Part shown: piece after piece, positions 1 through 48,763 of the stretch
Numbering within the stretch: the first letter of the stretch is position 1
Layout: each line of letters starts with the position of its first letter
Source of the DNA: Lachnospiraceae bacterium
Lineage (GTDB): Bacteria; Bacillota; Clostridia; Lachnospirales; Lachnospiraceae
Reading direction: 5' to 3'
DNA: 48,763 nucleotides
NCBI GenBank assembly: GCA_028706005.1
Contig: JAQWCI010000002.1
Coordinates: forward strand, 1 to 48,763
Notes under the pieces: generated by a model
The model's database searches: none
What the model saw: the letters and a program-made list of their open reading frames with translations, nothing else
What the model was told of the DNA's origin: nothing
Made by a program: the position numbers and the translations under genes

Positions 1-893
1 AGTCTCTTATATGAATTGACGAGCGGGTTTGTTATTGCGACCATACTCTTTAAGTGAGCGAGGACACCGGCGATAAAGTAGTAAGCATCATCAGAGAGCC
101 CCTTGTCCCCTTCAGGATCAGCGAAGATGTTCTTACCGTCCTTGAAGAGTGACATATTGATATGCATACCTGAACCGTTCACGCCAAAGATCGGCTTCGG
201 CATGAAGGTCGCATGAAGACCGTTCTTCTGAGCGATTGTTTTGACTGCGAGCTTGAATGTCATTACATGATCCGCTGTCTCCATCGCATCGCCGTACTTG
301 AAATCTATTTCGTGCTGGCCCATAGCGACTTCGTGGTGAGAAGCTTCGATTTCAAAACCCATCTTTTCGAGGTTCATGCATATCTCACGGCGGGTGTCAC
401 TGCCATGATCAAGAGGCGCGAGGTCAAAATATCCTGCCTTGTCACCAGTTTCAATTGTGGGATTTCCGTTTTCATCAGTCTCAAAGAGGAAGAATTCACA
501 TTCGGGACCAACATCGAACTCGTAGCCCATTGATTTGGCCTTTTCGATTTCTCTCTTCAGAACATTTCTCGGATCCCCTGTGTATGCGGTACCGTCCGGG
601 TTGTAGACATCGCAGATAAGACGGGCGACCTTTCCGTGCTGTGGTCTCCAGGGGAGAACTGTAAAACTGTTAAGATCAGGGTAGAGATACTGGTCGGACT
701 CATTGATTCTGGCAAAACCTTCAATTGAAGAGCCGTCCATCATGATTTCGTTGTTGACAGCTTTCTCGAGCTGCGAACGGGTGATAGCCACATTTTTGAG
801 CTGACCGAAAATATCGGTGAACTGCATACGGATGAATTCAACATCTTCTTCGTCCGCGATCCTGAGTACATCTTCCTTTGTGAGATTATTCAT
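1..893 (-). CDS. glnA: Glutamine synthetase, type I (C-terminus beyond window)
   Basis: Makes glutamine from glutamate, ammonia and ATP in the cytoplasm; the entry point of ammonium assimilation. The minus strand reads [20 protein letters not shown] at the N-terminus, then the beta-Grasp segment [11 protein letters not shown], the MDGSSIEGF signature, and the catalytic-domain pieces GPECEFFLF and [12 protein letters not shown]. About 297 residues are present; type I enzymes have about 440-470, so roughly the last third is cut off by the window edge. Start chosen at 893 because AGGAGG lies 7 nt upstream; the ATG at 899 has only 1 nt between SD and start. It is divergent from pyrG, and its leader carries a strong promoter, an intrinsic terminator and a dyad shared with pyrG and asnB, so expression is probably nitrogen-controlled. 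Confidence 0.96.
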
Positions 894-970
894 ATCCATG
901 CCTCCTCGTTTGCTTTTTGTTTGCGTTCTTTCGCGATTCCCATATTCGGGAAGCAGCAGATTGCGTATCC

Positions 971-988
971 TTGTATGCCTGTATACAA
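971..988. promoter_or_regulatory. Dyad operator candidate, glnA copy
   Basis: TTGTATGCCTGTATACAA: arms TTGTAT and ATACAA around a 6-nt centre GCCTGT. The same arms and spacing occur upstream of asnB (4289-4306), and a degraded copy upstream of pyrG. It lies in the glnA leader, downstream of the terminator hairpin and about 80 nt before the start codon. The form resembles operators of GntR-family repressors; that assignment is inference. Confidence 0.5.
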
Positions 989-997
989 TCTGCGAAT

Positions 998-1047
998 AAA
1001 AAAGAAGAGCGTAGCACTACCGTTACCACGGAGCGCCATCGCTCTTC
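998..1047 (-). terminator. Intrinsic terminator inside the glnA leader (candidate attenuator)
   Basis: On the minus strand the stem GAAGAGCG/CGCTCTTC is extended by TGGCGCT/AGTGCTA (one bulged A, G-U pairs) and CCGT/ACGG with a GGTA loop, and is followed by TTTTTT. It begins only a few nucleotides after the predicted transcription start of the promoter at 1058-1087. No gene lies upstream on this strand for it to terminate, so it should stop most glnA transcripts unless overridden, or it ends a short RNA of about 55 nt. Confidence 0.75.
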
Positions 1048-1057
1048 TATGCGACGA

Positions 1058-1087
1058 ATTATAAAACTGCACGTGGGACCATGTCAA
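1058..1087 (-). promoter_or_regulatory. Consensus sigma-70 promoter reading toward glnA
   Basis: Minus strand TTGACA (1087-1082), an 18-nt spacer, then TATAAT (1063-1058). The predicted start is near 1051, directly before the terminator hairpin. Both hexamers are perfect, so initiation should be strong and control probably occurs after initiation. Confidence 0.8.
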
Positions 1088-1218
1088 TATTTTTTTTGAG
1101 AATGATTGTACATCGTTGAGTACATCGCATGAAACCGGACTTTGGGGGACTTTCATGATGCGGAGAAAATAATTATGGAAATTTTAAATCAACACTTTTC
1201 ATCTGACTCATAGAGAGG

Positions 1219-2920
<1,702 letters not shown>

Positions 2921-2934
2921 CAGGTGATCAGCCC

Positions 2935-2988
2935 GCGCACTGGCACCGGAAAAGAAGCGTTTGTTTGAGTGTGCCAGTTAAGGCGCGC
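2935..2988 (+). other. Stem-loop after pyrG
   Basis: ACTGGCAC (2939-2946) pairs with GTGCCAGT (2971-2978), with GCGC tracts outside. There is no U-tract, so it is more likely an mRNA-stabilising or weak terminator structure between pyrG and dapL than a full terminator. Confidence 0.4.
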
Positions 2989-3051
2989 TCTCGCGGCTTG
3001 TGGTAAACTTAGGGGCAAGACGATAATCAAATAAACATGTGGAGGCATCTT

Positions 3052-4284
3052 ATGAAAGCAAACCCTCATTATCTTGACCTGCGCGGCTCATATCTCTTTT
3101 CTACGATAGGAAAGAAAGTAGCCGCATACCAGAAAGAGAACCCGGACAAAACAATCATCCGCCTCGGAATCGGCGATGTGACGCAGCCACTCACTCCGAC
3201 AATCATTGAAGCGCTTCATAAAGCGACAGATGAGATGGCTGACGCAAGGACATTCCGCGGCTACGCACCGGATCTCGGATATGATTTCCTCAGAAATGCA
3301 ATTGCTGAGAACGACTACAGGAAGCGCGGCTGTGATATTGCTCCTGATGAAATATTTGTTTCTGACGGCGCAAAGAGTGATTCCGGAAATATTCAGGAAA
3401 TATTTGCCGCTGACAGCATTATTGCTGTCGCTGACCCTGTGTATCCGGTATATGTAGATACAAATGTAATGGGCGGACGATGCGGAAGTTTTGACGAGGC
3501 AAAGGAACAGTGGGACCGCGTTATTTACATGCCGTGCACAGCTGATAACGGATTCTCACCGCAGGTGCCGTCAGAGGATGCAGGTTCAGGGAAAGCGCCG
3601 GATCTGATTTATCTCTGCTCGCCCAATAACCCGACAGGGTCGGCACTCACAAAAGAGCAGCTCCAGAAATTTGTTGATTACGCTAACGCTCATCATTCAG
3701 TGATTATTTATGATGCGGCTTATGAAGCATACATAAGTGAACCTGATATTCCGCATTCTATTTATGAGTGTGAGGGCGCGAGGACCTGCGCGATAGAACT
3801 CCATTCATTCTCCAAGAACGCCGGATTTACAGGCGTACGACTGGGTTATACGGTAGTTCCTTATGATCTTGTTGATGAGAATGGTGTACAGATGCGCACA
3901 CTGTGGGCGAGACGCCACGGCACAAAGTTCAACGGAGCACCTTATATCCAGCAGCGCGCCGGTGAGGCGGTGTATTCACCTGAGGGTCAGAAAGAAATTA
4001 AGGGTCTCGTTTCCTACTACATGGAAAATGCAAAGATGATACTCGAAGGACTTCGCGGCGCTGGCTTCACAGTGAGCGGCGGGATAAACGCGCCATACAT
4101 CTGGCTCAAGACCCCTGACGGGATGACGAGCTGGGAATTCTTTGATTATCTGCTTGATAAGGCCAATTTAGTTGGCACTCCGGGTTCCGGCTTCGGACCC
4201 AGTGGCGAGGGCTATTTCAGACTCACAGCGTTCGGCAGCCATGAGAACACGAAGGCTGCGATTGAGAGGATAAAAGGACTATAA
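3052..4284 (+). CDS. dapL: LL-diaminopimelate aminotransferase
   Basis: PLP enzyme that converts tetrahydrodipicolinate plus glutamate directly to LL-diaminopimelate, the short route to lysine and peptidoglycan cross-bridges. 410 aa, standard length. Diagnostic segments: RLGIGDVTQPL near the N-terminus, FRGYAPDLGY, DGAKSDSGNIQ, CSPNNPTG, and the PLP-lysine region SFSKNAGFTGVRLGY (Lys255). Start at 3052 is preceded by GGAGG with a 6-nt spacer. The glutamate-consuming reaction fits the surrounding nitrogen genes, but it may simply be a separate unit with its own promoter. Confidence 0.95.
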   Translation: MKANPHYLDLRGSYLFSTIGKKVAAYQKENPDKTIIRLGIGDVTQPLTPTIIEALHKATDEMADARTFRGYAPDLGYDFLRNAIAENDYRKRGCDIAPDEIFVSDGAKSDSGNIQEIFAADSIIAVADPVYPVYVDTNVMGGRCGSFDEAKEQWDRVIYMPCTADNGFSPQVPSEDAGSGKAPDLIYLCSPNNPTGSALTKEQLQKFVDYANAHHSVIIYDAAYEAYISEPDIPHSIYECEGARTCAIELHSFSKNAGFTGVRLGYTVVPYDLVDENGVQMRTLWARRHGTKFNGAPYIQQRAGEAVYSPEGQKEIKGLVSYYMENAKMILEGLRGAGFTVSGGINAPYIWLKTPDGMTSWEFFDYLLDKANLVGTPGSGFGPSGEGYFRLTAFGSHENTKAAIERIKGL

Positions 4285-4285
4285 T

Positions 4286-4309
4286 AATTTGTATCCGTGT
4301 ATACAAATT
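4286..4309. promoter_or_regulatory. Dyad operator candidate, asnB copy
   Basis: Perfect 9-bp arms AATTTGTAT and ATACAAATT around a 6-nt centre CCGTGT, ending 12 nt upstream of the -35 box of the asnB promoter. Best of the three copies in this window. The position just upstream of -35 suits an activator, or a repressor acting by occlusion. Confidence 0.6.
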
Positions 4310-4321
4310 TCGCAAAAGCTA

Positions 4322-4350
4322 TTGACACACAGTTAATGAAGTGATATTTT
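4322..4350 (+). promoter_or_regulatory. Promoter upstream of asnB
   Basis: TTGACA (4322-4327), 17-nt spacer, TATTTT (4345-4350). Predicted start near 4357, 17 nt before a terminator hairpin and about 135 nt before the asnB start codon. Confidence 0.65.
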
Positions 4351-4373
4351 TTTCACTATTAGTGGCACCGCTG

Positions 4374-4425
4374 AAGGGCAGACAGTTATTCCAAATGGGA
4401 TAATTGCCTGCCCTTTTTGTTATTT
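4374..4425 (+). terminator. Intrinsic terminator between asnB promoter and gene (candidate attenuator)
   Basis: AAGGGCAG (4374-4381) pairs with CTGCCCTT (4408-4415), continued inward by CAGTTATTCC/GGGATAATTG with a loop AAAT, and followed by TTTTTGTTATTTT. It lies between a good promoter and asnB, as in glnA. It could also simply end dapL transcripts; both roles are possible. Confidence 0.75.
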
Positions 4426-4492
4426 TATAAGAGCCATTATGTACGCAAATCACCGGGATGAACCGGAAAATCAGAGAAAGGAGGCGTCGTTA

Positions 4493-6166
4493 ATGTGTTC
4501 AATTATCGGACTTGAAAGGAGGGCCATTCCCCGAAACCGGCTGGAAGAATGTTTTGCAAGGACGGCGTCGAGAGGCCCTGATATGGAAAGAATCGAGGAA
4601 GCCGGAGAAGGGTGGCTCGGATTCCAACGCCTCACGATCATGGGACTCACGGAAAGAGGAATGCAGCCGTTTCATATGGATGGCGACATGGTAGTCTGCA
4701 ACGGCGAGATCTATGGCTTCCGCGAGATCAAAACCGACTTGCTGATAAAGGGTTACCAGTTCAGGAGCATGTCGGACTGCGAGATACTGCTCCCGCTCTA
4801 TCACGAATCTGGCACTGATATGTTCGCAAAGCTCGATGCGGAATTCGCACTTATCATCTATGACAGTCGGCAAAACAAGCTCATCGCGGCTCGTGATCCA
4901 ATCGGAATAAGACCGCTGTATTACGGATTGCTAAAAGATGAAACGTACATCTTTGCCAGTGAACCCAAGGATCTTATGGGACTTTGCGATGTGATCTATC
5001 CATTCCCTCCCGGATGCTATTTCGAGGATGGTGTATTCACAAGATATGCTGACCCGGGATCCGTAGGAGATTACACGGAATATGCAAAAGAAAGTGCTGC
5101 AGCAACATCAGATAAGCCCGGAGATATCCCCGCATTCATGCCTGATGATCCTTCAGCAGTCTGCCATGATGATGTCGAGACGGCCAGCGCCAGGATAAGA
5201 GAACTTCTCGTAAAAGCAGTCGACAAGCGTCTTGATTCCGATTCACCTGTTGGTTTTCTCCTTTCAGGAGGACTTGATTCTTCGCTCGTGTGTGCTATCG
5301 CGGCTCGCCTCATAGCACCAAAGACGATCAAAACATATGCGATCGGCATGGATATCGATGCGATAGATCTCAAGTATGCGAGAACAGCTGCAGCGGCGAT
5401 CAGAGCTGACCACACAGATGTCGTCATCACGAGAGAAGATGTTCTTGATGCACTTGAAACTGTAATCGCAGCTCTGGGGACATTTGATATTACGACAGTC
5501 AGAGCAAGCATGGGAATGTATCTTGTCTGCAAATACATACACGAAACAACTGATATCCGAGTGCTGCTTACCGGAGAAGTCTCAGATGAAATGTTCGGAT
5601 ACAAATACACGGATTTCGCGCCTTCAGGGGATGCTTTTCAACAGGAAGCGGCAAAACGCATGCGGGAGCTTCATGAATATGATGTGCTCCGCGCCGACAG
5701 AAGCATTTCAGTAAATTCGCTTGAAGCCCGTGTACCGTTCGGAGATCTTGCTTTCGAAAAATATGTCATGAGCCTTGATCCGGCGATAAAGATGAATGTT
5801 TACGGCAAGGGCAAATATCTTCTCCGCCACGCGTTTGAAGGCGGGAACTGGCTTCCTGATGAAATTCTTATGAGAGACAAAGCTGCGTTTTCTGACGCGG
5901 TCGGGCACTCAATGGTGAACGACCTCAAAGAATACGCAGAGAGTAAATATTCGGATACTGAGTTCAATGAAAAGCGTGAGAAATACACACATGCGGCGCC
6001 TTTCACAAAGGAAAGTCTTCTCTACCGTGAGATCTTTGAGAAGTATTATCCGGAGCAGTCGCAGATGATCACCGATTTCTGGATGCCGAACAAAACATGG
6101 CCGGGCTGCAATGTAAACGACCCGTCCGCTCGTGTTTTGTCGAATTATGGGGCATCAGGAATATAA
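4493..6166 (+). CDS. asnB: Asparagine synthase, glutamine-hydrolysing
   Basis: Transfers the amide of glutamine to aspartate with ATP to give asparagine. 557 aa. Start at 4493 gives MCSIIGL, so removal of Met exposes the catalytic Cys of the class II amidotransferase; AAAGGAGG is 8 nt upstream. Other amidotransferase marks are SRGPD and CNGEIYG. The synthetase half has the PP-loop LLSGGLDSSLVC and the later LTGEVSDEMFGYKY. It is the first gene of a probable unit with the ammonium transporter 188 nt downstream, and its own leader carries a dyad, promoter and terminator, suggesting control by nitrogen supply. Confidence 0.95.
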   Translation: MCSIIGLERRAIPRNRLEECFARTASRGPDMERIEEAGEGWLGFQRLTIMGLTERGMQPFHMDGDMVVCNGEIYGFREIKTDLLIKGYQFRSMSDCEILLPLYHESGTDMFAKLDAEFALIIYDSRQNKLIAARDPIGIRPLYYGLLKDETYIFASEPKDLMGLCDVIYPFPPGCYFEDGVFTRYADPGSVGDYTEYAKESAAATSDKPGDIPAFMPDDPSAVCHDDVETASARIRELLVKAVDKRLDSDSPVGFLLSGGLDSSLVCAIAARLIAPKTIKTYAIGMDIDAIDLKYARTAAAAIRADHTDVVITREDVLDALETVIAALGTFDITTVRASMGMYLVCKYIHETTDIRVLLTGEVSDEMFGYKYTDFAPSGDAFQQEAAKRMRELHEYDVLRADRSISVNSLEARVPFGDLAFEKYVMSLDPAIKMNVYGKGKYLLRHAFEGGNWLPDEILMRDKAAFSDAVGHSMVNDLKEYAESKYSDTEFNEKREKYTHAAPFTKESLLYREIFEKYYPEQSQMITDFWMPNKTWPGCNVNDPSARVLSNYGASGI

Positions 6167-6176
6167 ACAACATTTC

Positions 6177-6347
6177 CTGTGAGGAGGGCAATGCGAGTAA
6201 TCAGCTGATGCTGATTATTCGCATAACAGGTTTGCAATGCGAACGCGGAGCGTCGCATAGGTGCACAAACCTGTGGAATCGCACATTAGAAATCGCATGC
6301 GCAATTTCTAATGGCGCATAGTTGCACAAAGCGCACCTGTGAGGAGG
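6177..6347 (+). repeat. Nested stem-loop block between asnB and amt
   Basis: Three hairpins in 150 nt: ATGCGAGTAATCAGC/GCTGATTATTCGCAT (6191-6224, 15 bp, one G-U); ACAGGTTTG/CAAACCTGT (6226-6274) enclosing ATGCGAACGC/GCGTCGCAT; and CATTAGAAAT/ATTTCTAATG (6284-6313). The motif CGCATAGkTGCACAAA occurs twice (from 6254 and from 6315). The string CCTGTGAGGAGG appears at both ends (6177 and 6336), the second copy serving as the amt ribosome site, which suggests an inserted or duplicated element. Confidence 0.7.
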
Positions 6348-6354
6348 AGAGATT

Positions 6355-8148
6355 ATGAAATATGAAATGACTACAGTGATCTGGGTACTGGTGGCCACTG
6401 CGCTTGTCTACTTTATGCAGGCGGGTTTTGCCCTGTGTGAGGCGGGTCTCACCAGAGCCAAGAATACCGGCAACATTCTCATGAAGAACATGATGGATTT
6501 CTGCATAGGGACTCCGTGCTTCTGGCTTGTTGGTTTCGGTATCATGTTCGGGGGCCTTGGCCCTGTGATCGGGAAATTCGATCCGCTTATAAGAGGTGTG
6601 TATGACTCGACAAACAGTGTCGTGCCACAGACGATGCCGCTCTGGTGTTATGTAATATTCCAGACAGTATTCTGTGCAACAGCTGCGACAATTGTTTCAG
6701 GATCGATGGCAGAGCGCACTAATTTCAAGGCTTATTGTGTATATTCGGCTGTTATTTCCCTGTTCGTTTATCCTGTAAGCGGACACTGGATCTGGGGCGG
6801 TGGCTGGCTTGCAACACTCGGTTTCCATGATTTTGCCGGAAGCACCTGTGTACACATGGTCGGTGGAGCGATTGCCTGTCTTGGAGCTGCCATGCTCGGA
6901 CCCCGTATCGGTAAATACGGCAAGGACGGCAAAGCCCGTGCTATTCCAGGCCACAATCTTACGGCCTGTGCACTCGGTGTTTTCATCCTCTGGTTCTGCT
7001 GGTTCGGTTTCAACGGCGGCTCAACTGTAGCAATGAATTCTGATGCGGCAGCTGATACGGCTTCACTTGTTTTCATGAACACTAACCTTGCAGCGGCTGT
7101 CTCAACATGTGTGGCAATGATATTCACATGGTTCCGTTATGGCAAGCCTGATGTGTCAATGACGCTCAACGCGGCTCTCGCAGGTCTTGTTGCCATCACG
7201 GCTCCCTGCGATTGTGTAAGCCCTGTCGGCGCTTTCTTTATCGGACTTGTGGCAGGCGTACTTGTTGTCTTCAGTGTTGAATTCTTCGACAATGTCGCTA
7301 AGATCGACGATCCTGTCGGTGCTGTTTCCGTACACATGATGAACGGAATCTGGGGCACGATCGCTGTCGGCCTGTTCTCAACAGGAGCTGATGGCGTCGG
7401 CAAAGGACTGTTCTACGGCGGTGGTTTCCGTCAGCTCGGTGTCCAGTGCCTCGGCTTTGCAAGTGTCCTTGCATATACACTGATTGTAATGTTCATTGCG
7501 TTCAAGATCATTGACAAGACTATCGGTCTTCGTGTCCCGGCCCAGGTCGAGATCGACGGACTTGATTACCATGAGCACGGACTTGTTTCGGCTTATTCAG
7601 GTTTTGCCATTCAGGATGTCACTGACATGAATATTGATGCCAATGAGAACACAGATCTCGGCGAGGATGATTTCGGTAAGGCCTCAGAGGCTCAGAAGAA
7701 TGCCGCGGTCAAGGTCGTCAGCAAGGAAACAACAGGTGTGGCAGGAACAGTGACTCCTGTGGGTGATCTGGTAATGCCTGTGAACTACGACACAGGTATG
7801 CATAAGGTTTCCATAATCTGCAGACTCTCAAGTTTTGACCTGCTCAAGAAATCGCTCAATGAACTCGGTGTCACAGGCATGACGATGACACAGGTCATGG
7901 GCTCCGGACTCCAGAAGGGCTCTACTTCCAAGTACCGTGGCGCTATCGTCGATTCAACACTCATCCCGAAGGTTAAGGTCGAAGTCATTGTTTCGAGGAT
8001 CCCTGTACAGAAGGTCATCGACGCGGCTAAGAAAGCTCTCTACACCGGGCATATCGGTGATGGCAAGATCTTTGTTTACAACGTCACACATGTTGTAAAA
8101 GTCCGCACCGGCGAGGAAGACCTCGACGCACTGCAGGACGTGGAATAA
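6355..8148 (+). CDS. amt: Ammonium transporter with C-terminal PII (GlnB/GlnK) domain
   Basis: Inner-membrane ammonium channel fused to its own regulator. Residues 1 to about 400 are an Amt/Mep channel of about 11 helices with the twin pore histidines (His167 in CVHMVGG, His327 in VSVHMMNG). A charged linker of about 80 residues follows, then a PII domain from about Met482: KVSIICR, LGVTGMTMTQVMG, the T-loop GSTSKYRGA, IPKVKVEV and TGHIGDGKIFV. Gln39 and Lys40, Tyr46, Lys58 and Lys90 equivalents are kept; the uridylylated Tyr51 is replaced by Val532, so UMPylation control is not expected and ATP/ADP/2-oxoglutarate sensing is more likely. GAGGAGG precedes the start. It sits behind asnB in the nitrogen block. 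Confidence 0.95.
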   Translation: MKYEMTTVIWVLVATALVYFMQAGFALCEAGLTRAKNTGNILMKNMMDFCIGTPCFWLVGFGIMFGGLGPVIGKFDPLIRGVYDSTNSVVPQTMPLWCYVIFQTVFCATAATIVSGSMAERTNFKAYCVYSAVISLFVYPVSGHWIWGGGWLATLGFHDFAGSTCVHMVGGAIACLGAAMLGPRIGKYGKDGKARAIPGHNLTACALGVFILWFCWFGFNGGSTVAMNSDAAADTASLVFMNTNLAAAVSTCVAMIFTWFRYGKPDVSMTLNAALAGLVAITAPCDCVSPVGAFFIGLVAGVLVVFSVEFFDNVAKIDDPVGAVSVHMMNGIWGTIAVGLFSTGADGVGKGLFYGGGFRQLGVQCLGFASVLAYTLIVMFIAFKIIDKTIGLRVPAQVEIDGLDYHEHGLVSAYSGFAIQDVTDMNIDANENTDLGEDDFGKASEAQKNAAVKVVSKETTGVAGTVTPVGDLVMPVNYDTGMHKVSIICRLSSFDLLKKSLNELGVTGMTMTQVMGSGLQKGSTSKYRGAIVDSTLIPKVKVEVIVSRIPVQKVIDAAKKALYTGHIGDGKIFVYNVTHVVKVRTGEEDLDALQDVE

Positions 8149-8182
8149 CAATCAAAACTGAATAATGTCAGACTGATTTACC

Positions 8183-8220
8183 GGCGGCGCTTCCTGAATT
8201 GCGGGAGGGCCGCCTTCTTA
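8183..8220 (+). terminator. Probable terminator after amt
   Basis: GGCGGC (8183-8188) pairs with GCCGCC (8209-8214), extended through CTTCCT/GGGAGG with a bulged G, followed by TTCTTA. The U-tract is poor, so efficiency is uncertain. Confidence 0.5.
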
Positions 8221-8261
8221 GTGTAATATAAGAATGTAAGATGTTGAATAGTCTTATGGTG

Positions 8262-8290
8262 TTGTTGATATAGACGTAACAGCGTAAGAT
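8262..8290 (+). promoter_or_regulatory. Possible promoter for maf
   Basis: TTGTTG (8262-8267), 17-nt spacer, TAAGAT (8285-8290), 74 nt upstream of the maf start. Reasonable but not consensus. Confidence 0.35.
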
Positions 8291-8364
8291 AATAAGCAAG
8301 ATGATAAGCAGGAATCAAAGATATATAAAAAAGTGAAATAAGCTTAATTACAAAGGAGCGCAAC

Positions 8365-9039
8365 TTGAAATCAGAACTGATACTGGCATCCGGCTCAGCA
8401 AGAAGGATCGAGATGCTGACAAAACTCGGGCTTGATCCGGAAGTCATTCCGAGCAATAAAGAGGAGAGGCCGAAGGCGACAGATCCTGAGGGCGTGGTGC
8501 GTGAACTCTCCAGACAGAAGGCTGAGGACATTGCATATCAACTCATGACGAAGATCCCCGAGCCTGATGCACCGTATATTGTCCTTGGAGCTGACACTGT
8601 TGTCTCTGCAGGCGGGAGAATACTCGGCAAGCCAAAGAGCCATGAAGACGCCGCGGATATGATACGATTGCTGTCAGGCACAACTCATCAGGTCTTCACG
8701 GGTGTGACGCTCGTCAGAGTTTTGTCAATGGACGAGAGAAATATGGCACTGCCGGAAGATCTTGTTTTGCAGGGAGATAAGGCAGATATTCATAACACAG
8801 ATTCCTGTATGGAAATAACATTCGCAGAAAAGACTGATGTGACTGTCAGGAGCATGACAGAATCGGAAATCCTGGCTTACGCGAATTCGGATGACCCGAT
8901 GGATAAGGCCGGGGCTTACGGAATTCAGGGACCTTTCGGAGCATATATAAGCGGGATAAACGGTGACTATAATAATGTTGTCGGCCTGCCGCTATGCAGA
9001 ACAGTGGAGTGGCTGAAAAGGCTTGATCAGATGCAATAG
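8365..9039 (+). CDS. maf: Maf family nucleoside triphosphate pyrophosphatase
   Basis: Hydrolyses non-canonical or methylated nucleotides, or dTTP/UTP, to monophosphates; linked to septum formation in Bacillus. 224 aa against about 190-210 usual, the extra length lying in a loop around residues 115-150 (SMDERNMALPEDLVLQGDK). N-terminal ILASGSARRIEML, the catalytic Asp region VLGADTVV, and the C-terminal KAGAYGIQGPFGAYI are present. Start is TTG at 8365 with AAAGGAG 6 nt upstream; no nearby ATG fits. Neighbours give no further hint of its role. Confidence 0.9.
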   Translation: MKSELILASGSARRIEMLTKLGLDPEVIPSNKEERPKATDPEGVVRELSRQKAEDIAYQLMTKIPEPDAPYIVLGADTVVSAGGRILGKPKSHEDAADMIRLLSGTTHQVFTGVTLVRVLSMDERNMALPEDLVLQGDKADIHNTDSCMEITFAEKTDVTVRSMTESEILAYANSDDPMDKAGAYGIQGPFGAYISGINGDYNNVVGLPLCRTVEWLKRLDQMQ

Positions 9040-9084
9040 CAGAGAAGACACAATCGCCATATTTGCACCAAAGGGGGAGTTAGT

Positions 9085-11019
9085 ATGGAGAAGAAGATAA
9101 ATGTTACGGAAGTCAATAGCGCATTTTGGGATGGACTGTTCCCTGCGGGATGTCTTGTAACATCAATTTATCCAAAATTCAGCATCATCAGCGCTAATGA
9201 TGAAATGGCGGGGATGATGGGATACAAAGACGCAAATGAGGTGAAAGAAGCGTCAGCCGGAAGCATGCTTAACTTTGTATACCCTGATGACAGGGAACGT
9301 ATCATGAGAGAAGGTGCTGAAAGGAACGGCTGTTTTGACGTATATGAAATAGACTACAGGATCATGTGCAAGGGAGGAAGATATCGCTGGGTAAGGCAGA
9401 GATCAAGACATATTCTGACCGAAGACGGCAACGAACTCATTATAGCTACTTACATGGATATTACGGAAAAGAAGGAGACAGCTTATTTATTCAAAGCCCT
9501 CACAGACAATCTTCCCGGGGGGATTTTCTCATATCTTGATAATGACACAGGAGAATTCCTGTACATAAATGCAAATTTTTATCGCATTCTGGGGTATACG
9601 GCTGAAGAATTCAGGGCGAAATTTCACAATTCGTTCAATGAACTTATATATGAAGAAGATCGCGAGCGTGTGCTGAGGGAAATCAAAGAACAGATAGAAG
9701 TGTCTGCTTACGACAAATGTGAATACAGGATTCAGAAAAAGGACGGTAGTCTGATGTGGGTGAGTGACGCCGGGCATCGCACTGTAGACGCTGATGGGAA
9801 TCCATGTTTCTATGTGGTCGTAATTGATATCACCGAGAGCCAGCTTCTTTCCGATGCTCTTAATGAGGCAAGACTGGCGAACAGCGCCAAGAACCAGTTC
9901 CTTTCGAGAATGAGCCATGATGTGCGCACACCGATGAATGCAATAATAGGGCTTACAGCACTTGCGTTGGATGAACCGGATGTAAGCTGTTCAGTGCAGG
10001 ATGATCTTGAAAAGATAGCCAATTCATCACAATACCTGCTGAGCCTGATTAACGATATTCTTGATGTTTCCAGAATTGAGAGTGGCAAGATGGAGCTTCA
10101 TCCTGTAAAGTACTTATTTGCAGAATTCAAACAGACAATCTTTACTGTTGCGGAGACACTGACAAAGCAGAAAGATATTGAATTTGTTTTCAGACCAGGG
10201 ACAACGGAACTTGCCGTAATGGTTGACAAATTGCGGTTCAATCAGATTTTCATAAATCTTCTGTCTAACGCAATAAAATTCACCCCGCAGGGCGGCAAAG
10301 TCGAGATCGCGGTGAAAAATAATTATGTTGATAACAATAATCTCAAGTGTGATTTTGTCGTGCGCGATAACGGAATAGGAATGAGCGGGGACTTCATGAA
10401 GATCATGTATGAACCATTCACTCAGGCCGATGAGACAGGCAATATCAATAACAGCAGCGGTTTGGGGCTGACGATAGTAAGGTCTCTGGTGGACATGATG
10501 GGCGGAAGCATCAGGTTCGAGAGTGCTCCTGGAAAGGGCACCACAGTTTTCTTAAGCCTGTCGATGCCGGTAGCAAAGGATCAGGAACCAGTCAAAACTG
10601 ATGAGTACTGCGCCGACAATGAATTCTCCCTCAAGGGAAAAACTGTAATGGTAGCGGAAGACAATCCCCTGAATATGGAGATAATCAGAAGGCTCCTGGA
10701 AAAAAAGGGTATTATCATAATGTACGAAGCCATAAATGGACAGGAAGCAGTTGATGCATTCCGCGCAGCGCCCGAAGGCAGCATAAATGCTGTCTTTATG
10801 GATATACGCATGCCGATAATGAATGGACTGGAAGCTGCTTCTGCGATACGGAAAATGGACAGGAAGGATGCCGCGTCAGTGCCGATAATTGCGCTCACAG
10901 CGAATGCTTATGAAGAAGACAGGCAGAAATCGCTGAACGCAGGGATGAATGAACATCTGACAAAACCGTTGGATCCGGCATTATTATATTCAGTATTGGA
11001 AAAGTGTATTTACAACTGA
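9085..11019 (+). CDS. Cytoplasmic hybrid sensor histidine kinase (PAS-PAS-HisKA-HATPase-REC)
   Basis: 644 aa with no signal peptide or membrane helix, so it probably senses an internal signal. Two PAS/PAC units (about 20-130 with YRWVRQRSRHI and 135-250 with LMWVSDAGHR), a HisKA helix with FLSRMSHDVRTPMNAIIG (phospho-acceptor His278), an HATPase_c domain with LLSNAIKFTPQGG (N box), DNGIGM and SSGLGLTI, and a C-terminal receiver with VAEDNPLN and FMDIRMP (phospho-acceptor Asp573), then Lys in HLTKPLD. No output domain or partner regulator lies beside it, so phosphate must go to a distant partner, or the receiver is autoregulatory. AAGGGGGAG precedes the start. Confidence 0.92.
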   Translation: MEKKINVTEVNSAFWDGLFPAGCLVTSIYPKFSIISANDEMAGMMGYKDANEVKEASAGSMLNFVYPDDRERIMREGAERNGCFDVYEIDYRIMCKGGRYRWVRQRSRHILTEDGNELIIATYMDITEKKETAYLFKALTDNLPGGIFSYLDNDTGEFLYINANFYRILGYTAEEFRAKFHNSFNELIYEEDRERVLREIKEQIEVSAYDKCEYRIQKKDGSLMWVSDAGHRTVDADGNPCFYVVVIDITESQLLSDALNEARLANSAKNQFLSRMSHDVRTPMNAIIGLTALALDEPDVSCSVQDDLEKIANSSQYLLSLINDILDVSRIESGKMELHPVKYLFAEFKQTIFTVAETLTKQKDIEFVFRPGTTELAVMVDKLRFNQIFINLLSNAIKFTPQGGKVEIAVKNNYVDNNNLKCDFVVRDNGIGMSGDFMKIMYEPFTQADETGNINNSSGLGLTIVRSLVDMMGGSIRFESAPGKGTTVFLSLSMPVAKDQEPVKTDEYCADNEFSLKGKTVMVAEDNPLNMEIIRRLLEKKGIIIMYEAINGQEAVDAFRAAPEGSINAVFMDIRMPIMNGLEAASAIRKMDRKDAASVPIIALTANAYEEDRQKSLNAGMNEHLTKPLDPALLYSVLEKCIYN

Positions 11020-11079
11020 GCAGAGTATAAAGTAGCAGGGCATGAATTGGTCTGTAGTTATGGAATAGGATATGTAAAT

Positions 11080-11790
11080 ATGCGTCTTGACAAATTTCTT
11101 GCCGACATGGGTGCCGGCACCAGAAGTGATATCAAAAAAGATATAAGAAAAGGCAAAGTAACTGTCGGTGGCGAAACAGTGAAATCTGCCGACCTACAGG
11201 TCGATCCTGAAAGTGATGTCTGCTATTGTGGCAGAAAGATCACATATGCCGTAAATGAGTATTACATGGTAAATAAACCTGCAGGAGTGATTTCTGCGAG
11301 CGATGACGCCCGGCAGAGCACTGTGATCGATCTGCTTCCCGATGAAAAGCGCCAGGATCTGTTCCCCGTGGGCAGACTCGATAAAGATACTGAGGGTCTG
11401 CTCATCATCACTAATGACGGCGCACTCGCGCACAGACTGCTATCCCCGAAGAACCACGTAGACAAAATCTATTATGCGAAAGTCTCCGGAATAGTGACAG
11501 ACACGGATATCAAATGTTTTGCCGAAGGAATGAGGATTGGCGAGGATATAGTGACGCTTCCGGCAAAACTTGAGGTGTTGGGGACTTCATATGAGAGAAC
11601 ATCTGAAGTCTTCGTCACGATCCACGAAGGCAAGTTCCACCAGATAAAGAAAATGTTCGAGGTGCGCGGCAAAGAGGTGTTATATCTGAAACGTTTATCG
11701 ATGGGACCGCTCAGGCTCGATGATACACTAGCACCTGGTGAGTACAGGAAACTCAGCGATGAGGAAATAAGTGAATTGAGGAAATGGTGA
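11080..11790 (+). CDS. rsuA: 16S rRNA pseudouridine synthase, RsuA family
   Basis: Isomerises a uridine in small-subunit rRNA (U516 in E. coli). 236 aa: an S4 RNA-binding domain (MRLDKFLADMGAGTRSDIKK) followed by the catalytic domain with YMVNKPAGVISA and the active-site Asp in GRLDKDTEGLLIIT. Start at 11080 chosen because the S4 domain begins there and AGGA lies 9 nt upstream; a TTG at 11047 would add 11 unconserved residues. The exact target uridine cannot be read from sequence; RsuA is favoured over RluB/RluE by length and by the SPKNHVDKIY segment. Confidence 0.85.
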   Translation: MRLDKFLADMGAGTRSDIKKDIRKGKVTVGGETVKSADLQVDPESDVCYCGRKITYAVNEYYMVNKPAGVISASDDARQSTVIDLLPDEKRQDLFPVGRLDKDTEGLLIITNDGALAHRLLSPKNHVDKIYYAKVSGIVTDTDIKCFAEGMRIGEDIVTLPAKLEVLGTSYERTSEVFVTIHEGKFHQIKKMFEVRGKEVLYLKRLSMGPLRLDDTLAPGEYRKLSDEEISELRKW

Positions 11791-11858
11791 GAAGGTTGAC
11801 AACATATGCAGATGCATAAGCGGCACATTAGAAAACAGTTCAGAAAAAGGCGGTAAAT

Positions 11859-12317
11859 ATGACTCGTAAAGAAATGGCAATGGATTATTTTACAAAAGGA
11901 TATAATTGCTCGCAGTCGGTTGTGCTGGCATTTGCGGATCTCCTTCCGGTCGATGAGAAAACGCTTATGAAACTTTCGTCATCTTTCGGAGGCGGTATGG
12001 GAAGACTTCGCGAGGTCTGCGGATCGGTCACCGGGATGTTCATGGTGGCAGGTATGCTTTATGGATATGATGGGCCTGAGACGGGCCATGCAAAGGCAGA
12101 GCACTACGCACTCATACAGGAACTGGCCGGGAAATTCGAGGCGGAGAACGGCTCAATCGTGTGCCGCGAACTGCTGGGGCTGAACAAACAGCATGACGAT
12201 CCGCAGCCATCCGCCCGGACTGGCGAGTACTACAAAAAACGTCCATGTAAAGAGCTTGTCGGCATGTCCGCGGAGATACTGGACAATTACATAGCTGAGC
12301 ATCCGACACAGGCGTAA
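11859..12317 (+). CDS. C-GCAxxG-C-C family protein (putative redox protein)
   Basis: 152 aa, small soluble protein of a family known by its spaced conserved cysteines. Cysteines are seen in KGYNCSQSV, REVCGSVTGM, SIVCRELLG and KRPCKELV, together with the family segment FGGGMGRL. The conserved cysteines suggest metal or cluster binding, but no reaction is established for the family. An SD-like AAAAGGCGG lies 6 nt before the ATG. It stands between rsuA and an ABC importer without obvious functional link. Confidence 0.85.
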   Translation: MTRKEMAMDYFTKGYNCSQSVVLAFADLLPVDEKTLMKLSSSFGGGMGRLREVCGSVTGMFMVAGMLYGYDGPETGHAKAEHYALIQELAGKFEAENGSIVCRELLGLNKQHDDPQPSARTGEYYKKRPCKELVGMSAEILDNYIAEHPTQA

Positions 12318-12348
12318 TTCTGCTCCATAAGCTGAAATGACATGAAAG

Positions 12349-12405
12349 TATCACCCGGCAAAAAGGCAATTCCTGATTGACAATTCCTGTTTGTCGGGTG
12401 ATAAT
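12349..12405 (+). promoter_or_regulatory. Promoter embedded in an inverted repeat, upstream of the ABC importer
   Basis: TTGACA (12377-12382), 17-nt spacer, GATAAT (12400-12405). The right arm of a 14-bp inverted repeat (TATCACCCGGCAAA at 12349-12362, TTTGTCGGGTGATA at 12390-12403, one G-U) overlaps the -10 box, and CAATTCCTG is repeated at 12367 and 12381 on either side of the -35. The arrangement could be an operator, or a terminator stem of the upstream gene overlapping the promoter. Confidence 0.55.
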
Positions 12406-12531
12406 GTGTGGAGCTGTTACTTTAGCGGCACAAAGCATTAAAGCGTCAACGCGATAAAATCAAACAGCGCGGCGCATAAGTGCTTAACAGAAACGCCAGA
12501 GCACAAAACGCTCAGGCACGGGAGGAAAATT
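12406..12531 (+). other. 5' leader of the ABC importer
   Basis: About 125 nt of leader. It contains GCGCATAAGTGCTTAAC, AGAGCACAAAACGCTCAGGCACGG and then GGAGG. The end resembles the block before the TetR gene at 38211-38241 (GCATAAG, then CGCTCAGGCATGGAGG). No T-box, riboswitch or terminator fold was recognised. Confidence 0.4.
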
Positions 12532-13611
12532 ATGAAAAATCTTAAGAAGTATCTTGCAATCGGCATGTCAGCAGTAATGATGATGAGCCTTGCTGCATGT
12601 GGAAGTTCATCAACAGATGCGGCAACAGCGGCAACAAGCGCAGCAGCAGAGGCAACAGAGGCAGCGGCGGACACAGCAACATCTGCAGCAGCAGATGCAG
12701 CGGCAACATCATCCGCAGACGGCAAAACATACACAGTCGGCATTTGCCAGCTAGTACAGCACGTAGCTCTCGATGCAGCAACACAGGGCTTTATCGATGA
12801 GATCAACACTGAGCTCGGAGAAGGAACTGTAACATTTGACAGCCAGAACGCAGCCGGAGACTCAGCTACATGCACAACTATTGTAAACGGTTTTGTATCA
12901 GAAGGCGTTGATCTGATCCTTGCCAATGCGACACCTTCATTGCAGGCGGCAGCTGCGGCAACAGCAGATATCCCGATCCTCGGAACAGCTATCACAGAAT
13001 ACGGCACAGCACTTTCAATTGATGATTTCAACGGAACAGTAGGTGGCAATATTTCAGGAACTTCCGATCTTGCACCTCTCGATCAGCAGGCTGCAATGTT
13101 TGCGGAGCTGCTTCCCAATGCGAAGAAGATCGGTATCCTTTATTGCTCAGCGGAAGCAAACTCAGTATATCAGTCAGAAGTAGTGAAGAAGGCACTTGAA
13201 GACGCCGGGGATACAGTAACAGTTTATACATTCTCGGATTCGAACGATGTAGCTTCAGTAACTCAGACGGCATGCAACGAGAATGATGCGCTTTACATTC
13301 CTACAGATAATACGGCAGCATCCTGCACGGAAGCTATCAATAACGTGGCAGATCCCGCTGGAATCCCTATCATCGCAGGAGAGGAAGGCATCATGAGTGG
13401 CTGTGGCGTGGCAGCACTTACAATCGACTACTATGAACTCGGCAAAACAACGGGCGCAATGGCAGTCAAGATCCTTACCGGGGCATCTGATGTATCCACA
13501 ATGCCTATCGAGTATTATCAGAATCCTGTAAAGGAATATGTTGAGGATCGCTGCACAAAGCTTGGCATCACAGTTCCTGATGGATATACAGCATATGTAG
13601 CGGAAGAGTGA
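12532..13611 (+). CDS. ABC transporter substrate-binding lipoprotein (ABC_sub_bind family)
   Basis: 359 aa extracellular lipid-anchored receptor. Signal peptide KNLKKYLAIGMSAVMMMSLAAC with lipobox LAAC, then an Ala/Thr/Ser-rich tether (about residues 24-62), then the two-lobed binding domain starting YTVGICQLVQHVALDAA. The family includes the TrpX-type receptors proposed for tryptophan or other aromatic compounds; the ligand cannot be fixed here. GGGAGG is 7 nt upstream. It is the first gene of a receptor-permease-ATPase operon, and the hairpin after it may keep receptor transcript in excess. Confidence 0.88.
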   Translation: MKNLKKYLAIGMSAVMMMSLAACGSSSTDAATAATSAAAEATEAAADTATSAAADAAATSSADGKTYTVGICQLVQHVALDAATQGFIDEINTELGEGTVTFDSQNAAGDSATCTTIVNGFVSEGVDLILANATPSLQAAAAATADIPILGTAITEYGTALSIDDFNGTVGGNISGTSDLAPLDQQAAMFAELLPNAKKIGILYCSAEANSVYQSEVVKKALEDAGDTVTVYTFSDSNDVASVTQTACNENDALYIPTDNTAASCTEAINNVADPAGIPIIAGEEGIMSGCGVAALTIDYYELGKTTGAMAVKILTGASDVSTMPIEYYQNPVKEYVEDRCTKLGITVPDGYTAYVAEE

Positions 13612-13649
13612 TCGTCCGTATCTATAGTTCCTTGCAGTGATTTATTGAT

Positions 13650-13673
13650 GAGGGATGCCCTGCGGCATCCCTC
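13650..13673 (+). terminator. Partial terminator or processing hairpin between receptor and permease
   Basis: Perfect 10-bp stem GAGGGATGCC/GGCATCCCTC with a CTGC loop, followed by ATTTCGG. The weak U-tract suggests a leaky terminator or 3' stabiliser, which is common after the receptor gene of importer operons. Confidence 0.6.
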
Positions 13674-13754
13674 ATTTCGGCGGAAACGTGTTACAATATA
13701 ACCCGTGTTGTTCAATAAAACCGCAAAAAAATATTTAAGCATGGAGGAAATAAT

Positions 13755-14723
13755 ATGGGCGGAATTGCTGAATACTTCGCATCGCTGAACCCGGCGAACC
13801 TGCTGGGCAGTATGCCTGCAGGCATAGCGCAGGGACTTATCTGGGGAGTGATGGCACTCGGTGTGTATATAACATTCCGATTGCTTGATATCGCCGATCT
13901 GTCTGTCGACGGTACATTTACGACCGGAGGTGCAGTGACAGTTATGCTGATACTCGCAGGATGGAATCCGTGGCTGGCGATGCTGATGGCCTTCATAGCA
14001 GGTCTTGCGGCAGGAGCTGTCACCGGTCTTCTCAATACAAAACTCGGAATACCGGCTATCCTCGCAGGTATTCTTACACAGTTCGGCCTGTACTCAATAA
14101 ATCTTGCAATCATGGGAATGAAAGCAAATCAGGCGGTCAGTGTAGATAAGTTTTCACTTGCCATCACATCGCGCAGCGTTCCCATTGCAATATTAATGGG
14201 GCTTGTAATTGCAATCGCAGTCATAGGAATCCTTTACTGGTACTTCGGTACTGAGAGCGGATCGGCCATGCGTGCAACAGGTTGTAACCCAACAATGAGT
14301 AAAGCGCAGGGTATCAATATCAACAACATGAAGATCCTGGGCCTTGCACTTTCAAACGGAATAGTAGCATTTGCAGGTGGTCTCATGGCACAGTTCCAGG
14401 GCTTTGCAGACATAAACATGGGGCGTGGCTCGATCGTCATCGGCCTTGCAGCTGTTATTATCGGAGAAGTAATAGGAGAGGCAATACTTGGAAAACATCT
14501 GAATTTTGCAGGGAGACTGGCGTTTGTAACTTTTGGCGGAGTTATATATTATCTGGTGGTTGTCTTTGTTCTCTGGATGAAGCTCAATTCCAACTTCCTT
14601 AAGCTCCTCACCGCAGTCGTTGTTGCTGTGTTCCTGGCTGTGCCATATCTTAGAGCAAACGCCAGGACTTCCTTCAAGAAGGCCGGCAGGAATGCCGCAG
14701 CCGTCGGAAAGGAGGCCAGATAA
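13755..14723 (+). CDS. ABC transporter permease (BPD_transp_2 family)
   Basis: 322 aa polytopic membrane protein, about 8-9 hydrophobic segments, of the branched-chain/TrpY-like permease type. Characteristic pieces: GIAQGLIWGVMALGVYITFR near the N-terminus, GAVTGLLNTKLGIPAILAGILTQ, and the cytoplasmic coupling loop around GSAMRATGCNPTMSKAQGIN, which contacts the ATPase. Start at 13755 with GGAGG 7 nt upstream. A single permease suggests a homodimeric channel. Ends one nucleotide into the ATPase gene, so the two are translationally coupled. Confidence 0.9.
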   Translation: MGGIAEYFASLNPANLLGSMPAGIAQGLIWGVMALGVYITFRLLDIADLSVDGTFTTGGAVTVMLILAGWNPWLAMLMAFIAGLAAGAVTGLLNTKLGIPAILAGILTQFGLYSINLAIMGMKANQAVSVDKFSLAITSRSVPIAILMGLVIAIAVIGILYWYFGTESGSAMRATGCNPTMSKAQGININNMKILGLALSNGIVAFAGGLMAQFQGFADINMGRGSIVIGLAAVIIGEVIGEAILGKHLNFAGRLAFVTFGGVIYYLVVVFVLWMKLNSNFLKLLTAVVVAVFLAVPYLRANARTSFKKAGRNAAAVGKEAR

Positions 14724-15526
14724 TGAACAACATGCTAGAGATCAAAAATATTTACAAAACATTCAACCCGGGAACTATAAATGAGAAGGTCGCACTTGTA
14801 GATGTAAGCCTGACACTCAAAGAGGGCGATTTTGTAACAGTCATAGGTGGAAATGGCGCCGGCAAATCAACAATGCTCAATGCGGTCGCAGGTGTGTGGC
14901 CAATAGATACCGGTTCGATAGTCATCGGAGGTACAGATGTCACAGGCCTTCCTGACTACAGCAGAGCATACCTTATTGGACGTGTTTTTCAGGATCCCAT
15001 GACAGGAACTGCTGCCACAATGCAGATCGATGAGAACATGGCGCTAGCGGCCAGACGCGGCAAGAGGCGTGGCCTTGGATGGGGCGTGACCGGTAAGGAA
15101 AGAGATGAATACCGGGAGAAGCTCAAGATCCTCGAACTGGGACTTGAAGACAGGCTGACTGCCAAGGTGGGACTGCTGTCAGGCGGACAGAGGCAGGCAC
15201 TGACACTGCTTATGGCGACACTTCAAAAGCCAAGGATCCTTCTGCTCGATGAACATACAGCAGCACTCGATCCAAAGACGGCTGAAAAGGTTCTCAACGC
15301 GACAGAGAAGGTAGTGGGCAGAGATCATCTTACGACAATGATGATAACTCACAATATGAAGGACGCTATCCAGCACGGCAACAGGCTTATCATGATGAAT
15401 GAAGGCAGGATCGTGCTTGATATTTCCGGCGAAGAGAAGAAGAAACTGACAGTTGAGGATCTGCTCCACAAGTTCAGTGTCGCAACTGAAGAAGAGTTCT
15501 CAAATGATCAGGCACTGCTTGGCTGA
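14723..15526 (+). CDS. ABC transporter ATP-binding protein
   Basis: 267 aa cytoplasmic ATPase powering the importer. Walker A GGNGAGKSTML (about residue 40), Q-loop FQDPM, signature LSGGQRQALTLLM (the standard LSGGQ), Walker B ILLLDEHTAALD, and switch His in MITHNMKDAI. The Walker B region has His after Glu (LLLDEHTAALD), as in TrpZ-like ATPases. Its ATG overlaps the permease stop by one base, with AAAGGAGG within the permease 3' end. Last gene of the operon; no clear terminator was seen in the 82 nt before the convergent DMT gene. Confidence 0.93.
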   Translation: MNNMLEIKNIYKTFNPGTINEKVALVDVSLTLKEGDFVTVIGGNGAGKSTMLNAVAGVWPIDTGSIVIGGTDVTGLPDYSRAYLIGRVFQDPMTGTAATMQIDENMALAARRGKRRGLGWGVTGKERDEYREKLKILELGLEDRLTAKVGLLSGGQRQALTLLMATLQKPRILLLDEHTAALDPKTAEKVLNATEKVVGRDHLTTMMITHNMKDAIQHGNRLIMMNEGRIVLDISGEEKKKLTVEDLLHKFSVATEEEFSNDQALLG

Positions 15527-15608
15527 TTTCAAAACGCAGAATTATAATGATATCAGTTAGTCTGAAAACTGCTAATCTGTAATCGGGATAAACCGGTGAG
15601 ATACAGTT

Positions 15609-16496
15609 TCAATTCCTCGAAATTAAAGTGATCATCGCGAATATGCAGGCAAAACCCATGGCATCCCAGAATGTAAAGGTGTTGCCGAGCACAAGAACGC
15701 CGATGACAGCTGCGGTCACAGGCTCTGAGAATCCATACAGTATGGATTTCTGAGGGCCGATAAGCTGCACACCTTTCATGTAAGATGTGAATGCGACCAC
15801 GTTACCTATCACAACGACAAAAGCTATTCCGAAGACTCCGGTGGCCGTGGGAATGTAACCGTAGTTCCAGGGCCTGAAGAACAGAGCAAGGAGACAGCCT
15901 CCCATAAGGAATGCCCATGCCTGGAGAACAGTTATAGGATAGCGGTTCACAATGGGCTCCATGTTGTAGACCGTGACTCCACAGGCACATATAACACCCG
16001 TAATGATTGCTGATATTGGCACAGCCATGTGCTGCATATCGCCGTGAGTCGTGATGAGAATGACCCCGGCGAGTGCAAGGACAATGCTGACGATCTCAAT
16101 CATGCCGGGTTTTCTTTTTGCGACAAAACAAGTGACAATAAGGATCATCACAGGAGACAGATCCTGCATTATGGTGCCGATACCGGCACTTGAAAGCTGT
16201 ATGGTAAGAAAGTAGGTGAACTGACAGAAACTGACACCGAGAATGCCATATATAAGCAAATGTATGCGGTCAGAACTTGTTTTCCATGGACGGAAGAAAT
16301 CGCCTTTGTAGCGGAAAAGGCAGTACACTGCCAGAATCACGCCTGCGAGACCGAGTCTTATGGGAACCAGCCATCGGCTGTCCATCCCCTCATTCTGAAA
16401 AAGATATTGTCCCATTGAACCGGAAGTCCCCCAGCATGCTCCGCCAAGCAATGTCAGGAATGCGCCGAGAACTTTATTCTTTGTATCTGAAGTCAT
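15609..16496 (-). CDS. DMT superfamily transporter (EamA type)
   Basis: 295 aa with ten predicted membrane helices in two EamA repeats (about 10-140 and 155-290). Repeat landmarks are GGACWGTSGSMGQYLF at the start and PQKSILYGFSEPVTAAVIGVL in the second repeat. Such proteins usually export amino acids or metabolites; the substrate is unknown. Its ATG overlaps the stop of the upstream membrane protein (ATGA), so it is co-translated with that gene. Confidence 0.88.
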   Translation of the reverse strand: MTSDTKNKVLGAFLTLLGGACWGTSGSMGQYLFQNEGMDSRWLVPIRLGLAGVILAVYCLFRYKGDFFRPWKTSSDRIHLLIYGILGVSFCQFTYFLTIQLSSAGIGTIMQDLSPVMILIVTCFVAKRKPGMIEIVSIVLALAGVILITTHGDMQHMAVPISAIITGVICACGVTVYNMEPIVNRYPITVLQAWAFLMGGCLLALFFRPWNYGYIPTATGVFGIAFVVVIGNVVAFTSYMKGVQLIGPQKSILYGFSEPVTAAVIGVLVLGNTFTFWDAMGFACIFAMITLISRN

Positions 16497-17764
16497 TTCT
16501 TTTTTGCCACCATCTTATTTTTAATTACGATCATTATCGTGAAAAGAAGCCAGCCTGCGAAATAAAACAATGCTACATAAAACCAGAAGGATTCGTCCGC
16601 ATAATAGCCGAAGCCGTACAGGTAGTAGCAGTAATGCAACAGACTTCCGGTCACGGCTATCACGGCAAAAGGAATCATTATCGGTTCGCAGCAGGCAAGA
16701 AGACATAGCAGAAGGTCGGGAAGGTAGCCGTATCTTTCATGCATGGCAGGGAGAAAGAGAACGACTGTCCATGTTGTCCATGCTGCTATGGTAAGCAGGG
16801 TGTGTCTGTCAGTCAGAATGAGTTTTTCCGGGGACTTCTTCAGAATTGTGTGAACGCAAAGAAACAGTCCGATTGCAAGAACAGAGAATGTCACCGCAAG
16901 TGCCGGAGCATGGTAAACATCATACAGGTCGTAGCTGCCGAAAAGCTGCCAGAAACTTGGGAAATTCATATACATATAATGATATGTGTCTGATTGCTCA
17001 GTATATATTGTTATGGGATCGAGGAGACTCCTGCCACAGAGAAATCCAGGCACGGACAGAATATACAGGATCGCAGGCAGCCACAGGATGTTGAGGAGAC
17101 TAAAGGGAGCAAAACCAGTGGCTTTCGTGACTTTCTGCGACGAGCCTGTTTTTTTATGTTGACAGGTGAATTTACCTGCGGCTGAAAGCCGCATGAACCA
17201 TTCGTAACCATAGAACGGAAGAATGAACACCGCCTGGAGCTTGAAGGCAAATGCAAAGCCCAGCATTATGAATGCGGGACGGAAACGATCCTCTGAGAAA
17301 TACGCAAGTGACCAGATAATGAAAGCTGTGAAGATAGAATCGCACTGTCCCCACATGGAAGAATTCATTATGACTGTGGGAAGGAAAAGAGCGACGGCGT
17401 ATGCGGCGCAGGATCTGACCTGAGATCTTGTTGTATTGTATACAAGCCTGAAACATCCGGCGGCCATCACAAAATCGAATACGCAGCTAAGTGCCTTGTA
17501 AGAATACAGGGGATCGACCGGCAGCTTTGTGAAGAGCCAGATCATGACCTGATAGGGGATGCCGTAGTTGCCGACAGGTGTGCTGATGCCCTGCGCGCCG
17601 GGGAGAGAAGATATCTTATTGAACCATGGCAGCAGGAACACTTCATAATCACGCGCTATATGATTGAAATTCATAAGGCGCAGTACTAATGCGAGTGCTG
17701 AGCAGACAGAGATAAATACAATATATTTTGATGATAATTTTGTTGTTTTGCTGGAATTAGTCAT
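16493..17764 (-). CDS. Polytopic membrane protein resembling GT-C glycosyltransferases
   Basis: 423 aa, about 10-11 hydrophobic segments. The first outside loop has an acidic pair (HIARDYEVFLLPW), as in dolichol/undecaprenyl-sugar dependent GT-C enzymes, followed by NSSMWGQCDSIFTAF and the later MHERYGYLPDLL, both typical of bacterial GT-C-like families. Probable role: transfer of a lipid-linked sugar at the outer face of the membrane. No SD precedes the ATG; a TACAAT box (17776-17771) lies only 6 nt before it, so the message may be leaderless. Acceptor and donor are unknown. Confidence 0.65.
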   Translation of the reverse strand: MTNSSKTTKLSSKYIVFISVCSALALVLRLMNFNHIARDYEVFLLPWFNKISSLPGAQGISTPVGNYGIPYQVMIWLFTKLPVDPLYSYKALSCVFDFVMAAGCFRLVYNTTRSQVRSCAAYAVALFLPTVIMNSSMWGQCDSIFTAFIIWSLAYFSEDRFRPAFIMLGFAFAFKLQAVFILPFYGYEWFMRLSAAGKFTCQHKKTGSSQKVTKATGFAPFSLLNILWLPAILYILSVPGFLCGRSLLDPITIYTEQSDTYHYMYMNFPSFWQLFGSYDLYDVYHAPALAVTFSVLAIGLFLCVHTILKKSPEKLILTDRHTLLTIAAWTTWTVVLFLPAMHERYGYLPDLLLCLLACCEPIMIPFAVIAVTGSLLHYCYYLYGFGYYADESFWFYVALFYFAGWLLFTIMIVIKNKMVAKKK

Positions 17765-17875
17765 GCCGCTATTGTACCATAGAATCGCCGGAGCATAAGA
17801 GGAAAGCGAAGCAATTCATATTTATGTAAAACACATGAAAATATTGACCGGCTTAGAAAGAAAGGATTGAAAAAA

Positions 17876-18280
17876 ATGAAAAAATTTCTTGATGAATTCA
17901 AAGAATTTGCACTTAAAGGAAATGTTCTGGACATGGCAGTAGGCGTAATTATAGGCGGTGCTTTTCAGAGCATAATCACATCGCTTATCGACAATATAAT
18001 CAACCCGCTCCTGGGACTTTTCTTCCAGACGGATTTCAGCGGTGTCGTGATAAACCTTACTGATTCAGTGAGCATAGGAATCGGCTCGTTTATTTCTGCA
18101 GTTATCAATTTCATTCTTATGGCACTGGTGATGTTCCTGCTCATCAAAGGCATAAACAAAGTCAGGGAACTTGAGCACAAGAATGAAAAAGCAGCTCCTG
18201 AGGCGCCGAAAGCTCCGACGACAGAGGAACTGCTCACTCAGATACTCAGTGAAATGAAAAAGGACAGGGAAACTAAGTAA
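17876..18280 (+). CDS. mscL: Large-conductance mechanosensitive channel
   Basis: Opens under membrane tension to release solutes on osmotic downshock; homopentamer in the cytoplasmic membrane. 134 aa. N-terminal amphipathic helix KKFLDEFKEFALKGNVLDMAVGVIIGGAF runs into TM1; TM2 is around SVSIGIGSFISAVINFILMALVMFLLIKGINK; a charged C-terminal helix ends the protein. Start at 17876 has AAAGGA 9 nt upstream; the TTG at 17867 directly abuts the SD and is rejected. Stands alone between two minus-strand genes. Confidence 0.96.
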   Translation: MKKFLDEFKEFALKGNVLDMAVGVIIGGAFQSIITSLIDNIINPLLGLFFQTDFSGVVINLTDSVSIGIGSFISAVINFILMALVMFLLIKGINKVRELEHKNEKAAPEAPKAPTTEELLTQILSEMKKDRETK

Positions 18281-18286
18281 AGAACT

Positions 18287-19540
18287 TTATTCCACATGGA
18301 CTGCGCCGACCTGGCGGATGCCCATGGGGTAGATGTTATCGGCGCCGAAATAAGGTGTCATGAAATCAACATATCCGGCCGTCTTCTCTTCGGGGATGAC
18401 GGCCATTATTACGCCGGCAAATCCGCCACCATGAATGCGGCATACGCCTGAACCTATCTTGTTTATGTATAGTTTTGTAAGTGCCAGGGCGAGTGATATT
18501 GACTGTTCCTTCGGGTCATTTATGCAATATACATTCTGGAGCCATTCCCATGAAGAACGACCTGATTCATCAATCATGCGGAGCACTTCTTCCGTGTTGC
18601 CATTTTCAAGTTCTTTTGCTGCGTTCTCAACGCGGCCGCATTCCTCAAAATAATGAAGAGCGCGCATGATGGCACGGTCATTTCCGAGTTTTGCCCTTAT
18701 GGCTGGAAGCTTTTTCAGTAAGGAAGCTTCATCAGTGCCGCACAGATTGTCTGCGCCGAGTTCTTTTGCCACGAGACGCATCTCATTGGGAATGGAGGAA
18801 TACTCAGCGCTCAGATCGGCGTGACCTTTGCCGGTATTAATGATGACTTCGTTGTAGCCGAGCGCGTCAAAACCAAAGTTCACCTTCTCGTATTTGACTC
18901 CGTCAGAGAAGTCAAGCAATATTGTGCCACCGCAGGCACAGGCCATCTGATCCATAAGACCGGATGCTTTGTTCCAGAATTTGTTTTCCGCAAATTGACC
19001 CATCATTGCGTAGTGCGCATAATCGACAGTACCGTCATTGAAGAAGTAATTGACGATCGAGCAGACAAGCATCTCGAATGAAGCTGATGAACTTACACCT
19101 GCGGATGAAATGACTTCTGTTGAGACATAAGCATTAAAGCCGCCGACTTTATAGCCAAAACTCCTGGCGGCCACCATCATGCCACCGACAAGAGAGAAGC
19201 TGCCATGTTCTGTTGGAACTTCGTCCAGTTTATCGGTATCAACGATTATAGGAAGCTTATATCCTTCGCTCACGATCGTGATAATGCTGTTGCCGCTAAG
19301 GGATGCCGCGGCTATCGTATCGAGCGTGATCGATGCCGCCAGTATTTTGCCGCCATTGTGATCGGTATGATTACCGATGATCTCAGTGCGCCCCGGAGCA
19401 GTGAAATATTCAGGCTCAGCGCCGTCAGCGCTGCTAAAGTTTTTCCTGAAATTCTCTGTAAGACTTTCATATCTTTTTTTGGCTCTTGATGCGTCTTTTC
19501 CGTAAATTCCGGATAATACTTCGCTGTTTGGAAAACCCAT
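18287..19540 (-). CDS. galK: Galactokinase
   Basis: ATP-dependent phosphorylation of galactose to galactose 1-phosphate, first committed Leloir step. 417 aa GHMP kinase. Substrate signature PGRTEIIGNHTDHNGG (Asn where many galactokinases have Glu in GEHTD), ATP loop ISSAGVSSSASFEML, and C-terminal motif IHGGGFAGVIMAVIP. The usual galT and galE are not adjacent, but a mutarotase gene (45576) lies in the same window. The 3' end nearly touches mscL in convergent orientation. Substrate assignment could also include related sugars. Confidence 0.9.
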   Translation of the reverse strand: MGFPNSEVLSGIYGKDASRAKKRYESLTENFRKNFSSADGAEPEYFTAPGRTEIIGNHTDHNGGKILAASITLDTIAAASLSGNSIITIVSEGYKLPIIVDTDKLDEVPTEHGSFSLVGGMMVAARSFGYKVGGFNAYVSTEVISSAGVSSSASFEMLVCSIVNYFFNDGTVDYAHYAMMGQFAENKFWNKASGLMDQMACACGGTILLDFSDGVKYEKVNFGFDALGYNEVIINTGKGHADLSAEYSSIPNEMRLVAKELGADNLCGTDEASLLKKLPAIRAKLGNDRAIMRALHYFEECGRVENAAKELENGNTEEVLRMIDESGRSSWEWLQNVYCINDPKEQSISLALALTKLYINKIGSGVCRIHGGGFAGVIMAVIPEEKTAGYVDFMTPYFGADNIYPMGIRQVGAVHVE

Positions 19541-19684
19541 GTTACCCTCCGCTTGTGATTTGTTTTGTATGAGGTCAAAAATATATGAAAAACTCTATTC
19601 ACTCCTCACAAATCTTATTATAATGATTCAGATGTTTTAGGCAATTGAAACTTAAACATTAAACGTGCAAATAAGACCACAAAG

Positions 19685-19717
19685 CTGACAGACCGGTCAG
19701 AAATGAGATGCGGTCTG
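19685..19717 (+). promoter_or_regulatory. Inverted repeats in the leader of the decarboxylase gene
   Basis: CTGACAGACCGGTCAG (19685-19700) is an imperfect palindrome with an ACCGGT centre, and CAGACCG (19689-19695) also pairs with CGGTCTG (19711-19717). A TATAAT at 19618-19623 is a possible -10 upstream. The palindrome resembles operators of TetR-type repressors, which is a guess. Confidence 0.35.
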
Positions 19718-19741
19718 CAAAAAGGGAGACAAGTAATACTG

Positions 19742-21121
19742 ATGAGCATTTTAAGCGAGCTTGAGAATTACTGTGATAATTATTATCCGTTACATATGCC
19801 CGGACACAAGAGAGGCGCAGGAGAGCACGATTTCGGAGCACTGTTGTCTGATAAACTTCCGTATTCGATCGATGTGACCGAGGTCGAGGACACCGATGAC
19901 CTTCACAACGCACACGGGTATATAAAGGAAGCCATGGACAGGACAGCCGCAATGTATGGCGTAAAGAGGACATGGTACCTGGTGAATGGGAGCACATGCG
20001 GAAATCTTGTGGTCGTATCTGCTGCAGCGGGAATTGGAGATGAGATCATTGTCGCGAGAAACTGCCACAAATCGGTCTTTCATGCCATTGAACTTAAGAA
20101 TATGAGGGCACATTATGTATGGCCGCAGCTGGTAAGGGACAGGGAAATTGCAGGTTCCATGTCACCTGATTCCATAAGAGAAGCGCTGGAAAAATTTCCA
20201 AAATCGAAGGCAGTGGTAATTACAAGCCCGACATATGAAGGAATTCTGTCTGATGTGAGGACAATCGCGGAAGTCTGCCACAGCAAAGGAGTTCCGCTTA
20301 TTGTTGATGAGGCGCATGGCGCACACCTTGGGATTACATTCGACGGCGGCTGTGCGATGGACTACGGGTTTCCTGACAGTGCTGTCCACTGCGGTGCTGA
20401 TATCGTGGTGCAGAGCGCACACAAGACGCTTCCAAGTCTCACTCAGACTGCGTGGATCCACCAGACATCAGAAAAATATATCAAAGCTGCGGCAATAGAG
20501 CATCAGATCGATATTTTTGAGACGACTTCGCCGTCGTATCCGCTGATGTGTTCGCTCGATGAATGCACGGGTATCATGCTGGAGCATGGCAGGGAGCTTT
20601 ACAGTTCATGGCAGAAATCACTTCATGATCTTGACGTCAAAACAAGCGGCCTCGGACATCTTAAGCTTCTTTGCCATGGAGCTGAAGCTGCGGAGAGCGC
20701 AGATGAAACAGTATTTGCGCACGACCCTTCCAAGGTATTGATCTGTGGAAACGGACTTAACGGATCAGCTATAGCAGGAATACTGAGGAATGAATATGGA
20801 TTTGAAATGGAAATGACATGCGGCATGAACTGCCTGGCGATGACAGGACCGCTGGATGATCCTGCTATGACAGGTAAATTCGCCGAAGCAATCGTGCATA
20901 TTGACGATTGTTTTGAATGGTATCTTGCAAAGAATAAAAGGGAGCATAATCTCACTGATCTGGGACATAGCTTTCATGAGGGAGATATTTCCGGATCATA
21001 TGTGTGGGCTTATCCTCCGGGGATACCCATGATCCTCCCCGGGGAGATGATAAAAGAATGTACGCTTGAGAGTATGAGAAAACTTGAGAGCGAGGGAACA
21101 GCTCTCCGGATAGGTAAATAG
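19742..21121 (+). CDS. PLP-dependent Orn/Lys/Arg decarboxylase family protein
   Basis: 459 aa of fold type I, similar in layout to short Gram-positive arginine/lysine decarboxylases (SpeA/YaaO type). N-terminal PLHMPGHKRG, then VNGSTCGN, VIVDEAHGAH and the PLP lysine in VVQSAHKTLPSLTQ (Lys228). The C-terminal domain ends with YVWAYPPGIPMILPGE, typical of the group. Product would be a polyamine precursor (agmatine or cadaverine); the amino acid cannot be assigned. AAAGGGAG is 13 nt upstream of the chosen ATG, rather far. It is followed in the same direction by XpaC-like and TelA-like genes. Confidence 0.85.
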   Translation: MSILSELENYCDNYYPLHMPGHKRGAGEHDFGALLSDKLPYSIDVTEVEDTDDLHNAHGYIKEAMDRTAAMYGVKRTWYLVNGSTCGNLVVVSAAAGIGDEIIVARNCHKSVFHAIELKNMRAHYVWPQLVRDREIAGSMSPDSIREALEKFPKSKAVVITSPTYEGILSDVRTIAEVCHSKGVPLIVDEAHGAHLGITFDGGCAMDYGFPDSAVHCGADIVVQSAHKTLPSLTQTAWIHQTSEKYIKAAAIEHQIDIFETTSPSYPLMCSLDECTGIMLEHGRELYSSWQKSLHDLDVKTSGLGHLKLLCHGAEAAESADETVFAHDPSKVLICGNGLNGSAIAGILRNEYGFEMEMTCGMNCLAMTGPLDDPAMTGKFAEAIVHIDDCFEWYLAKNKREHNLTDLGHSFHEGDISGSYVWAYPPGIPMILPGEMIKECTLESMRKLESEGTALRIGK

Positions 21122-21230
21122 AGCGGTTTAAAGGCACTTTATGCTATAATGAATTTCGTGGACGCGCGGGATAAATATCTTGCAGCCAGACGGAACAATC
21201 GTATATTTGTACTTTCAGCGAAGGAATAAC

Positions 21231-22652
21231 ATGGAGTTCGATGATCTTATAGGCGCAGGCAGTGAAATCCTGGATGCCGTCACAAAAGCAGTCTCAAATA
21301 ATGATTACAGCGATTTGAGCAATACGATCAGGAGCAGCGTTGACGCGGCGGCAAAGTCCGTGAACGAGGCTGCAAAGAATGCGGCCCGCAACAGTGAATA
21401 CATGAAGAATGGCGGTGCTTCGGGATCGGGGAGCAATCCCTTTCCACGATCGGAAGCGCAGAACAAGGCGGCAAACTGGCAGCAGGAATACAGCCAGCGC
21501 AACGCAAAGAACGGTCGGCAGAACTTCAGTCAGTCATATAAAACAACGTACAAGGCGACGCGGACTTCGCCGGTCGGTGGTCGCAGCAGTGCAGGAAATG
21601 GCGCTGAAGTCACACAGCCATACAGCTGTTTTGTGCAGAGAAAGGTCAGCTTGAGCGCGGGTCAGGGAAGCCGTATCGGTGGAGTCCTGGGAGCAGTTTT
21701 TTCAGGAATGGGATTGTCAATAGCGGCGATCATTCTGCTTATCAAGGTTCTGGTTGGAGCGACTTTTACGGGAACAATTGTTGCAACAGTGATATTTGCA
21801 ATCCTGATGGGGCTGTCGATAAAGCTCATAATTAATGGCAACTCAGAGAAGAAACTTGCATCCAAATATTATGAATTCGGCAGAATACTTGGAAATAAAG
21901 AGTTTTTCAACATAAGTGAGTTCGCTGCGAGAATCGGAGAGAAAGAGAAGAAGCTCAGGGAGGAACTCAGGAAGATGATGGAGAAAGGCTATCTTCCGAA
22001 CGCCCGTCTTGACAGCAGCGAGTCAACTCTGATGCTCACTGACAGTGCATACAATCAGTATCAGAGCGCCGAGGCAGCACGAAAGGAACGCGAAGAAGCC
22101 CAAAAGGCCAAGGCAAAAGCAGAGAAGAAACTATACACAGGAGTGTCGGAAGAAGTCGCGGGCATCATCAAAGAAGGCAATGAATACATAAAGCGCATAC
22201 GAGAGATAAATGATGCAATTCCGGACACTGAGGAAATGTCTGATAAACTATATCGTCTAGAAAATATCATGAACAGGATATTTGAGCAGGTGGGGAAAGA
22301 CCCATCGAATGCGCCTGCTCTGAGAAGATTCATGAATTACTATCTTCCTACGACAACTAAACTCCTGAACGCTTATATCGACCTCGGATCTCAGCTGGAT
22401 GTGGAAAATGTTGCCAGGACAAAACATGAGATAGACGAAGCCCTTGATACTATAAACGACGGTTTCGAAAAGATATTCAATGACATGTTCCAGAATACTG
22501 CATGGGATATTTCATCAGATATTTCGGTCATGAAAACGATGATGGAACAGGACGGACTGACAGGAGACGGAATGAAGGAGAAAGTTCCTGCAGGATCCGG
22601 AGATGAAGAGAATGAGGGAGGTCTTAAATGGCAGACGAGTTCAAAGAACTGA
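21231..22652 (+). CDS. XpaC-like membrane protein (5-bromo-4-chloroindolyl phosphate hydrolysis family)
   Basis: 473 aa. Residues 1-150 are polar and low in order (Asn/Gln/Ser-rich, many Ala); two close membrane helices follow (about 160-205: GLSIAAIILLIKVLVGATF, IVATVIFAILMGLSIKLII), then a cytoplasmic winged-helix-like part (FGRILGNKEFFNISEFA) and a long coiled coil (EAARKEREEAQKAKAKAEKK). The family is named for a weak Bacillus phenotype and has no proven reaction. Start MEFDDL at 21231 is preceded by GAAGGA. It overlaps telA by 25 nt; the pair is conserved in Firmicutes. Confidence 0.8.
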   Translation: MEFDDLIGAGSEILDAVTKAVSNNDYSDLSNTIRSSVDAAAKSVNEAAKNAARNSEYMKNGGASGSGSNPFPRSEAQNKAANWQQEYSQRNAKNGRQNFSQSYKTTYKATRTSPVGGRSSAGNGAEVTQPYSCFVQRKVSLSAGQGSRIGGVLGAVFSGMGLSIAAIILLIKVLVGATFTGTIVATVIFAILMGLSIKLIINGNSEKKLASKYYEFGRILGNKEFFNISEFAARIGEKEKKLREELRKMMEKGYLPNARLDSSESTLMLTDSAYNQYQSAEAARKEREEAQKAKAKAEKKLYTGVSEEVAGIIKEGNEYIKRIREINDAIPDTEEMSDKLYRLENIMNRIFEQVGKDPSNAPALRRFMNYYLPTTTKLLNAYIDLGSQLDVENVARTKHEIDEALDTINDGFEKIFNDMFQNTAWDISSDISVMKTMMEQDGLTGDGMKEKVPAGSGDEENEGGLKWQTSSKN

Positions 22653-23803
22653 AAGAAGCGGCACCGACTCTGGAGTTCGGGACAGTGGGACAGGTGAAGC
22701 CTGATGAAAAAGAAATTGTTGTAAGTGAAGCGCAGAAGAAGGTAACAGAAGATGAGTTCATGAAAGATGCCGAATCAATACTTACAGGTGATGAGCTATC
22801 GCAGGTAGATGATTTCGTTAAGCAGATCGATGTAACAAATTCTGCAGCTATAATGAATTACGGTGCCGGAACACAGAAGAAAATGGCAGATTTTTCCGGA
22901 CAGGCTCTTGATAATGTCAGGACCAAGGACATGGGACAGACAGGTGAGATGCTGTCTCAGCTCATAACGCAGCTCAAGGATTTTGATGTGGATGCCGAAG
23001 ATCAGAAGGGAATTATGGGCTGGTTCCATAAGGCGGGTAACCGTGCAGAGGAACTCAAGGCCAGGTACAGTAAGGTCGAAACAAATGTAGCTACGATATC
23101 AAATGAACTTGAAAAACACCAGGTCACGCTCCTCAAGGATGTCGATGTGCTTGACAACATGTACGAGCTGAATCTCAATTATTTCAGAGAACTGACCATG
23201 TATGTTCTGGCAGGCAAGAAGAAAATCAAAGAAGTGAGAGAGGGCGACCTCAGGAAACTGCAGGACAAGGCGGCACAGACAGGTCTTGCAGAAGATGCAC
23301 AGGCAGCCAAAGATCTGGCCTCTCAATGCGACCGCTTTGAAAAGAAGATATATGATCTCGAACTTACAAGAACGATTGCCATGCAGACTGCTCCTCAGAT
23401 ACGTATGGTCCAGAATTCAGATACCATGATGGCTGAAAAAATCCAGTCTACTATAGTGAACACAATTCCTCTCTGGAAGAATCAGATGGTCATAGCAATG
23501 GGTGTAGATCACGCTACACAGGCGGCCAAAGCAGAGAGAGAAGTAAACGACATGACGAACAATCTTCTTAAGAAAAACGCGGAGGCACTCAAGATGGCAA
23601 CAGTGGAAAGTGCCAGGGAATCAGAGCGCGGTATTGTCGATATTGAGACGCTCAGGCAGACCAATGAGACATTGATCTCTGCTATGGATGAGGTTATCAA
23701 TATTCAGAAGGAAGGCAAGGAGAAACGCGCCGCAGCTGAGAGCGAACTTTCAGGGATCGAGAATCAGCTCAAGGCAAAACTTCTGGAAGCTGCCAGAAGC
23801 TGA
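22628..23803 (+). CDS. TelA family protein (toxic anion resistance)
   Basis: 391 aa, cytoplasmic, largely alpha-helical with extended coiled coil (about residues 130-390). Marks of the family: KQIDVTNSAAIMNYGAGTQKKMADFS, then DNMYELNLNYFRELTMYVLAGKKK, and IQSTIVNTIPLWKNQMVIAMG. TelA was named for tellurite resistance; in Firmicutes it is linked to envelope stress. GAGGGAGG precedes the start. Translationally coupled to the XpaC-like gene, suggesting that the soluble TelA protein works with that membrane partner. A strong terminator ends the unit. Confidence 0.9.
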   Translation: MADEFKELKEAAPTLEFGTVGQVKPDEKEIVVSEAQKKVTEDEFMKDAESILTGDELSQVDDFVKQIDVTNSAAIMNYGAGTQKKMADFSGQALDNVRTKDMGQTGEMLSQLITQLKDFDVDAEDQKGIMGWFHKAGNRAEELKARYSKVETNVATISNELEKHQVTLLKDVDVLDNMYELNLNYFRELTMYVLAGKKKIKEVREGDLRKLQDKAAQTGLAEDAQAAKDLASQCDRFEKKIYDLELTRTIAMQTAPQIRMVQNSDTMMAEKIQSTIVNTIPLWKNQMVIAMGVDHATQAAKAEREVNDMTNNLLKKNAEALKMATVESARESERGIVDIETLRQTNETLISAMDEVINIQKEGKEKRAAAESELSGIENQLKAKLLEAARS

Positions 23804-23824
23804 AACAAAGAAGGTATATAACAC

Positions 23825-23856
23825 AAAAAAGGAGACCTGGTGGTCTCCTTTTTTTT
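23825..23856. terminator. Bidirectional intrinsic terminator after telA
   Basis: GGAGACC/GGTCTCC stem with TGGT loop, flanked by AAAAAA and TTTTTTTT (23825-23856). Closes the decarboxylase-XpaC-TelA unit. Confidence 0.93.
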
Positions 23857-24000
23857 GCGCCGGAAGGGACGTGGTTTATTTTAATAGCACGCAGCCTTAA
23901 CTCAAGCTCTTCTGTTCTATCGGTTGCAAATGTGCTCATAATATACCGTTTTGCGGACAAAATAAACTTTGTTAAAAAAATATCTTTTATTTTGAAATTG

Positions 24001-24009
24001 TGGTATTAT
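24001..24009 (+). promoter_or_regulatory. Probable extended -10 promoter of the Mrp/Mbh-type operon
   Basis: TGGTATTAT: extended -10 TGG followed by TATTAT at 24004-24009, 68 nt upstream of the first gene. The -35 region is AT-rich and not consensus. The rest of 23857-24000 holds nothing else recognisable. Confidence 0.5.
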
Positions 24010-24076
24010 ATGCATGCTCGTAACCGGAATAGCAAAACCGGATAAGCAAAGTATATAAAAATGGCAGGCGTAAACT

Positions 24077-24532
24077 ATGTTTGCATTATTCTTTGTTTTA
24101 TGGATCATATTGAACGGTCGGGTAACTCTGGAAATCGTTCTCTTCGGACTTGCGATATCTGCGGCAATATGTGTGTTTGCTGTCAGAATAGTAGGATACA
24201 GGCCGGAGACATCTGTTCGTATCCTTCGCAACATTCCATTATTGTTCCTTTATATCCTGAATCTCATAGTTGAGATATTCAAGGCGGGAGCGGCAGTCAT
24301 GTCGGTCGCGCTCAGAAGATCAGCACGCCCGGATCCTGTTATTGTTGAGTTCAGATCCGGACTTGAAACGAATCTTCAGAATGTCCTTCTCGCGAACTCG
24401 ATCACTCTTACTCCGGGAACATATACACTGTTCCAGGATGGTGATCATTTTGTTGTGCACTGTCTTCGCAGAGAATATGCTGAGGGAATGCAGGATTCCA
24501 GTTTTATAAAACTCCTGAGGAAGATCAAATAA
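24077..24532 (+). CDS. mrpE: Mrp/Mbh-type antiporter subunit E
   Basis: 151 aa membrane protein of the MnhE/MrpE (MbhA) family. Two or three hydrophobic segments (FALFFVLWIILNG, VLFGLAISAAICVFAV, IPLLFLYILNLIVEIFKAG), then the conserved soluble tail with LQNVLLANSITLTPGTYTL. In Mrp complexes it helps assemble the Na+-translocating module. It opens a ten-gene operon whose E-F-G-first order matches Mbh clusters of archaea rather than the classical Bacillus A-to-G order. SD is weak (AGGCG). Confidence 0.93.
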   Translation: MFALFFVLWIILNGRVTLEIVLFGLAISAAICVFAVRIVGYRPETSVRILRNIPLLFLYILNLIVEIFKAGAAVMSVALRRSARPDPVIVEFRSGLETNLQNVLLANSITLTPGTYTLFQDGDHFVVHCLRREYAEGMQDSSFIKLLRKIK

Positions 24533-24533
24533 A

Positions 24534-24878
24534 ATGACAATAGAAGATTGTTACAATACATTGTATCTGTCAGTGACAATAGGAATGCTGATACTTGTCG
24601 GTGCGATGGTAATACGCTCTATTATCGGACCGCGTATCACAGACAGGATATTGTCCATAAATATGCTGGGAACAATGGTCATCTGTACAATAGCCATACT
24701 TTCGCAGTATCTGGGTGAATCGTATCTTGTCGATGTCGCTCTTATATACGCGATGATAAGTTTTGCCACAGTTCTCATATTGGCAATCATGTTCCTGCCT
24801 GTAAAGCCAAAGGAGCCGAAATTCCCGGGATTTACACTTAAGAACGGGCAGGCGGCAGGGAAGGAGGCTGAAAAATGA
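24534..24878 (+). CDS. mrpF: Mrp/Mbh-type antiporter subunit F
   Basis: 114 aa, three membrane helices, MnhF/MrpF (MbhB) family. Conserved segment VIRSIIGPRITDRILSINMLGT, including the Arg-Asp-Arg stretch, then YLVDVALIYAMISFATVLIL. Subunit F lies in the small-subunit cluster thought to carry Na+. Begins 1 nt after the mrpE stop and overlaps mrpG by 4 nt (ATGA), so the three small subunits are translated together. Confidence 0.93.
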   Translation: MTIEDCYNTLYLSVTIGMLILVGAMVIRSIIGPRITDRILSINMLGTMVICTIAILSQYLGESYLVDVALIYAMISFATVLILAIMFLPVKPKEPKFPGFTLKNGQAAGKEAEK

Positions 24879-25273
24879 TATTTGAATGGATCCGTTTCTT
24901 TATTGTTGCAGCTCTCCTTATTGCGGCACTCATCAGTTTTGCCAGCGCAGTGTTCGGAGCGTACCGCTTCGGCTTTGTGATGAACAGAATGCACTCTGCA
25001 GGTATCGGGGACACGCTGGGTATTTTCTTTATTGTAACAGCGCTGTGTATTGCGTCAGGTTTCAATATGGATACGCTCAAGCTCCTCCTGCTGATATTCT
25101 TCATGTGGTTTACATCACCGGTCTCAACGCATTTTCTTGGGCAGGTCGAGTATTATACCAATCCTGATCTGTCAAAACATGTTCAGCGCATAGGCGGAAT
25201 GCTGGGCGATGAAAAGACTGAGGCTGAACTTAAGAAAAAACCGGATAAGGAGGCAGAGGATGGCGCTGACTGA
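24875..25273 (+). CDS. mrpG: Mrp/Mbh-type antiporter subunit G
   Basis: 132 aa, three helices, MnhG/MrpG (MbhC) family. Landmarks: GAYRFGFVMNRMHSAGIGDTLGIFF (the usual PDxxxRxHAxxxxDTLG motif in variant form) and FMWFTSPVSTHFLG. The charged tail after residue 100 (KTEAELKKKPDKEAED) is longer than usual and encodes the SD of the next gene. Overlaps the MbhD-like gene by 14 nt. Confidence 0.92.
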   Translation: MIFEWIRFFIVAALLIAALISFASAVFGAYRFGFVMNRMHSAGIGDTLGIFFIVTALCIASGFNMDTLKLLLLIFFMWFTSPVSTHFLGQVEYYTNPDLSKHVQRIGGMLGDEKTEAELKKKPDKEAEDGAD

Positions 25274-25583
25274 TGTTGTAAAGATCATATTGCTTGTTTT
25301 GCTTGTGGTTTGTGCGATCGCTGTCAATTTTACGAAAACACTGCTTCAGGCAGTCATAGTTTTTATGTCATACAGTTCTGTCATGTGCATAATCTGGGTG
25401 CTGATGGAGTCGCCTGATCTGGCGATAACAGAGGCAGCTGTCGGTGCCGGTATTTCAGGCGTGTTGTTCCTTCTGACACTTCGCAGGATCCGTTCTGAGG
25501 ATGACAGAAGAGAAGAGGAACGCAGAGCCAGCGGGAAATCAGACAAGGACGAACCGGATGGAGGCAAGTTTGAAAGTAGATAA
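25260..25583 (+). CDS. MbhD-like subunit (DUF4040; MrpA C-terminal segment equivalent)
   Basis: 107 aa with three helices; matches the DUF4040/MbhD segment that in classical MrpA is part of the large subunit. Key stretch VIWVLMESPDLAITEAAVGAGISGVLFLLTLRRI, with the ESPDxAITEAAVG motif carrying conserved acidic residues in the ion path. Start at 25260 chosen because GGAGG lies 6 nt upstream; earlier in-frame starts give a basic tail without similarity. The charged tail (about 80-107) ends in a stop codon that lies inside a perfect 14-bp hairpin. Confidence 0.85.
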   Translation: MALTDVVKIILLVLLVVCAIAVNFTKTLLQAVIVFMSYSSVMCIIWVLMESPDLAITEAAVGAGISGVLFLLTLRRIRSEDDRREEERRASGKSDKDEPDGGKFESR

Positions 25584-25652
25584 ATCTACTTTCAAACTAC
25601 GAGGTTGATGCTGCGCACAACCTCGAACCATTTATACGAGCGTTGCTCGTAT
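25568..25652 (+). repeat. Three tandem stem-loops spanning a stop codon inside the operon
   Basis: GTTTGAAAGTAGAT/ATCTACTTTCAAAC (25568-25597, 14 bp perfect, 2-nt turn over the TAA), CGAGGTTG/CAACCTCG (25600-25625), and ATACGAGC/GCTCGTAT (25634-25652). None has a U-tract. They fill the gap between the MbhD-like gene and the MbhE-MrpB gene, so they may define processing or stability segments rather than termination. Confidence 0.75.
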
Positions 25653-25685
25653 TGCGCCAAAAAAGGTCACAGCATGAGGTTAAGA

Positions 25686-26630
25686 ATGAGTAACAAATTT
25701 GCAAAATTCAGGAACTGGCTCGCCGGTGATTACGATCCCCTTAAGAATGTCCTCGATACGGATGAGACAGTAAGTGATTCCCGTGAGGAGATCAAGAAGG
25801 AAAACAGGAAGATCATTTCTGAAGTCGACGCTGAGGGAAGTACGCGGAGGCTTGAAAAGGCCGAGCAGAGAGGCTTTGATCTGGTATACAGGGTTATTGC
25901 GATAGTGAGCTGCCTTTTGCTCATAGGCGTTCTGCTATTTACGGTCGCACTGCTCCCGAGATACGGGGTAGAGAACCCTGAGTCGACAACAGTCGTGAAA
26001 CGCTATGTGGAAAGCGGACTCCAGGAGACGGGAGCCATCAATATAGTAGCGGGTATCATACTTGATTATCGTGCCTTCGATACGCTGGGAGAATCGCATG
26101 TTTTGTTTACGGCACTGATATGCGTAACTATACTTCTTCGTGCTGACAGTAAGAACCTTCGTACAAAATATGAGGATTTCTACACAATAAAACAGGTGAA
26201 GTATCACGATCTGAATAAAGACAAAATCATAAACAGAGTGGGAATGATACTTGTTCCCTGCATATTTGTATTTGGAATTTACGTTCTTCTGAACGGGCAG
26301 AACGGACCGGGCGGCGGTTTCTCAGGAGGTTCTGTTATGGGTGCCGGTCTTATCATAGGAACGGCGGCTTTCGGATACGAGAAGATGGACAGATTCATCT
26401 CGACAAAGACCGCAATGTGGATCACCTTTATTTCGCTGGCGTTCTACAGTTTTGCCAAGGGGTATGTATTCTTCACAGGCGCGAACGGTCTGGACAATCA
26501 TATCCCGAAAGGAATCCCGGGGGCGATACTGAGCGGCGGACTTATACTTCCTCTTGATATAGCAGTCGGCATGGTCGTTGCATGCACAATGTACGGGTTC
26601 TACAACCTGTTCAGAAGGGGCAGGACGTAA
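25686..26630 (+). CDS. mrpB: MbhE-MrpB fusion subunit
   Basis: 314 aa. Residues 1-70 form a charged cytoplasmic extension with no family match (DYDPLKNVLDTDETVSDS). Residues about 75-180 match MbhE, the end of classical MrpA: ETGAINIVAGIILDYRAFDTLGE. Residues about 195-314 are MrpB/MnhB: GQNGPGGGFSGGSVMGAGL, with Gln where most members have His in GHxxPGGGF. Together with the MbhD-like gene it replaces the MrpA C-terminal third. Start at 25686 has GAGG 6 nt upstream; ATG at 25674 with AAGGT is the alternative. Confidence 0.85.
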   Translation: MSNKFAKFRNWLAGDYDPLKNVLDTDETVSDSREEIKKENRKIISEVDAEGSTRRLEKAEQRGFDLVYRVIAIVSCLLLIGVLLFTVALLPRYGVENPESTTVVKRYVESGLQETGAINIVAGIILDYRAFDTLGESHVLFTALICVTILLRADSKNLRTKYEDFYTIKQVKYHDLNKDKIINRVGMILVPCIFVFGIYVLLNGQNGPGGGFSGGSVMGAGLIIGTAAFGYEKMDRFISTKTAMWITFISLAFYSFAKGYVFFTGANGLDNHIPKGIPGAILSGGLILPLDIAVGMVVACTMYGFYNLFRRGRT

Positions 26631-26633
26631 CCG

Positions 26634-26655
26634 GAAAATTGCATTCGCGATTTTC
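26634..26655 (+). other. Stem-loop between mrpB and mrpC
   Basis: GAAAATTGC/GCGATTTTC, 9 bp with one G-U pair and an ATTC loop, immediately before the mrpC ribosome site. No U-tract. Confidence 0.55.
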
Positions 26656-26671
26656 AGACCTGGAGGTAATC

Positions 26672-27052
26672 ATGTTATCAAATCTGGTCATAAATTATGA
26701 AGAAGCAGTTGCTATAGTTCTATTTGGCATCGGATTCACAACGCTCCTTTTCCAGCGCAATCTGGTGCGCAAGCTGATAGGCATGAATATCATGGACACC
26801 GGGACATTCCTTTTTCTTGCATCCATGGGATTCATAAACGGACGCAAGGCTCCGATAGTAGTAAATGGGGTGCAGGATACTGCGGCTTATATCAACCCTA
26901 TTCCGGCAAGTCTTGTTCTTACAGGTATTGTGGTCTCTGTTTCCGTCACAGCAATTATGCTGTCGCTGACAGTCCGCCTGTATCACAGGTATCACACATT
27001 GCAACTTGATGATATTTATGTTTTGTCAAAGCATCAGACGGAAGACCGCTAG
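26672..27052 (+). CDS. mrpC: Mrp/Mbh-type antiporter subunit C
   Basis: 126 aa, three helices, NuoK-like MnhC/MrpC (MbhG) family. Segments: GIGFTTLLFQRNLVRKLIGMNIMDTGTFLFL and PIPASLVLTGIVVSVSVTAIMLSLTVRLYHRY, where Pro-Ala-LVLTGIVV is the family hallmark. Start at 26672 with GGAGG 6 nt upstream. The subunit sits between the small-subunit cluster and the first antiporter-like subunit in known structures. Confidence 0.93.
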   Translation: MLSNLVINYEEAVAIVLFGIGFTTLLFQRNLVRKLIGMNIMDTGTFLFLASMGFINGRKAPIVVNGVQDTAAYINPIPASLVLTGIVVSVSVTAIMLSLTVRLYHRYHTLQLDDIYVLSKHQTEDR

Positions 27053-27055
27053 CAA

Positions 27056-27109
27056 AGCCAACCTGAGGAACAGGTTGGCTTGAAAGCTTTGGACTTAGTC
27101 CAAAGCTTT
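27056..27109 (+). repeat. Two tandem stem-loops between mrpC and mrpD
   Basis: AGCCAACCTG/CAGGTTGGCT (27056-27080, 10 bp, loop AGGAA) and AAAGCTTTGGA/TCCAAAGCTTT (27083-27109, 11 bp, loop CTTAG). Both perfect, both without U-tracts, placed as in the other gap at 25568-25652. Confidence 0.8.
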
Positions 27110-27149
27110 AAGACAGATGATATGCCGTTTGTTTTGGAGGCACACGAAA

Positions 27150-28646
27150 GTGACTAACAGTTTTATTACAAATTTTCCGCTCTTCACAATAGTACTGAGC
27201 CTTTTCTCAGGGCCTCTGTGCTATATGCTGAAGAGACGTATGGCCAGGTATTGGACTATAGGCCTTGAGTGCGGACTGATAGCTATGGTGTCAGCGGTGC
27301 TCTGGTATACGATGACGACTGGAAGCTCATTTACTTATGTAATGGGCGAGTTTCCGGCGCCCTGGGGCAATGAGATCCGCGCCGGAGTTCTTGAGGCTCT
27401 GATCGCTCTTGTTTTCCTGCTCGTAATGCTGTCATCAGTCATAGGCGGCAGCAAATATATCGATATAGATATAGATGAGAGCAAGATCAACCTCTACTAC
27501 ACGCTTATAAATCTTATGACAGCAGCCCTGATGGCGATGGTCTGGACGAACGATATCTTCACAGGATATGTTTTTCTTGAGATCCTGACACTGACGAGCT
27601 GCGGAATCCTGATAGTCCGTGAGATAGGAAGAACAACGCTGGCCGCGGTGCGATATATGATAATGAATCTGCTCGGCTCTGGGCTTTTCCTTCTGGGCGT
27701 CGTCCTGCTCTACGATGTGACAGGCAATCTTCTTATGGTTCCAATGCAGGAGGAAATTGCAAAACTCATCACGAACAGTCAGAACATGATGGCCATCACC
27801 ATGGGACTTGGGATCCTGACAATCGGACTCTGCATCAAGAGCGGGCTCTTCCCGTTCCATTACTGGATGCCTGATACATACGGCTGGGCCACTCCGACAT
27901 CAGGAGCTGTCCTGTCATCTCTTGTTTCAAAATGCTACATTTTCCTGCTGTTCAAGATTTACTACCGCGTGATAGGGATAGAGGTCTTTGAGCAGCTGCC
28001 GATAAGGAACATTCTGCTGGTGCTGGGCCTCATGGGCATGGTAGCGGGTTCTGTCTCGGCAATGAGGGCGAATAACATAAACAGGATGGTTGCCTTCTCA
28101 TCGGCGGCACAGATAGGTTACATATATATGGGAATAGGCATCGGCGGAAAGGTCGGCTACACAGCGGCTATGTTCCATGTCATGGCGCACGCCGTCACAA
28201 AGTCAACGTTGTTCCTGACAACTCCGCGCCTTTCAGATGTATCCGGAGGAAGTCTGTTGTTCAGGAACCTGCAGGGAAGCGGCATACGTGACAGAGCGGC
28301 CGGTGTTTATTTTTCAGTCGCCTCGCTGTCAATGATCGGCATTCCGATATTCGCAGGATTTTCGTCAAAACTTCTTTTCGCTGAGGCTGCAGTAGATTCG
28401 GGGAGCATGACAAAGATGGTGCTCGTGATGATAGCGCTTGCTCTCAGCTCGATGCTCAATGCGATTTACTTCATCCGTACCATGATAAGGATCTACCAGC
28501 CTGATACAACAGGAATCCGTGTCAGTGCGAAGCGTGTTTCTTATCAGATACCGATGATAATACTTACGGTCATGAACCTTGCACTTGGCCTGTTCTCATG
28601 GTACTTTGCGGGAATGATAGAGCAGGGACTTTCAATGTTCGGCTGA
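27150..28646 (+). CDS. mrpD: Mrp/Mbh-type antiporter subunit D (proton-conducting, ND5/ND4/ND2 fold)
   Basis: 498 aa, about 14 helices. Conserved TM5 glutamate in VFLEILTL (Glu144), TM8 lysine in CIKSGLFPFHYWMPD, and MNGIN-like loop around RANNINRMVAFSSAAQIGYIYMG. The TM7 lysine typical of the fold is Arg168 here (AAVRYMIMN). Start is GTG at 27150 with GGAGG 9 nt upstream; no good ATG is near. Position directly after mrpC and the YGWATPTSGAVLSSLVSKCY segment favour the MrpD/MbhH type. Confidence 0.9.
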   Translation: MTNSFITNFPLFTIVLSLFSGPLCYMLKRRMARYWTIGLECGLIAMVSAVLWYTMTTGSSFTYVMGEFPAPWGNEIRAGVLEALIALVFLLVMLSSVIGGSKYIDIDIDESKINLYYTLINLMTAALMAMVWTNDIFTGYVFLEILTLTSCGILIVREIGRTTLAAVRYMIMNLLGSGLFLLGVVLLYDVTGNLLMVPMQEEIAKLITNSQNMMAITMGLGILTIGLCIKSGLFPFHYWMPDTYGWATPTSGAVLSSLVSKCYIFLLFKIYYRVIGIEVFEQLPIRNILLVLGLMGMVAGSVSAMRANNINRMVAFSSAAQIGYIYMGIGIGGKVGYTAAMFHVMAHAVTKSTLFLTTPRLSDVSGGSLLFRNLQGSGIRDRAAGVYFSVASLSMIGIPIFAGFSSKLLFAEAAVDSGSMTKMVLVMIALALSSMLNAIYFIRTMIRIYQPDTTGIRVSAKRVSYQIPMIILTVMNLALGLFSWYFAGMIEQGLSMFG

Positions 28647-28674
28647 GCGTCAGATGGAATCGGAGTGAGAGAAA

Positions 28675-30117
28675 ATGCTTATACTTTGTTCTGTTTTATT
28701 CCCGATAATCGCGGGAGTCATAGCATCAAACGTCAAAACAAATACTCGCGCAAGGCATATTGCATATTCGCTGATCTGCGCGATCACGGACGTCCTTGTC
28801 ATCCTGGCGCTTTCCTCAAAGGGGAGCGTGACAGTGGTGAAGTTCTTTGAGAATGTGTCGTTCTCGTTTGCGGTCGATGACCTTGGCGTGTTCTTCCTGA
28901 TAGCGGTCATGCTTCTTTTTACCGCGGTGCTTTTCTACTCGTTTGAATACATGAAAATGGAGAAAAATGAAGAGCGTTTCTTCGGCTTCTATTTTGTGAC
29001 ATTCGGAGCGATGATCGCCATGTGCATGGCGGAGAATCCCGTCACTATGTATCTTTGTTTTGAACTGCTGACACTCCTTTCAGTTCCGCTTGTTCTGCAT
29101 GATGAGACAAAAGAGGCAGTGACAGCGGGCCTCAAGTACCTGTTCTATTCAATAGCGGGTGCTCTCATGGGGCTTCCGGCAGTATATCTTGTTTACAGAT
29201 TTGCCGGTGCAGCAGCTGATTTTACATACGGCGGATTTATCGATCCGTCAAAACTTGCAGGTCATGAGGGTGTTTTTCTTGCCTTTATCTTTATCGGCAT
29301 TCTTGGTTTCGGTACGAAAGCCGGACTTTATCCCATGCACGGATGGCTGCCGACAGCCCATCCCGCAGCACCTGCTCCGGCATCGGCACTCCTTTCGGGA
29401 ATAATTGCAAAGGCCGGTGTGTTCGCTGTGATAAGGCTTTTGTTCTACTCAGTCGGAACCGAAATCCTTCGGGGGACCTGGGTTCAGAACGCATTCATAA
29501 TCCTTGCAATGATAACGATCTTTATGGGTTCAATGACAGCTTTTCTCGAAAAGAACCTCAAGAGAAGGCTGGCGTATTCGACTATAAGCCAGATTTCATA
29601 TATTCTTCTCGGGATTGCTTTCCTTTCGGATGAAGGGCTGGAAGGCGGACTTATTCATGTTCTGTCGCACGCTTCGTCCAAGGCCTGCCTCTTCCTTTGC
29701 GCCGGAGTTTTTATTTACAAACTTGGAATAAGAAATGTAGAGGATCTTCGCGGTATAGGAAAGAGAATGCCGGTCACGCTCTGGTGCTTTACAATAGCAT
29801 CACTCTCGCTCATAGGAATTCCTCCGATGGGCGGCTTTATAAGCAAATGGGTAATCGGAAGCGCAGCTCTTGATTCCGGGATGGGCGCTTTATCAATACT
29901 AGCTCCGGTAGTTTTGATCGTTTCCGCTTTTATAACTGCGGGGTATCTGCTTCCGATCGTGATAGACGGATTCTTCCCGGGTAAAGATTATAAAGCCCCT
30001 GCAATTTCTGAGGAACCGTCAAAACTGATGACAATACCGATGATAGTTCTGTGTGCGGCATCAGTTATTATGGGCATCTGGGGCGTTAACATAGTGAACG
30101 CGATAATGAAATTCTGA
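28675..30117 (+). CDS. Second antiporter-like subunit (ND5/ND4/ND2 fold)
   Basis: 480 aa, about 14 helices. TM5 Glu in YLCFELLTLLSVPL, TM7 Lys154 (TAGLKYLFYS), TM8 Lys in FGTKAGLYPMHGWLPTAHP, so the whole half-channel set is present. The family is shared by MrpA, MrpD and complex I subunits NuoL/M/N; this copy is short and lacks a C-terminal extension. GGAGTGAGAG precedes the start. It follows mrpD by 28 nt and forms part of an extra trio of pump subunits not found in classical seven-gene Mrp operons. Confidence 0.88.
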   Translation: MLILCSVLFPIIAGVIASNVKTNTRARHIAYSLICAITDVLVILALSSKGSVTVVKFFENVSFSFAVDDLGVFFLIAVMLLFTAVLFYSFEYMKMEKNEERFFGFYFVTFGAMIAMCMAENPVTMYLCFELLTLLSVPLVLHDETKEAVTAGLKYLFYSIAGALMGLPAVYLVYRFAGAAADFTYGGFIDPSKLAGHEGVFLAFIFIGILGFGTKAGLYPMHGWLPTAHPAAPAPASALLSGIIAKAGVFAVIRLLFYSVGTEILRGTWVQNAFIILAMITIFMGSMTAFLEKNLKRRLAYSTISQISYILLGIAFLSDEGLEGGLIHVLSHASSKACLFLCAGVFIYKLGIRNVEDLRGIGKRMPVTLWCFTIASLSLIGIPPMGGFISKWVIGSAALDSGMGALSILAPVVLIVSAFITAGYLLPIVIDGFFPGKDYKAPAISEEPSKLMTIPMIVLCAASVIMGIWGVNIVNAIMKF

Positions 30118-30144
30118 TAAGTGTTCCTGAACGAGGCAACGCAT

Positions 30145-31668
30145 ATGTGGTTGCCATATGAGGCTATGATGAATTCATATTTTCTTTTACAACCTATGAC
30201 CGTGGCATTGATAGGGGGATTTCTGATGATATTCCTCCATTTTAAGAATGACAGGGTGCGCAATATTTATTCGGAAGTGATAGCTCTTGTCACAACGGTG
30301 CTCGTTTGGATAGCACTTATAAAGGCGGACGGGAGCGCTGTCACACTATATCGCTTCACATATGGATTTACGATATCATTTGGCGTAGACGGGCTTTCAA
30401 AATTATTTGCCGGAATGGTCTCATTAATGTGGCCATTCGCGCTGCTTTACGCATTCGAGTACATGAAAGACGATAAGCGCAAGAACGTGTTTTTCGCTTT
30501 CTATCTCATGACGTATGGCATCACGCTGGGCGTGTGTTTCTCTTCGAATATCACGACACTTTATGTTTTCTATGAGATGCTGTCACTTGTCACTATTCCG
30601 CTCGTATCACATTATGGCGATCATGAAAGCATGTATGCCGGCAGGAAATATGCGGCTTACACTATAGGCGGTGCATCGCTTGCTTTCTTCGCAGTCGTGA
30701 TTGCAACAGTATACGGAGGCGGTGGAAACTTTATATATGGCGGAAGCCTGGGAGCTGCAAGAGCTGCTTCAGGAAACACGATGAGCATGGGTATGCTGCA
30801 GATAGCATTCCTGTTCGGGTTCTTCGGTTTCGGCGCCAAAGCTGCTGTATTTCCGCTTCATGACTGGCTGCCGACAGCGTCTGTCGCTCCGACCCCTGTC
30901 ACAGCACTGCTACATGCGGTCGCTGTTGTAAACACAGGTGCTTTTGCTGTGATGAGGCTCACATGGTATCTGTACGGTGCTGATCTCATAAAAGGGTCAT
31001 GGGTACAGGCCGCATGTCTTATCGCTGCTGAGTTCTCACTTGTTTACGGAGCTGTCCAGGCACTGAGGGAGAGAAGATTTAAGAGAAGGCTCGCTTTCTC
31101 TACGATGAGCAACCTTTCATATATGCTGTTCGGAATCATGCTTCTTACTCCAATGGGGTATCTCGGAGGGCTGTCCCACATGCTGTTCCACGGTGTGATC
31201 AAGATGAGCCTGTTCCTCTGCGCCGGTGCTTTTATGCGCCAGACAGGCAAGAACTATGTATTTGAGATAAACGGAGTCGGCAGGAAAATGCCTGTGACTT
31301 TCATATGTTACACGCTTGGCGCGTTGTCACTTACCGGCATCCCGCTTTTCTGTGGATTCATTTCAAAGTGGACACTTATATCAGCAGGTGCGGATGAAGG
31401 CTCTGCGCTGGGCATTATCGGTGTTGTGGCACTCATTGTTTCAGCGTTCCTCTGCGCAATGTATACGCTCACAGTAAGTGTGAGAGCGTTCTTCCCAATG
31501 AAGGGAAAGGATTTTTATGCTGACGGAACCGAAGGCAGCGCAGTAAAGGAAGCGGGCTGGCAGATGCTCGTGCCTGTTGTGGTATTTACGATCGCAAATG
31601 TTTTGTTCGGGGTCTTCTCCGAACCGATAATGAGCTTTCTCACAAAGATTGCGGAAGGTGTGATCTGA
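30145..31668 (+). CDS. Third antiporter-like subunit (ND5/ND4/ND2 fold)
   Basis: 507 aa, about 14 helices. TM5 Glu in VFYEMLSLVTIPLV, TM7 Lys168 (YAGRKYAAYT), TM8 Lys in FGAKAAVFPLHDWLPTASVAPTPVTALLHA; the last stretch is closer to NuoL/NuoM-type subunits than that of its neighbours. Start at 30145 preferred because GAGG lies 8 nt upstream; a GTG at 30121 and ATGs at 30166/30169 are alternatives. Its stop shares one base with the next ATG, so translation is coupled. Confidence 0.85.
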   Translation: MWLPYEAMMNSYFLLQPMTVALIGGFLMIFLHFKNDRVRNIYSEVIALVTTVLVWIALIKADGSAVTLYRFTYGFTISFGVDGLSKLFAGMVSLMWPFALLYAFEYMKDDKRKNVFFAFYLMTYGITLGVCFSSNITTLYVFYEMLSLVTIPLVSHYGDHESMYAGRKYAAYTIGGASLAFFAVVIATVYGGGGNFIYGGSLGAARAASGNTMSMGMLQIAFLFGFFGFGAKAAVFPLHDWLPTASVAPTPVTALLHAVAVVNTGAFAVMRLTWYLYGADLIKGSWVQAACLIAAEFSLVYGAVQALRERRFKRRLAFSTMSNLSYMLFGIMLLTPMGYLGGLSHMLFHGVIKMSLFLCAGAFMRQTGKNYVFEINGVGRKMPVTFICYTLGALSLTGIPLFCGFISKWTLISAGADEGSALGIIGVVALIVSAFLCAMYTLTVSVRAFFPMKGKDFYADGTEGSAVKEAGWQMLVPVVVFTIANVLFGVFSEPIMSFLTKIAEGVI

Positions 31669-33539
31669 TGAGTATTCAGGGAATTTTTGTGGATGGTCTT
31701 ACGTTTCAGGTCGATGGGTTCAGGATTACATACGCGTTGATCACAGCGCTTATGTGGCTGTTCACGTCGCTGTTCTCAATAGAATATTTCAGGAACGAAC
31801 GTCACAACATGAGGCGCTATTGGGTATTCACGGCAATCACGTTCATTGCAACGGAGGGCGTGATGCTTTCCGGTGACCTCATGACGACATTTATCTTCTT
31901 TGAAATACTGTCGTTTACGTCGTTTGTGTGGGTCATTCAGGAAGAAACGACTGAGGCGATCCGCGCGGGATATACATATATCTTTATTGCGATCTTTGGC
32001 GGTCTTCTCCTTCTGATGGGGCTGCTTCTTCTCTATAATGCTGCAGGAACACTTTCATTCGCCGGACTTTCTGAGATATTCAGCGGCAAGTCAGAAGCGG
32101 TGTCAGGTCAGGTATATGCTGCAGGAATTCTGATACTCTTCGGGTTCGGTGCAAAGGCGGGTATGTTCCCGCTGCATGTGTGGCTTCCAAAGGCACATCC
32201 CGTGGCTCCTTCTCCTGCGTCGGCTCTGCTGTCAGGCGTTCTTACCAAGGTCGGTATTTATGGAATACTTATGACTTCACTCGAGGTCTTATCAGCTAAT
32301 CCGTCATACGGAGCGGTGATCCTTGTTCTTGGAACAATCACGATGGTACTTGGAGCTGTTCTTGCACTGTTTTCAGTGAATATCAAACGCACACTCGCCT
32401 GTTCCTCAATGTCGCAGATAGGATTTATTCTCGTAGGCATAGGCATGTATCATCTCCTTGTCGCGGCAGGAAACGGAGAGGGTGCTGCAACTGTACTTTC
32501 AGGGACTGTGCTGCACATGGTAAACCATTCGATGATAAAGCTCTGCCTGTTCATGGCATCAGGCGTTGTCCTTATGAAGGCAGGAACCGTGGACCTCAAC
32601 AGGGCACGGGGCTTCGGCCGCAGTAAAAATGCACTCAAGGTCGCGTTCGCTCTGGGTGCGCTCGGCATTTCAGGCGTGCCGGGATTCAACGGATATTTCA
32701 GCAAAACATTGCTCCATGAGGGCATTGTGACATATATAAATGCAGTAAATGCAAACGGGGCTTTGACAGGTGCGGATGGATCCGCGCTGGGCGGGCTGAC
32801 AGGAATCATCGTTGGTGCTGCTAATCTTCATGTGATAGAGTGGCTGTTCCTGATTTCGGGCGGACTCACTTTGGCGTACATGCTGAAACTGTTCATTGCG
32901 ATCTTTGTCGAGAAGAACAGCGATGCAGCTCTTCAGAAACAGTATGACAGCGACAGAAAAGGGATGAACGCTCTCAGCGCTTTCGTGATAGTCGGTTCAT
33001 CACTGTTTATGTTCATTCTTGGAATAAGATCCGTGGCAGAAAACCTGGCTGATTATATGATCAGGTCATTCAGCTCTGACGCGACATCGGTCTTCACGTT
33101 CGCACCATTTACATGGAGAAGCCTGCAGGGTGGGCTGATCTCACTTGCAATCGGCATACTGATATATGTGTTCATAGTGAGAAAAGTGTTTATAAAGAAT
33201 GGGCAATATGTGAATCTGTGGCCGTCAAAACTCGACCTGGAGGAAGCAGTATATCGTCCGCTTCTTACAGGAGTGCTGCCGCTTGTCCTTGGCACGGTCG
33301 CCAGAGTCATAGCATGCAGTCTCGACTATCTGATAGCCTTTGCAAGAGGCACAGTGCTGAGCGAGAGAAGACCGAGAACCGCTGAGGCAAGAAAGCGTTC
33401 TGAGAGAATTATGACTCTGCGTGAAGGAACAAATAATGTTGTAAGCAGGGTCGCGGAAAACTACACGTTCGCGATGATGATGGCATGCATAGGAATACTG
33501 GTGGTCCTGGGAACACTTGTTTTGATATTGGCACTGTAG
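31668..33539 (+). CDS. Fourth antiporter-like subunit with C-terminal extension
   Basis: 623 aa. Core of about 13-14 helices with TM5 Glu (FIFFEILSF) and TM8 Lys (FGAKAGMFPLHVWLPKAHP), but the TM7 Lys position is Thr103 (AGYTYIFIAI). After about residue 480 a helical extension (VFIVRKVFIKNGQYVNLWPSK, then DLEEAVYRPLLTG) and a final membrane helix follow, reminiscent of the lateral-helix tail of NuoL-type end subunits. It starts inside the previous stop codon and is the last gene of the operon; a terminator follows at 33578. Confidence 0.85.
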   Translation: MSIQGIFVDGLTFQVDGFRITYALITALMWLFTSLFSIEYFRNERHNMRRYWVFTAITFIATEGVMLSGDLMTTFIFFEILSFTSFVWVIQEETTEAIRAGYTYIFIAIFGGLLLLMGLLLLYNAAGTLSFAGLSEIFSGKSEAVSGQVYAAGILILFGFGAKAGMFPLHVWLPKAHPVAPSPASALLSGVLTKVGIYGILMTSLEVLSANPSYGAVILVLGTITMVLGAVLALFSVNIKRTLACSSMSQIGFILVGIGMYHLLVAAGNGEGAATVLSGTVLHMVNHSMIKLCLFMASGVVLMKAGTVDLNRARGFGRSKNALKVAFALGALGISGVPGFNGYFSKTLLHEGIVTYINAVNANGALTGADGSALGGLTGIIVGAANLHVIEWLFLISGGLTLAYMLKLFIAIFVEKNSDAALQKQYDSDRKGMNALSAFVIVGSSLFMFILGIRSVAENLADYMIRSFSSDATSVFTFAPFTWRSLQGGLISLAIGILIYVFIVRKVFIKNGQYVNLWPSKLDLEEAVYRPLLTGVLPLVLGTVARVIACSLDYLIAFARGTVLSERRPRTAEARKRSERIMTLREGTNNVVSRVAENYTFAMMMACIGILVVLGTLVLILAL

Positions 33540-33577
33540 GTGTTGGTAGTTGTATATTTAGGATGATATACAGGAGC

Positions 33578-33614
33578 CCTGAATGATCACGTATGATTGT
33601 TCAGGACTTTTTTT
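33578..33614 (+). terminator. Terminator of the Mrp/Mbh-type operon
   Basis: CCTGAATGATCA/TGATTGTTCAGG (33578-33605, 12 bp with two G-U pairs, loop CGTA), followed by AC and TTTTTTT. Confidence 0.9.
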
Positions 33615-33672
33615 AAAACTATTCGTATAAATATATAAAAAAATTCTTTCATATAAAGGATTGGTGGCAAAA

Positions 33673-35442
33673 ATGAAAAAATCTGTTACGTCCAGAAATA
33701 TCATACTTGAAGAAATGTTCAGAAAAGTCCTTCCGCAACAGATGCTGGCCGGACTTGTATTCACGCTCAACTCGCTGATAGATTCTCTTGTGACGAGCAG
33801 ATTTCTCGGATCAGATGCAATGGCGGCGCTTGGGTTCTATTCTCCGATTTCGAATATCCTGTACTTGTGTTATGTGTTTATAACAGGAACGCAGATATTG
33901 TGCGGCAACAGTATAGGAAGAGGAAAAGCGAAGGAAACCGTATCAATATTTTCCACATGCGCTCTTATTCTTACAGTGTTTGCTGTTATCAGCAGTGCAG
34001 TTCTTTTTATACTGCCATCTTAGATAGCATCCACGCTGGGCGCGAGCGGGAACTGCCATACAATGCTTACTGCATATATGCACAATGTGTCATTCGGAGT
34101 GATCGGAATGATGCTGTACGCACTGTTCATTTCTTTTCTGCAGATGAATGGGCGGGATGATGTCCTCAAGATCAGCCTTGCAGTAATGATCATATCAAAC
34201 CTTGCACTGGATCTCTTTTTTGTGGAGGTCATGAAGAGTGGAATGGGTGGTCTGGGCCTGGCTACTTCAATCAGCAACATCCTTGCAATGGTCACAGCTC
34301 TTTTCGGAGTCCTCAATTCGGAGAAACACAAACCTGTTGTTTACCTGCATGCCGGCAATTATGACTTTGCCTGTCTGCCTGAAATGGCAAAACTGGGATC
34401 AACTCAGGTCGCCTTTAACCTTGCAATAGCTTTCCGCTCTTTTGCGCTCAATATACTTCTGATGAAATCAGGAGGTACAGATGCGGTAGCTGTCATGACA
34501 GTGCTGAATATGGTAAGTTGTTTTATCGGTATGATACCGACCGGAATCGCCGGAACGGTGCTTATGCTCGGCAGTATTTTTAATGGCGAGAAGAACCGCA
34601 GGGCAATAGAGGAACTGTATGTATATGCAATGAAAATTGCGATGATAATGTCGGCCGTCGCGATTTTGCTCACCATAATATTTGCACCGCAGCTGGCTGC
34701 AGTATTCTATTCGAGCGGTACACTGACATGGTCATTGACTATTCCCATGCTAAGGATATTCATATGGTTTGTTGTTTTCTCATCGGTAAACAGCATTATT
34801 CAGAAGATACATCAGAGCCAGGGAGAGGTGCTGCTGAGCAATGTTTTGTCAATCACAGAGAATCTTATTATTGTCGCCGGAGCTTTTGTGCTGTCAGCTG
34901 CGATGGGAACTAATGGAGTGTGGCTTGCTTATCCTGTGGGAAACATAATTAATCTCGGCATTATGTTCCTGATGATATGGATTGGGATAAAGAGAAGACC
35001 AGGGACAATAGCTGATCTGATATCTGTCGGCTCCAGGAACGAAGTGCCTGCGGAAAATACTTATACAAGAGAGATCCCTTCCATGGAGGATGTAGTAAAA
35101 ACATCCGAGGAAATAATGCAGTTTTGCAGAGAAAGAGGTCTGGGACAGGAAACATGTTATATGTCAGCATTGAGTGTTGAAGAAATGGCAGGTAATATTA
35201 TCCGCTATGGTTTCGTTAACAAGCGCAAGCACTCAATAAACGTATATATGATAGTAGATAATGGTGCGCTGACATTGAGGGTAAGAGATGACTGTATGAT
35301 GTTTGACCCTGTTCAGTACATGGAACAGTTCAACCAGACTGATAAGACCAGGAACATGGGCATAAAACTTGTCGCTGATACAGCAAAGGAAATGAAGTAC
35401 CAGCGACTGATAGGATTCAATTACCTGACAATATCATTTTAG
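33673..35442 (+). pseudogene. MATE efflux transporter fused to GHKL ATPase domain, interrupted by an in-frame TAG
   Basis: One reading frame of 590 codons with a single TAG at 34021-34023 (codon 117). Before it: the MATE N-terminus FTLNSLIDSLVTSRFLG. After it: the rest of the MATE fold (LDLFFVEVMKSGMGGLGLATS, MIPTGIAGTVLMLGSIFNGEKN). From about 35080 an HATPase_c_2/anti-sigma-like domain follows, with ALSVEEMAGNIIRYGF and VRDDCMMF. A CAG to TAG change would explain the break. TAG is an ordinary stop elsewhere in this window, so recoding is unlikely; an ATG at 34063 or later could still yield a shorter protein. Start at 33673 has GGTGG 5 nt upstream. Confidence 0.8.
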
Positions 35443-36857
35443 CTTTTCATTGTTATGGCGATCACTATGACGGATATAACAAATGTCAGAATGTCTGATA
35501 CAGGCATTGAGTAAAGCACACCGTCCAGCCCGAACCATATGGGGAGAAGGAGGGCAAAACCTACGCCGAAAACGACCTCTCTTACCATCGAGAGGAGAGT
35601 GGAGGCAAGAGCTTTGCCCATACTCTGCAGATAAATGAAAGTCGCTTTGTTGATGCAGGCAAGAATTATCATGCAGAGGTAGACGCGGAACGCCTTCATT
35701 GCGAAATCCGTGTAATAACTGCTCTCATTCGCCGCTCCGAAAATCCCAATCAGTGCGCGCGGGAAAACTTCAACAATAACGAGCGCTATAAATCCAACAA
35801 TAGCTTCGCTCAGCAACAGCATACTGAAAAGTTTCTTTACTCTGTCCTTTCTGCCGGCACCCATATTAAATCCAACAACAGGAATGCAGCCTGCAGCCAT
35901 GCCGATTACTATTGAGATAACTATCTGGAAAAACTTCATGACAATTCCCACGACAGCCATCGGAATCTGGGCATATTCTGCCTGTGAGAAGACAGGGTCA
36001 AGAGCGCCGTATCTGCGAATCATATTGTTGATTGCAGCCATCGCTGCAACAAGTGAGATCTGGGCCAGGAAGCTGCAGATCCCAAGCGGAATGAATCTGC
36101 CGATCACCTTGCCGCTCAGGGCAAAACTGTTCTTCTTGAGTTTGATAGCTTTCATGTTACACAGATACCAGATCGCAAGGACTGCGGTAAGACCCTGGCC
36201 TAAGACAGTAGCTACAGCGGCACCCATCATGCCCCAATGAAAACCGAAGATGAAAACGGGATCGAGTATTATATTCACTACAGCTCCGGCCAGTGTTGAG
36301 ATCATTGCAAATTTCGGTCTTCCGTCAGAACGGATTATCGGGTTCATTGCCTGTCCGAATATATACAGCGGGATACCGATGCTGATATATGTGAAATACT
36401 CCTTGCTAAGGGTGTATGTTTCTTCATTTACGCCGCCGCCGAACATTGAGATGATCTGCGGCTGGAAGATGAAATAGACAGCAGTCAGAATTATGCTCGC
36501 AATCACACACAGTACGACGGAGTTACCGATGCTGCGGTGCGCGTCTTCATTGTTCCCGCAGCCGAGGCAGAGACTGACGAATGCACAGCACCCGTCACCA
36601 ATCATAACGGCGATTGCCAGAGCTACGATAGTGAGCGGGTAGACTACAGTGTTTGCCGCGTTACCATAACTGCCAAGATAAGACGCATTTGCGATAAATA
36701 TCTGGTCAACAATGTTATAAAGCGCTGCGACCACAAGTGAAATAATACAGGGAATGGCATACTTTCGCATCAGCTTCCCAAGAGATTCTGTTTCAAGGAA
36801 CGAATTTGCCTTAAGTGAATCAAGAGTAGATGCTGTTTCTTTTTCTGTTACTTTCAA
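35439..36857 (-). CDS. MATE family efflux transporter
   Basis: 472 aa, 12 predicted helices, Na+- or H+-driven multidrug/metabolite exporter in the cytoplasmic membrane. Two MATE repeats: first with AALYNIVDQIFIANASYLGSYG and LDPVFIFGFHWGMMGAAVAT, second with IPVVGFNMGAGRKDRVKKLF. Start is TTG at 36857 because GGAGG lies 7 nt upstream; the ATG at 36899 would add 14 residues and lacks an SD. Overlaps the end of the broken MATE fusion by 4 nt, tail to tail. Substrate unknown. Confidence 0.9.
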   Translation of the reverse strand: MKVTEKETASTLDSLKANSFLETESLGKLMRKYAIPCIISLVVAALYNIVDQIFIANASYLGSYGNAANTVVYPLTIVALAIAVMIGDGCCAFVSLCLGCGNNEDAHRSIGNSVVLCVIASIILTAVYFIFQPQIISMFGGGVNEETYTLSKEYFTYISIGIPLYIFGQAMNPIIRSDGRPKFAMISTLAGAVVNIILDPVFIFGFHWGMMGAAVATVLGQGLTAVLAIWYLCNMKAIKLKKNSFALSGKVIGRFIPLGICSFLAQISLVAAMAAINNMIRRYGALDPVFSQAEYAQIPMAVVGIVMKFFQIVISIVIGMAAGCIPVVGFNMGAGRKDRVKKLFSMLLLSEAIVGFIALVIVEVFPRALIGIFGAANESSYYTDFAMKAFRVYLCMIILACINKATFIYLQSMGKALASTLLSMVREVVFGVGFALLLPIWFGLDGVLYSMPVSDILTFVISVIVIAITMKS

Positions 36858-36913
36858 AACTTTGCCTCCATTACTGAAAAAGGGATCACTCCCGGACATC
36901 GTGTTTCATTGCA

Positions 36914-36954
36914 ATAAAAAAATGCGTAAATCCAAAAACCTGGATTTACGCATT
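36914..36954 (-). terminator. Terminator of the SLH protein gene
   Basis: AATGCGTAAATCC/GGATTTACGCATT, 13 bp with an 8-nt loop, followed on the minus strand by TTTTTTTATT. It lies between the SLH gene and the next minus-strand gene. Confidence 0.92.
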
Positions 36955-37025
36955 TGTGGCCACTCGGTCAGTGCATATTATTAACACTTTATCATTGAAA
37001 ATGTCAAGTGATTTCGTTCAGCCCA

Positions 37026-38081
37026 TTACCTTGCTGCCATTGCCGAATCATATTGTGCCTTAGTGAAGACTCCCTCGGAAACAAGCCTGTCACCGAGCGT
37101 GAGGTTACTTCCTTTTAGTTTTGTGCCAAGTGCAGCTTCGGAGACCATGGCAATGTCGGCACGGATAAAATTATTGAGAGAAACATCCGCCGGTAAAAGT
37201 CCGATCTGACTTGCAAGCTGTTCTGGAGCTGTGCTTACAAAATCACCAGCGGCTTCAGAATAACCAAGCGCACGGAGAACCATGGACAGGTACATCTGTG
37301 CGGATGCGCCACCAGTGCCGAGAGTTGTCGCAGAGCTTCCTGTGACAAGACCGTTCTGGTAAGCGTATCCGACATACTTGTCTGTTGCAGAGACGTCTGT
37401 GAAAGGGTGAACCCAGTTGCCTGATGTTGCGGTCTTTTCTTTGCCAAGAAGCCGAACCAGCATCATAACTGCTTCGGAATTCGTAGCCTTGCGCGCCAGA
37501 TCATAATCTGCGCCGCCGCCAGGATTTGCGCCGGAAATCGGGAACAGGCCGAGCATATTGAGAGCGCAGGCTGAGTTCATGGCAGAGTTTATTTTGCGGC
37601 CGCCGGACGAATTGACAGCCCCCGTGTTGGTATAGAAAGGATCTGCGTCGAAATCACCGCTTTCCTGATAAAGATACCAAATGTCTGAGGCACTGTCATA
37701 CACAAAATTGGGTGCATAGCCGGGCCATAGATTTGCGTCCCAGAGAGTCTTAAGCCCATCCTTAAATGGTTTATAAGCGCCGGCGACACGGTAATACATT
37801 GTCATGCCAACGACCTCACCTGTTCCGACTTCAGGGAAGAATAGACCTTCGCCGACAAGCTTGCCACCAGCTCCTACAGTCAGGGTGTTTCTTACCAATA
37901 TACCGGTCTGTATTTCCACACGGACACCTGGTGCTATCGTGGCATTATCGTAATCGTTACCTCTGGAGAGCACTGTATCCTGACTCCAGATGACGTCGCC
38001 GGAAGCCATTGCAGGCACGTAAAGCATGGAAAATGCCATGCACATGGTGAGCAGCATAGTAAGAATTCTTCTTTTTGTCAT
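37026..38081 (-). CDS. Secreted protein with SLH domain
   Basis: 351 aa. Sec signal peptide KRRILTMLLTMCMAFSMLYVPAMA, then a beta-rich segment (about 27-75, TIAPGVRVEIQTGILVRNTLTVGAGGKL), a middle part of unknown type rich in Tyr/Trp/Asp (YNPxF-like blocks, residues 85-170), and at least one S-layer homology repeat (about 230-285: HPFTDVSATDKYVGYAYQNGL). SLH repeats bind cell-wall polymer, so it is probably wall-attached; only one clear repeat plus a degraded one (ADIAMVSEAALG) is visible. AAAGGAGG is 8 nt upstream of the chosen ATG. Confidence 0.75.
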   Translation of the reverse strand: MTKRRILTMLLTMCMAFSMLYVPAMASGDVIWSQDTVLSRGNDYDNATIAPGVRVEIQTGILVRNTLTVGAGGKLVGEGLFFPEVGTGEVVGMTMYYRVAGAYKPFKDGLKTLWDANLWPGYAPNFVYDSASDIWYLYQESGDFDADPFYTNTGAVNSSGGRKINSAMNSACALNMLGLFPISGANPGGGADYDLARKATNSEAVMMLVRLLGKEKTATSGNWVHPFTDVSATDKYVGYAYQNGLVTGSSATTLGTGGASAQMYLSMVLRALGYSEAAGDFVSTAPEQLASQIGLLPADVSLNNFIRADIAMVSEAALGTKLKGSNLTLGDRLVSEGVFTKAQYDSAMAAR

Positions 38082-38194
38082 ATCAGTGGCCTCCTTTACC
38101 GGGGTCAAATAGTGACTTTGCCAAATACTCATTTTGTACTTATAATTTTACCAGTAACACAGATTGAAATCCACAAATATTATTGGCGTGCGCA

Positions 38195-38241
38195 ATGCGA
38201 CAAGAGCTGTCGCATAAGCATACAGCGCTCAGGCATGGAGG
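38195..38241 (+). other. Stem-loop and conserved leader block before the TetR gene
   Basis: ATGCGACA/TGTCGCAT (38195-38215, loop AGAGC), then AAGCATACAG and CGCTCAGGCATGGAGG, which contains the ribosome site. The last block resembles the end of the leader at 12406-12531, and ATGCG/CGCAT arms recall the block at 6191-6258. Confidence 0.5.
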
Positions 38242-38246
38242 TAACT

Positions 38247-38502
38247 ATGTCACAGGTAACAAAACGTGCGCTTGAAGAATCACTCAAGCATTTGCTGCTG
38301 CATAAGCCACTTGATAAGATCACCATCACAGATATTACTGATGACTGCGGCATCAGCCGCATGACTTTCTATTATCATTTCCAGGATATCTTCGATCTTG
38401 TTGAGTGGTCCCGTTATGATGCCGTTTGCAATGAAAGAAGCCGGAAAAGCCATAAACGGCACTGATATTGAAAAACTCCTCAAGGAGCACGGTGCAATTT
38501 AG
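38247..38502 (+). pseudogene. TetR-type regulator truncated after the DNA-binding domain
   Basis: The open frame 38247-38465 (72 aa) is a TetR helix-turn-helix domain: KHLLLHKPLDKITITDITDDCGISRMTFYYHFQDIFDLVEW, of the DhaS-like type. It then runs into 20 residues (SRYDAVCNERSRKSHKRH) unlike any TetR ligand domain and stops, where about 110 more residues are expected. From about 38401 to 38502 another frame reads LSGPVMMPFAMKEAGKAING and ends IEKLLKEHGAI, which looks like the C-terminus of a different protein. Best explained by a deletion joining two genes. GGAGG is 6 nt before the ATG. Confidence 0.65.
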
Positions 38503-38530
38503 AGGCTGATCTGACTACGCGAGGTAAGTC

Positions 38531-40324
38531 ATGAAGTATCTGCTTGTTGCTTTGAACGCCAGTTATATTCATTCAAATCTCGGTGTTTATCTCATAACAG
38601 CATATGTCAGAAAACACGATCCTGACATCGACATTCAATATGCGGAATACACGATCAATCATAATACGGATGAAATCCTCAGGGATGTTTACAGCCATAA
38701 TGCCGATGCTATCGGTTTTTCCTGTTATATATGGAATATTGATGTGATGCTGGATCTCATAAGGGACATGAAACAGCTGAGACCTGATATGCCGGTAATC
38801 GTCGGTGGTCCGGAAGTATCTTACAGGGCCGAAGATATCATGAAGGAAATTCCCGAGATCGATATAGTGATGCGAGGTGAGGGAGAGGAGAGTACGCTGC
38901 ATCTCCTGCATTGGCTGGACAGAAAAATGCGCCATTTTCAAAGTGAGAAACCAGTCGGATTTATAGAAGGGCGTGAGGCTATAGAAGACGGAGGAGATAA
39001 CACAACAAATGAATATGAGTTGGCGGATATCGGCGGTATCACTTACCGCGACGGAGACCGCATCCTGTCGACTCCGGACAATAAACTCATGAATCTGGAT
39101 GACGTAGTATTCCCGTATCCTGATGTCGCGGGTGAGCCTGATAAGAATCGCATAATATACTATGAGAGCAGCAGGGGATGTCCTTTCAGATGCTCATACT
39201 GTCTGTCATCGATCGACAAACAGTTCAGAGAGAGGAGCCTTGAACTTGTTTTGCCGGAGCTCCAGTATTTTCTGGACAGAGATGTGAAGCAGGTCAAGTT
39301 CATAGACAGGACGGCGAATGCTGACAAGAAGCACATTACGGCGATATGGAAATATCTGATTGCACATGATAACGGGATAACAAATTTTCATTTTGAGACA
39401 GAAGCTGAGATCCTTGATGATGATGAGATAGAGCTGATTTCATATATGCGCCCGGGGCTCATACAGCTTGAGATAGGTGTTCAGACGGCAAACCCGGATA
39501 CGCTCAGGGAAATCCGAAGGCCATCAGATATAGGCAGCATCGGCGAAAAGGTCGCAAGGATACATGCTTTTCATAACGCACATATTCATCTTGACCTGAT
39601 AGCGGGGCTTCCTTATGAGGACCTGGTCTCTTTCAGAAAATCTTTTGATGTCGTTTATGGCATGCAGCCGGATCAGTTGCAGCTTGGCTTCCTTAAGGTT
39701 CTTAGCGGATCACACATGGCTGACATGTGCATAGACTATGATCTTAAATACACGTCGCGTCCGCCATATGAGGTCCTGCACACAAAATGGCTCTTGTTCG
39801 AGGATATCATCGAGCTCAAGAAGGTCGAGGCAATGGTCGGGAACTATTACAACACAAGGCAGTTCGACACCACGCTTGCGCTTCTACATAAAGAGTATGG
39901 CTCAGCCTATGAGCTGTTCCGCGAGCTTGGAGACTTTTATTCCGCCCATTCGTATGATCAGGCAAAACATAATCGGATCGACAGGTATAACATTCTGTAT
40001 GAATTCATAGCGGATAAAGCCGGCATTGCAACTGATGGACTGCTCAGTGCAGAGGCTGCCAATAATTCCATCCCGGATGTGTATTATGACGCCCTGATCC
40101 GTGATGTCTATCTGCGTGAAAACATTAAGAAAAGGCCAGCCTGGGCGGATGATCTGAGCCAGTATAGTAAGGAAATAAGTGAAATCATAAGGAACGCAGA
40201 CCTCCGGACTTCGGAGTGCCATGTTGAGATATACCGTGACGGGACATGTGAAATTTTCGACTACTCCCGGCGCGACCCATTGACTGATAATGCAATAACA
40301 TATAAGAAAACCGTCTGCCCCTGA
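38531..40324 (+). CDS. B12-binding radical SAM protein (DUF4080 type)
   Basis: 597 aa. N-terminal cobalamin-binding-like Rossmann domain (about 1-140: LLVALNASYIHSNLGVYLI, GFSCYIWNI, VIVGGPEVSY), radical SAM core with the cluster motif CPFRCSYC (about residues 218-225) and ETEAEIL, then a C-terminal DUF4080 region to the end. Such proteins modify an unknown substrate or methylate unreactive carbon; no target is known. The usual B12-binding DxHxxG motif is not evident, so cobalamin use is unproven. CGAGGTAAG precedes the ATG. Free-standing between the TetR remnant and GH130. Confidence 0.87.
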   Translation: MKYLLVALNASYIHSNLGVYLITAYVRKHDPDIDIQYAEYTINHNTDEILRDVYSHNADAIGFSCYIWNIDVMLDLIRDMKQLRPDMPVIVGGPEVSYRAEDIMKEIPEIDIVMRGEGEESTLHLLHWLDRKMRHFQSEKPVGFIEGREAIEDGGDNTTNEYELADIGGITYRDGDRILSTPDNKLMNLDDVVFPYPDVAGEPDKNRIIYYESSRGCPFRCSYCLSSIDKQFRERSLELVLPELQYFLDRDVKQVKFIDRTANADKKHITAIWKYLIAHDNGITNFHFETEAEILDDDEIELISYMRPGLIQLEIGVQTANPDTLREIRRPSDIGSIGEKVARIHAFHNAHIHLDLIAGLPYEDLVSFRKSFDVVYGMQPDQLQLGFLKVLSGSHMADMCIDYDLKYTSRPPYEVLHTKWLLFEDIIELKKVEAMVGNYYNTRQFDTTLALLHKEYGSAYELFRELGDFYSAHSYDQAKHNRIDRYNILYEFIADKAGIATDGLLSAEAANNSIPDVYYDALIRDVYLRENIKKRPAWADDLSQYSKEISEIIRNADLRTSECHVEIYRDGTCEIFDYSRRDPLTDNAITYKKTVCP

Positions 40325-40440
40325 TTGCAGGCGCCGAACAAGTCGACTACAATGAAAATGTCAGCCGCGGCAGTGTTAGTAAGTGCTGATGCAGAAATTG
40401 TTTTGACACACATATTATTTCTTAACGGAGGTAATTCGCT

Positions 40441-41472
40441 ATGAGTAAATACTCGATTCTGAACGCTCCTGATGTCCCCAACATGCCCTGGCAGGAAAAG
40501 CCCGCTGATTTTAATGAAGGAGACATTCCGCTCTGGAGATATACAGAAAATCCGATTATCAACAGGAACCCGATACCCGGCGTCGCCCGCATTTTCAACA
40601 GCGCGGTCGTTCCATATGAAGGAAGTTTTATAGGCGTTTTCCGCGCGGAACAGACGAACGGAATCCCGTTTATATATTTCGGAAGGAGCGCTGATGGAAT
40701 TCATTGGGACTTCGATCACGATAGAATAGAATTTGTTGACGAGAACGGCAAACCGTTCATGTCTGGCTACGAATATGATCCGCGTCTCGTAAAGATCGGG
40801 GATACCTATTATGCCATTTGGTGCCAGGACAGCTACGGCGCGACCATTGGAATGGCCAGGACAAAAGACTTCAAAACATTCATAAGACTCGAGAATCCAT
40901 TCCTGCCATTCAACAGAAATGCTGTCATGTTCCCGAGAAAGATAAATGACAAGTACGTAATTCTGTCAAGACCTTCAGACAGCGGACATACACCGTTTGG
41001 CGATATCTATCTGAGCGAGAGCCCTGATCTCACATACTGGGGACGCCATCGTCATGTAATGGGCAAAACATCTGAGTGGTGGGAGAGTGTGAAGATCGGC
41101 GCGGGTGCGGCTCCGATCGAGACAAGTGAAGGCTGGCTCCTGTTCTACCATGGCGTGACCGGGACCTGCAACGGTTTTGTATACTCAATAGGTGGAGCAA
41201 TCCTCGATATAGACAATCCTTCCATAGTTAAGTATCGTTGCAGTACTTTCCTGCTCACTCCTGAGCAGTGGTATGAGGAAAGAGGATTTGTGCCGAACGT
41301 CTGCTTCCCGTGCGCAACTATACATGATCCGGCGACAGGGAGAATAGCGCTGTATTACGGTGCCGCTGATAGTTACGTCGCGTGTGCGTTCACAAAGCTG
41401 GACGAAATCATAGACTACATAAAGGCAAACAGTATTGTCCGCACCGACGACAGCGAAATCGGGGTGCGTTGA
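40441..41472 (+). CDS. Glycoside hydrolase family 130 phosphorylase (beta-mannoside type)
   Basis: 343 aa, five-bladed propeller. Family pieces: NPIPGVARIFNSAVVPYEGSF near the N-terminus, YEYDPRLVKIGDTYYAIW with the proposed general-acid Asp in the xDPR motif, and SRPSDSGHTPFGDIYLSESP. GH130 enzymes phosphorolyse beta-1,2- or beta-1,4-mannosides to mannose 1-phosphate; this one looks nearest to mannooligosaccharide or mannosyl-glucose phosphorylases. No signal peptide, so it acts on imported oligosaccharide. GGAGG is 9 nt upstream. No transporter or other mannan gene is adjacent. Confidence 0.88.
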   Translation: MSKYSILNAPDVPNMPWQEKPADFNEGDIPLWRYTENPIINRNPIPGVARIFNSAVVPYEGSFIGVFRAEQTNGIPFIYFGRSADGIHWDFDHDRIEFVDENGKPFMSGYEYDPRLVKIGDTYYAIWCQDSYGATIGMARTKDFKTFIRLENPFLPFNRNAVMFPRKINDKYVILSRPSDSGHTPFGDIYLSESPDLTYWGRHRHVMGKTSEWWESVKIGAGAAPIETSEGWLLFYHGVTGTCNGFVYSIGGAILDIDNPSIVKYRCSTFLLTPEQWYEERGFVPNVCFPCATIHDPATGRIALYYGAADSYVACAFTKLDEIIDYIKANSIVRTDDSEIGVR

Positions 41473-41476
41473 TAAG

Positions 41477-41517
41477 AAAAGACGCGCATTACCTGTTATG
41501 GGTAATGCGCGTCTTTT
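41477..41517. terminator. Bidirectional terminator between GH130 and tRNA-Ser
   Basis: 17-bp stem AAAAGACGCGCATTACC/GGTAATGCGCGTCTTTT with a 7-nt loop. A-rich on one side and U-rich on the other, so it can end both the plus-strand GH130 gene and the minus-strand tRNA. Confidence 0.9.
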
Positions 41518-41520
41518 GCG

Positions 41521-41608
41521 CGGAGGACATGGGATTCGAACCCACGCAGCAGTTACCCGCCCTATCGCATTTCGAGTGCGACCCCTTCGACCACTTGGGT
41601 AATCCTCC
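41521..41608 (-). tRNA. tRNA-Ser (anticodon CGA)
   Basis: 88 nt class II tRNA. Acceptor arm GGAGGAT/GTCCTCC with discriminator G, D-arm around CCCAAGTGGTCGAAGGGG, anticodon loop CTCGAAA with anticodon CGA reading UCG, a long variable arm, and T-loop GGTTCGAATCC. CCA is not encoded (next bases are CGC), so it is added enzymatically. Its own promoter lies upstream and a terminator downstream, so it is a single-gene unit. Confidence 0.96.
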
Positions 41609-41634
41609 GTGTGCGTTACATTTAACGCTTTATA

Positions 41635-41663
41635 AGTATCCATCTGAGCGCGTGTTTTGTCAA
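41635..41663 (-). promoter_or_regulatory. Promoter of tRNA-Ser
   Basis: Minus strand TTGACA (41663-41658), 17-nt spacer, GATACT (41640-41635), 27 nt before the mature 5' end. Confidence 0.75.
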
Positions 41664-41704
41664 ATAGAATGTAAGTCTTTAGTGCCGCTCATTGCGATTT
41701 ACGG

Positions 41705-41710
41705 TATAAT
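41705..41710 (+). promoter_or_regulatory. -10 box for pfkA
   Basis: TATAAT, with no convincing -35 at the right distance (GTGCCG at 41682-41687). The leader to the pfkA start is about 90 nt and holds no clear structure. Confidence 0.4.
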
Positions 41711-41802
41711 AGAAAAGTGTTCGGGCGCAGGGAACATCCGAGATATAATGAAGAACGAGGCTGCGCAGAGAATGATGGACAACAAGGAGGATACTGAAGA
41801 TT

Positions 41803-42879
41803 ATGCTTAGAATCGGAATGCTTACAAGTGGCGGCGACTGCCAGGCACTTAACGCAGCGATGCGCGGCGTCGTGAAATGTATCTATAACAACGCCAAAGA
41901 CGATGTTGAGTTCTACGGTTTTGAAGATGGTTATAAGGGTCTCATTTATGGCAAATTCAGAATGCTCACCGGTGCAGATTTTACAGGTATCCTTACACGC
42001 GGCGGCACGATCCTCGGCACAAGCCGTGTGCCATTCAAGACAATTCGCGAGCCTGATGAGAACGGCCTCGATAAAGTAGCGGCAATGAAGCAGAATTACT
42101 ACAAACTTCAGCTTGACTGCCTGGTAATGCTCGGCGGCAACGGCTCTACAAAGACAGCAAATCTGCTTTCCGAGGAAGGCCTCAATGTAATCACGCTTCC
42201 CAAGACAATAGACAATGATCTGTACGGAACAGACATGACATTCGGCTTCCAGTCCGCAGTTGAAATCGCAACGACAGCTATTGATCAGATCCACACGACG
42301 GCTTCATCACACGGAAGAGTTTTCATTGTGGAAATAATGGGACACAAAGTCGGTTTTCTTCCGCTCAATGCCGGTATGGCAGGCGGCGCAGACATCATAC
42401 TTATTCCTGAAATTCCGTATGACATCAACAATGTAATTGACAAAATTGAGGAAAGAGATGCCAGAGGCAGCAGGTTCACGATAATCTGCGTAGCAGAGGG
42501 CGCAATTTCGAAGGACGATGCCAAGCTTTCCAAGAAGGATTATGCTAAAAAGCTTGAGAACTACACGTTCCCGTCAGTTTCATATGAGATTTCAGATCAG
42601 ATCCAGAAGAAGACAGGACGTGAAGTCAGAGTAACAGTTCCGGGACATGTACAGCGTGGCGGACAGCCCTGCCCTTATGACAGAGTTTTCGCAAGCCGTC
42701 TCGGCGCTGAAGCCGGCAAAATGATTCTCAAAGGCGAGTTCGGATACATGGTTTCATATAAGAACCGCGAGATGACAAAGGTGCCGCTTAAGGATGTTGC
42801 AGGCAAGCTCAAGACAGTAGACCCGAAGTCAGATATCATCAAAGAAGCCAAAATGCTCGGAATCAGTTTCGGAGACTGA
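41803..42879 (+). CDS. pfkA: 6-phosphofructokinase
   Basis: Phosphorylates fructose 6-phosphate at C1, the committed step of glycolysis. 358 aa, longer than the 320-aa classical ATP enzyme and closer to mixed-substrate group forms. N-terminal IGMLTSGGDCQALNAAMRG, phosphoryl-donor motif GGNGSTKTA (Asn113-Gly114 where ATP enzymes have Asp-Gly), PKTIDNDL (Lys134; Gly in E. coli-type enzymes) and IVEIMGHKVGFLPL. Gly at the first site argues for ATP, Lys at the second is typical of pyrophosphate enzymes, so the donor is uncertain. GGAGG is 14 nt before the ATG. Confidence 0.93.
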   Translation: MLRIGMLTSGGDCQALNAAMRGVVKCIYNNAKDDVEFYGFEDGYKGLIYGKFRMLTGADFTGILTRGGTILGTSRVPFKTIREPDENGLDKVAAMKQNYYKLQLDCLVMLGGNGSTKTANLLSEEGLNVITLPKTIDNDLYGTDMTFGFQSAVEIATTAIDQIHTTASSHGRVFIVEIMGHKVGFLPLNAGMAGGADIILIPEIPYDINNVIDKIEERDARGSRFTIICVAEGAISKDDAKLSKKDYAKKLENYTFPSVSYEISDQIQKKTGREVRVTVPGHVQRGGQPCPYDRVFASRLGAEAGKMILKGEFGYMVSYKNREMTKVPLKDVAGKLKTVDPKSDIIKEAKMLGISFGD

Positions 42880-42921
42880 TGACGACGCGTAGCATTTAAC
42901 AGGAAAAGGAATATACAATTC

Positions 42922-44589
42922 ATGTCAGATCAATCTTATCTGGCTTTGTATCGCAAGTACCGGCCCCAGACATTTGATGATGTCCGAGGCCGGGATACTA
43001 TTGTCAGGACACTCAAAAATCAGATCATATCCGGGCACACAAGCCACAGCTATCTTTTCTGCGGGACAAGGGGAACAGGCAAAACTACAATTGCCAAGAT
43101 CTTTGCGCGCGCCGTAAACTGCGAGCACCCTGTTGACGGAAATCCCTGCGGAGAATGCGAAAGCTGCCGCGCGATCGCAGGTAATGCGGATCTTAACGTT
43201 GTTGAGATGGATGCCGCGTCTAATAATGGCGTCGACGACATCAGAGCCATAATAGATACAGTCGGTTATTCGCCGACACTCGGCAGGAAACGTGTTTTCA
43301 TAATAGATGAAGTCCATATGCTCTCAACTCCCGCATTCAACGCTCTCCTCAAAACACTCGAGGAGCCGCCGGAATATGCGGTCTTCATTTTATGTACGAC
43401 GGAGCCTAATAAACTGCCGATAACCATTCTGTCAAGATGCCAGCGCTACGATTTCGGCAGGCTTTCTACCGAGACCATTGAAGGCAGACTCAAAGAGGTC
43501 GCGGCAAGCGAGAAGCTGAGTGTCGAGGAACGGGCGCTTCACTATATTGCCGGCGCGGCTGACGGCTCCATGCGTGACGGGCTCTCACTTCTTGATCAGT
43601 GCAACGCATTCAATTACGGAAATGAGATCCTGACATATGACCGCACTCTCGAGATCCTGGGAGCTGTTGATACATCTGTGTTCAGTGCTTTTTATAAAAT
43701 GATGCACACCGGGGACGCGGCGGGGGCACTGTCAAAACTTGACGAATTGCTTATGCAGGGACGGGAACTTACGCAGTTCGTAACAGATCTCATATGGTAC
43801 CTTCGTTCACTGATGCTTCTAAAGGCATCGGAAAAGACAGCCGGAGATCTTGATGTTTCCAAAGAAAATCTGCAGCTCATGCTCTCCGATGAGAGAGACA
43901 GCGAGATGCCTGAGATTTTGAGGGATATTCGTGTTTTTTCTGCCCTTATGGAACAGATAAGGTACTCAGCTAACAGAAGGATCCTTACAGAGGCCGCGAT
44001 AATCCGAGTGTGCAGACCGGAGGCTGACACAGATCACGATGCTATACTGGGAAGACTCCATGAACTGGAGAGTAATGTCTGCAAAGACGAACGGATTATC
44101 TCTGATCTCCAGGCAAAACTCGACAGAGCCGCAAGAGATGGAATACGACCTGCAGGATCAGGGGACGCACGGACTGTAAACGGTAACACTGCCATGGCAC
44201 CTTCTCAGAATGCTTCGCGCAGCACGCCGCCAAAGGTGATCCCGGCCGCAGCAGTTCCGGAAGATATAAGAACGGTTGTCAGGGAGTGGACAAAAATAAT
44301 TTCAGCTATTGAGGATTCGTTTACAAAGAGCTGTCTTAAGACAGCTGAACTCAGCCTTTCTGATGACGGCCAAAAACTGGAACTTGTTTTTCCATGCGAA
44401 ATGAACAAAAGGCTGATCAGTGACAACAAAGGAAACAGAGACAGACTTGAGTCAAAACTCACCGAAATCACTGGAAAAGTAATCCCGGTGGAGTACAAAT
44501 GCCTTGACAGTGGTGAGAATTTCAATGACAATCATATAGATTTGAGCAAAGTCGTAACTATGGATATTGATGTTGATGATGATGTCTGA
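42922..44589 (+). CDS. dnaX: DNA polymerase III subunit gamma/tau
   Basis: Clamp-loader ATPase of the replisome. 555 aa. N-terminal YRKYRPQTFDDVRG, Walker A GTRGTGKTTIAK, zinc-binding cysteines in NCEHPVDGNPCGECESC, Walker B IIDEVHML, sensor I CTTEPNKLP and SRCQRYDF. The C-terminal 180 residues carry a linker (DGIRPAGSGDARTVNGN) and a tau-like domain. AAAAGGA lies upstream with a long spacer. Starts the conserved dnaX-ebfC-recR cluster; no programmed frameshift slippery run was noticed. Confidence 0.95.
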   Translation: MSDQSYLALYRKYRPQTFDDVRGRDTIVRTLKNQIISGHTSHSYLFCGTRGTGKTTIAKIFARAVNCEHPVDGNPCGECESCRAIAGNADLNVVEMDAASNNGVDDIRAIIDTVGYSPTLGRKRVFIIDEVHMLSTPAFNALLKTLEEPPEYAVFILCTTEPNKLPITILSRCQRYDFGRLSTETIEGRLKEVAASEKLSVEERALHYIAGAADGSMRDGLSLLDQCNAFNYGNEILTYDRTLEILGAVDTSVFSAFYKMMHTGDAAGALSKLDELLMQGRELTQFVTDLIWYLRSLMLLKASEKTAGDLDVSKENLQLMLSDERDSEMPEILRDIRVFSALMEQIRYSANRRILTEAAIIRVCRPEADTDHDAILGRLHELESNVCKDERIISDLQAKLDRAARDGIRPAGSGDARTVNGNTAMAPSQNASRSTPPKVIPAAAVPEDIRTVVREWTKIISAIEDSFTKSCLKTAELSLSDDGQKLELVFPCEMNKRLISDNKGNRDRLESKLTEITGKVIPVEYKCLDSGENFNDNHIDLSKVVTMDIDVDDDV

Positions 44590-44619
44590 AAGTAAGCGAT
44601 AAGACATGAAAGGTGGATC

Positions 44620-44955
44620 ATGGCAAAACACGGTGGTGGATACATGGGCGGGATGCCCGGGAACATGAACAATCTGATGAAACAGGCGCAGCGCATGCAG
44701 CGCCAGATGGAAGAGAGCAAGAAGGAACTTGAAGAGAAGGAATTTACTGCTGATGCCGGCGGCGGAGCTGTTAAGGTGACGCTCACCGGAGACAAGAAGG
44801 TAAAAGACCTTACCATATCACCAGATGCTGTAGATCCGGAAGACGTAGAGATGCTTCAGGATATGATAGTTGCTGCCCTCAACGAGGCAATGAAGAAGGT
44901 CGATGATGCGGGTGAGCAGGTTTACGGCGGAATGGCCGGGGGACTGGGACTCTGA
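44620..44955 (+). CDS. ebfC: YbaB/EbfC family nucleoid-associated protein
   Basis: 111 aa DNA-binding dimer. N-terminal Gly/Met-rich stretch (GGYMGGMPGNMNNLMKQAQRM), helix QRQMEESKKELEEKEFTA, then GGGAVKVTLTGDKKVKDLTISPDAVDPED, the typical three-stranded sheet. Length and position between dnaX and recR are standard. Start at 44620 has AAGGTGG upstream. Confidence 0.95.
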   Translation: MAKHGGGYMGGMPGNMNNLMKQAQRMQRQMEESKKELEEKEFTADAGGGAVKVTLTGDKKVKDLTISPDAVDPEDVEMLQDMIVAALNEAMKKVDDAGEQVYGGMAGGLGL

Positions 44956-44958
44956 TCC

Positions 44959-45558
44959 ATGGATCTTTACAGCGGACATTTTAACAGATTAATAGATGAA
45001 CTCGCAGCACTCCCCGGTATTGGCAGAAAGTCGGCACAGCGCATGGCTTTCTATATTATCAGCATGTCTGATGCCAGAGTTAAGAAGCTTGCTGCGTCAA
45101 TAACTGACGCCAAGGCAAATGTGCACTACTGCAAAATATGCCAGAACCTGACAGATACAGACATCTGCCCGATCTGTGCCAATGCGAAGAGAGACCATTC
45201 GACAATAATGGTGGTGGAGACTTCGCAGGATCTTGCGGCATATGAGCGGACAGGCAAATATGAGGGCATTTATCATGTTTTGCATGGAGCAATATCGCCA
45301 ATGCTCGGCATCGGTCCCGGCGATATCAGACTCGGAGAACTCATGGAACGGCTGAAGTCTGATGAAGTCAAAGAGGTGATAATCGCCACGAATTCCAGCC
45401 TTGAAGGGGAGACTACGGCCATGTATATCGGCAGGCTTATAAAACCGCTGGGAATCAAAGTGACGAGAATTGCGAGCGGCGTCCCTGTGGGCGGGGACCT
45501 TGAGAACATTGATGAGGTCACGCTGCTTCGGGCACTTGATGGCAGAACAGAAATCTGA
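44959..45558 (+). CDS. recR: Recombination mediator RecR
   Basis: Acts with RecO and RecF to load RecA on gapped DNA. 199 aa. Helix-hairpin-helix LAALPGIGRKSAQRMAFYI, C4 zinc finger CKICQNLTDTDICPIC, TOPRIM domain with MVVETSQDLAAYERTG and YHVLHGAISPM, and C-terminal TRIASGVPVGGDLENIDEVTL. Begins 3 nt after ebfC, so the two are translated together. Confidence 0.97.
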   Translation: MDLYSGHFNRLIDELAALPGIGRKSAQRMAFYIISMSDARVKKLAASITDAKANVHYCKICQNLTDTDICPICANAKRDHSTIMVVETSQDLAAYERTGKYEGIYHVLHGAISPMLGIGPGDIRLGELMERLKSDEVKEVIIATNSSLEGETTAMYIGRLIKPLGIKVTRIASGVPVGGDLENIDEVTLLRALDGRTEI

Positions 45559-45575
45559 ATAATGGAGGGGTAAAC

Positions 45576-46622
45576 ATGAGCGTAACAAAGGTTGATTTTG
45601 GTGAGGCAGGTGGACGCAGGGCGAATCTTTTCCTGATAGAAAATGCGGGAATAACTCTGAAGGTCACGGATTTCGGAGCGTGTCTTGCAGGTCTTATCGT
45701 GCCGGATAAGGACGGAAACAAGGCGGATGTCGTCGCAGGCTATGGGGATGTCGGCGGCTATACGGACAATTCATGTTTTCTCGGAGCGACAATAGGACCC
45801 AGCGCCAACAGAATCGCCGGCGCAAAACTCACTATAGACGGCAAAACATATCATATGGCAGTAAATGAGAACGAGAATAATCTTCATACAGATTTTGCCG
45901 GGGGCAGTCACAAGAGGTTCTGGGACAGCGAAGTGCTCGGGGACGGAGTGAAGTTTTCGCTGAGTCTTGAAGACGGAGAGTATGGACTTCCGGGCAAACG
46001 CCTGATGCAGATAACCTTCACAGTCACAGACGCAGGCGGCGTGAGGCTTCATTATCACTGCACATCAGATAAGAAGACTCTCTTCAATATGACAAATCAT
46101 GCCTATTACAATCTGGCCGGTGAATCGTCAGGAAAGATGGAAGACCAGGTGCTCCAGCTGTTTGCGGACAGTTATTGCCCTGACAGACCGGATTCTATTC
46201 CTACAGGTGAGATAGCATCGGTAGAGGGGACGCCTCTTGATTTCCGCACGGCAAAACCGATTGGACAGGATATAAACGCTGACTTCGAGCAGCTTCACCT
46301 TGTAGGAGGTTTTGACCACAATTTCGTGATCCGCGGATGGAACGGCGATGGCTCGTTAAAACAAGCGGCATCAGCGTATGATCCGAAGTCCGGGCGTGCA
46401 ATGGATGTCTTTACGACTCTTCCCGGCGTCCAGTTCTATTCCGGCAATTTCATGAAAGAGAAGAACGGAAAAAGCGGCAAGGACTATGTGCCGCGCGATG
46501 CATTCTGTCTTGAAACACAGTATTTTCCGGACAGTGTCAATCATGAAAATTTTGTTCATCCAATATTCGGCGCCGGAGAAGACTATGATTCTGTGACTGA
46601 ATATCGTTTCTGCAACAGGTAA
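45576..46622 (+). CDS. galM: Aldose 1-epimerase (mutarotase)
   Basis: Interconverts alpha and beta anomers of galactose or glucose, feeding galactokinase. 348 aa. Substrate and catalytic marks: LGATIGPSANRI, NNLHTDFAGGSHKRFWD, catalytic His in FNMTNHAYYNLAGE and catalytic Glu in AFCLETQYFPDSVNHENF. GGAGGGG precedes the start by 5 nt. It follows recR by 17 nt, perhaps as a read-through gene; its partner galK is 26 kb away. Confidence 0.93.
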   Translation: MSVTKVDFGEAGGRRANLFLIENAGITLKVTDFGACLAGLIVPDKDGNKADVVAGYGDVGGYTDNSCFLGATIGPSANRIAGAKLTIDGKTYHMAVNENENNLHTDFAGGSHKRFWDSEVLGDGVKFSLSLEDGEYGLPGKRLMQITFTVTDAGGVRLHYHCTSDKKTLFNMTNHAYYNLAGESSGKMEDQVLQLFADSYCPDRPDSIPTGEIASVEGTPLDFRTAKPIGQDINADFEQLHLVGGFDHNFVIRGWNGDGSLKQAASAYDPKSGRAMDVFTTLPGVQFYSGNFMKEKNGKSGKDYVPRDAFCLETQYFPDSVNHENFVHPIFGAGEDYDSVTEYRFCNR

Positions 46623-46674
46623 AGCAAGAACAGTGGTCTTACCTGCATCACCGCATGGAATACGGGGATAATGT

Positions 46675-47967
46675 ATGGCAGTTGTAAAATTTCATGTTCC
46701 CGATCGCGGGCCTGATCGCGACAATAATAATGATGATCAGGACAGGGAATACGACGAACAAATTGAAGATGGTTCTTATGATGGCAGTGGCGGTAATGAC
46801 AGATCCCAGTCAGCGGGAGAAGCTCGTCGGCGCAAAATGACGCGCAAACAGAAAATGAGCCTTCTGCTCCGGATAGCAGTGTTCACATGTATTATGGCTG
46901 CGGTTATTGTTTTTATAATTCAGCAGCAGAGTGAGCGGGTCTACAGTGGCTCGGAATTTCGTGAGGTGACGACTGTAACGATCCCCAGTGCGGCGACATG
47001 CCTTAATCTTGGAAATAATATTCTCATCTACAGCAAAGACGGCGCCAGCTGTATGAATCAAAGCGGCAGTACACTGTGGTCAATATCATATGAGATGCAG
47101 CAGCCGGTCGTGTCTGTATGCGGCAATATTGCGGCTATCGGTGATTATGAGGGGAGTACTGTCCACATTCTCAATGCGACGGAGGGTGAGGTAGGAACGA
47201 TTGCGACCAATATGCCGCTCCGTACGCTGTCAGTTGCATCAAACGGAGAGGTGGCTGCAGTTCTGGAGGACTCAGCTACGACATGGATCTATATTTTTGA
47301 CATTCAGGGGAATACCATCGCCTATGTCAAACGCACTATGGAACAGAGCGGGTACCCGATCGCGGTCACGCTCTCGCCTAACGGTACGCTCATGTGCTGT
47401 TCACAGCTTACAGTCGAATCTTCTTCTGTCAAAACAAGTGTTGCGTTCTATAATTTCGGTGCCGTAGGGCAGAGTGAGACTGACAGACTGGTCGCAGGTT
47501 ATGATTACGAAGGCGAGGTCGCGCCTTATGTCAGATTCCTTTCGAATAATGTCGCAGTTTCGGTATCTGACACAAGAACAACTTTCTATTCCGGAGACGA
47601 AAAGCCGGCAAGCGGCACAAATATATTCTATAAGTCTGATCTGGAAGGAGTATGGAGCAGTGACAGCTATGTTGCCCTTCTATTTGCTGATCCCGCCGGA
47701 GAAGAGGCGTATACGCTCGATATTTATAACGCATCCGGGAAAGAGGTCGGAAGCATTCCCTTTACCATGGATTACACGTCCGTGCAGTTTTTCGGGGACA
47801 GAGTGGTGATAGATGACGGACAAAGCATGCTTCTTTATTCAGTCAACGGTACACTTCAGTATTCGGGGAGCATGGGAGATGCGGTGAGTCTTGTTTTGCC
47901 TTCGACATCAGCGAACAGGCTGACGCTTGTCACAAAAAGCAGTATCAAAACTATGATATTGAAGTAA
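46675..47967 (+). CDS. DUF5711 family membrane-anchored protein
   Basis: 430 aa. Acidic disordered N-terminus (DRDNNNDDQDREYDEQIEDG), basic patch RRRKMTRKQK, one membrane helix (about 62-83, LLLRIAVFTCIMAAVIVFII), then about 340 residues outside the cell with repeated four-strand blades (for example ILIYSKDGASCMNQSGSTLW), like a seven-bladed propeller. Function unknown; the topology suits an envelope scaffold. No strong SD precedes it (GGGGATAATGT). It is followed 46 nt later by a CvpA gene, a pairing that suggests a shared envelope role. Confidence 0.75.
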   Translation: MAVVKFHVPDRGPDRDNNNDDQDREYDEQIEDGSYDGSGGNDRSQSAGEARRRKMTRKQKMSLLLRIAVFTCIMAAVIVFIIQQQSERVYSGSEFREVTTVTIPSAATCLNLGNNILIYSKDGASCMNQSGSTLWSISYEMQQPVVSVCGNIAAIGDYEGSTVHILNATEGEVGTIATNMPLRTLSVASNGEVAAVLEDSATTWIYIFDIQGNTIAYVKRTMEQSGYPIAVTLSPNGTLMCCSQLTVESSSVKTSVAFYNFGAVGQSETDRLVAGYDYEGEVAPYVRFLSNNVAVSVSDTRTTFYSGDEKPASGTNIFYKSDLEGVWSSDSYVALLFADPAGEEAYTLDIYNASGKEVGSIPFTMDYTSVQFFGDRVVIDDGQSMLLYSVNGTLQYSGSMGDAVSLVLPSTSANRLTLVTKSSIKTMILK

Positions 47968-48013
47968 ACATGTTGTTGCTGAACCGGGTACATTACAGAA
48001 AAGAACATAAACT

Positions 48014-48406
48014 ATGATTGATTTTTACGTGATCCTTCTAATATTGGTTTTCGTCGCCGTCATGATGTCATTTATGACAAGCGGATTCAGGAAAGGCGCG
48101 GCACATACTTTATCATCGGTGTTTTCGCTCGCAGCTGCGGCAGCCTGCCTGTATTTTCTGTCTGAGGCAGTGCAGGCGTTTCTTAATGCGCATCTTGGCG
48201 GTCTCATTTCAGGACTTGTCATGCTGGCATTGGTCGTTTTCCTGTATAAAATATTCCACCTCTTTTTCAGCGCAATAAATATAATAGCCAAACTCCCTGT
48301 AGTCAATTGGCTTGACAAGGGTCTGGGCCTTGTACTGGGATTGGTGGAAGGCTTTTTTATCCTTTATCTTCTTCAGTACCTTCTTGAGCACTATCTTCTT
48401 GTTTGA
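48014..48406 (+). CDS. CvpA family membrane protein
   Basis: 130 aa with four hydrophobic segments (VILLILVFVAVMMSFM, TLSSVFSLAAAAACLYFL, LISGLVMLALVVFLYKIF, GLGLVLGLVEGFFILYLLQYLL). Conserved family pieces are SGFRKGAAHTLSS and LDKGLGLVLGLVEG. CvpA proteins are tied to colicin V production in E. coli and to envelope integrity; the biochemical role is unknown. No good SD is visible (AGAAAAGAAC). It ends the gene run before the long non-coding stretch. Confidence 0.82.
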   Translation: MIDFYVILLILVFVAVMMSFMTSGFRKGAAHTLSSVFSLAAAAACLYFLSEAVQAFLNAHLGGLISGLVMLALVVFLYKIFHLFFSAINIIAKLPVVNWLDKGLGLVLGLVEGFFILYLLQYLLEHYLLV

Positions 48407-48483
48407 ATGCAATATTCTTTTAGCATCAGCCTGTGTATTACGAATCCCGATAGTGTATGAGAAAACAACATTTAGTATGATGC

Positions 48484-48508
48484 ACAACAAGATTCCACAT
48501 CTTGTTGT
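48484..48508. other. Stem-loop after cvpA
   Basis: ACAACAAGAT/ATCTTGTTGT, 10 bp with a TCCAC loop and no U-tract. Possibly the end structure of the preceding transcript. No gene is seen from 48407 to the window end. Confidence 0.4.
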
Positions 48509-48581
48509 TCCTGATCGGCAAAACCCGGAAACACGCATAAATACTTAATGGAATGATTATTTTATTATTCGATTTTAGGCG

Positions 48582-48610
48582 TTGCTTTTTAAAAACGCTG
48601 ATGCTATAAT
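48582..48610 (+). promoter_or_regulatory. Upstream promoter P1 of the downstream unit
   Basis: TTGCTT (48582-48587), 17-nt spacer, TATAAT (48605-48610). First of two tandem promoters at the end of the window. Confidence 0.65.
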
Positions 48611-48704
48611 GCATTTTGCCGCTCGAAAAAAGGAGTGGTGGACAGCAGATATCACAGCTGGTAATACACTGAAAACGGATGTAAAAAATAAGTTAAAAAA
48701 CATG

Positions 48705-48733
48705 TTGACAGTGATCGGATGTGATGATATGAT
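48705..48733 (+). promoter_or_regulatory. Downstream promoter P2, near-consensus (rRNA-type)
   Basis: TTGACA (48705-48710), 17-nt spacer, TATGAT (48728-48733), with an A-rich tract (AAAAAATAAGTTAAAAAA) just upstream that would serve as an UP element. The G-rich start region (GCGCCGGGGGAAC) follows. Tandem spaced strong promoters of this kind usually precede rRNA operons in Firmicutes; the gene itself is outside the window. Confidence 0.75.
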
Positions 48734-48763
48734 GTCAGAGTTGCGCCGGGGGAACACCTCGAG

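Follow-up and report, generated by a model that had tools for sequence, protein, structure and literature searches.

The window, that is, the whole stretch of 48,763 nucleotides analysed here, contains ten same-strand genes at positions 24077-33539 according to the list of open reading frames. Along the + strand their sequence is E-F-G-MbhD-(MbhE+MnhB)-C-D1-D2-D3-D4, where MbhE and MnhB are a single chain by Pfam. The genes, with the hairpins on either side, are the following:

23825..23854, strand not assigned, terminator-like hairpin of 13 pairs, upstream, between a TelA-like gene and mrpE
24077..24532, + strand, MrpE-like, 151 aa (PF01899, E 1.4e-27; LTPGT and VVH recognised by eye)
24534..24878, + strand, MrpF-like, 114 aa (PF04066, E 5.6e-12)
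24875..25273, + strand, MrpG-like, 132 aa (PF03334, E 8.9e-18)
25260..25583, + strand, MbhD-like, 107 aa from the ATG at 25260, with a longer frame from 25209 (PF13244, E 8.3e-21)
25605..26630, + strand, MbhE+MnhB fusion, 341 aa from a TTG, or 318 aa from the ATG at 25674 (PF20501, PF04039)
26672..27052, + strand, MrpC/NuoK-like, 126 aa from the ATG at 26672, in a frame opening at 26582 (PF00420, E 1.7e-20)
27117..28646, + strand, D1, MrpD/NuoN-like, 509 aa, with E155, K241, K272 and K418 (PF00361, E 7.9e-44)
28675..30117, + strand, D2, 480 aa, with E130, K215, K246 and K391 (PF00361, E 1.6e-58)
30121..31668, + strand, D3, 515 aa, with E152, K240, H265, N271 and K416 (PF00361, E 1.2e-48)
31668..33539, + strand, D4, ND5/HyfB-like with a C-terminal extension, 623 aa, with E79, K163, K194 and K346 (PF00361, E 2.2e-53)
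33578..33605, + strand, terminator-like hairpin after D4 (hairpin scan)

All ten chains were matched by Pfam families, in order MNHE, MrpF_PhaF, PhaG_MnhG, MbhD, MbhE+MnhB, Oxidored_q2 and then four times Proton_antipo_M. The matches to the E, F, G, B, C, MbhD and MbhE families were all above the curated cut-offs, and Proton_antipo_M was found in D1-D4 with E-values from 7.9e-44 to 1.6e-58. With the starts chosen here the spacing of neighbouring genes ranges from an overlap to a gap of about 90 bases, the start codons of MbhD, of the MbhE+MnhB fusion, of C and of D1 being uncertain. No redox gene was seen elsewhere in the window, most of whose frames were assessed visually from their listing. 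The upstream hairpin was listed on the - strand by the scan, and its T run, by eye, lies on the + strand. We gave the hairpins little weight, because the scan found 12 in total against 9.0 (sd 3.3) in shuffled sequences.

Related loci were collected in two sets (8 + 80); six of the 88 fetched were the same contigs taken twice, hence 82 distinct loci were considered. The order of the genes present was the same in all of them; 51 carry all ten genes and the others run into a contig end. By strict order of frame starts 49 of the 51 complete loci agree, and the two exceptions (L090 and L119) concern the opening positions of the F and G frames. Many of the relatives with the ten-gene set come from rumen and gut. 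Five flanking frames were also compared in the complete loci, many of which have short flanks: neither the TelA-like gene nor the frame above it nor the first MATE frame had any match (0/51), whereas the decarboxylase-like gene was matched in 1/51 and the second MATE gene in 2/51.

The residues expected of a proton route (helix-5 Glu, helix-7 Lys, helix-8 Lys or His, helix-12 Lys) are present in D1-D4 of the window and in nearly all relatives. Besides gaps, the exceptions were Asp for Glu in 2/82 D3 and 1/80 D4 chains, and Gly for the helix-8 Lys in 1/80 D4 chains. Helix 8 of D3 has a His, as in ND5 and MrpA, and Asn in place of Lys (H265 in 82/82 and N271 in 81/82 relatives). Most of the relatives compared have some 65 more residues at the N-terminus of D4 (two helices by eye), and their loss from the D4 of the window counts against the antiporter reading given below. 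The first-pass annotation, which had proposed this gene set and order with four antiporter-like subunits and no redox module, was confirmed by Pfam and by the 82 distinct loci, and the conserved channel residues support its view of four proton-channel-type subunits with one cation module. With four H+ routes preserved at the level of residues, the H+:cation ratio could be an unusual one.

The small subunits were examined for the cation site. In MrpF, D37 is kept in 52/53 distinct relatives (Glu in one), and N43, equivalent to position 35 in Mrp, is Asn in the window and in 53/53 distinct relatives. An Asp stands here in the solved chains of Mrp and MBH; the host genome's own Mbh retains it, and PMC7419157 calls it invariable. 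E58 of the MbhD-like subunit aligns with E69 of MbhD and is kept in 55/55 relatives; in the MbhE motif DYRAFDTLGE the residues D131, D136 and E140 are each kept in 57/59, with two gaps. The MrpC structure described in PMC7419157 has the pair H37/H40 as cation ligands. This pair is absent from the C subunit of the window, where the alignment places D42-T43-G-T-F46 at the Ser-His-Gly-Ala-His of Mrp (D42 in 59/60 with one gap; F46 in 58/60 with one Tyr and one gap). The Asp aligns with D37 of MBH and E37 of MBS, neither of which has the full His pair. The predicted cation site is unlike that of classical Mrp; because C is without both His and MrpF has Asn for Asp, the ion transported and the activity may differ.

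How common such operons are was estimated in two surveys. In Clostridia (20 regions from 18 genomes) a redox-free operon with three modules was found in 10/20 regions and with four in 6/20, one of the six ending before the small subunits, and the other 4/20 were redox-linked systems. At phylum level 20 of 51 matching genomes were surveyed, and redox-free three-module versions are widespread. A tblastn search with D4 gave 272 plasmid records; examination of three (H1, H3 and H7) among the 40 matches listed gave redox-free three-module operons on plasmids of Peptoclostridium, Halomicrococcus and Rubrobacter, in gene tables that are incomplete (G not listed in Halomicrococcus, C not listed in Rubrobacter). 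In three- and four-module operons alike the first, middle and last subunit types stay together. In the trees the D2 and D3 clades are sisters, and the clade that unites them (100/99 and 100/98) lies near the single middle subunit. This suggests that the middle subunit was duplicated in the lineage of the window. Another lineage has a different fourth module, and this recalls the "2M" complex I.

We consider the ten genes to encode, with a probability of about 0.68, one stand-alone group-3 Mrp-type cation/H+ antiporter. Group 3 is defined by having no mrpA and only mrpD, sometimes in several copies (PMC8415708), and here four MrpD/ND5-like genes stand apart from the MbhD and MbhE parts. In the proposed mechanism E, F, G, MbhD, MbhE, MnhB and C would be the cation module, probably for Na+, D1 would adjoin C, and D2, D3 and D4 would extend the arm. 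Four pairs of H+ half-channels would be coupled in series to the single cation site, so that H+ flowing in under the proton motive force would drive the cation outwards, electron transfer playing no part. An electrostatic coupling scheme for the two-module Mrp gives two H+ per Na+ and is said to extend to the three or four modules of complex I-like enzymes (PMC7419157). Extended to four modules, it predicts a ratio of at most four H+ per cation, which would allow Na+ expulsion at a small proton motive force; PMC7684303 describes the H+ and Na+ stoichiometry of Mrp, MBH and MBS as undetermined. That there is a single complex, and its subunit order, direction, ion and H+:cation ratio, is what we infer. 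The host genome has rnfC-rnfD (rnfC by eye) and the ring subunit of a V/A-type ATPase, which presumably carries a Na+ signature, and this context fits a Na+ economy.

It is also conceivable, but in our judgement unlikely, that D1 and the small subunits are a complete one-module antiporter, with D2-D4 forming a second complex or acting singly and being merely co-transcribed. Pyrococcus furiosus does have a group-3 mrpEFGBB'CD that stands alone and contains a single proton subunit (PMC8415708). The length of D4 points the same way. MBS and complex I have a bracing helix that corresponds to their module number (PMC7684303), and the NuoL of 2M complex I is lengthened (PMC6606698); we found no lengthened D4 brace spanning an extra module when the lengths of the C-terminal segment of D4 were compared between four-module loci (95-157 residues, median 124, in 65 of the 84 loci with a D4 frame) and three-module loci (116-163 residues, median 124.5, in 6/10). 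The segment of the window has 101 residues. A longer bracing segment was hence ruled out as support for a single four-module arm. Against separate complexes stand the order fixed in 82 distinct relatives and the persistence of the first, middle and last subunit types in three- and four-module operons.

Still less probable is that a complex of the same architecture exchanges K+ or Ca2+, or works backwards, expelling H+ at the expense of a Na+ gradient. The altered site residues of C and F would agree with this, a Mrp of Thermomicrobium is reported to move Ca2+ (PMC5703873), and Rnf and the V/A-type ATPase may make a Na+ gradient. However, the carboxylates of MbhD and MbhE on the proposed Na+ path are conserved, and by simple arithmetic only a small proton gradient would be sustained by reversal if the H+:Na+ ratio is high.

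It is improbable that the genes encode the arm of a redox enzyme. The first-pass annotation had offered as an alternative a membrane arm whose redox subunits are encoded elsewhere, and we give a very low probability to an Ech/Mbh, complex I-like or Rnf-coupled enzyme of this kind, even if MBH and MBS couple related arms to redox modules (PMC7684303) and the host genome has both an Mbh-type hydrogenase and rnfC-rnfD. The host genome has one ND1 match, one NuoB-like match and one NiFe large-subunit match, all in a separate Mbh-type [NiFe] hydrogenase operon (contigs C53 and C69, which overlap by 175 bases with one mismatch), which leaves the ten genes without the NuoH and NuoB partners of a complex I. 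That operon includes a membrane arm of its own, with E, F, G, MbhD, MbhE+B, C and an ND5-like chain. Complex-I-type redox genes occur in 3/15 four-module genomes, the host among them, and G003 and G007 also have NuoB-like and ND1-like genes; in the other 12/15 the search, which covered complex-I-type families, gave no match to PF01058 (NuoB-like) or PF00146 (ND1-like), and both were missing in 8/9 four-module genomes at least 95% complete. Because the host Mbh has its own membrane arm and 12/15 genomes are without these matches, a redox partner elsewhere in the genome was rejected as the main reading. An RnfD-type match is present in 21/25 carrier genomes and 11/15 four-module genomes, but even this is missing in 4/15, one of which (G011) is only 75% complete. 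The earlier annotation had named, as evidence against its reading, redox genes next to this operon in other genomes. The fetched stretches of the 82 distinct loci were searched for them: none had a redox homologue, be it the NiFe large subunit, the NuoB-like small subunit or the ND1-like anchor that an Mbh or other group 4 [NiFe] hydrogenase would have in its operon. A DAB inorganic carbon pump was ruled out, there being no match to DabA (PF10070) in the genome (control matches in 2/14).

For the stand-alone antiporter, one of the nearest described systems is the mrpEFGBB'CD of Pyrococcus furiosus, which according to PMC8415708 has the shared part in the same order and no energy-input module, but one proton subunit versus four in the window. 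In a group-3 locus of Nitrospira alkalitolerans two NuoM/NuoL-like genes, interpreted as additional mrpA/mrpD-like ones, come after mrpD; this locus would have three modules, or four if its mrpA has an ND5-like part (PMC7784846). The mrpFGBCDDAE of Microbacterium and the mrpCD1D2EFGAB of Aphanothece have more than one MrpD-like subunit and no redox genes among those named in PMC5703873; by gene names they have at most three antiporter-like subunits, in an order unlike that of the window. The three-module operons of Clostridia and of the plasmids among the matches listed share the E-F-(G)-MbhD/E-B-C parts and three antiporter-like genes, but have one middle subunit instead of two, and their MbhE and MnhB are often separate genes.

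The MBH and MBS of Pyrococcus furiosus combine a Na+ module with a MrpD-like subunit as in the window. Among solved structures C, MbhD and D1 match best to MBS (6u8y), and F and D4 to MBH (6cfw), but the antiporter-like subunits of these complexes number one or two and a redox arm is present (PMC7684303). The 2M complex I shares the duplicated middle antiporter-like subunit; unlike the window it is a redox enzyme with a lengthened NuoL (PMC6606698). Classical Mrp (A. flavithermus, B. pseudofirmus) shares subunit types and channel residues, and MrpA (7qru_A) is the best solved match of D3, but it has two modules, MrpA fused to a MbhD/E-like part, and the His pair in MrpC. The earlier statement that no complex of this makeup had been described must be narrowed: stand-alone group-3 Mrp with several mrpD (PMC8415708) and the three or four modules of Nitrospira (PMC7784846) precede it, and what stands is that no complex stated to have four modules was found in the literature searched.

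No title on Mrp in rumen or gut Lachnospiraceae appeared in a literature search on their ion economy, which was read by title. As a tentative generalisation, which we hold to be doubtful rather than probable, the gearing of redox-free antiporters could be set by module number, similar cation units having been combined with one, two, three or four proton modules. In rumen Lachnospiraceae, where the version with four is common, about 4 H+ would then move per cation, and the fourth module would have been gained at least twice, in convergence with 2M complex I. Such operons would be a natural set with varied module numbers and no redox chemistry, in which the H+:cation ratio could be measured against module number, and the antiporter would contribute to the ion economy of Lachnospiraceae in rumen and gut.

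The region 24077-33539 (+ strand) carries ten genes in the order MrpE, MrpF, MrpG, MbhD, an MbhE+MnhB fusion, MrpC and then four Proton_antipo_M family chains, D1-D4; several start codons in the set are uncertain. The contig, which the window covers entirely, belongs to a 2.41 Mb genome of 233 contigs with a completeness of 96.6%. The hairpins listed come from a scan that gave 12 terminator-like sites versus 9.0 in shuffles.

Antiporter-like subunits of the ten-gene set and terminator-like hairpins of the window
D1, + strand, 509 aa, Proton_antipo_M
D2, + strand, 480 aa, Proton_antipo_M
D3, + strand, 515 aa, Proton_antipo_M
D4, + strand, 623 aa, Proton_antipo_M
23825-23854, terminator-like hairpin (hairpin scan)
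33578-33605, terminator-like hairpin (hairpin scan)

Elsewhere in the window, inspection by eye gave a MATE-like transporter at 33661-35442, whose first frame stops at 34021-34023 and whose second, in frame with the first, starts at 34063 and ends in a histidine-kinase-like ATPase tail, and at 6355-8148 a single frame joining an ammonium transporter to a P-II-like tail.

Group-3 Mrp systems with several MrpD copies are a known kind, described in PMC8415708 and PMC5703873, and the ten-gene set is probably a four-module variant within it. A Nitrospira locus is described in PMC7784846 as having two NuoM/NuoL-like genes after mrpD and as containing all of mrpA-G; it would have three modules, or four if its mrpA includes an ND5-like part. 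Our searches of open-licence papers turned up no complex for which four modules are stated.

The ten-gene set is conserved as a unit. Scanning of genome contigs with the D3 alignment gave at least 563 relatives, of which the best 80 were taken; their titles were Lachnospiraceae, Clostridiales and similar, with rumen and gut names frequent. Together with eight loci fetched by place, six of them on the same contigs, these made 82 distinct loci, in which the gene order, for the genes present, is unchanged; all ten genes are found in 51, and the remainder end at a contig edge. Among these relatives no conserved neighbours flank the set. When 31 genomes were searched, D4 was present at ≥46% identity in 8 of the 19 genus genomes, its own included, and in 1 of the 12 other genomes of the order; D4 matches were weak in genomes G005 and G030, where the loci are Mbh-type and Hyf-like.

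The first-pass annotation had considered that redox subunits might be encoded elsewhere; the set probably has no redox partner. No frame of the 82 listed loci (flanks of at most 10 kb, many contigs being shorter) scored best, at 1e-3, against the NiFe large, ND1, NuoB-like, 30-kDa or ferredoxin profile. In the genome under study, a fifth Proton_antipo_M gene lies on contig C69, the end of which shares a 175-base overlap, with a single mismatch, with contig C53. Joined, the two encode a NiFe large subunit, MbhD, MbhE+B, C, a 709-aa ND5-like chain, ND1, NuoB-like, ferredoxin and 30-kDa subunits, a HypA-like gene (by eye) and E, F and G (recognised by eye and through weak BLAST hits). By its gene content this operon is assigned as an Mbh-type hydrogenase with a membrane arm of its own:
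L008 1-4380 (C53) + L006 4955-11313 (C69), predicted Mbh-type [NiFe] hydrogenase operon, own genome

It holds the sole NiFe large-subunit match of the genome (51.6 bits, over the first 69 of 508 positions). Both NuoB-like and ND1 matches are absent from the same 12 of 15 four-module genomes, to which 8 of the 9 that are ≥95% complete belong, and present in the genome under study, G003 and G007. The ten three-module genomes gave a NuoB-like match in five and an ND1 match in two.

Other loci of the same genome were also observed. A citrate-synthase-like gene (by eye) lies upstream of the hydrogenase operon. Contig C16 (L121 1-3752) has rnfC, recognised by eye, with an rnfD-type gene; the gene immediately after them is threonine-synthase-like (by eye), and no rnfG, E, A or B lies in the stretch seen. 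Contig C183 (L122 1228-1710) encodes a V/A-type ATPase ring subunit of two hairpins, with the motifs LPGTQ, QQA and ETYAIL, which we take to be a Na+-binding pattern.

A Proton_antipo_M match at 1e-15 was found in 50 of 196 Clostridia genomes. Twenty regions, fetched from 18 of the 50, comprised redox-free operons with four antiporter-like subunits in 6 cases (including L126, with small subunits beyond the contig end, and L131, with its third chain split over two frames), with three in 10 (including L130, with its first chain split over two frames) and redox-linked systems in 4. In the three-module locus L139 (G222 C3) the second chain, like the third, belongs to the last (D4) type, and the tree places the two as sisters. 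Across the phylum, the D3 profile matched at 1e-60 in 51 of 199 genomes; the 20 regions fetched held redox-free sets with three modules in 13 and with four in 2 (L147, L160), while L149, L150, L155 and L164 are truncated or have small subunits absent from the stretch. The remaining one, L165 (G279 C9), has two antiporter-like matches in one 1296-aa frame, no E, F or G, and ND1-, NuoB-, NuoI- and NuoD-like genes alongside. Frames of 1287-1306 aa, with room for two such chains each, were also seen in other phylum genomes. Two of the 13 (L148, L156) are rearranged: an EB-type part, C and the first subunit precede E-F-G-MbhD, and a second EB-type part, then the middle and last subunits, follow. 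According to incomplete gene tables, redox-free sets containing three antiporter-like genes occur on plasmids of Peptoclostridium, Halomicrococcus and Rubrobacter.

Two trees were built, of 77 antiporter-like chains and of 78 rows; their deep nodes are weakly supported. In the first, first subunits cluster with D1, NuoN being close by, and last subunits with D4; D2 and D3 form one clade (100/99; 100/98 in the second tree), split into a D2 half and a D3 half and adjoined by the single middle subunits of three-module operons. In the second, the fourth-module chains of L131, L132 and L160 form a separate clade with two L149 chains (100/96). This clade adjoins the middle subunits in the first tree and the last subunits in the second, but both trees separate it from D2+D3. 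Four-module sets therefore probably have two or more origins; in the lineage of the window the fourth module probably came from duplication of the middle chain.

Each of D1-D4 has the helix-5 Glu, helix-7 Lys, helix-8 Lys (His in D3) and helix-12 Lys. Besides gaps, the exceptions in the distinct listed relatives are Glu to Asp in 2 of 82 D3 and 1 of 80 D4 chains, and Lys to Gly in 1 of 80 D4 chains. In D3 all 82 loci keep the helix-8 His; at the Lys position 81 of them have Asn, but the 6 four-module loci outside this group have Lys; section 7 of PMC7419157 describes replacement of the helix-8 Lys by His in ND5-type chains. Within the predicted cation module of the listed relatives, MbhD E58, aligned with E69 of MBH, is conserved in 55/55, MbhE D131, D136 and E140 in 57/59 (two gaps) and MrpF D37 in 52/53. 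At MrpF 43 the set departs from classical Mrp: the residue is Asn in 53/53 relatives, Asp in the Mbh of the same genome, and Asn, Gly or Gln, where readable, in distant redox-free sets. It differs also in MrpC, where Ser-His-Gly-Ala-His is replaced by Asp-Thr-Gly-Thr-Phe; this Asp aligns with MBS E37 and MBH D37 of the redox-linked Pyrococcus furiosus complexes, functional residues according to PMC7419157 and PMC7684303.

A single braced arm of four modules still faces a difficulty, because PMC7684303 describes for MBS and complex I a bracing helix whose length matches the module number. Counted from the conserved (D/N)-x-E...(Y/F) motif to the chain end, the C-terminal segment of D4 has 101 residues in the window and 95-157 (median 124) in 65 four-module loci; that of the last subunit has 116-163 (median 124.5) in 6 of the 10 three-module loci. 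The window D4, opening at 31668, also lacks the first two N-terminal helices of most compared relatives. L041, a separate record with 96.2% identity over 3713 aligned columns, has the same start, which makes an assembly error unlikely. The D4 start of L034 is likewise disturbed.

In the scheme of PMC7419157, a cation beside the helix-5 Glu of MrpD triggers a series of charge switches that runs through the arm; with two modules, two H+ move per Na+, and the scheme can be extended to complex I-like enzymes with three or four. For the four modules here it would allow a ratio of up to four H+ per cation. Export of Na+ could then continue until the sodium motive force was about four times as large as the proton motive force, which would benefit a fermenter whose proton motive force is small.
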